Of a stretch of DNA of 64,000 nucleotides, positions 1 to 64,000 are shown in pieces (position 1 is the first letter of the stretch; every line of letters begins with the position of its first letter). The translations under genes and the position numbers were made by a program. The DNA comes from Tubulanus polymorphus (lineage: Eukaryota > Nemertea > Palaeonemertea > Tubulaniformes > Tubulanidae), in the NCBI RefSeq assembly GCF_964204645.1, contig NC_134027.1, positions 15,488,485 through 15,552,484 on the forward strand, given 5' to 3'. The notes below the pieces were generated by a model, which searched no databases, was not told the DNA's origin, and worked only from the letters and a program-made list of their open reading frames with translations.

Positions 1-349
1 GCCAGAATATAGTTTTATCACAACAATGAAGCAAATCCTCTTGCGCGTGACAACGATAACAGTCTTTTTTCGCGATATGTTTGATAATCCTAAAATGTGC
101 CATGCAATTCTCGATAGGACATTCGAAATCATGTTGAACGTCTAACCATCGAGCGTTCACTAGCCAGCAATCTTCACAAATCGGTTTCCTGCAACACGTC
201 GTTACTCAAAAACTACCGTATGTAATTGTCGTATTACAATATTTGCAAATCGCAAATCCGGTAGACCAGTCGACATGATTTATTTCATGTTCCGTGGTAG
301 TTGATTTTTTTAGGAAAATGTTTTCCACGGTAATTAAATCGCCAGACAT
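1..349 (-). pseudogene. Cys-rich zinc-finger protein, runs off the left edge
   Basis: Reading leftward from an ATG at 349-347, one frame runs to the window edge and is broken only by a TGA at 207-205. The product has paired cysteines: CKYC near residue 36, then CC, CEDC, CP..C, CYRCH and CC. The spacing resembles a RING or related zinc-binding domain, but I cannot name the family. The gene is divergent from the PC4-like gene that starts at 754, with about 400 bases between them. The gene is partial in the window. The in-frame stop suggests decay, unless a short intron removes it; I saw no convincing splice pair around it. Confidence 0.5.
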
Positions 350-753
350 TTTCGTAAATCACGTCTCGTTTATGCGAGTGTAAACAAAGCGAGTGCGTAG
401 TTAAATCCTAGATGGCGCTAGTCCGTAATCCTATACAGATGCGTGCGCATGCGTGCGTTTGTGTGTACGTGTGTAAGCGAGTGACGTCATCCTAGATGAC
501 GCCATGATTACATAATCCTATGCGAGAGCGTGTATAGAGAGGGGAGCGGGGTAAAATCAGAGATGGCTTCTTTTGACGGCTATTGTGAAATCATAGACAA
601 GTTTAGGCGAACACATTTCGTAATAACATGTAAAACCATAAAACGAGTTCGGGCAAGTCATTTTCTGACAATAAAAACGCGTTGCAAATCCATAATTTAG
701 TCATTCTGCTCAGAGACTTTGAACCGTCAACATCATACAACATCATCGTAATA
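350..753. promoter_or_regulatory. Shared upstream region of two divergent genes
   Basis: This gap separates the ATGs of two divergent genes and has no long ORF. It contains alternating purine-pyrimidine stretches (GTGTGTACGTGTGTAAG) and a related motif twice, AATCCTAGATGGCGC near 404 and CATCCTAGATGACGCC near 488. A bidirectional promoter is an inference from geometry only. No TATA box or initiator is assigned. Confidence 0.25.
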
Positions 754-1580
754 ATGGATTCGGCCAGCGGACAAAGTATTTTAGAAATATCTAATACACC
801 AGTTAAAGCAAAGTCATCGCTTCAATCTAGAAAAAGAAAACACCCCTCGCTGAAACTCGACTTTAGTAAGTTTCTACTTATTTCCCGTATTCGAAACCGT
901 CAAATATTAAGACATACGTATACTGATATATGATATTTTATTGTTCTTTTAGGTTCGATCGTTAATGACAACGCTGTCGCCGGCCCGTCGAAAAGTGCGA
1001 ACTTGCGTAACACCTGGAACAATGACCCCGAACCCCATTATCTAGGATCTCTTGTTTACGCGGTGCGAAAACGTGGCAGGGGGTAAAACGTGTAGATTTA
1101 CGGTCCTACGAGTGCTGTGAACGAAGAAAACAACTGTATCCCACTAAAAACGGTATTTCGTTCGATCTCCAAGAGTGGGTGCATATAGATTTTTTTAAAT
1201 CCGATATCGAACACGAAATTGCGCGCGTTAAAGAAGACATCGAATACGTGGGTGTAATGACTGTTGGTCGTACGAACTTTATCAAAATATATAGGTCTAG
1301 TCACGATCATCGTATTTACGTAGATATCCGAAAATACGATCTATTCGATGAACCTCTCGGTGTTTCCCCGACTAGATGCGGTGTAAAACTAACATTGGAA
1401 CAATGGAAAAAATTGAAAGACATTAATTTTAATGACGATATACCCGAACTAGCCAACATGACGCCCTGTTGGTATGATTCGAGTCACTCGAATCAGGAAT
1501 ACAGGTGTCCGTACTGCGCAAAAGACACTTCTCGAGTACGAAAAACACCTGAATACGGTGTAATGATCACCCAAGTATAA
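754..1580 (+). pseudogene. PC4-like (transcriptional coactivator p15) protein with two PC4 repeats
   Basis: The gene model has a first exon at 754-865 (starting MDSASGQS, with a basic RKRKH patch), a donor GTAAGT at 866 and an acceptor TTTTAG ending at 952. The second exon reads in frame to KRGRG and stops at 1084. One base away, the next frame continues to 1580 and holds two PC4-like units. The first has VDLRSYE..KNGISFDLQEW (about 1092-1179). The second has YVDIRKYDLF..RCGVKLTLEQWKKLKD (about 1310-1420), followed by a C..CPYC pair. PC4 domains bind single-stranded or melted DNA and act in transcription. One missing G in the run at 1079-1083 would explain the frame break, so this is a pseudogene or a sequencing indel. 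The tandem PC4 arrangement is unusual for the single-domain animal coactivator and suggests a transferred or element-borne gene. Confidence 0.6.
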
Positions 1581-2570
1581 TTAAAGTAGTTTAAACGATA
1601 TTAATTAGATAATATTTATATCATAACCGAACAACAAAATATGTAAAAATACATCAATTTATATACGTTAGTTTGCGTTAAACTCTTAGATAGAAATAAG
1701 TATCCGAAATGACTAATCCAGGACTTCATTAAGATCCGCTCTAACCAAAGAGGATTAACTAAAGTGAGTTTCTATCTTTTATGAAATTTATGGTTTTTTC
1801 GTGTATGACCTATGTTTATCTACAATATTTATAAAAATATTTATGTTTTTTAGGACTAAATAAAACATTAATTGAATAAAAGATTTCATTTTTGACTCAT
1901 TCTGAGTTAACAATACGTTAATCTAGCATTTCGTTTCTATCCAGACCCATGATACCATATACCGACAAAGAAGGCAATTAATTGATTTAGATCAATACAC
2001 GACCACGATTGGGGAAAATAGGTGTGAGCAAAACCAATTACCTAGACTAGTTGCAGATGGGTCGATAGTATCCAAACACCATTAATTATATGTGGAAGAC
2101 GAAGGCAATTAAGTGATTTAGATCGGAGACACGTCCGAGATGGGAAATTATGTGTGAGGTTTCAAACCAATTACACTAGCAATAATTCGAACATTTTTAG
2201 TGCTCATAGCGCTGAGGTAATTAAATTGTTTAGAAAAAACCGAACAGATGGTCCTATATGCTGGGTGATATTAGACCCGAGTATCAAAAACACCGTTAAT
2301 TATATGTGATAGAATCCTCAAATACTTTGAGTAAACTGTTAGACTATGAGAATTAATCAACTAATTAGTCGTCTGACTTAGACCCATAAATAAGGGGGTA
2401 GTTTTAGGACAAATCATTTCCAAGATGTCTGTTATTGGAGCACTAAAATAGGACCGGTTATTGCGCAATACACAGTTATATTTTTATTCTGTAAACTACA
2501 ACATTCAAACATAGAACTGTAACCAATCAATATTGAGCAGCTGTTTCAGTCAACAACGATCAATAATAGA
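1581..2570. repeat. Non-coding, degenerate direct repeats
   Basis: No gene is seen. Three imperfect copies of a roughly 150-base unit lie at about 1965-2330, recognisable by GAAGGCAATTAA.TGATTTAGAT, CACCATTAATTATATGTG and ACCAATTAC. A second pair shares GACC.GTTATTG.GCAATACACAGTTA near 2451 and 2603. Confidence 0.45.
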
Positions 2571-2710
2571 ATAATGGAGAACAATAGAAATGCGGTCCAA
2601 TCGGACCAGTTATTGTGCAATACACAGTTAACAGTAAACAATACAATATTGAAACAGATATATACAATCGAAATTACATTTTTGATATCTAAGACCTTCA
2701 GTGTTATAAT

Positions 2711-3440
2711 TTATAATTTTGTCCAGAATTCTTTAATTACTGGATTGTTTCCAATCATTTCTTCAATTTCTGGTAAATATCTGACTACTTCACTAAATGC
2801 TAATCCTAATATTTTGAATTTTTCATATTTTATTAATCTACCTACTCTTCTCAGTTTTCTTTCAAAACCAGCACTGATATCTATGTTCTTTTTAACCCAC
2901 AGCCCCCAAGAAATCCCCTCAGTTTCTTCATCAAACATTGAAAACCCTATATTTAGATGACCCCCGAAAATGATGTGGTCCCATAGGTGATTTGCTTTTC
3001 TATTTAATATGGTTTTATAACTTTTTTTTTAAGATATCAGTAATTTCAGCAAATGAAATAACTTCTACACTTTGTATTTCCGGAAAGTTTAAATGTTCTG
3101 TGTCAATGATTAATTTAGATTTTAAAAACTCGTTCAACTCGTCTCCACTCATTTTCTTAGTTTTCGATTCTTTGAGTCCCAACAGCAATTTAAGTCGCAT
3201 TGCTGGTAATTTTGGTAATTGTAGTTCGCGCGGTAATTGTTTATTATGTATTACATCACTCAGAATTTTCACCATTTCTTGATGATAGTCCAAATGTTCT
3301 TGTAATTTTTGTGAAGTTTGTTCGTCAATTACGAGAGTTTCATCCTCCATTTCTATTGATTCCTGAGTTTCACTATCTATCGTTTCTGGTTCCTCATCCG
3401 TTGGTTGACTTGGAATTTCTGGTTGATCTCTGTATTCCAT
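2711..3440 (-). CDS. Unknown acidic protein, frame broken at a poly-A run
   Basis: The minus-strand frame from ATG 3440 encodes an acidic N-terminus rich in E, D, Q and S, then a mostly helical segment. It stops at 3015, just after nine A residues (3030-3022). Dropping one A puts the reading in the frame that runs on to 2711, with continuous sensible sequence (RKANHLWDHIIFGG then FSMFDEETEGISWGLW then VVRYLPEIEEMIGNN). The joined product would be about 242 residues. I do not recognise the family. It is followed on the same strand by nothing and preceded, about 350 bases away, by an HNH nuclease gene. The break could be slippage, a true mutation or a homopolymer error. Confidence 0.55.
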
Positions 3441-3788
3441 TTTAATCTAAAAGATGTCGTGAAAATGAATTACTGTACTTAAATATGTTTAAAGGTTTCC
3501 CTACTTCATAATAACTACAAAAAACGGTACTTACACTTAGATTTAGAACTGTAAACTGTGTTTTGAGAGAGAATATCCAATACGTACTATGTATGTGAAA
3601 GTTGATTTCTAACTGCCGACGTGGCGCACGTTCGACCAAACTAATTACTTCTGCACAGATGTTCTTTATGATGATGTTAATTAATTCTTTAGAATTGAAA
3701 ACAAGATATATTTGGCAACATATGTTTTAGTAGTAAGCAAAAGCTATGTATTATATACATACAAAGCTCAAATAGAATTGCCAGCTTT

Positions 3789-4463
3789 CTAACCACTGAT
3801 CAAAACCTCAGAATGCGGTTGATTCTGTGAAATACTATTCCATAATTCAACAAATGTCTTTGCTTTATCCAGTTGATCTAAATATAACTGTAAATCTAGT
3901 TTATTGGATTTAATTATGTTTTCCTTCTTTTCTAAAGGTCTTAGATTCTTCCAATTCCATATTAGCTTCTTATTATAATCATCACTCATGTCAAATTTAG
4001 AAATCGGCAACACGTGATCAATATGAAAGTATTCACCATAATTATCTATATTCATTTTATCATCGAATTGAAATATAATCCATGATTTTAAGAATTCATC
4101 TGAACAACCCAATAAATTAGATAGTGTTTCTGAATGTGTTTCTTTGTTGAATAATTGTGTTAATCTAGATCTTAAACATTGTTTTAATCTAAAATTAAGA
4201 TCTGTTTGATATCTTTCTCTCATATATTCTGTCATATAATCATTATAAGCTTCTCTATTATCTTCTCGATATTGTTTGGTATATAGTTTAAAACAAGTTT
4301 TACAGCAATATTGAAAACCATCTTTGCTAATCTTACGCTTATTAAGTTCTGTTAAAGCTAATTTATCTAATTCACATTTAGAACACTTCTTGTAGTATAT
4401 ATTTATAAGTGTTATTTGTAATATTGATAGTTTGTGGTTGTTCTGGTTCCATTTATTATACAT
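3789..4463 (-). CDS. HNH endonuclease with N-terminal zinc knuckle
   Basis: This is an uninterrupted 224-residue ORF. Near residue 28 it has CSKC, and near residue 55 CKTC, a treble-clef-type zinc site. A basic, Y/R-rich helical region follows, then the HNH core: FHIDHVLPISKFD around residue 145 and NWKNLRPLEKKENIIKSNK around residue 170, carrying the expected His-x-Asp-His and Asn residues. The layout matches small HNH nucleases common in giant viruses, phages and mobile elements, which cut or nick DNA; it is not a usual animal housekeeping gene. It shares strand with the unknown protein at 2711-3440. Upstream are AT-rich sequence and a strong foldback at 4714-4902. The source could be a virus-like insertion or a transposon cargo gene. 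Confidence 0.75.
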   Translation of the reverse strand: MYNKWNQNNHKLSILQITLINIYYKKCSKCELDKLALTELNKRKISKDGFQYCCKTCFKLYTKQYREDNREAYNDYMTEYMRERYQTDLNFRLKQCLRSRLTQLFNKETHSETLSNLLGCSDEFLKSWIIFQFDDKMNIDNYGEYFHIDHVLPISKFDMSDDYNKKLIWNWKNLRPLEKKENIIKSNKLDLQLYLDQLDKAKTFVELWNSISQNQPHSEVLISG

Positions 4464-4713
4464 ATTTTTTTACTAAATTGATTTTAGAAGTTCAATGATT
4501 TATATCATGTATTATTTCAATCACACTTTACTAACACTTTTAATGTTTAAAAATCTAACTCATACAAATATGAATATTGAAATAATGTTGTAAATATATA
4601 CTTTTATATCTATTCTATAAGAGCTCGTTAATTACTCACACTTTTATATTGAATAATCTATCAATTTATATGTTATTCATATATATTTTATTCATATATA
4701 TGAATATTTTAAG

Positions 4714-4902
4714 AGTAATAGGGATAATAGGCTTTCATATCAAAGGTTGAAGGGGTGAGTGAGTAAAAAAATGAAAATAATAATAATTTACAGTTGAATT
4801 AGGAGTGTGCGCGACTAATTCAACTGTAAATTATATTATTTTCATTTTTTTACGAGCTCGACCTTTCGACCTTTGGTATGAAAGCCTATTATCCCTATTA
4901 CT
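4714..4902. repeat. Foldback (inverted repeat) element
   Basis: Left arm 4714-4801 and right arm 4816-4902 are imperfect reverse complements, enclosing a 14-base loop. Outer ends read AGTAATAGGGATAATAGGC and its complement; inner ends read TTTACAGTTGAATTA and its complement. The arms differ mainly around 4750-4770. No clear target duplication was found. A short AT palindrome (ATATATGAATA type) lies just to its left. It abuts the Helentron helicase remnant on its right. It is probably a MITE-like insertion. Confidence 0.7.
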
Positions 4903-5956
4903 AGTATGAATGCCATACTTACAGTTGCAGCAAAGACCCTAGGTTTGCACTCAATTTTGGATATTGTGGTTGATCTACGGTATGAAATCACATCAAATAT
5001 TGACACAATGATGGTCTCGCAAATGGAGCAAGTTGTATTGTAAAAAAACTCATTATTTATCCAATAACCCAATTCCTGCCATTATGTGGGTCAAATTTAA
5101 AGAAGATAAAATTGGTCTCAAGTGGAAATCTAATCATGCTTAACTCTATGGCAGTAATATCAATAAGTCATGGATCCCCATTTTACCTGTGTCTAGACAA
5201 TTTCTAGTTGGCCGAAATTCAACTGCAACTGTCGTTCAGAAACAGTTTCCATTGAGACTATCTGTAGCCAAAACTATCCATAGAACCCAGAGCGAAACTA
5301 TGAATACGATTGTTGTAGACTTTTCTGGAGCAAAGATTGATCATATTCACTATGTTGGACTTAGTAGGTGTAAAGAAACCAGCAGTGCAGTCGCAATGGA
5401 CATGTCCAGGTTACGCAACTCGCAACAATTACAAATAAGCCAAGAATTCTTTTACAAGACAAAAACATATCTTTCACATTTATGTTTCAAAATGTGAGAT
5501 CTTTAATGGTTCATTTCTAAAATATTGTTGCCGATTCGGCATTGACAGAATCATTAGTGGCAGCATTTACTGAAACAAAACTTAAACCTAGAACTAAGGA
5601 AAATTTTGATTTGCATGATTATGCTCTTTTGAGAAACGATTTATCAAGCAGTTTCTGTCATGGAACAGCTATGTTTGTTCACTCCTCACTCTCAGGTAAC
5701 GATTTCAGAATCTTGATTGCACATCAAGTTGAACTCGCATTTATACGTTTGGATAAATATAAGTCATTGTGCTATGGAATTAACATTTTGACCGTTCACC
5801 AAAGGTATCATTTGCTGACCTATTACAATCTCTTGAAGCTGTAAAAAGAATGTTTCTACATGATGTTTCTATTATTGTGTATGGAGATTTTAATACGGAT
5901 GCTGTAAAGGAAAACAATTTCGAATATGAAATTTTGAGAAATTACATGTCTGAACT

Positions 5957-7372
5957 AGGGGTCCAGGGACACCATGCCCACATGGGAAGTGGTTTCAAAT
6001 GCTCAACAATCTAACAATTTCAATACATATTGCCCCCTAGTGACCATATACAAAAACCAATGACCATGAAACCCACCACAATCATAGAACTTGTCAGCAG
6101 CTATGATTTTGTAATTGATTGTGATAACAAAATATGCCTTGTTACCAATTTAATAGGGACATACTAATAGGGACATAAGTTATTCTACTATTCAACGCCC
6201 CCTGGTGACCATATGCAAAACCCAATGACCTAAAAACTCACCACAATCGTAGTTGACATACAACTTTGCAATTGATCATGGTAACAAAATATGCCTAGGT
6301 ACCAATCTAATAAGGAAATACTAAGCTATTCTACTATTCAACGCCCCCTGGTGACTATATGGAATAACTCATGTCCTTAAAAACTTACCACAATCATAGA
6401 CGATGTCATGAACTACAACTTTGCAATTGATCATGGTAATAAAATATGCCTTGGTACCAATCCAATAAGGAAATGCTAAGTTAACTTACTTTTCAACGCC
6501 CCCTGGTGACCATAAAGAATAACTAATGTCCTTAAAACTCACCAATATCATGGAAGATGTCGTGAGCTGCAACTTTGCAATTGACTGTGGTAACAAAATA
6601 TGCATAGGTACAAATATAATATAGAAATACTAAGTTATTGTATTATTCAACGCCCACTGGTGGCCACATACAAAATCAATGACCTTGAAACTCACCAAAA
6701 TCATAGGACACGTTATGGGCTACAGCTTTCCAATTGAATGTAGTAATACAATATGCTTAGGTATGAATTTAATGTAGAAAAACTTTTTCCCACCGACGAA
6801 TGAGTACTGATGACACCAAGATGGCCGCCAATTGTGTCATCATTGGCTGAACAAAAATACCTGTCTCAGGTATAAAACATCCCTTTCCAAAGAATACCCA
6901 TCACAAATTGCAATGAGAAATGGCAAACCTGTAGGAAGCTACAAGACCTAGAATTCTGGCCAAAATTGACATTTTTGGGCACTAAAAAGGTCATAGGACG
7001 GCCATCTTGAGTCAGGTCAACCCAATTTTTCTTATGCTGATGGGCCCTTCGTAGATTCAAATACAAACCAAAGATCAAGGTAATTGATCAAAGCGTCTTC
7101 AAAATTTCCCTCAAAAACTTTGAAAATGTTTAAAAAGTGCTGATTATGGCGAACAACAATGGCTGCCAGTCGGCCATCTTGAATCTGACATGGCCAGTTT
7201 TGGGGCTGAAGATGTGTCTAGGGTAGATACATGTATAAACCAAATAGCAAGACATAACCTTGAAGCGTCTTCAAAACTTCCCAAAATAACTGGAAGCCGT
7301 CTACGGACGGACGACGGACGAAAAGTGAACGCAATAGCCCGCTGGGACTAAAGTCCCAAGTGGGCTAAAAAT
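5957..7372 (+). mobile_element. Hairpin-ended repeat, copy A (longest)
   Basis: The element starts AGGGGTCCAGGGACACC and ends with GGACGGACG runs, a 29-base hairpin (7337-7365; arms GCCC.CTGGGACT and AGTCCCA.GTGGGC around AA) and CTAAAAAT. It sits inside the Helentron endonuclease frame. Deleting exactly 5957-7372 gives GAACT joined to GGTCATGC, which keeps the frame open. No target duplication is visible, and all three copies follow AACT. A 3' hairpin followed by CTAA and no target duplication fit a Helitron-like non-autonomous element, but the 5' end is not canonical. Other copies are at 16947-17503 (minus) and 45616-46704. Confidence 0.75.
6027..6780 (+). repeat. About five tandem 150-base units inside copy A
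   Basis: Units begin near 6028, 6193, 6339, 6494 and 6648, with the landmark CAACGCCCCCTGGTGACCATA, followed by CCAATGACC, ACTCACCA.AATCATAG, CTACAACTTTGCAATTGA and AACAAAATATGC. Spacing is 146-165 bases. Copy C of the element has about two and a half units, and copy B has none. Confidence 0.8.
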
Positions 7373-7494
7373 GGTCATGCAAGCAATTCAAATATCAGAT
7401 AACCACTGATTATGGTTCAGCACTTGATCATCTCTATACAAATTTGATTGATATAAACTATGGAATATTGGAACATCTCAACTTATTTGACATA

Positions 7495-7601
7495 CAGTGG
7501 AACCTAATTACAACTAACTTCAAAGGACCAGAAAATCGTTATTACCATGGTTCATTATATCCAGTATGAAAATAATAGTTCGTTATACCCAGTTTCCACT
7601 G
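7495..7601. mobile_element. Short TIR element (Tigger/pogo-like MITE), TA target
   Basis: A 107-base element has ends CAGTGGAA.CT and AG.TTCCACTG, flanked by TA on both sides (7493-7494 and 7602-7603). The body has the GTTATTA..GGTTCATTATATCCAG pattern of widespread pogo/Tigger-type MITEs. It lies at the end of the Helentron endonuclease remnant. Confidence 0.7.
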
Positions 7602-8940
7602 TATATCAAAGATCCTAATGTTGATTAATTGATGCGTGTTTTATTTATGCAGAAGGGTATGTTTATATTGCATCTTTTTCTGATTTTCCAGATGATACCC
7701 ATTAAATCATTATTCAAGTCGTCAGCTAGAAAGCCATATGACCTGGTGAAAGGTGTCATAATCAAGAAAAAGCTTATTGATTAAAAGATGGTCATTAGTA
7801 GACAACTCGGAAGCAGTCAAGTGCATCACATCGGAACCAGCCCATTTTCATGAGATAACAATCGATGATGTAGTGACAATATCTAACTTTCTATATGGTA
7901 GAACAGTTTTGCTTTTAACGAAATCTACAAAAATTTCTCAAACATAGGGATCTTAATACCTGACGATGTCCGCACAAAAGCAATTAATCTGATAGAGCCT
8001 GCACCACCATAGAACATCAGGCCATAAAACGTCAGCGAGTCATCTAAGCTGGTATCATTTACCGCTATTGTGGATCAGGTGAGTGATTTCTCTTTCAGTT
8101 CATATTAAGTCACTGAAAGTGGCTATTGGCAGCAGTTTGATTCTGCTAGATCATTGATGAGATTTGAGATTTTTCCATTATGCCTTGTGGGTTAGTTAAT
8201 TGGATTACTGCATGATCCACTTGCTTAATAAGTTGTTTATTTGTTTGATCTATTTATTGTAATTGATGGCAATTGTGAAATATAAGTCAATTTTGAAAAA
8301 AAAGGATTGATTATGAATGGAACTCTATTTCTTGTAGGACAAACAGCCGAAGAATGTCTCTTCTCCGTCTAAAACTAATACTACAGTAAGAAATATAGTC
8401 CTGACTGATACTTCTGGTGAGAAGCTATGAGCTATGGGAGCATCTGGCAAACGAGCAATTTACTTCAGGAGATCGTATCAGCTTAACATCTATGACATTA
8501 AAGCAAGATAGTTTTCACAAAGAATTAGTGCTTAAACAAACAAAACTATCCACTGTTACGGTAAGTACAGTTGTCAGTTTGATCCAAAGATAATACCATC
8601 ATTTGTCAACATATAACATGTATTTTTGCATTAAACAACCATTCAAAGCTCTCTTGTTTGCAACGTAGAAAATAAGATCAAAAGAAAATAAGAAATTCAT
8701 GATTTTGACAAAGTCAATTCTAGCTGCCACAAAATTGTATAGGTTTCAATAGTGACAACCAGGAATTGATCATATATCCACCCTACTCTAAAAAGAATAA
8801 TTAAGCCTACTGGTATCGGTGTTGTTTGATTAATTACTTTGTTTATATGCCTTGTCATGTATGCATCAGTCCGATTGTCTCTGTGTGGTAATCAATGGAC
8901 ATCAATAGACATTTAAGCTATTAAAAACGATCATTGAAAC

Positions 8941-9634
8941 TAAAGTCTATCCCAGAAGTTATGACCGCGGTGCATCAAAGAGTTGTTACACTAACATATC
9001 AGGATCCCTGTGGTTTCTATCACTCAGCCTTACGAGTAATTGAGGTCAAGCGACTACTGCATTCAAGAGTGAATAATATACCATCAACTGGCCATTCATT
9101 AAAGGATATAAAATTCCAATTTTTATAATTTTACAAAATCCTTTCTTGGATTTTTAGTTTCATTTTGGGAATAATCATGTCATGTGGCAAATTCAATCTG
9201 ATTGATTTTGTACATCTATTAACTCCTCAGAGTGTGAGCATATATAATCTGGAATCATCTCATGAGTCGAGTGGTGTTGTTTTGCTTGAAACACCATCTA
9301 AATATAATCTTTCAACTTGGAAATTGGTTTTGACACTTCATAATGTAAACACTGACTTCAGCATCCAGCGAAAATATTCACTCTCGAATGCAACAAGACT
9401 TCAAAACTGAATTTTCATCGCTTATTACTTCATTTTCTTGGATTAAGTGTGGAAAAGTTTTGCTCTTTATTAACTCTTGCCTGTAACCATAGCAACAAGC
9501 AGCTGGGGTCCAGCGAGTCAGTGATGCTCATGGTGAGTTTGACCACTTAAAGCTGTCAGTATCAATTAAATTGTTGTTGATACTGGCTCTTTGAGAGTGA
9601 AATGCCGCGGTCATAACCACTGGGATAGACTTTA
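8941..9634. mobile_element. TIR element inside an intron of the OB-fold gene
   Basis: TAAAGTCTATCCCAG..GTTATGACCGCGG at 8941-8971 recurs in inverted orientation at 9604-9634, with CAAAGAG internal to both. The two ends enclose about 690 bases with no recognisable transposase; the 81-residue ORF at 9165-9410 is unknown. No clear target duplication is seen. It lies wholly between exons ending at 8562 and starting at 9912. Confidence 0.55.
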
Positions 9635-10279
9635 TTATACCAGTGAGAATTAAGAGCACTGTCTTTTCCAATTCATAAAATTTGCAATAAAACTTTGATC
9701 ACTATTTCTCTATTTCTTGTAACCTGAAAATACTAAGTTGATACTAAGTATATTCGCCATTAGTCAAGGTCAATATTTTAAAGATATTAAGTTGGGTGTT
9801 GAAAATTCGACTTATTCCCCAGCTTTTACAGTACACTAGAAACTTGGTGATTAAGCACTTTATTTATGCATTGATAATTGATGTAAAATCTGTTGATACC
9901 TTTGATTGCAGGTCCTTCCTCCAGAGATCAGAGCTATCTTTGCAAAGATGCTTGGAATTGAAGAAGAACCTCAGGAAAAATACACGATTACAGCTCTTCC
10001 TGCTGATGGTCAAGCACATTACATGTATGTAAACAAACATTGCACACAATATGTGGGTTAGAGGCGTACGATGTAATAACTAGAGATCAACTCCTACTAC
10101 AATTATGCTCTCTTCCACTGACAAATTATGCCATACAAGGTAATATTGAAAATGACATTTGCATCCTGGATGTAGATTATCATAGAACTAATTATCAATG
10201 ATATTGAATGATATGGTTAAGATGAAATCAATCCTGCAGTTGATACCCATATGTAACACAGCTGCATTGAAATACCAGT

Positions 10280-10450
10280 TGTGTCAATTTTTTTTCGGAA
10301 TGATTTTAAGGACAGCCTATTGCTTTACAAATGGAGCGAATTTAAATGATTTAGTGTTCACTGCAACTGAGCATATATTCATGCAGATCATGCATTCAAG
10401 CATCCATTCTCCAATTTCTAGAAAAAAAAATTTTGAAAGAGGGCCTTGTT
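10280..10450 (+). repeat. Dispersed repeat, inverted copy at 49738-49890
   Basis: Words such as AAATGGAGC.AATTTAAATGA, CATTCTCCA and TTTTGAAAGAGGGCCT are shared with the reverse complement of 49738-49890. The family is unknown and has no coding potential. Confidence 0.55.
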
Positions 10451-10630
10451 AAAATTTACAGGAACTGGAAACGCAAAAATCCAATCAGAGAGTGATATCT
10501 CTTCTGATTAGATGCTTCTATTGCAAATTCAATCAAATTTCATTCTGCAAGAAAACATCTTATTCAATATTATCAAACAAAATACATCCAATTTTTTCTT
10601 TTGAAATGTTTTACGACTAAATTCTCTGAT

Positions 10631-10676
10631 TTATAACAATTTTAACTAATTGAATAATTAGTTAAAATTGTTATAA
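10631..10676. repeat. Perfect 21-bp palindrome arms
   Basis: TTATAACAATTTTAACTAATT (10631-10651, 21 nt) faces its exact complement at 10656-10676 around a GAAT loop. It is AT-rich and sits in the last intron of the OB-fold pseudogene. It may be a tiny foldback or a recent palindrome; there is no U-run, so no terminator is implied. Confidence 0.8.
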
Positions 10677-10916
10677 ATTCTACCCATCTTATGGTCCTAC
10701 TATTCTAATCTTTCACAACATAAATAGGTCTAAACTTCAGTAGCCATGCATAACCCCGGTTACACATCCAGCCCTCTTTGACATTTAGGCAAGGAATACT
10801 GTTTTCTCGTGTATTGAATTGTATCTAACTTGAATGGTATATCATTCAATCTTTTACCTATAGGTTCTGAACTTATTGGCAAAGAAGACGATGACGACCA
10901 TGATGAAGAAGCATAA

Positions 10917-12099
10917 GATCTGATGATGACTTTGGTGCATATGAAGTCGATGTTTTGCTTCATGGAGAAAAACTATTAATATGGTTAGATCTGCCTTTTT
11001 CAAAGATTTTATGTTTTTTCATCATGTAATCATTTTTGACTGTTAGGTACCATGTGTCATGTGGTTTATAATGATTTGTATAAATTTAACGTTTTACTTC
11101 AGTCAGAAAAACCATTAACCTGGTTGTACCTGAATGTGCCTTTTTCATCCTTGTAAGGAAGTCATTTTGTTTTATTTCTTTATCATCTTGTAATATTTGA
11201 CTGTAGGGAGGTTTATATGAGGTTATTATGTACAGAAGTGATAAGGGTCTTCATTTCGACATATATCATGACGTTTTGATAGTTTTGACATTTTCATTTT
11301 ATCGACCATTTTCAAGACAAGGCGTCATTCATGACAACTCAAAACTAAGCTGTCATCATATTTCTGGTGGCTTCACCTTATATTTCGTCATGTCATCAAA
11401 TATTGATTTTTCACAAGGGAAATGGTTGACAAAACTGTCAAAAGATTTTTTCTTTTTTTTGTTAGTCATTTTTGACTGTTGGATACCATGTGTCATGTGG
11501 TTTATAATGATTTGTGTTGATGATAAAACAATAATCGCAATGATGAAGCAGCATTACGGTCAGATGACAATTTTGACAATATCTGCTTTTCCAGCTTGTA
11601 AGATATTATGTACGTGGATAAGGAGATAATTGTTATTTCTTTGTCGTGAGGTAATTAATAATAATAATAATAATGATAAGTGTTGATAGATACAATTTTT
11701 AGTCCACAGCCAATTTCACATTTTTGTTTATTATACGTGAAGTGCATTACATTATTGAGTTTAATTAGATATCAGTTTCTATTCTCACCATCTAAATACA
11801 ATAATTATTGTCACATATGTGATATGGGTACGATTCATTTACTTAGAAAGTCATCTTTTGCCCAGCCGTCCAAGGAGGATGCATATGTCATGCATGTGAG
11901 AAGATTTATTTTTTAACATTTCGAAAATCTTTTATCAATAAACTTAGATACTATGATTTCATAATTTTTGTCTTAGATTTTCCTTTTTGTCTCATAAGGT
12001 GGCATTAAAACTTCTTTGGTATGAAAACTCCATTTCTTGTTCATCTGAACTTTTTATGCACCAGCTGAGAAATAAGAAGGCTTATACCTTTCAAGTTAA
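10917..12099. other. Non-coding stretch with a diverged direct repeat
   Basis: No gene is recognised. A segment with CATTTTTGACTGTT.G.TACCATGTGTCATGTGG occurs near 11031 and again near 11467, a diverged direct duplication about 436 bases apart. A short (AAT)n tract lies near 11660. Confidence 0.5.
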
Positions 12100-12103
12100 T
12101 TAA

Positions 12104-13096
12104 CCCTTACAATACCACTACCGTATGGCATACGGTACAAATTGACAAGCTAGCATACCCGTACCATATGTGATACGGTATCACTTAACCCTTCATCTAG
12201 AAGGGCATATCTATCAGTGTCAGCCGGTGCTGCAATCTGCATAAAATCAAAGATGGCAACAGCCAGGAAAAAACAATTTGGCTGGATGAAACGGTTCAGC
12301 AGCTCGTATATGATGCTGACAGTGATGCTGGTGACTTGGAATTTGGTAGTGAACAAATTGAGAGTGACAACGAATATGACAGCAGCAGTTCAGATGATGT
12401 GTCAGAAAGTAGGTTTATAGTGCCAGCAATGATTTTGATGATGAAAATGAAATCAGTGACAATTTTTTAGACCCTGTTGATATGGTTGTCATGGCAACGG
12501 ACACCAATAACAATAATGAAGAACCAGAAACTGTCCATCTTCAAGGTCACATATATTCAAATAATTTGTCTTATTTGTAAGCCCAATGGTTATCAACACC
12601 ATGGTATACAATGTATCAGTGTCAAATACATAGGTAAAAATTTTCTGAGGCCTGAAATTATACCCCAATGAAACCCCTTACATCCGGCCTTCCGACATAT
12701 CGGTGGAGAAGTTGGTAAATGAGTGGAAAAATAAATTTTTCTGGTTGTTCTATTGCTTTGAAATTTTTACTACATAAAGTAAGGATATATGGCATACAAT
12801 TTCAGTTGGAATTGAATAGATCAGTGCATTTTTCTGGGAGACAGAGCAGTTTATCGGAAACTTTTTCGTGAATTTCTTTCATGGCGGCCATCTTGGAGTA
12901 TGTGACCTTGACCTAAAGTTCACTTATATCCAAATTATTTATGTCTAAATTGTTGGCCCAAAAGTTATCAACAACATGCTACATAAATTTTCTGTGTCAG
13001 ATACCTTGGTAACTATCCTATGAAGTTTCAAATATAACCCTATGAACCCCTAAATTCCCTCCGGTACAGCAGTGGCGCTATGTGGTATTGAAAGGG
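12104..13096 (+). mobile_element. piggyBac-like deletion derivative
   Basis: The ends read CCCTTACAATACCAC (12104) and, inverted, GTGGTATTGAAAGGG (13096). TTAA precedes the left end and TTAT follows the right, a mutated TTAA target duplication. Inside, from ATG 12253, frames encode MATARKKQFG then, after a frameshift, VYDADSDAGDLEF and NEYDSSSSDDVSES. This is the acidic N-terminus typical of piggyBac transposases. The catalytic DDE part is missing, so the element is non-autonomous. The body includes a GGCGGCCATCTTGGAGTATG-type stretch seen in many animal repeats. Confidence 0.75.
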
Positions 13097-13102
13097 TTAT
13101 AT

Positions 13103-15483
13103 ACGACAAAAATGACAGCTACAGTCAATACCATACACCCCCATTTTACATCAGGTCTGGCCATGCCTATGAAAAAAAGAAAATTTACTTTACCACAAAT
13201 GACGTCATTGATATTACATATTGCACATCAGTTTTGTAAAATTCGTATCTTCTTATTCGCATTCTCTAGAATATTATAAATGGATTGAAAAAAGTAAAAT
13301 ACATGTGCAATCAAATCATAAATTTTCACAACTTTGGCAATTTTGGTCTAGAAATTTAAACATAGATCTTTTCATCTCTATAAATTTCCCATTAGATGAG
13401 CTGCATGAATCAGGATTTGTGCTTAAAATGGACCATTTAAGTTTGGACGCTCCGCGTGACGTCACTACGCGCGATGATCAAAACAAACATTTGCGCGATG
13501 AACTTGAACTTGAACTTAAATTTATTGCTCCGTATATAACATTTATACATAGGGTATTTATTGCTCCGTATATAACATTTATACATAGGGTAAGACATGC
13601 AATAAATTGACAAAACATTGACATATGACATTAAATAAGAGCAGAGATTCAATAATGGCAGTGTTTTAATGGGACTCGAACCCAGTGGCGCCGCGGTTAC
13701 GGTTAGTTACTCGGCGGAGTAAAACCTGTTTCAGTTGGCTTTGTTCCCGGCGTTCCGTTTGCTATTATTCAAGGTAGGTTGTACACGTTATAAACAGATT
13801 AAATGATGAAAGGTATGTCAAGTGACATGAACGAAACGCACGTTTCTTGAATGGCCAGGTATGACAATGGAATTTATGGAAATTGACTACCTACAATTTC
13901 AAGACAAATTCCAATTCAAATTTATTAAAAATAGTACAGCGAAGTACTTGCCTAACGGCTCTTAGTGATTTAAATCCATAGGTCCAGTTCAATTAAGCAA
14001 GCTGCTTCTTGGAGAATACAATTGGCAATAGGCCTCCATAATCAAATTTCAAGTCAATACAAAATAATGCATTGAATATTGAATTGCTGACAGTAGTGAG
14101 CCAGTTGTCATAGTCAGTGTCCCCTACAAATCCCGATATATATTATTAGGCTTAGTGAAGTGAGATCCACATGAGCACATTCCCATCCTTTAATCAGTTA
14201 ACTAAAATGATTAGTTTCTAAAACAAAAAAAGTTCCCATCCTAATTCAGCATGCTCACTCAGTGAAATGCAAGCAATGGGAGACCAGGCCTCGAATTTGG
14301 GAAAATCACACCTGGAGCAAGAGCATTTAATTTTACCAAAAATACATAAAGAGGAAAAATGTACAACTTTTTTCCTGAAAAACTGGGGTTTTTCAATAGG
14401 CTATCATTTCATTGTCCGAATAGCTACATGCGTAATATTGGTATCAATTAAACCAGAAGATTCTGAACTAAGCGTTGATGTTTGTTTGTTTGGTTTGTAT
14501 TAATTGAAACAGCAAGTTTTGTATAAAGCTTAAATGAAAAAGTGTTCTTTTAGACTTTTTACTTGTAAGATTCACTAGCATTTCACCGAGCACTCAATTC
14601 CATGCAGCGCTGCTAGATGTCAGCAGTTTGCAGAATCAATTAGTATCCGATGGTCATATCCGTTTTTTCCAATCGAGGAAAAGACTATGTGACACATTTC
14701 TACTTGAAAAACATCTTGTTCTGTTTCTTCACAGAAAACCCTATTGAAATTCGCGTGATTATTATTTTTTTTTTTTCCCTTTTCCACATAGTTTTTGTTA
14801 AAAGTGTAAAGGCTTCCTTACCTTACCGCTGTCGCCGATACAATCCGTATGATGTCCTTCAGCTCACTTCAATCTCCAGATACTGCATGGGAATTTTGAT
14901 AAATCCACGTTATAAAGGCACTGTCGAGCCGTAAACATCGGAAATTTGGCTCCATTCAATTAGTAGCCATGTTGTGTTTTCTTACCGATATTTCTCTCTT
15001 CTTTTCGAGGAAGAGCTATCGAATTATTCCCTCTCTTCTCCACAATCAATTTCAAAGTCAATTTTATGAATTTATTGCTCAGCGGGTCCGAGTCCAAGAG
15101 TTTACGAGTCCGGCGTTCGCGTGTCTGACAGGTTTACGGGCGTTTGTTTGTTACCTCTTTAATATTTTTGATTTCTTGTTATTCCGGTTATTTTATTTAA
15201 GTATATTGCTGATCAGTTCATGTAACCAAAAGCGTCAATAAACAGACTTTGAATTGATCAAGTTTAAATCAAGGTCGTTGAGTCGCGGAAGGCTACTAGA
15301 ATTACGTTCGTCTTCGTCTCAGAGAGAAAACAAACGACAGAAAAGTATCAGGTGATTATCGATGGCCTACAACGGTACACACAGTTGACAAACAGTGTTA
15401 GGCCTGTGCCGGTTGGTGCGTACTGGGACTAAATATACTGGTTGGTCAGTTGGTTTGGTTGTGAAGTGTGGAAGCTAAGATTG
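13103..15483. other. Long non-coding stretch
   Basis: No gene is recognised. A 43-base direct duplication (TTTATTGCTCCGTATATAAC...) lies at about 13519-13602. GGGACTCGAACCC near 13671 is a reversed tRNA T-arm/B-box, without a matching A-box that I could find. A GTCAATAAACAG segment near 15232 could be a polyadenylation signal of an unrecognised element. Confidence 0.4.
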
Positions 15484-15893
15484 TGACTGTACGGTGATAT
15501 CCACAGGTGAACCGTACGTGAGTTCCCTACTTACGCCGTACGTGAGTTCCTAGTAAACAATACCATTTTAAGTACGAAATTGTAACGCGTACGTGACTGT
15601 ACGGTGATATCCACAGGTTAACCGTACGTGAGTTCCCTAAAAACGCTGTACGTGAGTTCCTATAATCTGCAAACGCGCATGCGTAAAAGAATAGAGTTTG
15701 GGTTAGGTGAGGCTAGGCTATTTGTAAATCAAATTTCATCCACCCACCAGTTACGTTCTGTGGCACAGTGGGTAAATCACTGGACTACTACTGGATTTTT
15801 TTTTCGTTTGGTTTCGAATCCCAATATTGCAAGTCTGAGCGTCAACATACTCACATATGGCTAACCTGTAGAAATCACCGTACAGTCACGTAC
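15484..15893. mobile_element. Repeat with duplicated left end and inverted right end
   Basis: GTGACTGTACGGTGATATCC and the following CGTACGTGAGTTCC motifs occur at 15484-15556 and again at 15591-15662, a 107-base direct repeat. The inverse, GAAATCACCGTACAGTCACGTAC, occurs at 15871-15893. Together they look like a small TIR element whose left end was duplicated. Confidence 0.5.
15757..15824 (+). repeat. tRNA-derived SINE head
   Basis: TGTGGCACAGTGGGTAAATC resembles a Pol III A-box region, and GGTTTCGAATCCC at about 15810-15822 a B-box. The intervening poly-T breaks any tRNA fold, so this is a SINE-like remnant rather than a tRNA gene. Confidence 0.5.
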
Positions 15894-16946
15894 AGGTAAC
15901 AACAGCGTTTTAAGTATTAAGTGAGTACGACAAGCCTACCATGCCTATGTAGGCCTACTACAAACACAACTTTTTCCCTCTCGTTGGCCCTACAGTGATG
16001 TTACTATAACTGGTGCCATTATAATATGGATAGGATTTGGTCAGGACTAGCCTAAAGTCTAATTCAGTCTATGTACTAATTCACTCGATAGGCCTATTTT
16101 TAAAACAATACAGTGAAATATTCACACGCAGAAAGGCTAATTGATTTGAGCCATGTGATTAAGTTTGGCCAGGCCTTCTCTGACCTGCTGACATTAATAG
16201 TCAAACCAAAACGTTCATGTGGTCACGGCTTGTATTACCAGAAATCATTGTAGGCCTGTACATTTTGCTGTTCGTAGGTTTGGTATACCGATTTCTCCAT
16301 TCTTGACTGATAAGTGTACGGTACAGCTGTACGCATTATATAATTCTTCCAATGGGAATAGGGCCTATTGATTGGGCTTATTATTTCCTGCTTTAGAGTA
16401 CTGAAATAAACCTAATGTTCATTCAAATATCCAACATCGGTGAAAGTTTGATTAATACCGTATACATGTACTGTAGGTTTTCATGTTGTATGAATATTTT
16501 GCAGTTCAAATGGGTATGATGCTAAATTCCAATGTCAAACGCATGAAGTTAGATGGTCAAGGACAGTCAACACCAAGATATCTCTCTTCGACCGATGTTG
16601 TACCATAGAAGATCTGATTCTTTCAACTCAAGGAAAGTGATTCAACACGATGGACATAACACTGGAATAGGTTTGCAGTAACTAACCGTTCATTTCATTT
16701 AGTCCTATGTACTTTTTAGCCAATTTGGATTTGATTGTAATTGAAACTCTGGAACTGTTAACAAAAGACAAGTAAGACAAGTTGAAAAAACACAAGTTAT
16801 GCTTGATTCTCATGTTCAAATTTATTTTATTACATCATATTTACAAAGCATATCATTGGTTCATACAGTAATAAAAATTAGGGCAGAACAAATATTATTA
16901 CAGAAACTCCAAAAAGGCAATGGATTTCTATGACTAAATGAACATT
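15894..16946. other. Non-coding stretch
   Basis: Nothing firm is seen. After TTTTGCAG at 16504 a frame of about 48 codons (NGYDAKFQCQTHEVRWSRTV...) could be an exon remnant, but it has no recognisable family and a stop at its end. Confidence 0.3.
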
Positions 16947-17503
16947 ATTTTTAGCCCACTTGGGACTTTAGTCCCAGCGGGCTATTGCGTTCACTTTTCG
17001 TCCATCGTCCGTCCGTAGACGGAAATCAGTTATTTTAGGAAGTTTTGAAGACGCTTCAATGTAATGTCTTGATATTTGGGTTTCACATGTATCTACCCTA
17101 GACACATCTTCAGCTCAAAAACTGGCCCTGTCAGAATCAAGATGGCCGACTGGCAGCCATTGTTGTTCGCCAAAATCAACACTTTTTACACATTTTTGAA
17201 CTTTTTGAGGGAAATTTTGAAGATGCTTTGATCAATTACCTTGATCTTTCTGATATATGTGAATGCCCCTGGGCCCATCAGCATAACAAAAATTGGGATA
17301 CGGACTCAAGATGGCCGTCCTATGACCTTTTTTAGTGCCCAAAAATGTCAGTTTTGGCCCGAATTCTGAGTTTGCCATTTCTCATTGCAATTTGTGATGG
17401 GTATTCTTTGAAAAGGGATGTTTTATACCTTTGATACCTGAATTGTTAGATTGTTGAGCATTTGGAACCACTTCCCAAGTGGGCATGGTGTCCCTGGACC
17501 CCT
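16947..17503 (-). mobile_element. Hairpin-ended repeat, copy B (no internal units)
   Basis: This is the reverse orientation of the family at 5957-7372: the hairpin end is at 16954-16982 and the AGGGGTCCAGGG end at 17503. The 5' unique part (CAATCTAACAATT) joins directly to the 3' unique part (AGGTATCAAAGGTATAAAAC), with none of the 150-base units. On its own strand it also follows AACT. Confidence 0.75.
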
Positions 17504-18077
17504 AGTTCTAATAACTCAGATCAAGAGTGACTCTCCCATTTATTAGGAAACACACGCAACTAGTGGAATAGGTTTGATTTACACACATGTTGCAGGTATC
17601 AATTGTTTATCACTGTAGAATTTGTAATCCATAAAAGCCAAAATCAACATCAGCCGGAAACCCAGACCAAATAAATTCATAATTTATTGATTGAATCTAC
17701 ACTACAATATATGTATTTATTCAAATATTTCAGTAAAAACATTAACTTCTTAAATCTAATCTATTCTAAATCATAATACGTTCTTATCTGTGAATTCACT
17801 CAATCTATCGGCTCAGCAGGTGCTTAAGATGAGTTCTTAATAGGACAGATCCATTTTTAAGGATGGTGATAATACAGTATCATGATGTTTGAATGCCAAA
17901 ATAAGTGCCTGGTCAAATATATTAATATTTGTGATTGTACGTCCACGTATGTTCGGTTTCAAAGCTGAATTATATTTGACGTTTACACAGTGGTTGCATA
18001 TTAGGTTCGAATCTGTCAATGCATTTTATTCTATGTATCGATTATATTTCAATTCACTACAATTCCCATCATTCTGA
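17504..18077. other. Upstream region of the 352-aa gene
   Basis: No gene is seen. The region is AT-rich. A TGA codon lies directly before the ATG at 18078 in frame, which supports that start. No promoter motif is assigned. Confidence 0.4.
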
Positions 18078-18752
18078 ATGGCTTTACAGAAAACCCGTCA
18101 TCGCTGCTTTGCACCTATATTTAAACTCTTAATATCGGACTTAGTACTAGCATTCAAAAACATTTATGCTGACTCTCAACAGCTCAAGGACCCTTACATC
18201 CATTTTCTGCTTAGATGGAAGTTATTGCTGTCGGATTATATCGGAAAACCATTGACTGACAAATATGTTAGTCAAACTGAATTTCGAAAATTTGTGTTGG
18301 GTAGGCCTACAGACGAAACCACGGAGATTGATATAGCTGCTCTTATCCACTCCATTGGCGATTATGTGAGGGATTTCATACAAAGAATTCTGAATTCTCC
18401 GGATAAATCGGACACCACAACTGACGGCGAAAAATCAGAATATACTCAATTTCAACCAGAAACTGGTATTTATGTACTTTCGGGTGGTTGTCTCGGGCTT
18501 ATGTTTTCATTGTACAAACGACAACGACGAAATGGAAATATATCAGCAAAGAGAAATCTAACTGTTTTGGGACGTATAATTGTATTGGATAAAAAGACTG
18601 AAAAAATACCGGTGGAGTTACGATGTCGTGACAGAGATGGACTATATGTATTCAGGAGAGAATATATGAAATTATTGAAATTACTTGATAATACAATTAT
18701 TCGTATAGTAAACGAACAGGAGTTTAAAAAACAAAAGAAAGCTATGATAAAG
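18078..18752 (+). CDS. Unknown 352-aa protein, exon 1 (225 codons)
   Basis: An open frame from ATG 18078, with an in-frame stop just upstream, runs 225 codons to MIK and a donor AAG|GTAATA at 18753. The product is basic and helix-rich, with an acidic/Thr linker (SDTTTDGEKSE) near residue 115 and a GGCLGLMFSLYKRQRR segment near residue 137. I do not recognise a family. It joins in phase 0 to exon 2 at 24928. The ORF appears to run on past the donor to 18857, but that tail is intron and transposon terminal repeat. The gene is convergent with the P-like transposase pseudogene and, unlike it, has no stops. It could be the second gene of a two-gene transposon or a host gene. Confidence 0.6.
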
Positions 18753-19447
18753 GTAATAAAAATTCTGCTGTTACATCATTTGAATCAGCTACATAACGGA
18801 TTACAAAATATTCGGTTCCTGAACTTCGCTGAAAAAGCTGAAACACTGAAAAGCTGAAACGCTGAAATAAAAACGCTGAAATTTCAGGGAATTTCCGAAA
18901 AACGCCGAAATTTCAGGGAATTCCCGAAAAACGCTGAAATCGTGCTAGGTACCGACAATACACGTTTTGAAATGTTTTCCGGGCCGGTGTCCGCTGACGA
19001 GTCCTGAACCGTGTTTTATGCTCTACCTTCGGTTACAGAGACATGCCTTAAGGTCGTCGTTCTGATCGACTTGATCGATTGCGTGGATTGTTAGATGTGG
19101 ATTGTTAGATGTGGATTGTGCGATTGTGCGATTGCGCATGCGCGGACTGGATAACACCTCTCAACCTTCGTGACCGAAAATTTCGCGAAAAATACCTTTA
19201 AAAACGTTATTGGACTAACTATAATTGCACAAAAACCATTCATAAAAGCTTCAGGATACTGGACATGGACTATCCAGCTACTAAGAACTTTGAAGGCTAG
19301 TTTTAATCAAGTTAAATCAACCTGATTACCAACCTGTGGAAAATGTCGAAAACCGGAAGTCGGCCATATTGGACAACTTAAAAACAAAAATATGCCATTC
19401 CCATTCTTCTACACATATATCGACATTATTAGGTGGCAACCTACACA

Positions 19448-22400
19448 ATGGTGGCACACAGGAGTAGTCGTCCTGCTTATGCTGATGATAGCACACGATA
19501 TTCATACAATCCTGGCCCACGTACACAAAAATACCCGTGCGGAGTGTGCACGAAGGCAGTGCAATGGACGCAGAAAGGGATTGCTTGCGACATATGTAAC
19601 CTATGGTTCCACACAAACTGTGTTGGCATGTCTGACCGGCTATATGAACTTGAGACGTCCACCTCATTGTGGACATGTTACATATGCGGTACACCGAACT
19701 TTTCATCTACTCTCTTCACAACTACAGCGGCTGAATCGTTAAATATCAGCCACCCATCACTTCTTGACATATCGAGGACCTCGTCTCTTGACACTGATGG
19801 TAACACCTCGTCGCAGCATTTGGGTACACCAATACATGCCTCGTCACCGATAATGCCTAGAGGAACACAAAATAGACTTGAAACCCAGGATAGCTTTTCA
19901 AACTTGCATAGCCCATCATCGTCATGTGACACCTCTTCGCGAAACCCAGTAGCGGTGAAATGCAACGCGACGACGCGAACACTAGTGATCAACTTTCAGA
20001 GCATCCGCCCAAAAAAAGCCGAACTTTGGAATCTAATCACGTGCACTGATCCTGACATAATCCTCGGTTCTGAAACCTGGTTAAAGCCAGAGATACATAA
20101 CGCCGAAATTTTCCCGGAAGGTTACGACGTCTACCGCAAGGACAGGCATGATGAACATGGCGGCGTCCTTGTGGCGATCAAAAAACTATTAATCTCACAG
20201 GAGATCCAGATAAACACCACATCAGAGGCAGTATTTGTCCGCTTAGAAACCGACTGTAAAAACGAACCAATCATCGTCGGCTCGGTATACCGAACACCCT
20301 CACAATCAAGCGACGAACAGATGGACGCCATCTGTAAAGTCCTAGACGCTACAACCTCTAATTCTAAACCATCCACTTACTGGTGCGGTGGCGATTTCAA
20401 CTTACCAGACATCAACTGGGAAGATACCTGCATCGTCGGAAATCAGTACAAGAAATCTGTAAACGAGCTCTTTCTCGACAAAATTGACAACCTCGGACTG
20501 CAGCAAGTGAATAACCAACCCACCAGAGGTGATTCCATCCTCGAGATTTTCCTATCAAACAAACCAGGTCTAGTGACGCGGTGTGAAGTCCTACCTGGAC
20601 TTAGTGACCACGACATCCTACTCGTTGACAGCCGTATCCGCCCAACGAGAGCACGACCGATACCTCGTACAGTCAGCGTATGGAAAAAAGCCAAATTCGA
20701 CGAAATGAGAACAGACACCGCTAGATTCACACATGACTTCTGCACTCGTCATTCGACCTCAGAAGCACCAATCAATACCAAGTGGATAGAACTGCAAAAT
20801 CACCTACTCAAAATTCAAAAAGATCATGTTCCAACGACGACTACATCGACAAAATTCCACCAACCATGGATAAATCACGAACTCAAAAAGCTTTCCCGTC
20901 GTAAAGCCAGAGCTTGGAAAAAAGCCAAATCCAAATCAAAACGATCAAAACGATCAAAGGAACGATATCGTAGACTAAAACGCGAAACCAGGAAGGCAAA
21001 TCGGTCTGCTTACCACAAGTACATTGCAGAAATGCTCAGCAGTGATAGCAGCTCTAAGCGCATATGGAAATACATAAAAAGCAGAAAAACTGACATGACT
21101 GGTGTCGCTCCTCTTACAAGCGGTGGCATTACCTTCAGTGATAGTTCAACGAAGAGCAACATATTGAATAATCAGTTCTGCTCAGTCTTCACAAAAGAAG
21201 ATACCTCAAACTTTCCATCACTTGGAGAAAGCCCCTACCCACCGATGCCGGATATACAAGTATCCAATCATGGGGTATACTGCCTGTTGAAGAAAATCAA
21301 CCCAAGAAAAGCATGTGGACCAGACAATATTCCAGGTCGTATCCTTCAAGCCGTAGCGCAAGAAATAGCTCCGGCCGTCTGCCTACTGTTCAACGAATCG
21401 TTACGTACCGGTGAAATACCAGAAATTTGGAAACACGCCTTTGTGCAGCCAATCTTTAAAGCAGGTGATAGGAGTCAACCAGTAAACTATCGACCAATCT
21501 CACTTACATCAATATGCTCCAAGTTGCTTGAACACATCATCAGGAGCGAAATAACAAAACACCTTGAGACTCACCAAATTCTCACCGATGGGCAACACGG
21601 TTTCCGTAAAAACCGCTCCTGCGAGACTCAACTGATTCTTACAACCGATGATTTTAGCACAACTATTGACTCTGGTCTACAAACAGATGCCATATTATTG
21701 GACTTCTCGAAGGCATTTGATAAGGTGCCCCATCTGCGCCTCGGTGTAAAGCTCAACTACTATGGCATACGCGGCAGAACATTGACATGGATCGAGAACT
21801 TCCTGTCCAATAGAACTCAACAGGTGCTAGTAGAAAGTAAATACTCTGATATTGGACCTGTGACGTCAGGTGTGCCACAAGGCTCGGTACTTGGACCTAC
21901 ATTGTTTTTGATCTACATCAATGATTTGGGAAATGATACCCAATGCGTAGTACGTCTGTTTGCTGATGACACGATACTGTACGAACAAATTAAAACTCTG
22001 TCAGACACTGAACGCCTCCAAGACGACCTCACCAAACTGGGTGAATGGGAGAAACAATGGCAAATGGGGTTCAATGTCAAGAAATGCCATTCCATCACCA
22101 TTACACAGCGCAAGAAACCAATTGTAGCCACGTACCATCTGCACGGTCAACCCCTAGACCAAGTTGACAAGGCTAAATACCTTGGGCTAGTATTCAACAA
22201 GAACTTAACCTGGGGTGATCACATACAAGCAATAGCAGCAAAAGCCAACAGAGCGAGTGCCTTCGTCTACAGGAACCTGAAAGGCTGCCCAACTCAAGCT
22301 CACATTCAGTGTTACAAGACGCTCACTCGACCCATCGTTGAATATGCCTCTACAGTCTGGAGCCCATACCAAACAAAGCTCATCAACGAACTTGAGATGA

Positions 22401-22768
22401 CTCAACGTCGTGCTGCCAGAAGAATCAATCGTGATTTCAGTCGTTCTTCAAGCGCCACAGAATTAGTCCAACGCCTCGATCTTGAATCTCTTCAGACTCG
22501 CAGAAATGTCAACAAGGCCACGATGATGTACAAAATCATCAACGGACCTATCGACATTAAGGTGGACGACAGCATCATCACACCAGCAAGACGAGGCACA
22601 AGAGTAGCACATAGACTGATGGTACATCATACGAGGACCAACGTGAAGCTTCACTCCTTTTTCCCGTCAACTATCCGTCTATGGAATAGTGTACCAGAAG
22701 AGATATGTGCTGCGTCCTCAGCAGATGCATTCAAAGCTGCGCTCCTCCGGGAGTGGAGCTCCAAATAG
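19448..22768 (+). CDS. LINE polyprotein (PHD finger, endonuclease, reverse transcriptase), intact ORF
   Basis: One uninterrupted frame of 1106 codons starts at ATG 19448 (MVAHRSSRP); the open frame begins slightly earlier. Near residue 30 lies a PHD-type zinc finger (CGVCTKAV, CDICNLWFHTNC, WTCYICG). A Ser/Thr-rich linker leads to an apurinic-type endonuclease (INFQSIRPK, SETWLKP, GGDFNLPDINW, SDHDILLV). The reverse transcriptase follows (ACGPDNIPGRIL, NYRPISLTS, HGFRKNRSC, LDFSKAFDKVPH, GVPQGSVLGPTLF, FADDTILY). This order is that of CR1/L2-group non-LTR elements. The 3' end at about 22902-22911 is a short GAA repeat. All key motifs are present, so it may have been recently active. It lies inside the Mutator-like element. 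Confidence 0.92.
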   Translation: MVAHRSSRPAYADDSTRYSYNPGPRTQKYPCGVCTKAVQWTQKGIACDICNLWFHTNCVGMSDRLYELETSTSLWTCYICGTPNFSSTLFTTTAAESLNISHPSLLDISRTSSLDTDGNTSSQHLGTPIHASSPIMPRGTQNRLETQDSFSNLHSPSSSCDTSSRNPVAVKCNATTRTLVINFQSIRPKKAELWNLITCTDPDIILGSETWLKPEIHNAEIFPEGYDVYRKDRHDEHGGVLVAIKKLLISQEIQINTTSEAVFVRLETDCKNEPIIVGSVYRTPSQSSDEQMDAICKVLDATTSNSKPSTYWCGGDFNLPDINWEDTCIVGNQYKKSVNELFLDKIDNLGLQQVNNQPTRGDSILEIFLSNKPGLVTRCEVLPGLSDHDILLVDSRIRPTRARPIPRTVSVWKKAKFDEMRTDTARFTHDFCTRHSTSEAPINTKWIELQNHLLKIQKDHVPTTTTSTKFHQPWINHELKKLSRRKARAWKKAKSKSKRSKRSKERYRRLKRETRKANRSAYHKYIAEMLSSDSSSKRIWKYIKSRKTDMTGVAPLTSGGITFSDSSTKSNILNNQFCSVFTKEDTSNFPSLGESPYPPMPDIQVSNHGVYCLLKKINPRKACGPDNIPGRILQAVAQEIAPAVCLLFNESLRTGEIPEIWKHAFVQPIFKAGDRSQPVNYRPISLTSICSKLLEHIIRSEITKHLETHQILTDGQHGFRKNRSCETQLILTTDDFSTTIDSGLQTDAILLDFSKAFDKVPHLRLGVKLNYYGIRGRTLTWIENFLSNRTQQVLVESKYSDIGPVTSGVPQGSVLGPTLFLIYINDLGNDTQCVVRLFADDTILYEQIKTLSDTERLQDDLTKLGEWEKQWQMGFNVKKCHSITITQRKKPIVATYHLHGQPLDQVDKAKYLGLVFNKNLTWGDHIQAIAAKANRASAFVYRNLKGCPTQAHIQCYKTLTRPIVEYASTVWSPYQTKLINELEMTQRRAARRINRDFSRSSSATELVQRLDLESLQTRRNVNKATMMYKIINGPIDIKVDDSIITPARRGTRVAHRLMVHHTRTNVKLHSFFPSTIRLWNSVPEEICAASSADAFKAALLREWSSK

Positions 22769-22911
22769 ATGCCTACACAACCTACACCGTTTTAACTGTA
22801 CATATTTGAATTTTAACCTAACTGATATCCAGTCCGAGCATCGCTGTCAAACGCTGTGGGACAATACCCAACTATGGGTCCTCCACATTATTCTAAAGAA
22901 GAAGAAGAAGT

Positions 22912-24658
22912 TTTTTTGCCATAGTTTTATGTGCATATACCGGTACGATCTAACAATGAAGTTATCACTTCATTTGAATAAATTCTTAATCACAGTAATA
23001 TTAATTGACAATATTTTTTCTTATGTTTGGTGATTTCTTGCAACTTATCATTGCCAAGTCTCATACAAGTAGTAGCTGAATGAAAGTACAGTTAGGCTGA
23101 ACCTGATAACCCAAATTAAGTGCTAGCATGGAACTAATGATTATTTTGATTCTATTTTCGGTGTCATTGAAATTCGTTAATAAAGGTTCAACCGTCATAG
23201 TATACTGTACTTAGCATTGCTACAATTGGGTGCCATATTTCTACAATTTCTACAAGGAGGAAGGAATCTTTAAGTGTCTTTGTTCCCGGGTAGGGTACGG
23301 GGTAAAACCTGGTTTACTTTCTCTTTCGACTTGCCGGAGACTACTATCTGCAATGTATTGCATGCTTTGATGTGTCTGGCCTATAGGAGTCGAACGATAT
23401 TTTTTTCCCATACACAGGCTTGGCTTTAGTGTAGATGAAGGCTAGGCACTGCACATTGTGGATTGACTGGAACTCTTAACTCACAAAATTAAACGAGTCA
23501 ACAAGAAAGATCCAATAATTGGACATTTGTCTAACTATATTATTTAACAGCTTGAAATAAAACATAACACATTCTGCAAGAGTATACAAAGGAAATCAGT
23601 TCTTACATTATATCAGAATCAATAGTTCGCTTAACTCTGGCTAGAATTCTGGTTCCATTGCTTCATATTCTAATGAAATCCACTAGTATACCTTAGAATA
23701 TCGCTTAGCTTAAGACTAAAAATTTGGTACCAGGAAACAGGGAAGAAAAGTGGGTGTACTGTACATCCGCAATTGACTTATTTCTCTCTGGTTGAATTAA
23801 GTTATTATTGAAATAGCATTCGAATAGCCATTTTATTTTTAAAAATTGTGTCGTTCAGCTATCCTGCTGCAAATTTCGCAGTTGAAGTTTACTGGTGCCA
23901 TCTGATTTCTCAGTATCTCAAAAAATTTGCACATTCTAAGCCTGAATCTAAAAATAGAAAAAGGTGCTTAGTAAATAAATACTGAAATTAAACTTACAAA
24001 ACACCCAGTACTTGAGATGATGTACTTGACAAGAAGTGTCACCAGCTAAGCAAATCAACTTTGTCTATGACTCCTCCTTTTATAGATTCAGTAGTAGTCT
24101 AAAAATAAGAATCGGTACATTTTTCTAACAGTTGGTATGTCATTTCTTCAAAAAAACTAATTATTATCACGCCACAGCAAATAAATTATTCACAGTTGTT
24201 GAATGGTTAGCCCGATTTAGATTAATTGGTTGACGCTAATCAGTATGACCCATATGTAGGGGCCTACTGCATGCCATTGGCGTCAATCCATTCCATTCCA
24301 TTCCACAGTGAATTAAAAAGAAATTTAGTTAGATCCCTTTTGTCCAAAAGCTGCATCATTTATATAACTAGCTGTCAAATTTAATTTACCTCCTTCAGAG
24401 AATACCATAGTGACATAGTTCGTCGCCCATCAACGTGTTGACAAAAGAAAAGTTGCTCCATGTTTTATACATGAACGTTCAAATAAGATATTTTGCGTCT
24501 TGCAGGGAATATTGAGCATAGTGTTTAAGGTAGCTTGCACGGTTTGTGAATGGGTTTTCCTCATTATGCTGCCTGTATGCATTAAAAATCCGGATTTCAA
24601 GCGAATTAATTTGTCCAACAAGTGGCCCTCTAGAAGTATACTCCACACATACTGTCCA
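22912..24658. other. Non-coding interior of the Mutator-like element
   Basis: No gene or transposase motif is recognised between the LINE tail and the right terminal repeat. A (CCATT)n stretch occurs near 24291. A segment near 23281-23330 (GTTCCCGGGTAGGGTACGGGG) is GC-rich compared with its surroundings. Confidence 0.45.
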
Positions 24659-24927
24659 TGCATGTCTCTGTAACCGAAGGTAGAGACTAAAACACGGTTC
24701 AGGACTCAGCAGCGGACACCGGCCCGGAAAATATTTCAAAACGTGTATTGTCGGTACCTAGCACGATTTCAGCGTTTTTCGGGAATTCCCTGAAATTTCG
24801 GCGTTTTTCGGAAATTCCCTGAAATTTCAGCGTTTTTATTTCAGCGTTTCAGCGTTTCAGTGATTCAGCTTTTTCAGCGAAGTTCAGGAACCGCAAAATA
24901 TTCTAACTAATCCATTTATTTCTTTAG

Positions 24928-25311
24928 ACTGCCAGTACTGAAGTTCAGCCGAACAAAGAAATGGAATCCATTTTCTTTAAATTGACAACTACCAGACTTG
25001 GACTGGCATTAGCCCAAGAATTGTCACCGAACATTTATTTGGTTTGGCAAGATTTTATAAGAAAGTATACACATGCGCGTATAAATGGATTTATTGTGGG
25101 TCACTTCGAGAAATTGAGTGAAAAGGCTGGTAAACGGCTAAAGGGCGGTTCAAATCTACGTGAACAATTATACAGTGTCAGCAAGGCAAATTGCGTTGTT
25201 CTCCAGCATCAAATAACAGAGCTACTGCCAAGAAATCATCAACATCAAAGACGACAAAAAAGACTAAGAAATAGGTTATTGGCTAATAGAAATATCAAAA
25301 AAAGTATTTGA
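24928..25311 (+). CDS. Unknown 352-aa protein, exon 2 (127 codons plus stop)
   Basis: After the acceptor TTTCTTTAG (ending 24927) the frame starts TASTEVQPNKEMES and runs to a very basic C-terminus (RRQKRLRNRLLANRN) and a stop at 25311. Without the transposon at 18813-24893 the intron would be 85 bases, with CTAACTAAT as a good branch site 21 bases before the acceptor. Phase 0 on both sides supports the join. The stop is 115 bases from the end of the convergent P-like gene. Confidence 0.6.
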   Translation, partial: TASTEVQPNKEMESIFFKLTTTRLGLALAQELSPNIYLVWQDFIRKYTHARINGFIVGHFEKLSEKAGKRLKGGSNLREQLYSVSKANCVVLQHQITELLPRNHQHQRRQKRLRNRLLANRNIKKSI

Positions 25312-25425
25312 ATTGATAAAATTTAAATTTGAATATATATGTCTGCCAATTTCACAAAAATACAATTTTCAATATTTGATATATAAATAGGAAATAAAGC
25401 GATTTAAATGTACACAACATGCATC

Positions 25426-28400
25426 TTATTTTCTCATCAAAGGCACATCTTTCGTGTAAAGAGGTGTATCCCGGTAAAAGTTTCTTTTGTTCTTATTCTG
25501 ATGTCCATGAACTTCCCTACGCAGCATTACAGTTCGTCTAGCCTGAGGGTAATTCAGAGAAGTTAGTTTTCCCCCTACACAATGTTTAAATTGTGAAAAC
25601 AAAGTTTCCACGGCACTACCATTCACAGTGAGTGGTGTGATGTAATAATCTGGAAACTCGGTCAGATATTCATCACAGAAACCTAGGAAGCCAAAAACCA
25701 TCACTCGCAACAAATCATATGTCTGCAATATAAGCGTAGACCGAAACATAAACGTATGGGAACCTTCAAAAATTGAATACGAGTTGAAACAATGACAACG
25801 TGACTTACCTGCCAACTGATAAATTTTTTCTGGGATGGTGCAGTCATTTTAAAATTTTCGCCACCTGTAATGAAATTTTTTGTAAATGAAATATGTGTCT
25901 GAAAAGACTACATGTAGACACTATGGCTGTTCAACTTACATTCTCTGTGAAGTCGATCGCACCACTCTTTAAAGAAGTTAAATCCGATCAGTATGTTTTG
26001 AATGATTTGACTATCTAAATTTTGAATCCGGCTATTATCTGCGTTATTCCGTTTTCCGCTTTTGAGCAGGCCATCTTCAAACAATTTGCTGCAAGCAGAT
26101 AGGTAGTTGTATGTCGCCATGACATGATCTGCTTCAATTGGGGGTGGGTTATTGTCGGGATTTGCGAAACTAAATAGTTCAGCCAGCACTTCAGGTTGCT
26201 AAAAATAAAAAATTGATAATGCGCTAATGCTTAACTACAATACCAAACGTTAAAAAAAATTATGAATGCCAGAAAATTTACATGCATGATTTTTGCTGGC
26301 TTAACATTTAATTTGGTCCATGCATCCCTGTCAATAAATGACTTATTGAGTCCAGGAACCATCCTTATCTGGCCGCTATCTCTCCTTTGTGTTTCCCGAT
26401 TCCACAAACCCTTTATTTCCTCCCATCCGAAATTCACACTGTTTCTTCCTCCAGTGACGAATTCTTTATTCCCTCCCGGTTGGCTCGCCCATAGCTGATT
26501 TATCAAATTTTTCATCTGCAAAAATAATTTAGAACTCTGCAGTGGCTGAAACATTTCTAGAGTACCACAATCAAAGCAATGAATGTATTTTGTGTGACAG
26601 TTCGTACCTGGTGTGATGGACATATGATAAAATAAATATTCTTTTTACCGGCTCATGGGGGTTCATCATTCGGGGTGAAACGCTGTGTAGGTCATTCGGA
26701 TTTCGGTGATTGAGTCCAAAAGCACCATGTGGATAACCAGACAGCATCTTAATCATAGACAGATTAGTACTTGCTCCATCTGTGACTACTGCCCTTGTCT
26801 GAAATATAAATTAATTATTTGAAATACACAGAATATTTGACGGATATGAATTCAGATTATCGATCACTTATTAACTAATTCCATATACATACCTTGAATC
26901 CGTAATTGTAGAATATCTTTACTACATCAAATAAGCAAGCTGTAGTAAATGCCGCATCCATAGTCGTGTGACAGCTGAAATATGGACCGATTACATCGAA
27001 ATCACTACTAAGATCTCTCCATAAGAACTGGAGTTCATATTCAGCAGTTTCTGGGGCCAAATCTCCAGATATAGATTTAAAGATATCCTTTAGCGATGTC
27101 ATTTCGGTGTAATCCATCGCTAGTCCGTTTAATTGTTTGTTTTTGCTGTTCCAAGCAACTTTGCCTATAACTTTGACTTCGTCAAGGATGATAACACCTG
27201 TCGAATTGGGCCGTTTTCTGCCTTTCGTCTCACACTCACTTATCCACAGTTGGTATCGGGAATAAATGTTCTGAAGATATTCCTCGTAGCTTTCTGTTCC
27301 TGGGGCCTGTAACAATGCGGTTGAGTAATGTTGTAGGGAGCTCCGTGAGGGTAATTAAAAAATCCCCCATTCCTGTATAGCTTCATAAGCGGCGGGACTA
27401 CGAGCATAAATCGACACCGCGATGCAATATGTCACCATACTCCATCGATTACCTCTTTCGTCATTCCCTAAAATAGGAATGAAATAATGTATTATTGAAA
27501 TAAATATATAATTATTTTTCATCTATTGGAGATCGCATTGAAATATAACAAAACTTACTATTTCGCTCTTGATCTGCATCCCATGCAGATTTTATCCTTT
27601 CAAAAGTGTCTTCACTCTCCTCTTTCGCCTCATCAAAAATTTCGCTCAGATGCTCGGAATTAACACTGGAACAGAACTTCGCTAAGTCATCACTTTGGCT
27701 CGAGTCCAATTCAACATCGTATACGTCCGCGAGTTTAATCAAAGTTTGTTCTAGTCGCCTTTTCACATGTCTTGAATGTGAACTTTTGCGTTCAATCCGT
27801 CGCTTTTTACTTTTTGGAGTCAAATGATTGATCGGATAATTGGAATTAGGCTGCGAACGTTCTGATTTTATTTGCGCGGGAGTTGAAGAGGCTGAAACTT
27901 TGATTTCACGGTTATTTATCTTCCTTAATTCACGGAATGCCTTCGAACATTCTTGGCAGTGAGAATTTCCATGCAACTTGTCGTTTCGTTCATCTACTGT
28001 TGCATTAAACCGTAGTAGTTTGTACCATTTTAGACATTTCGATGACACAAAATACTGCTCCGTTAGATACTTCTCTATCAGAAATGATGGTTTATAATGG
28101 ACCGAACTACAAACATCTTATTCGCTTTTCGAAATTCCAGAACAAAACGCGTAGTCTGTTGACAATCTTGATAAAGCTTTGTCTATTTCATTCCACTCAA
28201 TTCCGTGCCCATTTTCGAATGAACTTTCGAACAGAAGTTCATTACAAATCAGGTGTTTTATTTCCCCAGATGAATAGATCACAATCCGCGACACAGTTAG
28301 CGGTCCGCCACGGTTGATACCAATATCACAAATTCCACGACTCAATTCTAGGAATATATCTTTTCCACAAGATAAAATTCGCGAATGAATCAGAGGATAA

Positions 28401-28540
28401 ACTCAATTAATGTAATTCAAAATTTCCGTCAGAATTGTTGATCCAGTATTAACAAAAACTTTGGTACCGCCAGTTTGTGTCGAGTTATCAGAACTTTCCT
28501 TCTGAATTACTATTGGAACATATAGTACAGGCAATGACAT
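25426..28540 (-). pseudogene. P-element-like transposase, seven exons, three stops
   Basis: The exon chain on the minus strand is 28540-27559, 27467-26893, 26798-26608, 26515-26282, 26198-25940, 25864-25809 and 25722-25426, all with GT..AG borders. All joins are in phase except the third exon, which carries a frameshift near 26645. Signatures of the P family RNase H-like core are VIILDEVKV, AVVTDGASTNLSMIKM, IICPSHQ then MKNLINQLW, a W..IK.LW..E segment with the MVPGLNKSFI pattern, and a C-terminal LTVNGSAVETLFSQFKH. Exon 1 includes a C..C zinc-type and a basic region. In-frame stops lie near 28402 (TGA), 28117 (TAA) and 27355 (TAA). It is convergent with the 352-aa gene. Element termini were not found. 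Confidence 0.75.
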
Positions 28541-29937
28541 TTTCAAAATAAAATTCAGTTGTAAGCTTTGTGACTTTGTCGAGCAAATGCAAAGAAATGT
28601 ATGAACTCCTGGGTTTATATTCCTGCAAGATAGGCCTCCCATCTGGAATGTGTCATCTTTATGGATGGTAACTGCCATTCTTTTATTGAGGTTAGGCCTA
28701 CTTGAGGTGACCTTTGAGTGACACCACAATTGTAACCATGGACTTATACACTCAAGCAAAGTAAATGGATTATGTATTTCTGACTCATTTATACAGCCAT
28801 GATGCAAAATGCTCAAAGTTATGTCAATGATTGGACTCTGCTTTAAGAGTCTGTGATGTAACTAATCAATCAATGATTTGTGAACTATTGTTGGTTATCA
28901 TAGTGTGACAGTATTTCATGTTGTAAGGATTGAGAAAATAAATTGCTAGATGTTTATTTATCGAGGGCAACATGAATTCCCTGAAAACTTGGTATTGGGT
29001 TCATATATTTTCAGTAAACTCAAAAATGTCATCAAAAATACCAAAAATACGTATGCCTTTATGAATTTATGATGTTCTTGGGTTTTTCAATTATGTTCTA
29101 AGATATGATTGCCACGAACAATACAAATCGTTAATTTTAAGTAAGAGATTATTATCATAATATCAGTATATATTTCATTTTTTCAATATCTACCCTTTAG
29201 TTTTCAAGAGTTTTAAGGCCTGTTATGGCTTTATAATTTATTTAGAATTTTAGAATCTATTTAACATCAGACTCTCAAATTCAAATTATCGAAAAGAAAG
29301 TGAAATGAGATTTCAGTTAAAAATCAGCAAAATCTTAAATTTTGCTATTTCCCTCTGGTATACTCCAAGCGGAGTGTTATCATGTTTGTAGAACAAATCG
29401 GAATATGTTCCCTCTAAGTTGCCTTTGCCCTATGCTCATGTATTAGGGTGTCGCAATACCAAAATTCAGGTCATGCTGAAATAGCGATATCGTGAGTCTT
29501 AATTTATCAGCCATTCGCATCCTCTGTTGTGCTGTAACCTCTTGATTACATCCATATGCTAATATGATGGGTACTACTACCAGAGCCATCTGTGAACAAC
29601 CATAGAGCCCACTACAATGCATGTGAACACCTTTTGAGAGTGAAAAATTGCTCAAACTCATTCGCCATCTAGTGGAATACCAACGCATAAAAGGTTTTAT
29701 GAACTTATTCATTCAATAGAGGAAGGCTAGCTGAAACCAGTGATACCAAGATCATATTTTTACGACTATTTGTCTGTGAGCTATTTGCCACCGAAGATGG
29801 GTGGTTTACAGGCTTTTATAAGTTGTACATTTTTCCTCCTTTATGTATTTTTGATTTTACCAATAGACCATCAGCATTTTAGAATCCCAATTTGCCTCCG
29901 TAATTCGAAAAAACCACGGCAAAAAATGTGACACAGA
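28541..29937. other. Non-coding stretch
   Basis: No gene is recognised. It is the upstream side of the P-like transposase, where a promoter and a terminal inverted repeat would be expected, but I found neither a clear inverted match near 17.5-18.0 kb nor a target duplication. Confidence 0.4.
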
Positions 29938-30165
29938 ATAAATGTACAGAAGAATTCAGCAGTGAGCCGCGTGTGAGCATATGGCCGTGCGTATAGTATC
30001 AGCTGAGTGAGTCTATATATAGCACAGTCAATCGGCGATGATAGTATACACAGCACTCTCAAACATCGTCGGGCGCCGTATTGTCAGCCTCTTACATCGT
30101 CAATTAAGACGAACTAATTGACAAATGAGTGAATAAAAATCTCTGATGACAGGCTAAATAGATGG
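29938..30165 (+). repeat. SINE-like repeat, inverted copy at 58600-58800
   Basis: CAGCCTCTTACATCGTCAAT, followed by TAAGA..AACTAATTGACAAAT and GAAT..AAATCT.TGATGA, is shared with the reverse complement of 58600-58700. The copy here lacks a clear B-box; the other copy has one. Confidence 0.6.
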
Positions 30166-30207
30166 GAAAATTGGGAAGATGTCTTACAGTTTACTTTCAT
30201 TACAGTA

Positions 30208-30381
30208 AGGGATCATTCATTTATTACGTACGCATAAAATTTCACTTAATCAACAATACCCCTCCCCCTGTACGCAAAATCGGCCATTTTCTCATATACA
30301 TTAATATATACATATATATAATATATACATACGCACTTACCCCCCTCTTCCCTTATGCATTCGTAAAAAATGAATGATCCC
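30208..30381. mobile_element. MITE with GGGATCATTCATT ends
   Basis: The terminal inverted repeats AGGGATCATTCATT and AATGAATGATCCC enclose 174 bases with ACGTACGCATAAAATTT, a CCCCTCCCCC tract and an (AT)n core. TA flanks each side. The end sequence and the ACCCCCCTC motif recall a widespread animal MITE family. Confidence 0.7.
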
Positions 30382-30480
30382 TAATATTGCAGAATTCATT
30401 CAGCTAATGTTACATTGTACGACAGGAATGTCACTTAAATGCCTACACTAATGGTGGCTGTTTTCTCCATTTTTCAGATC

Positions 30481-31111
30481 ATGTCTGACATACCAGAACA
30501 ATTTGCAAATCTGCAGATGAAGATATCTACCGTTGAAATAAAGCTGTTAAACGATATTAAAGAAGCTGAGCTCAGCATCCACAGAGAGCTCAGTAAGTCA
30601 AACCAATCTAATTTTCCTATTTTACAAGGAACTGTCCTGAACATAGGCAGGACATTGCAAACATTACAGGCAAACGTCAGAGAGTTTTGTATGGACTTGG
30701 ATGATGCAAACTCAGGTCAGAAAGAGTATTGCAACGCTGAAGTCCTCTATAGTGAAATCTGGAACCATGCCATTAGCTCAGTCTACCCCAGTTAAGATGA
30801 CGTCTAACCCGATTAAGCCTCTGTCTAACCCAGTTAAGAGGAAATTCGAGTCTGATGAAAATTTAGGACAACCACCAGCAAAGAAATCTCTGCTATATGA
30901 CATTTCTAGCACAGATGATTCGGATTTGTCTAAAGCACTTGATGAATCCATCAACCATAAGCAGAGATATGACAAAAATGAACAGTCAGAAGCCGAAGTT
31001 ATCAATAATCTCTCAGGGTCAAAAGGTGACAATAATGGTGAGGGAAAACGCGATGAACAAAAAGGAGGTGTTAGTGACCGAAGCCGAGGCTATGAATATC
31101 ATCCAGAATGA
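30481..31111 (+). CDS. Helitron-associated small ORF, unknown function (broken)
   Basis: After a TTTTTCAG acceptor-like sequence, ATG 30481 opens MSDIPEQFANLQMKISTVEI, helix-rich, to about 30792. A second frame (30780-31111) continues with PVKMTSNPIKPLSNPVKRKF and a charged, disordered tail. The two probably form one protein of about 210 residues with a frameshift near 30780. It precedes the RepHel gene in the same orientation. I do not recognise a family; it may be an accessory protein of the Helitron. Confidence 0.45.
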
Positions 31112-31275
31112 TAGTACATAAAAATATGTTATGTATAATTAATACACTGTAATTTTGTAAACAGACTATGATGTTAACCATGCTTGTAAAGATACACTTT
31201 TGGAATTTTCATAATAAAGCTCATTTATAATTTCATTGCAGACTTATTTGTTTTGATGTCGTAGAGGTTTTCAAA

Positions 31276-34200
31276 ATGCCTAAAAAGGTCAGAAGTCGGT
31301 CTCACTCCCGAGCATCAAAGGACACCCACTCTCAAAGAAATAGGCGAGCGCAGGAAAGTCCCCTACAAACATCAGAACATATGTCGTGTTCGTGACTAAC
31401 TGCAGGCACTAAGATTGCACCCCCAACTTACGTTTGGAGATTTGTGATTTCATTAGACTGGGAGTTTCTGACAACTTCGCTGAGGAAACTCTACCACATG
31501 ATATCATACGTCACCACTGTGGTAAACTGTACGATGTTAACTGCGCACACTGTAGTGCATACAGATGGCCTGATGAAAAGCCATCTATATGTTGCAAAAA
31601 TGGTAAAATTGTAGTGCAACAATTACCTGTACCATCTGATATATGTCATCTCTTTGAAAATGATGCAACTTTCTTAAATAATATCCTGGCGTACAATAAT
31701 GCATTAGCCCTGGCCTCAATTGGCTGTACGACGGTAACACCACCAGGTTTCAACCCGACATTTAAGATACAGGGTAAAATGTATCACCAGATTGGGTCTC
31801 TGTTGCCAGAAGAACACGCTATACCAAAATATGCCCAGCTGTTCTTTTATGACACAGACAATGAGGTTCATAACCGTTTGTATCATATGAGAGATTTGAA
31901 TCGTGATGTCCTAAGTAAGCTGCAACAGTACCTTCATGAGGTCAACTCATATGTGCAATCATTCAAATGTGCTCTTGAACTCTCATCAAACACTGATGAA
32001 GATATACGCATTGTTCTTCATGCTGACCAAAAATTGAAACCGTCGTATGAGCACTGTAGATCATATAATTTACCAATGGCATCTGAGGTATCGGCTCTAC
32101 TTTCTGGAGATATATATGAAAGTGCTGATATCGTAATCCAATGTCACGAAGGTAGTATGCGGCGTATCAGTAATCACCACCGGTCGTATGATCCTCTACA
32201 CTATGTCCTATTGCTTCCGTTTGGGACTGATGGTTGGCAGTTAGGTCTCAAGACTACTGAAAACAAAACACTGACAGCACTTGATTACTATTCGTATCGT
32301 CTCCATGTTCGTAAGGATGACTTCAATATACTGATGAGAGGGCGCAGACTATTTCAACAATACGCAATTGATCAGTGGGCTAAAATTGAAATGGCACGAC
32401 TGCATTGGGCCAAAATTCATCAGAAAACCATCAGGGCGGAAAAATACAGCGGCTTGCATGATGCCTTACAGAATGGTGATACTGTGAACCCAGGAAAAAA
32501 AATCATTTTGCCACCAACAATATATGGTTCACCACGATTCTATTCAGAGGCTTTTCAAAATGCAATGACTATTGTCAGGCATATTGGTAAGCCTGATTAC
32601 TTCATAACATTTACCACTTACCCCAAATGGCCTGAAATACAAGAATAATTGTTTCCGGGTGAGCGAGCGCATGATCAACCAGACATCACTGCCAAAGTTT
32701 TTAAGATGAAGTATGATTTTCTCATGGATGACATTCTGAAAAAGCATGTGCTGGGCCGTGTTAAAGCACATACAGCGACCATTGAATGGCAGAAACGTGG
32801 GCTCACACATGCTCACATTCTGCTAAATTATGCATGGTGAAGACAAGCCACGGACTCCTGAAATCATTGACAAGGTTGTGAGTGCTGAAATCCCAGATAT
32901 ATCTGTAAATCCACATCTGCACAAAATAATCACTGGTAACAATATACATGGACCATGTGGTACAATCAATCCTTCAAGTCCTTGCATGGACGGAACTGGT
33001 GTAAATAGGCGATGTACGGAAGATTTTTTCCAAAGATGTTCTCTGATCGGACGGTCGTCCATGATGACAAATACCCTGTCTATAAACGGAGATCACCAGA
33101 GAAAGGCGGTTTCAGCCATAAAATTTGTATTTGTAATGCCGATTTCACTGTAGATAACTCATTTGTGGTTCCTTATTGTCCACTGCTGTCACCTAGGTAC
33201 GATGCTCACATTATGAGAGATTGTATCATATGAGAGATTTGAATCGTGATGTCCTAAGTAAGCTGCAACAGTACCTTCATGAGGTCAACTCATATGTGCA
33301 ATCATTCAAATGTGCTCTTGAACTCTCATCAAACACTGATGAAGATATACGCATTGTTCTTCATGCTGACCAAAAATTGAAACCGTCGTATGAGCACTGT
33401 AGATCATATAATTTACCAATGGCATCTGAGGTATCGGCTCTACTTTCTGGAGATATATATGAAAGTGCTGATATCGTAATCCAATGTCACGAAGGTAGTA
33501 TGCGGCGTATCAGTAATCACCACCGGTCGTATGATCCTCTACACTATGTCCTATTGCTTCCGTTTGGGACTGATGGTTGGCAGTTAGGTCTCAAGACTAC
33601 TGAAAACAAAACACTGACAGCACTTGATTACTATTCGTATCGTCTCCATGTTCGTAAGGATGACTTCAATATACTGATGAGAGGGCGCAGACTATTTCAA
33701 CAATACGCAATTGATCAGTGGGCTAAAATTAAAATGGCACGACTGCATTGGGCCAAAATTCACCAGAAAACCATCAGGGCGGAAAAAGACAGCGGCTTGC
33801 ATGATGCCTTACAGAATGGTGATACTGTGAACCCAGGAAAAAAAATCATTTTGCCACCAACAATATATGGTTCACCACGATTCTATTCAGAGGCTTTTCA
33901 AAATGCAATGACTATTGTCAGGCATATTGGTAAGCCTGATTACTTCATAACATTTACCACTTACCCCAAATGGCCTGAAATACAAGAATAATTGTTTCCG
34001 GGTGAGCGAGCGCATGATCAACCAGACATCACTGCCAAAGTTTTTAAGATGAAGTATGATTTTCTCATGGATGACCTTCTGAAAAAGCATGTGCTGGGCC
34101 GTGTTAAAGCACATACAGCGACCATTGAATGGCAGAAACGTGGGCTCACACATGCTCACATTCTGCTAAATTATGCATGGTGAAGACAAGCCACGGACTC

Positions 34201-36256
34201 CTGAAATCATTGACACGGTTGTGAGTGCTGAAATCCCAGATATATCTGTAAATCCACGTCTGCACAAAATAATCACTGGTAACAATATACATGGACCATG
34301 TGGTACAATCAATCCTTCAAGTCCTTGCATGGACGGAACTGGTGTAAATAGGCGATGTACGGAAGATTTTTTCCAAAGATGTTCTCTGATCGGACGGTCG
34401 TCCATGATGACAAATACCCTGTCTATAAACGGAGATCACCAGAGAAAGGCGGTTTCAGCCATAAAATTTGTATTTGTAATGCCGATTTCACTGTAGATAA
34501 CTCATTTGTGGTTCCTTATTGTCCACTGCTGTCACCTAGGTACGATGCTCACATTAATGTTGAAGTTGTCCATTCGGTACAGGCTGTGAAATACCTACCT
34601 GTACAAGTATATCACAAAACGACAGGACAAAGTGATAGTGTCTCTGGATGATGGGACGTCAGCGCAAGATGAGATATCAACTTACCTAAACGCATGCTAC
34701 ATATCAGCCAGTGAAGCATTCTGGAAAATATATGGCTTTCCATTCACCAGAAATATCCTCCAGATGAGAAATTGCCATGTCACTTACCAAATGACCAAAC
34801 AGTGCTTTTCCAAGCAGATGATGCTGCCAATGTTATTAATCGTGGACCACCCACCACCAAATTGACTGCCTTCTTTCAAATGAATGCAGAGGATGCAACT
34901 GCACGATCAGTTCTCTACCCAGAATTCCCACGATACTTCACATGGAACACGTCTGGTAAGAAATGGCAACGACGGAAACGTGGCACAGTCAATGGCTATG
35001 GTCATACTACATCAGATGTACTAGGACGTATACCCACCATTTCATTTAGTGCCCATCAAACTGAATTGTATTTCTTACGTTTGCTCTTACACCATCGACC
35101 AGGACCCACAAGCTATGAGGATCTCTGTACTATAAATGGTGAACTCTGCCCTACATTCCAAGATGGATGCCTGAAACTTGGCCTCATAACTGATGATGAT
35201 GAAATAAATCGGGCCATGGAAGAAGCTTCTAACCTGAAATTAGGGTCTCAATTAAGAAACTTCTTTGCAACACTCCTCATCTACTGTAGGCCAGCAGATC
35301 CATTACAGTTTTGGAAAAAGTGGAAAACTGAGTTCAGCGGTGATCTAATGCACCAATTTGACGTCCGTGAAGTAACTACTACAGTTGAAAATGAAGTTCT
35401 CCTTCAATTACAAGGCCTCCAACGCGAGGGTCTGGATCTCTCAAGAGATTTTTCACTTCTGTCACCAACATCAAGTTCAGTTAGGACATCGCCTAGAGTT
35501 ATCGTTGAAGAAACATCTTATGATATACCAGCAATGAAGACGGCACTCAGAAAAATTGCCAACATTAAACGCTGAACAGAAATCTATCTACGATGCAGTT
35601 ATGGGATCATTTGAGAATGATGAAGGCAAACTATACTGCATTAATGCAAGTGGTGGAACCCGGAAGACATACTTACTCAATGTTATACTTACAGCAGCTA
35701 GAGGTAATGGTTATGTAGCACTTGGTACTGCACTTTCTGGAATTGCGTCAACCCTCCTAGACAATGGTAGAACCCTGTAAAATACCTATAAACATCAAAG
35801 CTGACTCAACATGCAACATATCTAACACCTCTGCTACCGCTCAGCTGCTTAGACAAACGGAATTGTTGATCATTGATGAGGTATCAATGGGCCATAAACA
35901 TATCTTTGAATGCCTGGATAGATCATTACAAGATATACGTAGTAACTCTTTCCTAATCAGAGGACTTACTATTGTGTTTGCCCGAGATTGGCATCAAATA
36001 TTACCCGTTGTGCGTCATGGATCCCGACCTCAAATTGTTGATGCTTCCCTGAAGCGTTCATATCTATGGAACCATGTTGAAATGTTTCACCTGACTCAAA
36101 ATATGAGGATCCACTCGACAGATGACCAGGATTTTCCAAACTTCCTCATGTCGATAGGCAATGGTACAGCAGAGAAATTTCCAGAAATTGGACCAAATGC
36201 AGTTAAAGTGCCTGATCAGCTTACATTACCATCTTGCAAACTGGAGGACCTCTGTG
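31276..36256 (+). pseudogene. Helitron RepHel, N-terminal through helicase motif II
   Basis: It starts at MPKKVRSRSHSR (31276); a frameshift leads to the long frame at 31434. Helitron_like_N features are a C..C cluster (CGKLYDVNCAHC), PDYFITFTTYPKWPEIQE, and the HUH rolling-circle motif GLTHAHIL, with the SPRYDAHINVEVVHSVQAVKYL region carrying tyrosines. The helicase has Walker A NASGGTRKTYLL (the usual glycine before K is arginine) and Walker B LLIIDEVSM, with motif III around FARDWHQILPV. Stops and frameshifts include TAA at 32646-32648 and a shift just after HAHILL; both are present in both duplicate copies. It is split at 36256 by a CMC transposon and resumes at 43331. It would nick and unwind DNA during rolling-circle transposition; this copy is dead. 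Confidence 0.88.
31878..34556 (+). repeat. Tandem duplication in the Rep gene, two copies of 1336 bp
   Basis: 31878-33213 is repeated at 33221-34556 (offset 1343) with seven filler bases, TGAGAGA, between. I counted six substitutions (for example 32390, 32441-32447, 32732 and 32873 against the second copy), under 0.5 percent. Both copies share the same inactivating stop and frameshift, so the duplication is later than the gene's death. It may instead be an assembly artefact from two haplotypes. Confidence 0.9.
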
Positions 36257-36929
36257 CACGGCTGTACGGCGTTTCGCTTCGATTGTCAATAGCGATTATT
36301 GATCCACGGCGGGGTCACGTGACCATCGCGCGCATGCTCCAAATGCTTAAGTACGCGATCTAACGGTTTTTCCTAGCTCCCTTAGTGTGCTTAAACGAAC
36401 GAGGTTGACTTGATGCAATCCCCTGTAGCAGGTTCTTGAGTATATAGATTAGTTCGTAAGGGTATTAAACGCCATTTACCTGCGACTCTTTTGCCGCCAG
36501 ACCGCTTCAAAGTGGAGAGAAAATTTAACGACTCGGGCGATACAAGTCTTGGGTAAGATACTTTATATATCGAAAATATAGTACGATGGATCGTTTATAA
36601 TTTTCGTCTATGAACTATATGAGCTTTTTAGCTTTCGTTTGATGTATAAAACGTCGGCCTTCCCTATCGATGATGGGAGAACAAGTGGAGCTCAACACGA
36701 CTCGGCCGTGGTAGGCTATGGCTAATTATTTAGGCCACTCGAGATGCGAGCTCGTCGCATTAGGCTATTTACCTGTTTACAATCCAGCACACTTCTTCAC
36801 TTTCCGGATCGACCACAATACCAAAAGGCCTATTCAAACTATTACTAAGTACTGTGGTCACTCATTGGGCCAGTATTATTTTTTCAAATCTAGGCCAGGC
36901 CTCTTATGTCTAATAAGTAGGGTTTTCGG

Positions 36930-37448
36930 TATTATTTTCAGTTTCTTTTTTATTGCTATTACGCATGTCGGTAGGCTGGTGGATGAATGGCCTTGGGTGT
37001 TTGAATTCGAACCCTTAAGCTCGACATCTTTCCACTTTGGTAAGTAGGGCTAAGCTTCCTAATCAGAAATTGTCTATAAAATGCACAACTACCCTATGAT
37101 TTTTGGAATATTTTCAGTTTTCTCGTTGGAAATAATTTGGAGTTCGAATTCAGCCCCTTACTCAAAATTTTGTTGTCGCTCCAGTTAGTATTCCTAATCA
37201 GAAATTGTCTATAAAGCACACAACTAGGCCTACTACATGGAGTTGATATATATTTTCAGTTTTCTCGTCGGTCTACTTCAACTCTCACTGTTTGAATTCA
37301 GACAGTTGCAGTTGCAGACATTTTGTCGTCGCTCGGTAAGTATTCTATTACTAATCAGAAATCAGAAATTGTCTAAAAATGCCAAGCTGCATGAAGCTGA
37401 TTTTTCCAAATATATTTTCAGTTTTCTTGTCGACTTCTACAACTTCAA
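36930..37448 (+). repeat. Tandem leader modules, each shaped like an exon
   Basis: Four degenerate units of about 130-160 bases share TATTTTCAGTTT.CTCGT.G (an acceptor-like end), a short body with TTTGAATTC, then GGTAAGTA-type donors, then CTAATCAGAAATTGTCTA. They start near 36937, 37115, 37252 and 37419. The last unit holds the transposase ATG (37450) and a real GTAAG donor. The units may be repeated 5' UTR exons or promoters of the CMC transposase. Confidence 0.55.
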
Positions 37449-37449
37449 A

Positions 37450-40400
37450 ATGTCACAACACTCTGGTAAGTTGAGCAACAACAAAATTAATTTTTTAGTT
37501 CATATGGATGAAATTGAAAGATCTTTAAAAACATTGCTATTTCTATTTTTCAGGTGGATCGCTTGGTTCAAAAGTTGGCGCTGGCGGGAAAAAACGACGG
37601 TTGGGCCAAAAAAGAAACTGTGAGTCTAAATTTCATGAAAAACTCTTGTTGACTTTTTGATACTAATAAAGAATTCCTTAAGATATTCATTGTTCCTTTA
37701 ATTCATTCATTGCATTTTATTTCTGCGAATGGTTTCTGGTTCGTGTTTCACATGATTGATCATGCATTTGTAAGTTCTAGATTTTCAGTAACCTTGAATT
37801 TGTTATTCAATCCAGAAAGCTTACTCTTATAAAAAGATACATGTCTTATTCAAATTTTGGAATACTCTGTTCCAGTTCATGGGAATCCAGGATGAAGTCA
37901 TAATTTTAGGGATTAGAAAATCCATATCGGGGTTGTAGTCACGTAGTGATATTTTTTGGGAAAATAGATTGAATAAATAAAACCTTGAATATCCTGGGCC
38001 CGGTTTCATAGACTGAGTACCAAATAATCCTCAATCGGTGTGACAACCACCATAGTGAAAATGAGAAACCATGGTTATAACTGACAATTTTGTAAATGTT
38101 CCGAAACTATTTTGCTTCCACACATCTCTGAAACCCAGCCCTGGTGTAGAAATGAACTCAAATAAAATCACAAACAGATCAAGCTTCAAATGATTAATAA
38201 CAAATGTCATACATGTACTGAATTTTATCAATTATGACGATTTATTTCACTGAGATATAGTTAGATATAGAAAAACTTGCACTTAATTGTGACGTAGTAA
38301 AATACATTTGATTATTAATCAATTACTCTAGAATTATGAATTGTTTTGCCTCTATCTTCTTCACTCTTACTCATCTTCAACTTCAATTTGCCTAGGTAAA
38401 AAAAAACTGGAGTTCATAAATTCTCCACCCCATAAAGATGAGTCAACTTTGACAGAGCCATGCTTAGATACTATAAGCATTACAACTGACGAAGAATCAA
38501 ATTTCTGGCAAAAGTCTGACTCAACAAGAATCATTGAATTGGAAAATGAAGTTTCAACTTTGAGAAATCAAATAACAGAAAAAGACAAAATAATCAATCA
38601 GCAAAATATAACTATTTCTTCATTACAATCTCAATTAAAATCAAATGTACCAGTAATCCCTACCCCGTCAGTGTCAGCATCTAGAAACACGCTTAATAGT
38701 CGCGCAGATAAATTGAAAGCTTTTGTTGAAGGAATATCATCACCAGAAAGTAACGTCCAAGATTCTGCTTGTACACTCGCCAAATTTTTCAAAAGGTATC
38801 CCACGGTAACGAATGCAGCCTTACGTGAAGCTGATATCAAACTGTTCCACATGCTCACCCCAAAACAGGCTGTTGACATTAAGTTGAGGCAACGAATGCC
38901 AATGATTCGTCTTCTTGATTTGAAGAGAGATTTAAAAAACTTTGACATTCCTGTATTTCCAACTGTGGCAGAAATTCGAACTGAAATAAAAAACAGAGAA
39001 ATGTCATTTGCCCCTTATGTCATTGCGGGTGAAGAAATCCTAGAGATTAATTCCCGTACACACGAAAGAAAACTTGCGCCCTATGTAATCATAGATGATT
39101 TTCACGCACAAGCTCAAAGACATGCAGAACATCCGCACAAAATTGGAAATCTCTTATTCCATCAAAACTTTCACGATGAAATATGGATTAAGACAGGAAT
39201 TGATAAGGGGGGTGGGAGTACAAAAATGGTTTTTTCCATAGTTAATGGGCTATCACCCAATAGCCCCGATAGTTGTGAATTGGTCGGTTATTTTGAAGCA
39301 ACTGATAATGCTGAAAACTTGAAGATGATTTTCGGGCCATTAAAAGAGGCATTAGAAACCCCATTCACAATTTTTCTAGATGGAAAAACAATACAAGCTC
39401 GAACTTTTTTCATCGGGGATCTTGCATATCAAAGCACAATGATGGGTCATCAGGGCTCAACAGCATCTTATCCATGTCTTAAGTGCATGGTGCCTCTTGA
39501 TCATCTGAGAAAAAAAGATGGCACCTCTCATTCCGCGAACACTTATCAAAACCGTAGTATTAACCACTATATCGAAAGTTCTAAATTAATCGAGACGGCA
39601 CCAACCATGATTGGCCCGTCATCGCACAGTATTAGTGGTCCTATGCTGTATAGGCCACTTGATTTAGAACACTTAGTACCACCTCCTCTTCACATAACAT
39701 TAGGAATCGGACTAAAAATCTATGATATGGTCGAAGACAAATGTTAAGATCTCGACCATTCAACATTAGGGAACAGAGACCCAGAACTGTACCATAAATG
39801 GAAAAGTGTATCAAACGTAGTCCAAAATCTTGTAAATGAATTGGAAGATTTGAAATTAATACTCGCACAAAATATCGAGACTATAGATGTATTGAAAAGA
39901 GCAGATCAGAGGCGACGTTCACCATTTCATTGTGGTGCCCCAATTTGTGTCATACAGGAAATAGAAAATGGAAATGTTAACAACTTTGAATACTGTACCT
40001 CTTGTGATTCACCGTACCACACTGACTGCATTTCGATTTATGGCACTGTGGAAGCGTTTAAGTGCATAAGGTGTCTCAAACCCAATAGTACAGGCCATAA
40101 GTTCTTGAAAAACCTTGAATCTGAAACTAATAAAATCAAATCTGACATAAAGGCAAAGAAAGATCAAATAAGACCTAGAAAATTAAAGCTAGATGAAATT
40201 TACAAAGAGGTTTGCTCAAAAATGGGTCCACTACAGTCAGCGCTCAATGAAAAACTGCATGAAATTGGGATAGACAGACAGGCTTACCATTCACTTTCAT
40301 TCAATGGTAACCATATCAACAAGCTGTTGAACATAAACCCTGATAAAGGAATAAATAATCCGGTTAAATTACTATCTGTACTATCAGATTACCCAGACAT

Positions 40401-40866
40401 TCAGCTCATATACCAAGAATTATTTCAACGGTTCGCACAAATGTACAAACTGTATTCTGCATGTAGATTTTTATCAGATGAAGAAGTGGCAGATTTAGAA
40501 ACCTTTTGTAAGGATTTCGGTGCTTGGTTTCCAAGAACTTTCCCGGAACAAACAATAACACCCAAAATGCATATGTTAATTTTTCATGTGCCTGAATTTG
40601 TCAATATCTGGCGTTCTCTAGGAATGTTCGGGGAACAGGGCTTGGAAAGCAAGCACGCTAGCATGAATAGGGATGTCCGTGTTTATTCATGCTTGAGAAA
40701 TAAAGTTACACGAGCGAAACTGATGTTTATCAACCAGGGTTTGTATAGTACTAAGTCCAAAACCGATGTCCGCGTTACACGAAAATGTTTTTGTGGAGGT
40801 TTCTACAAAAAAAATGGAGACACACGTTCTTGTAAATTATGTTTAAATATTGCAAACATACATTAG
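37450..40866 (+). pseudogene. CMC/EnSpm-type transposase, three exons, one in-frame stop
   Basis: Exon 1 is 37450-37465 (MSQHS), exon 2 is 37554-37619 (basic, GSKVGAGGKKRRLG) and exon 3 is 38396-40866, with all junctions in phase. Exon 3 begins CKKKLEF and has a leucine-zipper-like coiled coil (ELENEVSTLRNQITEKDKII). The catalytic region shows IKTGIDKGGGSTKMVF, ATDNAENLKM, FFIGDLAYQS and GSTASYPCLKCMVPL. After a single TAA at 39745-39747 come a PHD/RING-like zinc region (CGAPICV, CTSCDSPYHTDC, CIRC) and the conserved C-terminal block KMHMLIFHVPEF, SLGMFGEQGLESKHASMNRD and CFCGG. The domain order matches animal CACTA-group transposases. One nonsense change is the only defect I see, so it died recently or is read through. 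Confidence 0.82.
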
Positions 40867-40896
40867 TCTTGCTTGTGTAACATGATTTACGGCTGT

Positions 40897-41815
40897 CTAT
40901 CTGTCTGTTTGTCTGACAGTAGAGAAGTGGATGGGAAATGGGCAACTCTATGGTTTTTAAACCATAGAGTTATGTTCGGGTTTAATCCCTCCCGCTCGCT
41001 CTACTGTCAGCCGATTAAATATTAATGTATTCTGTTTGTCTATGTCTGTCTGTCCATCTGTCTGTTTGTCTGACAGTAGAGAAGTGGATGGGAAATGGGC
41101 AACTCTATGGTTTTTAAACCATAGAGTTATGTTCGGGTTTAATCCCTCCCGCTCGCTCTACTGTCAGCCGATTAAATATTAATGTATTCTGTTTGTCTAT
41201 GTCTGTCTGTCTGTCTATCTGTCTGTTTGTCTGACAGTAGAGAAGTGGATGGGAAATGGGCAACTCTATGGTTTTTAAACCATAGAGTTATGTTCGGGTT
41301 TAATCCCTCCCGCTCGCTCTACTGTCAGCCGATTAAATATTAATGTATTCTGTTTGTCTATGTCTGTCTGTCAGTCTATCTGTCTGTTTGTCTGACAGTA
41401 GAGAAGTGGATGGGAAATGGGCAACTCTATGGTTTTTAAACCATAGAGTTATGTTCGGGTTTAATCCCTCCCGCTCGCTCTACTGTCAGCCGATTAAATA
41501 TTAATGTATTCTGTCTGTCTATGTCTGTCTGTCAGTCTATCTGTCTGTTTGTCTGACAGTAGAGAAGTGGATGGGAAATGGGCAACTCTATGGTTTTTAA
41601 ACCGTAGAGTTATGTTCGGGTTTAATCCCTCCCGCTCGCTCTACTGTCAGCCGATTAAATATTAATGTATTCTGTTTGTCTATGTCTGTCTGTCAGTCTA
41701 TCTGTCTGTTTGTCTGACAGTAGAGAAGTGGATGGGAAATGGGCAACTCTATGGTTTTTAAACCGTAGAGTTATGTTCGGGTTTAATCCCTCCCGCTCGC
41801 TCTACTGTCAGCGGC
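40897..41815 (+). repeat. Six-copy 157-161 bp minisatellite of nested hairpins
   Basis: Units recur at 40914, 41071, 41232, 41393, 41554 and 41715 (position of TGACAGTAGAG). Each unit has outer arms CTGACAGTAGAG/CTCTACTGTCAG and an inner palindrome AACTCTATGGTTT-TTAAACCATAGAGTT, plus a GTCTGTCTGTC tract between units. The last two units carry the same A to G change in the inner palindrome. It follows the transposase stop by about 50 bases, and an AATAAA signal lies at 41828, so the array would be in the 3' UTR. Confidence 0.9.
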
Positions 41816-42158
41816 TGTAAACGTTTCAATAAAATCTTAATCTACTTACAACAATCCTTTCTACTTCACATCGGCATCACTTGAATTTAACTCTTGGAAA
41901 TATCGCATCATCGCAGTATGTCATCTCCAGTAGGCTATGTCCTAATGAGTACAACAACAAAAATTTAGACAAAATATCGAGGTCAAGGGACTGACTAGCA
42001 CAAAGCTGAAATAATTTTTGTGACAGCTTCTTTTTACAAATTGATTCACTTATGGCACCTCAGACTCAAAGACAAATTTCGCTAGTCCCAGTCAGACGAA
42101 TCTCGCCACCCGGCCCCCCACAGTCCCAGTCCCGAATGACAAGAATTTTTAATTTCAT

Positions 42159-42616
42159 CACAGGCACTTGAATATGGGCTTTGACCTTGTTGGTGTGTTA
42201 AAAATGATAAAATTTATTGTAATTTACGATAAAAACACCACGAAGTGGCATCGCAAATTTTCAAAAATCAATTTTGTTGCCAGTTGAAATCTTTAACGGA
42301 GCTAAAACTGTCAATATTTCCAAAAAATCATCTACAATTGAAATTATGGGCGCTCCTTGTATTTCAGGATTAAAATTAACACTTGGGACGTACTTCGGCA
42401 ATCATCGGCAGTGTTCGGCTGTCCCGATAGTTGCGGGTAGATTTAAGCATTACGGAGATAGGAGCGTTTCCAGCCTTTCTGTATAGTATAGTTAGACGAG
42501 GGGCACGCGTTGCATCACGGGTAACTTCAGGCGGATTATCGAAGTCAGGAATAACATATCGCTGGTGAATTGTTAAATATTTATCCATTATCAAAGCCCA
42601 TATTCAAGTGCCTGTG
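42159..42616. mobile_element. MITE with CACAGGCACTTG ends and 7-bp target duplication
   Basis: The ends CACAGGCACTTGAATATGGG and its inverse enclose 458 bases. ATTTCAT flanks both sides (42152-42158 and 42617-42623). No transposase is present. It is nested in the right part of the CMC element. The superfamily is uncertain: a 7-8 base duplication favours hAT-like, while the CAC start could be CMC-like. Confidence 0.75.
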
Positions 42617-43330
42617 ATTTCATAGGCTATTCCAATCATGTGGCCTAAGGATGACATGTAAGACAAATTGGCTTTCCTTTTGTCTCTTTCTCTGAGAAAA
42701 CCACAGGACATTGGGGCCTAGGCCTACTACTATTTGCTGCTCTAATCGCTAAGTAGACTGTCTGTGCAAACTTACTCGACCCGACAACTGACGAACTGTT
42801 AGTGTTCCCTGCTATTTTAGGCCTACACTACTACTCGCTTTTGCCACACACAGCGCTAGTCGGAGCTAAAAAGTGCATGCTCCGATCAGCAGTAGACTCT
42901 TCCCGGACATATATGTCGTAAAATACCCTTTGAGTAGTGTTATTACTATTTTCCGAGGATTTTAGGCCTAAACAAAGTGAAACAGCTGAGAGTTACTTCC
43001 GGGTAGCAACGCGACTAAAAGATGGAGATTAAGTTTATTTTCGCTTGCCGGTGGAGATTAAAACGGGTAAATTCTTAGAGGAAATTAATTATAAATACTA
43101 CTCACACATATTACAACTATATTGTGTTTTTACTTACTATACATTTTCGAAATATAATCGACTGTTAAGGATCGGTATTGAACGCTCGCGCCGGCTTGCC
43201 GACTGCTTGAAGCGGCAGCCATTACAGATACACGGAATATTCCCAGCGGCCTTTGCGAATTTCTTAGAAAAGCACCTTGCCGCAGGTGGTTGTGGCAGGT
43301 GCGAGTTGACACTTTGTACAGCCGTGTGTG

Positions 43331-43996
43331 ATTTTGTGTTTAATAATGATGTCACCTCTGCAGACAGTTTATCTGCTAAGGCTATTATTGCTCCAACCAA
43401 CAAAGCCGTTGAGGAAGTCAACAATCTTATGATCTCAAAGTTCCCTGGCAATAAATGTGAATATTTAAGTTCAGATACCATACTACAAAATGAACACCAG
43501 TATCCACTTGAGTTAATTCACACACTGAATCCATCAGGGCTCCCAAGACATAAAATTATCTTGAAAAAAAAATTGCCCTATAATGCTACTATGAAACTTC
43601 GACCCTACCAATGGCCATTGTAATGGTACAAGGTATATAGTTACCAATCTACACGGCCACGTCATTGAAGCCGTAATTGCGACAGGTGTTCATGCTGGTA
43701 ACCGATTATTCATACCCCGTATACCGATGGCGCCAAGTGATTTGCTCTTTCTGTTCGACATGCAACGTAGACTAAAATTGGCATTTGGTATCACTGCCAA
43801 CAAGTCACAAGGGCAAACTCTCAATCGTGTAGGTATCTATTTGCCCATGAACTTCTTTTTGCATGGTCAGCTTTATGTAGCTATGAGTAGGGTGACATCG
43901 CGCAACTGTCTAAAACTTTTGTGCACCCATAAACCTAATAATCAAGAATCCCATCCAAAATTCACTGAAAATGTTGTCTATAATGAAATCCTGTGA
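43331..43996 (+). pseudogene. Helitron RepHel, helicase C-terminal part
   Basis: It continues from 36252 after the CMC insertion. It reads DFVFNND, KAIIAPTNKAVEEVNN (motif IV region), then after a frameshift near 43620 GTRYIVTNLHGHVIEAVI, LKLAFGITANKSQGQTLNRVG (motif V) and QLYVAMSRVTSRNCLKLL (motif VI), with a stop at 43996. These are standard Pif1-type superfamily 1 helicase blocks, close to the C-terminus. No endonuclease domain follows, unlike the Helentron at 4.9-7.5 kb, so the two belong to different Helitron groups. Confidence 0.88.
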
Positions 43997-44339
43997 AATA
44001 AAGTTAGGTTTTCTTTCATTATGACGTACCGTACTATCAATGATACCGCCTGTATCAATGATTGCTGATGTATACCTGTATCTATCTTTACTGTAACTAT
44101 GATTGAAAATTAATGTATAAATGGAAAGGATTTTCCTTATATATTGTACACAAACAGTCCGTTCAATTACATTCTTTTCCATTGTCTGTACTGTAGACTT
44201 CCTTCTCTGTGTATTAAATACAAATGTTACACTATCTACTCTACTATCTGCGGCTCTATTACATTTTTATATCAGTTCACAGGAGTCATCATTTCTCATT
44301 GACCTCAAACCTCCAAGTAAGCCCGACCCTCTGCTATAA

Positions 44340-44366
44340 CCGTCCTTTGGACGGGTACTTGGCTAG
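44340..44366 (+). other. Helitron 3' terminal hairpin and CTAG end
   Basis: CCGTCC-TTT-GGACGG forms a 6-bp GC-rich stem. Eight bases later comes CTAG, with T as the next base, matching the Helitron insertion rule (CTRR then T). Confidence 0.8.
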
Positions 44367-45265
44367 TGTATAAATAATTGAACTCATCATCCAATTATGA
44401 TAAACTTTCTCAATGTTGGCCAGGAGGTGCTGCCCCTCTGTGACAAACTGGGACATTACAAGTTTTTTCAAGGTTTTTTGGACCATTTTCGCATGGCCAG
44501 GTCTCATCTTTCGGGGACCCCTAAATAAAACTTTTTTCTCAGAATTATTTTTTGGAAATAGGTACGAGTTTTGAAACGAGATAACTTAAAGTATTTATCC
44601 AATTCTCCACAGATATCACAGCCATTAGATTAGAGGGATGTTCCACTTGTATCTATTCATTAGAAGTTGTAAACATTATGATGTTTCCTAATATTATTTA
44701 TAAATCTTCAAAATCATAAAGATTACAAATTCAAAGATGAAATAATCTTACATTAAGATATGTCTCTACAATTGGTAGAACCCGTATACCAAAAATTGGA
44801 AAATCCTCCCATCTGATTATCATAAACCATGCATTCATGAGATATCCCTGTACAAAAATTTCTTCTAAAAATTGTCAAAACCAATTACCATGGCAGCTAC
44901 ATTTGGTTTTTCATTTTTCCAATTGGTTTTGGTATTGCAATGTGGGCTTTAGGCCTATTATGCAAGTAATATCATCTGAAGAACAATTATCTTCACAGTA
45001 AAGGAGCCCCTTGAACTTGTGGAATCTGGAGAATGTTTATTTTAAGTATACTACAACTAAACTTGTCTTGTAGGTAGTGTTTTTTCTTTTATACCCCAAT
45101 CTCAAGGACAATGCTGCATTGACATTGCAGCCTAATCCATGATAACTCCACTGTACTTACCATGTTAACATTACAATTCTGCTAGAACATGCCCATATTA
45201 ACATATAATATGAATAGTTATTCTTCGAACCATAGGACTATATTGTCCTCTTGTTGAACATTCCG
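44367..45265. other. Non-coding stretch
   Basis: No gene is recognised. Upstream exons of the hAT-like gene that starts at 45.27 kb would be expected here or left of the Helitron; I could not identify them. Confidence 0.4.
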
Positions 45266-45267
45266 AT

Positions 45268-47866
45268 CATCAGCAAAGGAGCAAGGTTTGGCAGCGATGG
45301 CTGCAGTACAATGATCGGGTGCCCAACGGTGCGGCTACACAGCTTAAACTGGTATGTAAAACATCTTTGAAGAATATACAATGTAATATTTTTTTGTCAT
45401 TGTATTACGCGATTGTACAAATGTATAAATAATGTATCTATCTTTTTCTTCAGATTGAAAATACGATAGTTAGCAGCCATTGTATTGCTCACCGTCTTGC
45501 TCTCGCAATTGCTCAAGTAGAGAAGGAAATCAATTACATTAAACGCTTTAACACAACCCTCCAAAATATTTATGAACTTCATGATAATTCGACGGTTAGA
45601 ATGGGAACATTAACTAGGGGTCCAGTGACACCATGTCCACTGTGGGCAGTGGTTTCAAATGCCCAATAATCTAACAATTTCAATATTCAATGCCTCCTGG
45701 TGGCCATATACAAAAACCAATGACCTTGAAACTCACCACAATCATAGAACATGTCATGAACTACAACTTTGCAATATATCATGGTAGCAAAATATGCCTA
45801 GGTACCGATATAATAGGGTTAAACTAAGTTATTCTACTTTTCAAAGCCCCCCTGGTGACCATATAGAATAGCTTATGTCCTTAAAACTCACTACAATCAT
45901 AGACGATGTCATGAGCTACAACTTTGCAATTTATTGTGGTAACAAAATATTCATAGGTATAAATATAAAATAGAAGTTATTGTATTATTCAACCAATGAC
46001 CTTGAAACTCACCAAAATCATAATACATCTTCATTTGAGCTACAACCTTCCAATAGATTGTTGTAACAAAATATGCTTAGATATCATTCTAAAGTCGAAA
46101 AACTTTTTCCCACCTATGGATGAGTACTGATGGCACCAAGATGGCCAACAATTGTGTCATAATTGGCTGATCAAAAGTACCAGTCTCAGGTATAAAACAT
46201 CCCTTTTCAAAGAATACCCATCACAAATTGCAATGGAAAATAGCAAACCAGTAGGAAGCTAAAGGACTCAGAATTAGGATCAAAATTGACATTTTTGGGC
46301 GCTAAGGTCATAAGACGGCAATCTTGAGTCCAATCCACCCAATTTTTCTTAAGCTGATGGGCCCTTAGGGGATTCAAATATACCAAACATCAAGGTAATT
46401 GATCAAAGCATCTTCAAAATTTCCATCAAAAAGTTCAAAAATGTGTAAAAAGTGCTGATTTTGGCGAACAACAACGGCTGCCAGTCGGTCATCTTGATTC
46501 TGACAGGGCCAGTTTTTGGGCTGAAAATGTGTCTAGGGTAGACACATGAGTAAGTCAAATATCAGGACATTACATTGAAGCATCTTCAAAACTTCCCAAA
46601 ATAAGTGGATTCCGTCTACGGACGGACGGACGGACGGACGAACAGATGGACGAAAAGTGAACGCAATGGCCCGCTGGGACTAAAGTCCCAAGCGGGCTAA
46701 AAATGATTCAGGTAGTGTTCCTCAAGATATAGGACAGTAATTGTACGTCAGATGTTAAAATTCCATTACCAGCGCAAGGGTAATATGATTAAATGTGTTT
46801 AAAAAAAATCCTCGTTTTAGGAATCTCTTGAACAGCCAGGATTATGGCAAAAAAGCAAGAACAACTTGTTGGTTGTCACATGATCAGGCATTTTCAGACT
46901 TGGCAAGGACTCTGCAGAGTGTGATCGCTAGTGGAAATTTGTGGCAACCAACAAATGAATGATATATCGCCACAATTGGCAATTCTTTCGATTTGTTTCC
47001 AGGTATTAGAGGAATATATAAATATAGTATCTGTTCATTATTATCATCATATACCTCTCCCTAGGGAGAGATGACTGATACATGGAACAGAGTTATAGGC
47101 TGGGGGTAATAATACCAAGTTTGGAGCGCATTTGAACACTCTAGTTTGGATACGTGCGCTATATAAATGTCAATTATTATAGTGTAATATTCTGCTCTGT
47201 TTCAGAAATCCTCTATCGATTTCGATTTGATACAGAGCGCAGTAACCAATAGGATCGCAGTTTTAGAAAGCCACATAATCGTCCCTGGCAGTTTCTTCAA
47301 ACAGATTTTGGATGGTTCTGTGTTAAATGAGCTCAATGAGAAATATCATCTTAAAGTGCCATTTAATGACAATGACCTACAAGATTTCAAATCCAATGTA
47401 AGCTCATAATTGAAATATATTTTAACCAAGGAGCATGAGCATAGCCATACTGCTGAATCAATGCCAATTTCCAGGTACGTGACAAATTCATCTCATTGGT
47501 GATAGAAAATATTCGCAGCAGATTTCCGGACACTGGAATTGTGGGAGCATTTAGGATGTTCGATCCTAAAAGTTTCCCTGATGCCATTGAAACCATGGAT
47601 TAACATAAAGACAATAATCTTGAGGTATTTTTTGAATTTTTTGATGTTGTTAACACTTGAATACAGTATCACAAATGAATCGGCTGGGTTTTTTTCAGAC
47701 ACTGTTAGACCACTACGCTGCGAGACTAGGTATTAACACAGATGCAGCAAGGGGTGAATGGATATCGCTGTGCCCTTTATTAAAAGGCGAAAGTAGTCTG
47801 AAGACAGCTATCTCGACCGTAATCTGTAAAATGAAAGATCTATATCCTAAGTTAAAGGGTAACTGA
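45268..47866 (+). pseudogene. hAT-like (ZNF862-type) protein, spliced and broken
   Basis: Exons are: about 45268-45351 (RFGSDGCSTMIG, then PNGAATQLKL after a one-base shift); 45454-45615 (SSHCIAHRLALAIAQ, the hallmark of this group); a few codons at 46705-46711; 46821 to about 46960 (TTCWLSHDQAFSDLARTLQSVIASG, with a shift); 47206-47397 (AVLESHIIVPGSFF); 47475-47624 (DKFISLVIENIRSRF, GAFRMFDPKSFP); and 47699-47866 (TLLDHYAARLG). Borders are GT..AG and phases agree where checked. A stop lies at 47601-47603, and the repeat at 45616-46704 sits in an exon. The N-terminal zinc finger and the usual hAT dimerisation motif are not seen. It derives from a transposase or from a domesticated relative. 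Confidence 0.72.
45616..46704 (+). mobile_element. Hairpin-ended repeat, copy C
   Basis: It begins AGGGGTCCAGTGACACC, has about two and a half internal 150-base units (landmarks near 45689 and 45841, a deleted one near 45990), then GGACGGACGGACGGACG and the 29-base hairpin at 46669-46697, and ends CTAAAAAT. It is inserted in an exon of the hAT-like gene, after AACT as in copies A and B. Confidence 0.78.
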
Positions 47867-49735
47867 CACTTTTTTTTAATTTCAAAATATGATGTATTCT
47901 ATTGATCTATACACTCATCTTCAACCATTCTGTTCAAAAATGTTTAGTTTACGCGCAATTTGTGATTTTGTAACATGATTTTTTACCTCATTTTTGTCTC
48001 CACCAAGAAAATTTTAGAAATCAAAAGCGTTTTCCGAGCACTTAGAGTGATCTTGAACCCATGAACGACTACTATATTTTGGTAGGTAATGGCAAGTTCA
48101 AGTGGTACATTCTCATTCGATGATATTCAGCATCTCATGCATTACGGGTCGAGCCCTGAATTATTGCAGTTAAAATGCGCTGATGAATGCTCACTAAAAA
48201 TCATCACCCAGTAGTGTATAATATCTGAAGGCGTTTGCCACACAGGCGCGGCAATAGTAAGTAGGCCTATATACATTACTAAATGATATTTTTCAATACC
48301 AAAATCCACGGGAAACCGCGGATCCGCGGGGAATTCTCATCCCTGAATAGAAGAATCACTCTTAAACGTACCTCGATTTTACATGAATTGGCTCAATGCC
48401 AACTTCCTATCACCGACAAAGGTTAACCAAAAATCCTTACATGTCTCTGAGTTAAGCGAGTTATGCTGAACCATTAAGAAGGTGAGGGCTAAGGAGAAAA
48501 ACAAAATATGAATTTTTACTATCACAGAAGATTTGAAAATAGGGAGAGAGCACGCCTAATTTTTCCTGCAAGTTTTGTGGAAGGACTTCAGAAAAAATGA
48601 AAAGGAGTGAACACTGTATTTGATTGAATTCATCTGATGGTAGAAAAATGACTATTTGCAGATACAGTAGAACTGGCCGACTGTAAGTTGGACAACTCGA
48701 AGTTGGAAAATCGAAATTCCAAGGTCCCAATTTTTTCAGTTCATTTTCCTATCAAAATGTGTCTCGAAGTCTGATTCTAGAAGCCGAAAATTCAGAAAGT
48801 TGGGTAAAATATATGTTCCCAAAAGTTCCAAAACAATGCAATTCTTAATTTGTAAGTCTGGCTAATTTCAGTTATTTAAAAAAAAATTGTCACTGGCGCG
48901 CAGTGTCTATTACACATGTACACTGGTAGATCAATTTTTATGTCGACGGACACGCATGTTAAGCACACAAATTTTGGTCAGTGATAACTGACTTTTCAAC
49001 GAGAATGAAATCTTCAAACAAGAGCCCCAAGGGGCACTATGGCCAGCCTGTCAGCTTTTCATAAAATGGCAAATGATGCATTCCGTGGATTGAATTTGTC
49101 CAAATACACAGCCCAGACTAGTCAATCCCAGGCTAATAATTTACACAATTCAATTGTGTTTTCATAAGTTGCATAGACAGCAACTGCAGCTGGCAGGAAC
49201 AAATACCTCCGATAAATCTTTTCCTTAGTCTTATTGATTTGAATGCGGAATAGAATTGAATTTTCTGAAATTTGCTCAATAAAAACAAATTGAATTGGAT
49301 TTGCTGTTTTACCTTGTTCAATAGAGTAAAATTGAATTGGATTTGATATTTTTTTTGCAGAATAAAATTTGATTTAATTTGCAGTTTGAGCACATGGCTA
49401 ATTAGCATATCAAGGTCATCCATCCGATTTGAGAAAAAGCTATTTTTCGCAATTTTTGCACAATTGTCAATGATATTTTCTGTAGTGCAAATAAAGATAT
49501 TCCTCCCAAGAACTTAATCAACTAAAGATTTCACAGAAATCGATATTGAAATACAATTTTAGATCTTAGAATAAAACCCGGAAGTAAAACGGTAGACGAT
49601 ACCGCGGGTTCACGTGAACACCTGCTGATCTCTGCGGCTAAGCCAATCATAGAGGAGTCTTTGCTTTCTGATTGGCTTTTAAAAACAGATATTTTTGCGA
49701 TCAGAATTTCGCTAAAAAGCTCATATGAATTTTTA
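47867..49735. other. Non-coding stretch with an exon-like duplicate
   Basis: No gene is seen. 48364-48421 is a diverged copy of the end of the exon at 56767-56914 (ATTTTACATGAATTGGCTCA and the following ACAAAGG). At 49240-49380 there is a degenerate repeat of AATTGAATTGGATTTG. Confidence 0.45.
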
Positions 49736-49737
49736 CG

Positions 49738-49890
49738 AGGCCCTCTTTCAAAATTCAGCTTCATAGGGGTTGGAGAATGGATAATGCTCGAATGAATGAT
49801 TTGTATGATTAAAAGCTCAGTTGCACAGTCAATGGGCCTTAGCTCTGGAAACCATGTCATTTAAATTTGCTCCATTTGTATAGTAATAGG
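49738..49890 (-). repeat. Dispersed repeat, inverted copy of 10280-10450
   Basis: AGGCCCTCTTTCAAAATT, GGAGAATGGAT and ATTTAAATTTGCTCCATTTG match the reverse complement of the stretch at 10.3-10.45 kb. A further region, 49980-50170, shares CGATTTACAAA, AATAC.AATAATCAGGC.CC and TCGTTAATGC with 59150-59340. Confidence 0.5.
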
Positions 49891-50558
49891 CTCAGCCTAC
49901 GGCTGGCCTTAAAACAACTAAAACTATGAGTGAACCGCAAGCAGGCAAGCTTACAAATCGGTGTGGCGCGCGTTATCAATGACTGATACATACATACATA
50001 CAGTGAACATGAGACTATAAGGCAATATTGCATACACGACTGTACACGACATTCAACGTGAACACTTATCACTATGCCACGATTTACAAACTAATACAAA
50101 TAATCAGGCTCCAAAATGGTCGTTAATGCGTTAATGCGAACGTCAATAAAATTACTTCAATTAATGATGATAAAACAATTATTAGTCGTGTAAATATCAA
50201 GAACATTTATCAAACATGGCTGACCAGGCTGGTAGTGTATCACCCCAGCTCTGATTGTAAAGGATTTTGCAAGCTAATTTCCAGGTTGATTGGTATTATT
50301 TTGACATCAGCATGTAGATAAAGTTTTGGTGATCGGTCTGGTGATAAGTTTACTTTGTTACTCAAAAAAACTGTATTTTAACTGTATTTAGATCAGAAAT
50401 TGGATTGGATTTATGTGACAGCTGTCAAATTGATCACTCACTCATTTACTCGCTGCCATAACTCAATCGCTCACTCAACCTTGTGATTTTTTGTGTGACA
50501 ATCTGTGACTACACCACTGATATTTACAGTATAACACTAAAACTTTTTTGTTTCGAGA

Positions 50559-51384
50559 ATGGCTACACAAACAGCAATTACTGCCTTTACACAAGGCAAT
50601 TCGGATTCTTCGTTAAAAGATACAGTGATTCCCGAAACAGACATAACCGAAAATGTATTTAGCGATTCTATCGCGATGGACAATACTTCTAGTTAGAATA
50701 GGAGTAATAAACGACCGAGACAAACCTCATCAACTAGTCAAACCTGACTCGGATCTACTAACTAAAGATTACTTACATTCATATATGGAAGCGTTCAAAT
50801 CTAGCTTACAAGAATCGTTTAGAGAAATGTTATCTAGCGAACCAGCACAAATGCAAAGTAAACTCATCGATATGGAAAAAACTGTTCACATATATGATTC
50901 AAAATCCAAAAAACTCGAAGAAGAAAATGTAGCCATGAAGGAAGATATCTTAGAACTTAAACGGAATACTGTGGCTAATAATCAGTACTCTCGTCGCCAT
51001 AATCTTTGGATTTATGGTTCTTCTCAACCAAACGTTGCATAGGGTGAAATCTGTAGCAAAATCGTAGTGCATTAAGTCTTTTCTAAATTAAAGATACCAA
51101 AGCAAATGAAAGTATGCAAGATGATATTGAAGTAGCCCATCGCCTTTTCAATAGCAAATCTAATAAAGACAAACCACCAGGAATAATCGTTCACTTCAAA
51201 TAGAGACACTCGAGATCGTGTTTTAGCTCACCGTAGACATCTGAAAGGGAAGAATATCGTGATTCAAGAGGACCTAGCTCCTGAAATCTCAAGACTTTGT
51301 GATAATGCCTCTAAAAGTGGTAAATATGAAACTGTATTCGTATCTAATGGAAAAGTATTTGAATGGTCAGAAATCCAAATTTAA
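50559..51384 (+). pseudogene. LINE ORF1 (coiled coil), decayed
   Basis: ATG 50559 opens MATQTAITAFTQGNSD, which hits a stop near 50695. The next frame (50710-51042) has a coiled coil (MEKTVHIYDSKSKKLEEENV) and ends in NNQYSRRHNLWIYG, the ORF1p signature of several animal LINEs. Later frames show EVAHRLFNSKSNKDKPPGII and HRRHLKGKNIVIQEDLAPE, which is the C-terminal domain. Multiple stops and shifts occur. It is followed by about 500 bases of AT/TATG-rich spacer and then ORF2. Confidence 0.7.
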
Positions 51385-51905
51385 GCTCCAGATTTACATA
51401 ATATAACTTTGAATTGTCACGCTATGTATATGTGTACGTATGCGTATGTATGTGTGAATATGTATATATATATATATGTGTGTGCGTGTGTATGTATATA
51501 TCTATGTAGGTATATGTATATCACTAATATTGTAATAATTCAACTTCAAATAGTCTTTTGATATTCTATATCATAAGATTTTTTGCGATTTTCCTTTTTG
51601 ATATGTAAAGTGTAAAGTGCGCCACCATTTAAGGAAAGCTTTAACGGAAACAAATTTTCCGCAGAAAGGAATTATTTACTCAGTATATATTGTTAGCTAA
51701 GTTAGCTATTGTTGTCTCGGAGTCACTCTTGTACTATTATGCTGCTAGTAATTGACACATCGTCAACGTTTCATAAAACACTTACTACAAGTGTTTATTG
51801 TTTATTTTTCATCTAATTAATCAATTTTTCGTTCATATTCATCATCCTGTATCCATTTAAAATATAATTTTTATATATATATATCTATTTTTTTTCTCCT
51901 GTATT

Positions 51906-54106
51906 ATGTGTCTTGGTAATCTAGATTTTTTTCGAAAATTAATTAGTCATGCGAATGATCAAGATTTATACTTAAATAGTATAATAGATGATCAATTTTC
52001 ATTCAATAATGAACGATGTCCCTATGTTTTAACTTAATGAACTTGGTAGCAAATTTAAGATTAATCCATCAAACTTAAATGTCCTACAAATCAATATTCA
52101 TAGTCTTACATGTAAATTACAAGAATTGAAAGTAATTATCGATAATTTAGCCAAGCAAATTATAGTTCTAGATACCATCATGACAGATATGACAGAAATG
52201 CTTTATCATGTAAAATCCCTGGATATGAACTTGTTGAAAACCGTAGGCTCAATACTTCTGGTGGGGGTGTTGCTATATATATTAATAATATAAATTTAAT
52301 AAATAGACCTGACCTTGATATTTTTCAGGAAGGCAAATTTGAATTATGTTTTGTCGAATTGAATTTGAATCGTTATCTAAGTAAGAAAATAATTGTTGGA
52401 GAAATTTATCGAGTTCCAGGCAATAGTGAAATTGATTTCCTAGACAATTATGAAAAAAAAAAATGAAAAAAAATCTGAAGTTATTCTTGGCATGGACCAA
52501 AATTTAGATTACATTAAGATAAATACACATAAAAATACCTCAAAATTTCCAACAATACTGCGGCCTACCAGAGTTACGCACACAACTGCAACGCTTATCG
52601 ATAATGTTTATTTATAACAGAGGTAGGAACATAAACATAGGAGTGCTATTATATTGACTCATATATCAGATCACTTACCTTGCTTTGACACTATGGACTG
52701 TAAAAAATCCCAATCATCAAAGGAAGAATATTTTTCAAGAAATTTAAATAATAGTAATATTGAAAGGATGAATAAAAATCTTTCTGACTTAGACTGGTCT
52801 CATGTAGAAAGGCTTAATTGCAATAATTGTTATGATTTCATCACAGCTAAGTTTACAGCAGTGGTAAACGACGTTTCCCCAGAATTTAAAACTAATAGGA
52901 AAAGAAAATTAATTGAACCATGGATGATAAAATCTATTCTGAAATCTTCTATGAAAGCTGATAAAATGTTTAAAAAAGTCATGAAACTAGATCAATCGGA
53001 TGAACGATACAGAAAACACAAACTCTACCGTAACCAGCTAAATTATTTAAAAAGACACCAGAAATTGAAATTTTATACTCAGAAAATAGCTACATATAGT
53101 AAAGATAGCCGAAAATTATGGTCTACCATTCCAGAATTAATTGGGAAATCCAATGACACTTCCACCACCAATATTTTTGTTATCGACGGCAAAGAAACTA
53201 GTGACAAATTTACAATTAGTAAAGGTTTCAATAAATTTTTCTCAACTATCGGTAAGAATTATGCAGAAAATGTTCCTAAATCTAAGAATGATTTCACCAA
53301 GTATCTTCCTAAAAAAATGAAAATGTTATATTTCTTTGCCCTACAAACAGTGAAGAGATATATAAAATAATTAATAACTTATCACCAAAAACAGCTGTGG
53401 CGGGGATGATAATTCAAGTAATAAGTTATTAAAACAATTCGTAATGAGCATTATTGGACCCCTCACTATTCTTTTCAATAAATCACTCCAGGAAGGCGTA
53501 TTTCCTGATAACATGAAAATAGCTAAAGTAACTCCCTTATTTAAAAAAGGGAACAAAAAAATATTAACAAATTATCGACCTATATCATAACTCCCTGTTT
53601 TATCTAAGGTCCTTGAAAAACTTGTCCACTCACGACTCGATAGTTTCCAAACAAAATATGGTATCCTAAATCCTAGCCAATATGGCTTTAGGCCATTGCA
53701 TTCTACAACGCATGCTATAACAGAATTTATAGGAAATCTAATTATAAATTTAGAAAAAAAAACAAATCATTGGGTCTTTTTTTAGATCTATCTAAAGCTT
53801 TTGATTCTATCAGTATTGATATTGTTAGTAAAACTAGATCATTATGGTATTAGAGGTCATGCCTACACTTGGTTTAAAAGTTATTTTAAAGATCGAAAAA
53901 TATTCACTAAATTTAATCAAACAAGTTCGAATCAGAATGATATATCGTATGGAATACCTCAAGGTTCGGTGCAAGGCCCTCTTCTTTTCCTGATTTATGT
54001 AAATGATCTGAACAACAATTTAACCTTTACACAGGCGATTTCTTTTGCGGATGACACAAACCTGTTGATTATTAACAAAGACTTTCACAAAACGAAAAAA
54101 TATTAA
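51906..54106 (+). pseudogene. LINE ORF2 (endonuclease and reverse transcriptase), decayed, 3' truncated
   Basis: From MCLGNLDFFRKLISH (51906) the reading passes through an apurinic-type endonuclease (NVLQINIHSLTCKLQE, TSGGGVAIYI, THISDHLPCF). It continues into the intact stretch 52654-53370 and then a reverse transcriptase with frameshifts (KVTPLFKKGNKK, NYRPIS, QYGFRPLHSTTHA, GIPQGSVQGPLLF, FADDTNLL). It ends abruptly near 54106, about 20 codons after the FADD box, with no thumb domain, 3' UTR or tail. It is distinct from, and older than, the LINE at 19.4 kb, with no PHD finger and a separate ORF1. Confidence 0.8.
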
Positions 54107-54533
54107 AATAAGGCCATCCCAAAATAATTGTTTGCTGCAACACCGACTCAACTTTTCAGGATGAGTCGGTAGGTAGGTAGAAATTTTTTTTGCAAAATTT
54201 TTGGGCAAAATAAACAAATTTTTCACCTTTGGGCTTTTTTACATGAAAACAATATCGCCAAAAGTTCATCTACGTTGTGCATGGGAAATTTGTCTAATAG
54301 CGTAGATTTCAAGAATTATTCTAAAATTATAACTTCGTCCAGAGCGTCATCTCTGTGTTAACGAGAGATCCACGGATCTTAATATCTCGGGCGCAGAATG
54401 TTATCTTTGTAATGTATAGGCGCCATCTGATTGATGCATCTTTAAGGTTTTCCTTGAACACTTCGTGGATGTGTAAAATCTGCTGATTTCGGTGAACAAC
54501 ATCATCGAAATCTAATCAGCAATCATCGCGGCA

Positions 54534-55340
54534 ATACGGGATATCGACAAATTCAAGTTCTTGAATTACTCGTTTGATGGCGCTAGTCTGAACCGGAAAT
54601 TGGAACCTAAATCCGCCATGTTCTAGTTCATTTGCAATAAAGATCTCTCGCTTCAATTTTCTAGTTAGCGATATTTTACTTACTATACAACGGCACGCAT
54701 AATCCTTTGAGTATGATATCCTGACGTGTTGAATTCGATAAAACCTCACTTTGAACCCTAAAGATCACTAGAAATGTAAAAAAACTACCAAAAATAACAA
54801 ATTTAGCGATGACGCTCGAAGCAGCTAACGGAAGTAATGACTGGTGCCGGGTGTCATCACTTCATTGTTGAGTTCAAGTCTCTAAGGTAAATTTATTGCA
54901 GGCAACACTGATAAATATGAAATGATATTATGAAATAAAATTGATTTTAGAAGGACTGAACTCGTAGATTTATTTAAAAAAAATATGAAAAGTACCAGGA
55001 CTCGAACCAACAATCTTAATTGGGCCGTCAAGTGCTGCCACCATGTGATACCTGGAAACCAGCCGTTGCAAAATGTTTTTTGATAATTTTAGGACACTTA
55101 TAGTGATTTCTAGCCACTGCAGTGAGGTTTTATCATATCCAACGTAGCAGTAGGATAACATATCTCAAGGATTACGCGTGACGATATATAGTAAGTAAAA
55201 TATCGCTCATTGAAAACTTGAAGCGAGAGATTTTCATTGCAAATGAACTAGAGCACGGCGGATTTAGGTTCCAATTTCCGGTTCTGACTAGCGCCATCAA
55301 ACGAGTAATTCAAGAACTTGAATTTGTCGATATCCCGTAT
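54534..55340. mobile_element. Foldback element with 0.2-kb arms
   Basis: Arms 54534-54750 and 55131-55340 are inverted and about 85-90 percent identical by eye. The outer ends are ATACGGGATATCGACAAATT and its complement; the inner ends contain GTGAGGTTTTATC. The 380-base centre includes a reversed tRNA-like B-box (CCAGGACTCGAACC near 54999). Both arms contain a 40-codon open stretch (ANELEHGGFRFQFPV), which is probably fortuitous. No target duplication is visible. Confidence 0.75.
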
Positions 55341-55419
55341 ACAGGAGGTTTGGGCCTATTCGATTGTGCGCGCATAATCTTCCGTGAAGTAGCGTATTGA
55401 TTGAATCTTCGGTTATTTG

Positions 55420-56362
55420 CATAATGAAATAGATATGGGAGACAGAATCGATACTTCGGCTGTCAAATTAAAAATAAACATATAAGACTCTCCCATGACT
55501 GGGAAATGAGAAACTAGAACCGAGCAGATTAATAGATGAGAAGATTAAAAGACCGGTTTGTCTGCGTCAATCGAATATACCCTTTTACATTGACAGCGGG
55601 AGCTCAGCCAACCACAGGGAGCAGTTATTTTACTTCAATGTAACGTTGTACATCGGCCTTCTAGCCGTTTTATGAAATAAAATGCTCCTTGAAATTTCTT
55701 TAAAAATCGCCACAAATTCGTCGATTTCTCTTAAATGAACGCGATATTCAAAATTCCATTTCCAACAGATTTTAGCTGCATGATGAAGCTACATTTCGCA
55801 CATAAACATAGTAGATTGCATGACTTCGTGTCAAAGTTATAACCTCATTTGTTAGCAAAAATTCGATTTTTGGACCCATTACAATATCTCGAGCTTCGCC
55901 CGAGATAAAAATGAAACAGTACATTGAATATGTGCGCGCTTTAATATAGTCACTATTAGAATGAATGGCAGCTTATTGGAACACTGCCAGTTTCTTGGAA
56001 AACTTAAACTAGGCCACACGTGTCAAGGCATGTTTTCACACGATGCACACTTGAATTCAAACATACGTGGCTCATAGTCGGCAGTCGGTCAGTCGGCCGT
56101 TTTTATCAAAAATAAAATTTATTTCAATGAATCCCAGAAAAAAGTTTTCACTACTCGGTACCTTTGAAGTCGGGTTATACTGAAATTTACCTCGACAGAC
56201 CTTATACTTTGCTGCTTAGTATTTTCAGGTCACAAGAAATTACAATTTATTACAAATTCTATCGAACAGAAAACACAGCGCTCATCTACTGCTATGATTA
56301 TTCAGCCTATTTTCATGTCAAACGTGCACGCGTTACAGCATCACCCTTAGTAGTGTACTGTA

Positions 56363-56395
<33 letters not shown>

Positions 56396-56766
56396 TGTAG
56401 CACTCCGCGCGCATGTGGAGGCTTTGTGTTACATTCGCTTACACCTCAATGTCAATCAAAACAATCACCAGGTTTTAAAATGAAACAATACCTATGGCGG
56501 ATGAGTGAAATAATTACATCCTCACCAGCAATGAGCATTTGAGATTCAAACGTATACGGCACCGAGTCCAATGAAACGTACGCCATTCTATGGCTTCCCA
56601 TAATTATTTTAGTAGCGCCGGAATTCCCCATATATCCAAAAAACAGCCAATCCCATTCGCTCCTAGAGACGGCGCCCCCCAATCATGGTCATTGCAATTT
56701 TACACGCGAGAGCTAAGAATTTTCCCGCCAAAAACAGTTTTTCGTAGAATTTTAACTCAGTTGACC
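55420..56766. other. Non-coding stretch with TG microsatellite
   Basis: No gene is recognised. A (TG)n run of about 26 bases lies at 56370-56396. Confidence 0.5.
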
Positions 56767-56914
56767 ATGTCATCGACGGAGGTTCGCCATGTCTTCAATC
56801 GCATCGATTATACGTCGTTTAACCCGAGAACCAATGACACAAATGCTAACATAAAAAAACGTACCGCGATTTTACATGAATTGGCTCAATGCCAACCTCA
56901 TACTGCTGACAAAG
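56767..56914 (+). CDS. Orphan first coding exon, unknown protein
   Basis: ATG 56767 opens MSSTEVRHVFNRIDYTSFNP and runs 49 codons to HTADK, with a plausible donor AAAG|GTAAAC at 56915. No following exon was recognised before 58.0 kb, where a gene lies on the other strand. A diverged partial copy is at 48364-48420. The family is unknown. Confidence 0.4.
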
Positions 56915-57148
56915 GTAAACCAAAAATATGAAACCCATGGCTTTCAACTTTGCGCACCATAAAGAAAAACAAATTACGAAATCTTTGCTTAATCCGTTCA
57001 ATTCGCCCATGAGTAGTGAAATTACAGGCTACTGAGATTGCGTTTGAGTGTGCTAAAAATAGCTTTGAGGGAAGCGTTTAAGCATACGATTGATTATCGA
57101 TTGGCCAGACCGTTGACATAGGCTCACTAACGCTAGCCAAAATCTTAA

Positions 57149-57179
57149 AACAAACCAACATTTATAATGTTGGTTTGTT
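57149..57179. repeat. Short palindrome
   Basis: The arms AACAAACCAACATT and AATGTTGGTTTGTT pair perfectly around TAT. Confidence 0.75.
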
Positions 57180-58018
57180 ATGACTTCAAGAGGATTAAGC
57201 GTTGAAAATGCTGATCAAGTGTGTGTTGCTCCATGTGCATAGTGTGAACTTGGATGCTGAATGTACGCTGTGTATTGTGTATGTTAGACAATCTATCAAT
57301 GTAAATTGAAAGATTTCAAAATCCAAAATCCACTGCTATCCATAGCCAGGAATCTTTTTTTTCAATTCACTGCTATTCACAGCTTTCACTGCCTGCGCTG
57401 AATTCTGACACATGAACTCTGACAACGCACTGGGAGAAAGTACAATGTTACGCCTACATCGCTGATTTTTTCTCACAAAAGATATTTACAATGGATACAA
57501 TCATTTATTCATTTTTGATCATTTTCATGTCTTAAACTGAATTCAATAATAAATGTCGAAGGTTAATATATTCGAGAAAAGAGCTCCGAGCATACGCATG
57601 TTTGGTTTGATGCACGAGAATCTTTTAACAAAACTCATTTTACTGAATTTTCTGACTTCTCGACGATCACCAATCAAATAAGATATACTGGTCCCCATAT
57701 TTACTGGTACAGTAAAGCATATTTTACGGGGTTATGGATGAAACTTTCAATGAACCATTGAGTGCTGCCATCTTGTAAATGTTCTATTAAAAGTAAGTCA
57801 ACTCCTGAAAACGCGTAGTCACCAAAAATATGTTCTATGGATAGATTACCAATCCATGGTATTATCATCATCACAATATCACAATAACTGTTCCAAAGTT
57901 CCCTATCACATGTTAAGTTCATCACTTGTATTTCAGTTGGCTCAAAAAATACAGTTGAGCATTTCGTTACGCAGATGCAGCAGACTACCACAACAATAAA
58001 CTTAGGTCAAATTAAATG

Positions 58019-58337
58019 CTACCAGTACAGATCAAGAAGGTCATAGTCAGAGGAATCACTATCGGAATCACTGCTCATGAATATATTCCCGAGAACATCA
58101 GCTAATGCAAAATCCAATAAAAGGCTATTTTCACGATCTTCAATGAAATCCCAAAGAAAAAGTTCTTGCATAAGTTCTGTGATGCTTTCATCTCCATCAG
58201 GTTGTTGTCGCCTTCTGCGCCGTCTTCGTGGCTTAGGAGAGGCAATTTTCCCATCAGGGTATGCATGAAGGTAGAAACATTTCTCATTGAACGGACATTC
58301 GCCTTTACCTTGTTTGAAATATTTACAGCTTTTCTTA
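58019..58337 (-). CDS. Makorin-type E3 ubiquitin ligase, last exon
   Basis: After an acceptor (poly-T then CTTACAG, exon from 58337), the frame reads KKSCKYFKQGKGECPFNEKC then FYLHAYPDGK, a CCCH zinc finger with C-x9-C-x5-C-x3-H. It continues with KPRRRRRRRQQPDGDE and an acidic Ser/Asp tail (SSDSDSDSSDYDLLD) to a stop at 58019. This is the C-terminal end of Makorin proteins, which carry a RING between CCCH fingers and attach ubiquitin to targets. Only the final exon lies in view; I found no RING exon between 58.4 and 64 kb, so upstream exons are either beyond the window or absent. The frame is clean, which suggests constraint. Confidence 0.75.
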
Positions 58338-58599
58338 CTGTAAGAAAAAAAAAAATTATCTAAATTAAAGATAGATACTTTCAACGTACGTATTACATGC
58401 TTTATAAAAGGTAACTTGCAATTGTTTCATCAAACAGTATTTTCAAACTGACACCAGTGACTAGCCCAGTATATATTATAGTTGAAATATACCATATACC
58501 ATTTCCTCCAATAAGCCAACATTTCAAATAAGTCGAGGGCATGTTTTAGCCTGAAATACATGGATTCCATAAAGATTCACCCAATAAGCCGAGGCCCAT

Positions 58600-58800
58600 C
58601 ATCAAAGATTTCAATTCACTGATTTGTCAATTAGTTTATCTTAATTGACGATGTAAGAGGCTGACAATACATGCCGGCGCCGGTGATGTGTGAGAGTCCT
58701 ATGCATACTATCATAGCCTAGTCACTGTTCTATATTTAGAATCACTCAGGTGATGACTAGTACACACATCCTCCCTTGGCAGGAATCGAACCTGATGGAC
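58600..58800 (-). repeat. tRNA-type SINE
   Basis: On the minus strand a B-box GGTTCGATTCCTGCC (about 58783-58797) is followed by a body that includes GTCAGCCTCTTACATCGTC, shared with 29938-30165. No A-box was identified. It is a Pol III SINE remnant and not a tRNA gene. Confidence 0.6.
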
Positions 58801-60579
58801 TGATTTCAATTATATCCTACACAATATTGGTCTACCTATATGGTGTTTTCTAATGCAAATTAGGATTGTTTAAAATTCATCTGCATATAGATACAAACGT
58901 TCTCTCCATCAATGTAACTCTGGGCGTATGCATAATCAATTTGGGTTCAAATAATCTTTTTATTTATCGATTATCCTTTATCAATAATAATATAAGGTTA
59001 ACGGGTTCATTGATTTAACTATACGTGTTACTAAAACAAGAGAGCTATCATCACAGCTCTGCAGTAGAGTTAAGTTCCAAATATTGCAACATGGAATTTT
59101 GCACAGTACAAGATGTCTAAACTATCTTCTTCTATCTAGCTGATGTCAGTTGATAGTATGTGTGGACTACATGCACTGTGAATTGTGATACCTATTACTG
59201 ATCAATAGACAGTGAACGTGCATTATATCTCATATCTGTGTCACAATTTACAAAATAAATACAGATAATAAGGCCCCAAAAATGATCGTTAACGCAAAAG
59301 TTCATAAAAACGAATCCAATTAATTAAGATAAATGTTGTTTACTTAAGTACCATAAGCAAATTTTCAGCCTTGCTTGGACTACAATTTATGATCTTCAAA
59401 TTGGTTGTAGTCCAACTGATTGTAACAAGCAAAGTACACCGTGCATCAACATGGCATCATCAACACAGTATAAGGATCCTTATCATTTTACTTTCAAAGC
59501 TTAGTTGAACTAAATCGGATGACAATTACTAGTTCATTACTTTTGAAGTGGAGAAAAACATCAGTGACATACAATGGACCGGTATGCACCACTGAAAGAC
59601 GCTAGTTACGCACATCCATGAATGAGTGCCGGTCTAATATTTGGTGTCCAAAATACATTTCTAAGCCTTATATTATTTACAAAAATGAAAGGAACCAAGA
59701 TTGTGTAATTGTGTTTAAGTTTTGGACTTAATTTCGAGGGTAAAGCTACCAAAACGACATAACAAGCAGTTTAGCAAGAAACTTGGTCCACTAGAGGGAA
59801 AAAGGTCCTGTCCTCTCGAGGTCCAGTTTTTATAATAACAGTGAAAACATATTACATTGTTCATTCTACAACTCTTTTTATTATGCAGATCTGTTCACTT
59901 TAAAAACATCCCATGGGGCTATGGTGAGACTGAAGCTCAGACAGTGGTAGGCAGGAACATATATGTCAGATCGCTTTCTTTTACCTATTCCAGGGATGAA
60001 AACAGCCCATATTGAAAAATTCGGAAGATTTTTTCAAAAAAAAGATATTTTTCTGGGAACAAAAATCAGTAACTTTTAGCCAAAAAACTTACTTCCTTTT
60101 GGTCAAAATGTTAATAGTTTGGGCCTGAATAAGAGCCTCTTTTTGAATGAGACGCCATATTGGTTTCTCCGACTCCACAGTTGTGCTTACAACTGCCGAA
60201 AACCGTCTTAAGGAGCACACCTAACAACGGAGCAGTCCGATGTGACACCCGCGATTGAGGTGATTAAAGCAATTGAGGTGATTTACACTGTTCTCAGGAA
60301 TAAAGAAAATGTTAGAAAAGGTCGGAAATCCGTCTATGGTCGGAAGATTTTCATCCCTACTATTCACAGAAACGTTCAGGAAATCTGACTCAATGTGTAA
60401 GAAAGTTAAGTACCAACAGCTAGCCCCACAGTTTTCCTTGCCATAATAGATAAATCCTGAATACTGCAGGGATCCCAGAGGGCTTTCAGCAAATCCACGG
60501 AAATATCTGATGTTACAATACAAGAGGCCCATGGGCCATGAAGCATTGGTAGATTATACTATGGTAAGCTATTCAGTGG
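58801..60579. other. Non-coding stretch
   Basis: No gene is recognised. 59150-59340 is a diverged copy of the repeat at 49980-50170. The 103-codon minus frame at 60221-60532 shows no family features. Confidence 0.45.
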
Positions 60580-60583
60580 TTAA

Positions 60584-61212
60584 AGGGGAACTGCAGTCAA
60601 AAAATTATAATTGGCCATTCATTTCTACTCTTGTTGTTGCTTAGCGTAACGCTAGTTGAAATTTCCAATTCTTCCTAATTAACTTCTATACAACGATTTT
60701 AATACTGTTATCAGCAGAATTTACAGCAGATGAGAGCCGCCATATTTAAATTCCAAAGTGAGGCAAGTAAACATTGATGACGTATCCCGGCCCATCACAC
60801 ACTACAGTGTGTACACAAATAGATACACTCATTGAAGATCTCAGTTGAAAATTGCAATTGAAATACTCCTGCTGGGCTGCCAGTGGGGTCTACTTTTATT
60901 TATCCTCTCACTGTGTGAAACATATCCAAATAATTGCTGGTGTGACATTATGCTGCAGTTTAGAACTGTTGAACTGCAAGTGATGAAAACACTATGAATA
61001 GCAGCAGTAACATGTATCGCAGTGGGCCAAACTACATCACAGCCAAGAGAAAAGCATCTGCTACGTGAAGAAATGGCGGCGGTCAGGCACTCTACAAAAC
61101 CCTCTTTTTTGGATAAAGTATTAGATGAAATGTTTTTCTGCTTTTTTGAAAATTTATTTATAAAGGTGTCCAACACATATAGTTATAAAAAATTTTGCAC
61201 TGCAGTTCCCCT
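60584..61212. mobile_element. MITE with TTAA target duplication (Kolobok- or piggyBac-like)
   Basis: The ends AGGGGAACTGCAGT and ACTGCAGTTCCCCT are flanked by TTAA at 60580-60583 and 61213-61216. The subterminal A/T runs (CAAAAAATTATAA and its inverse) extend the match to about 30 bases. There is no transposase. A purine start with TTAA favours Kolobok. It interrupts sequence next to the gypsy remnant. Confidence 0.8.
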
Positions 61213-61229
61213 TTAATGCTTTAAATCTG

Positions 61230-62754
61230 CCGGAGATGAAGACCCTGATGAACTTTGTTGGCACAAAGCCAAGTCCCTTTCAACAGTCCCAAAATAACCG
61301 CCGTGATGATGCAAAAGCGTCGAAACCTTGCAAGCACTTGACTCATAAGAAGCGAGAGAGTCCCGCGTTTGGGAAGAAGTGCAGCAAGTGCCAGCGTCTT
61401 AATCACTTAGGCAAATTTAGTCTATCTACATTAAATATCTGCGAGTGATATCATGTAGAAAAGAAATTAAGTGAATTTTGGTGACATCCGAGGCGTTCAT
61501 GTTATAACGGACGACATGATCACAGCAGAAGATGATCACGATCATGATGAAATAATCCACATGGTCATGCTGCCCGAACGTGAAAGGGGTGCCACATTCA
61601 ACAAGCCAAAACTCAAGATCAAAGTACCAGAGGTTTCCAGAGGCAATACTGTTAGCTCTGACACGATGTTTCGCTCCCCGATTAACGATCAGACTGGGCA
61701 ATAGTCAGTCAGCACCATTAAGCATGGATTGCCAGAACGACAGCCAAGCCTATCGCCCGACATAATAGACTACTGGAATGATCATGACAAGCTACTTGTT
61801 GTCGACGGTGTCGTGGCGAAAGGTAGTCGCAACGTCATACTGGCTACTTTGCCATCACAAATGCTAGAACTGCTACATGAGGGACATCTCGGAGAAGAGA
61901 ATAAAAAAGCTTGTGCCAGGCAAGTCCTGTATAGGCCCGGGATCAATGGCGACATTGATTGCATGGTGTCCACATGCGGCGTATGCCTGGAACACGCTGA
62001 CTGGTCAGCGAAGGAACCACTCCCATCGTTCCCAATACCAGACCGCCCATGACATTGTCTTGTTGCTGACATAATCGAATTTAAGGGTCGCAAATACCTC
62101 GTTGTAGCCGATTGCTACTCGAAGTACCATAATCAATTGCATGAAATCCATATTTCCCCGCCATGGCATTCCCGAAAGGTTGATATGCGATAACATGCCG
62201 TTCTCGAGCAGAGAATTTCTACGCTTTGCAGATTAGTGGGGATTCCAGGTCACCACTTCCAGTCAACAGTTCAAGTTTCCTCAATCGAATGGTTTTAGCG
62301 AGAGGGCTGTTAGAATAGTGGATGCTCAAGAAAACCGAAGATGAGGACTTGGATCAATACATTGCTTTGTTACAGTATATCAGGAATGTCGTTAAGTAGA
62401 CAACTACGCACAACACTGCCGATTGTTCCAGATTTGTCGTACCCGAGCACCATCCGACAAATCATGGCAACCAGCGATTGTAGAACATCACTCCGGATTT
62501 TCGCGATCATTTGCATAAGTCGCAATGGAGCGAGTTACCGCAGATACAGGCTTCATCTAGTGAAAACCCCTGAACCGGTTCCTGTCGACAATATGCCCGC
62601 AGACATTGATGACACTCAATTGTCTGATAACGACAAACACCCGGAAACACCTCCAGAGGAGAAGTGGACCCGGAATCGGCCAACCAAAATACCTCGAGGA
62701 TTAAGTTACTTGTTAAGTGTCCAAATTATGTGGTCAAGTGCTAGCAACCTCTGA
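61230..62754 (+). pseudogene. Ty3/gypsy-type retrotransposon remnant (Gag end and integrase)
   Basis: 61236-61448 encodes a zinc-knuckle-like end (CKHLTHKKRESPAFGKKC, then SKCQRLNHLGK) like the Gag C-terminus of marine gypsy elements. From about 61715 comes an integrase: LPERQPSLSPDIIDYW, a zinc-binding HEGHLGEE..C..C pattern, then DRP, EFKGRKYLVVADCYSKYH with the first catalytic Asp, followed by many frameshifts and stops. A C-terminal NGASYRRYRLHLV segment follows (about 62526). Reverse transcriptase and RNase H are absent between 61.5 and 61.7 kb. No LTRs were found. Confidence 0.72.
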
Positions 62755-64000
62755 TCATCGCGTGTGTTCTTGTGTGTTGAGTTTTGCGTAAAATTATACT
62801 CAATTCATTTGTTAAACTGATTAGCTTTCAGTTTTACTTTGCTTTATTGTGTAATTATTTTCTGTGACAAAAGCTAAGTGTTTAAAAATCTGTGACATTT
62901 TAATGCTTCCTGGGACAGCAGGATAAACAATGAAATTCTGTAGCTGTCCAGCAAAATTCGGGACGGTTGGCAGCTCTGGCTAATGGACTGGTTGCGTGTC
63001 AAATTCTGAGTCTAGACTGGTTGCCTGTCTAAATGCATGTGTACCGTCTTAACCGTACAGCTCCACTCTCCGATTTCACACCACCTCACTTTCTATAGTG
63101 TACTATCGATCAACTATCAGGCTTATGATAGCAGCACTACGTGAGCATCGTCATTCTGTAGCCATCATCGCTAACATTGACAATGCTGTAATAGCGAATT
63201 GGAAAAGCTAATCCTATTTTTACATCAAATTAACATCGATCTCGGAGACCAAAAAATCACCAACAAAACAGCAGATTTCCGCTGATCGCAGAACTCAGGG
63301 ATGTGACTGCTAGGGCTACTGACTGCTAGGGCCAGTGTTAACTTGCTTGATTATGTGATCCATAGAGTATAGAAAATTAAATTATAAAAAATTTATGATA
63401 ATTTGCCTCAGGCAAAGTGGTGTGTTCACCTTTCTGCTATCTAGAAGAACGTACAATTATACATGTATTCATTTTGATTTTCACTTGCGTGGCTGATAGT
63501 TTTGGTTTAAATATGTCCAGAAAACTATAAGGGCTCTGGGTAGCATGACACAAAATTTGATATTGGCTGTGTGCTTTAGTGATGCTTTGTATTTAGCATA
63601 AAAATGCAGGAAGCCAATTAAACAGTTCCAAAATTCGTATTTTCAGCCCACCAGCTCATTTTATTCCTGATGGATGTGGCAATATTTTCCTATAGGTTTA
63701 GATTTTGTTCAATGCACTATCCAATCATTCCAGCAGTTTCAATCGGCATCTTGAATGCACATACATATAGATGATGAGACAGGAGAGCGCAGTAGTGCAG
63801 CGCGTGTAAACGTGAATACAGAGTATACATACACTTTGTCATGCACTGCAGTGTGTATGTACGTACATTAGATATATGGGATATGGGATATATAGATATA
63901 TTTAATGTGTATGCACTGTTATGCGAAGAGTGCCAATATACCACAAAAACATCGTCAAGCACACTAATTAGCCTCCGGCAATAGCAAATGAAAAAGCGCA
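62755..64000. other. Non-coding stretch
   Basis: No gene is recognised. A short GGATATGGGATATATAGATATA repeat lies near 63880. The short minus ORF at 63717-63962 is probably noise. Confidence 0.45.

Follow-up and report, generated by a model that had tools for sequence, protein, structure and literature searches.

Background

The published plan of non-autonomous Helentron derivatives (HINEs) runs from a 5' subterminal inverted repeat (subTIR) through a complementary inverted repeat (IR), a microsatellite (often GTCC) and central repeats to a 3' subTIR and a 3' palindrome (PMC7492417; PMC4067079). In the Pacific oyster, HINEs with satellite-like arrays are described as abundant, and that study could link no autonomous Helentron to them (PMC7492417). 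The RGS signature is given as diagnostic of the Helentron Rep protein (PMC4067079).

Three copies (A, B and C) of a repeat family lie in the window analysed here, a stretch of 64,000 nucleotides (C3:15488485-15552484) in the 268-Mb, 77-contig genome of Tubulanus polymorphus. They are very probably cut-down, non-autonomous Helentrons (HINEs) with a short satellite-like central array, inserted as 5'-TT...CTAG-3' elements in oligo-T. The family is new and its kind is known. Cg_HINE of the Pacific oyster, by its published description, has the same arrangement of 5' subTIR with complementary IR and GTCC-type microsatellite, a 3' subTIR with a palindrome (a short candidate one here), an oligo-T target, no duplication and a frequent location inside other repeats; its units measure 140-180 bp in arrays of mostly up to 5, compared with about 154 bp and 0-5 units here (PMC7492417). 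Unlike the oyster case, an element with both ends and with Rep, helicase and endonuclease was found here (PMC7492417). HINE-Mo and DINE-1 are likewise presented as Helentron derivatives with subTIRs, a 3' palindrome, TT or oligo-T targets and sometimes tandem repeats; the present family differs from those descriptions in a target of at least five T with a constant two-base gain at 8 loci, and in a large hairpin formed by the 5' subTIR with its IR (PMC4067079). Proto-Helentron-Pi of Phytophthora has the 5'-TT and 3'-CTAG ends that are inferred here, but it integrates between A and T and contains other genes (PMC4067079). Pearl elements of bivalves, as portrayed in PMC7492417, are also non-autonomous and have a centre of at most six repeats, each about 160 bp long, a likeness by description.

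Copies, ends and family size

The initial annotation had recognized three copies with both ends in common and about 5, 0 and 2.5 internal units in A, B and C. Both points were confirmed, with a unit of about 154 bp and with limits that lie a few bases off the earlier coordinates (Table 1). When genomic copies were collected and their ends aligned, 1,944 left ends (996 + 948, at most one mismatch) and 1,404 right ends (727 + 677, at most two mismatches) were counted genome-wide, and reversed control patterns of both ends gave 0 places, which puts the family far above chance. Twenty copies on contig C1, taken from the first 100 end places listed per pattern and having exact ends at suitable spacing, were fetched and compared together with A, B and C (n = 23). 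The consensus of these 23 copies is 1,270 bp long with four 154-bp units. Divergence from it is 2.1-4.1% in 17 of the 23, and 6.1% in L009, 6.4% in B, 6.9% in L011, 7.7% in A, 9.4% in C and 19% in L019, whose units align poorly with the consensus. The window copies contain no open reading frame (ORF) of 150 aa.

The 29-nt hairpin is present in all three window copies, with one base changed in C. It had been annotated as part of a terminus closing with CTAAAAAT; the hairpin stands, and the terminus is shorter by one base. The right end as read is CTAAAAA and is followed by T (10 of the 23 copies), A (6), C (5) or G (2). Since the flanks vary just outside AAC and CTAAAAA, the final T of CTAAAAAT lies outside the element. 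At the other end all copies had been said to follow AACT. AAC precedes TAGGGG in 23/23 copies, 20 of which were picked with a pattern containing AACT, and, when this filter was dropped, in 15 of 18 additional left ends, although 14 of these 18 have one common flank and are probably one insertion multiplied; the AA belongs to the A-run of the target, as judged from the empty sites.

An exact 12-nt subTIR, GCCCACTTGGGA, occurs at both ends of the consensus, within the 11-15 bp usual for subterminal inverted repeats of HINEs; shuffled 80-nt ends had a common 12-mer in 2 of 20,000 trials. The 5' subTIR is exact in 22/23 copies (one change in C), 20 of them having been picked by patterns that cover it, and the 3' subTIR is exact in 18/23. 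The 5' 45 nt fold at -21.1 kcal/mol (RNA parameters) with a GTCC run next to them, so the HINE arrangement of 5' subTIR, nearby complementary IR and microsatellite is present. The sequence GTCC-CT-GGAC before CTAG, noted by eye, has just 4 perfect pairs and was not picked by the computed fold. A hairpin scan of viral contigs gave no match.

Table 1 Positions in the window of the HINE copies, their parts and the CTCF-like motifs
Feature	Position	Strand	Remarks
Copy A, HINE	5955..7368	-	Helentron sense, 5' end at 7368; limits from empty-site rule; outermost common bases incl. A-runs 5953-7371 (+ as read)
Copy B, HINE without array	16951..17505	+	Helentron sense, 5' end at 16951; outermost common bases incl. 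A-runs 16948-17507 (- as read)
Copy C, HINE, ~2.5 units	45614..46700	-	Helentron sense; limits from empty-site rule; outermost common bases incl. A-runs 45612-46703 (+ as read)
29-nt hairpin, copy A (5' subTIR + complementary IR)	7337..7365	-	
5' subTIR, copy A	7354..7365	-	GCCCACTTGGGA in Helentron sense
3' subTIR, copy A	5976..5987	-	one mismatch; GCCCACATGGGA as read on +
Candidate short 3' palindrome GTCC-CT-GGAC before CTAG, copy A	5961..5970	-	Helentron sense; by eye
GGAC/GTCC microsatellite adjoining hairpin, copy A	7304..7320	.	by eye
Array of ~154-bp units, copy A	6028..6763	.	
CTCF-like motif, copy A unit 1	6028..6046	-	p 3e-7
CTCF-like motif, copy A unit 2	6193..6211	-	p 1e-7
CTCF-like motif, copy A unit 3	6339..6357	-	p 5e-7
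CTCF-like motif, copy A unit 4	6494..6512	-	p 1e-7
CTCF-like motif, copy A unit 5	6648..6666	-	p 4e-7
CTCF-like motif, array of copy C	45688..45706	-	sole one there at p < 1e-5; p 1e-7

A coding relative with both ends

The genome was searched with PF14214, which gave 58 matches, and the surroundings of about 32 of them were viewed, 18 on the 3' side alone. Among these surroundings C2:17230919 alone had a correctly oriented HINE 3' end; both ends emerged once its 5' side was read. The element so delimited (C2:17225543-17236924, 11,382 bp) has the two HINE ends in one orientation and contains, in order, the HINE 5' end and module with array, Helitron_like_N, PIF1, Exo_endo_phos, about 1.3 units and the HINE 3' end. 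Its Rep motif, FYRIEMQQRGSAHIH, is the Helentron form, RGS with FYR before, as against RGL in the canonical Helitron of the window, so that the Rep, PIF1 helicase and AP endonuclease of a Helentron, with the RGS signature, are found between HINE ends. Its identity to the HINE consensus is 88% along 1,115 bp, and its frames are broken or split by introns. The autonomous partner with the same hairpin that had been anticipated is probably represented by this element or by a close relative of it.

When the C2 flanks were joined over TTTTT, 80 of 85 matches spanned the joint (69-77% identity), many of the 85 being neighbouring units of one array. In the two relatives that were read (L116 and L117) the length is kept within 2 bases, with TCCTC and TCCAC where C2 has TTTTT. 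The C2 element has a tandem repeat for its target, with a period of about 145 bp, and in such a repeat two ends could be in phase by chance about 1 in 145 times. Further coding Helentron copies on C1 and C5 have the HINE 5' module in common with the C2 copy, with similarity starting from HINE base 1. They depart from the C2 sequence at the same point and have about 2.1 kb of a different 3' region in common, and the HINE 3' end was not found at them in 17.7 and 15.5 kb; thus either the C2 copy or the C1 and C5 copies have been rearranged at the 3' side.

The C2 locus could also be a product of chance nesting, in which a Helentron of another family came to lie between HINE pieces and is not the partner. 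The missing HINE 3' end at the C1 and C5 copies and the roughly 1.3 units in the C2 3' piece point that way, and HINE pieces do occur downstream of other Rep genes (a whole diverged HINE at L038 and 5' pieces at L074 and L085, all in the same orientation, and a piece at L086 in the opposite one). Such nesting is nevertheless unlikely, because three copies have the HINE 5' module and coding DNA in common at 93-97% with the same start, the C2 element carries a 5' end and a 3' end, one of each and oriented alike, and its flanks are contiguous elsewhere. The C2 element is thus the likely partner (autonomous type) or a close relative of it; with an identity of 88% to the HINE consensus, it may instead be a sister of the true partner.

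Several other candidates and loci were viewed. At the coding Helentrons at C1:12797400 and C5:12975400 the common 3' region, unlike that of C2, may reflect a change of 3' end; 'GACTTTT' as their 3' end is unproven, and the C1 3' flank has its matches at the C5 copy some 14 kb farther along. Canonical Helitrons (window 31434-36363, L002-L006 and L032) were rejected as partners, HINE ends being absent within the stretches read. The one in the window is broken, and its Rep region is present as a tandem pair (32286 and 33629, a distance of about 1.34 kb). Also rejected was L027, which is a Helentron carrying an endonuclease and shows no HINE ends in 18.5 kb. The L027-type Helentron lies in two nearly identical long stretches, C8:2669300-2687799 and C8:4222199-4248103, with an extra piece of 573 bp in the first and of 8.4 kb in the second; these are either a recent segmental duplication or an assembly duplicate. 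Similarity between the two continues through both flanks read, and L027's own ends were not seen from them. On the reverse complement of L093 (2399-3902), two HINEs stand head to tail, the 3' end of one running through ...CTAGTTCTCTTTAGCCC... into the 5' end of the other, an arrangement that tandem copying by rolling circle could produce.

Empty sites and the target rule

Empty sites were searched with joined flanks as query, and 40 candidates were scored per search. All 42 listed matches for copy B span the joint. With the 20 C1 copies in one query, 40 of the 41 listed matches span it, at 7 copies (L009, L012, L013, L014, L015, L016 and L026, among the matches listed). The flanks of A and C are unique, all hits (4/4) being their own loci. 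Twenty-seven empty sites were read, 10 for B and 17 for the seven C1 copies, which makes 8 loci. Twenty-six of them are uninterrupted A-runs of 5-7, and the total number of A at the filled site is in each case exactly two higher (8/8 loci); the exception, L062 beside copy L015, has one changed base. The insertion is thus precise and its boundary constant in 26/27 sites read. The strict run at the filled sites is partly built in, 20 copies having been picked by exact ends, and the run lengths of the empty sites are independent of this.

The simplest reading, in the Helentron sense, is that a 5'-TT...CTAG-3' element enters TTT^TT without duplication. Because the targets are A-runs, a 2-bp AA/TT duplication is indistinguishable from an element-borne TT. 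The T-rich or TT target of HINEs is accordingly seen at 8 loci, in runs of at least 5, with an AA duplication formally compatible. As for the original statement that target duplications are lacking, none is demonstrable at the 8 loci, and the constant gain of two A would also fit a duplication of 2 bp.

Orientation and class

The initial annotation took the hairpin for a 3' terminator and read a Helitron-like rule with an unusual 5' end. Its assignment to a rolling-circle family holds, and its orientation is reversed: the 29-nt hairpin is the 5' end, because Rep, helicase and endonuclease come after the hairpin end while the CTAG end closes the coding relative, and because the reversed element follows the published HINE plan. 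Its order is TTTTTA-GCCCACTTGGGA (subTIR)-IR-GTCC repeats-module-array-TCCCAAGTGGGC (subTIR)-GTCCCTGGAC-CTAG. The 3' end in this sense is the complement of AACTAGGGG with CTAG as final bases, and the unusual 5' end is therefore a Helentron 3' end read backwards.

The class is Helentron/HINE and not canonical Helitron, as the inferred 5'-TT and T^T insertion differ from 5'-TC and A^T. A non-autonomous element of the canonical Helitron kind, with the hairpin as 3' terminator, would resemble the family in its strong hairpin near one end and its want of a clear target duplication. It is very unlikely, however, since the coding relative runs the opposite way, the element as read has neither 5'-TC nor 3'-CTRR after the hairpin, the target lies inside A/T runs and not between A and T, and the far end reads CTAG in the Helentron sense. 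This CTAG does fit CTRR, yet canonical Helitrons have a palindrome of 16-20 nt about 11 nt inside their 3' end, and here the large palindrome stands at the opposite one. A MITE-like element moved by a cut-and-paste transposase is likewise very improbable: its 2-bp AA/TT duplication would fit the constant two additional A, but the ends are asymmetrical with inverted repeats that are subterminal and none terminal, a possible AA is the only candidate for a fixed target duplication, and the coding relative carries Rep and PIF1.

Insertion context and neighbouring features

Two copies had been placed inside coding exons of other transposons, with an endonuclease frame restored by removal of A. Copy A does lie between two stretches in matching phase. 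On its left, Pfam gave hSac2 (E 0.068) and Exo_endo_phos_2 (E 0.17), both short of the cut-off, and on its right no match. The left flank of copy C had no Pfam match. The claim therefore keeps a compatible phase with weak Pfam support for A and is unsupported for C. The repeat that hosts copy B lacks a long frame and is present in many copies that are empty. On contig C7, a HINE was probably multiplied inside a larger repeat (left ends at 11241431, 11248884 and 11256338, 7.45 kb apart).

Elsewhere in the window, a 234-nt inverted repeat (18813-19046 and 24660-24893, 97% complementary) encloses about 5.6 kb. Within this lies a 1,111-aa ORF (19433-22768) that resembles, on visual inspection, a PHD finger plus endonuclease and reverse transcriptase; a LINE-type ORF between long inverted repeats (18813-24893) is odd. 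A 161-bp tandem array at 40895-41812 (5.7 copies, 98% alike, with TCTG/TGTC tracts) showed no match to the HINE. An ORF of 224 aa at 3789-4463 (-) has, by eye, a zinc-binding and HNH-like look.

A CTCF-like motif in the array units

The array units contain CGCCCCCTGGTGGCCA, which we take to be the complement of the vertebrate CTCF consensus. Scoring used a vertebrate CTCF matrix. One of the consensus units has p 2.1e-9 against this matrix, and the other three have 1.4e-7. At p < 1e-5, 70 sites were found in the 20 C1 copies, with at least one in each and four in 13/20, and the counts in the window copies were 5 in A, 1 in C (~2.5 units) and 0 in B, which has no array. At p < 1e-6 the window has 6 sites in all, 5 of them in copy A and 1 in copy C; none of five first-order random versions of the window had a site.

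In 50 other loci (237,425 bases), several of which were fetched because they hold arrays or array relatives, 28 CTCF-like sites were found, 22 in HINE/Helentron arrays (L070 1, L087 3, L088 2, L089 3, L093 3, L116 4, L117 6) and 6 elsewhere (L030 1, L037 3, L068 1, L069 1). The arrays of L038 and L086 had no CTCF-like site at p < 1e-6. In the coding Helentrons L070, L087, L088 and L089, 6 of 9 sites match the stricter TGGCCACCAGGGGGCG. Across the four consensus units, 23/24 columns of the CTCF-like block are invariant as against 79/113 (Fisher p 0.008, for a block chosen on these same units); in a comparison open to every window, it is not significantly the best conserved (permutation p 0.12). 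The block is thus a candidate site that combines a strong sequence match with a weak conservation signal.

A second HINE-like family has a hairpin ending GGAGCTAAAAA and units of 145-146 bp (L116, about 1785-1821, and L117). In it the CTCF-like sites are about as numerous as the units (L117 has 6 in 5.3 units; best p 3e-9). The 145-146-bp and 154-bp units align over their whole length with a score of 60, which falls to 45 when the CTCF core is masked (mean 18 and maximum 48 over 300 shuffles); they are therefore old relatives and not independent inventions. A protein search with human CTCF zinc fingers gave one stand-out place, C3:3430376-3431720, with 62% and 52% identity over successive parts, and the next match by E-value is 33% identical. 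Judged by this similarity, the genome very likely encodes a CTCF-like protein there.

Proposed mechanism and implications

By analogy, we infer that the family moves by rolling-circle transposition. The proposed element, read in the Helentron sense, would begin with 5'-TTAG in the target TTT^TT and continue with the subTIR GCCCACTTGGGA and its IR (hairpin), the GTCC microsatellite, a module of about 500 bp, 0-5 units of 154 bp, the subTIR TCCCAAGTGGGC, the short palindrome GTCCCTGGAC and CTAG-3'. Rep/helicase/AP endonuclease from a Helentron with the same ends would act in trans and nick the HINE 5' end, one strand would be copied by rolling circle up to the CTAG end, and the copied strand would enter oligo-T with the target not duplicated. 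Unit number would presumably change by recombination or slippage.

We tentatively consider it possible, though on balance doubtful, that the array is a cargo of CTCF sites. The HINE and the distant second family would then have spread CTCF-like sites head to tail in one orientation, about 146-154 bp apart and several thousand in number by extrapolation, to be bound by the host CTCF-like protein; they might serve as mobile insulator or loop-anchor blocks, or open chromatin in a way that helps the element. In the open literature, as far as titles and the beginnings of abstracts go, nothing was found on CTCF sites in Helentrons, and the CTCF-like cargo is the part that could be new.

A single genome thus supplies a coding Helentron complete with the two ends, shows which way it runs and gives a sharply defined target rule (at least five T, two bases gained). 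If the cargo reading is true, retention of the motif would explain why one block is kept while the rest of the unit diverges. With a CTCF-like motif in most units, it can be tested concretely whether chromatin-architecture sites of invertebrates were seeded by rolling-circle transposons.
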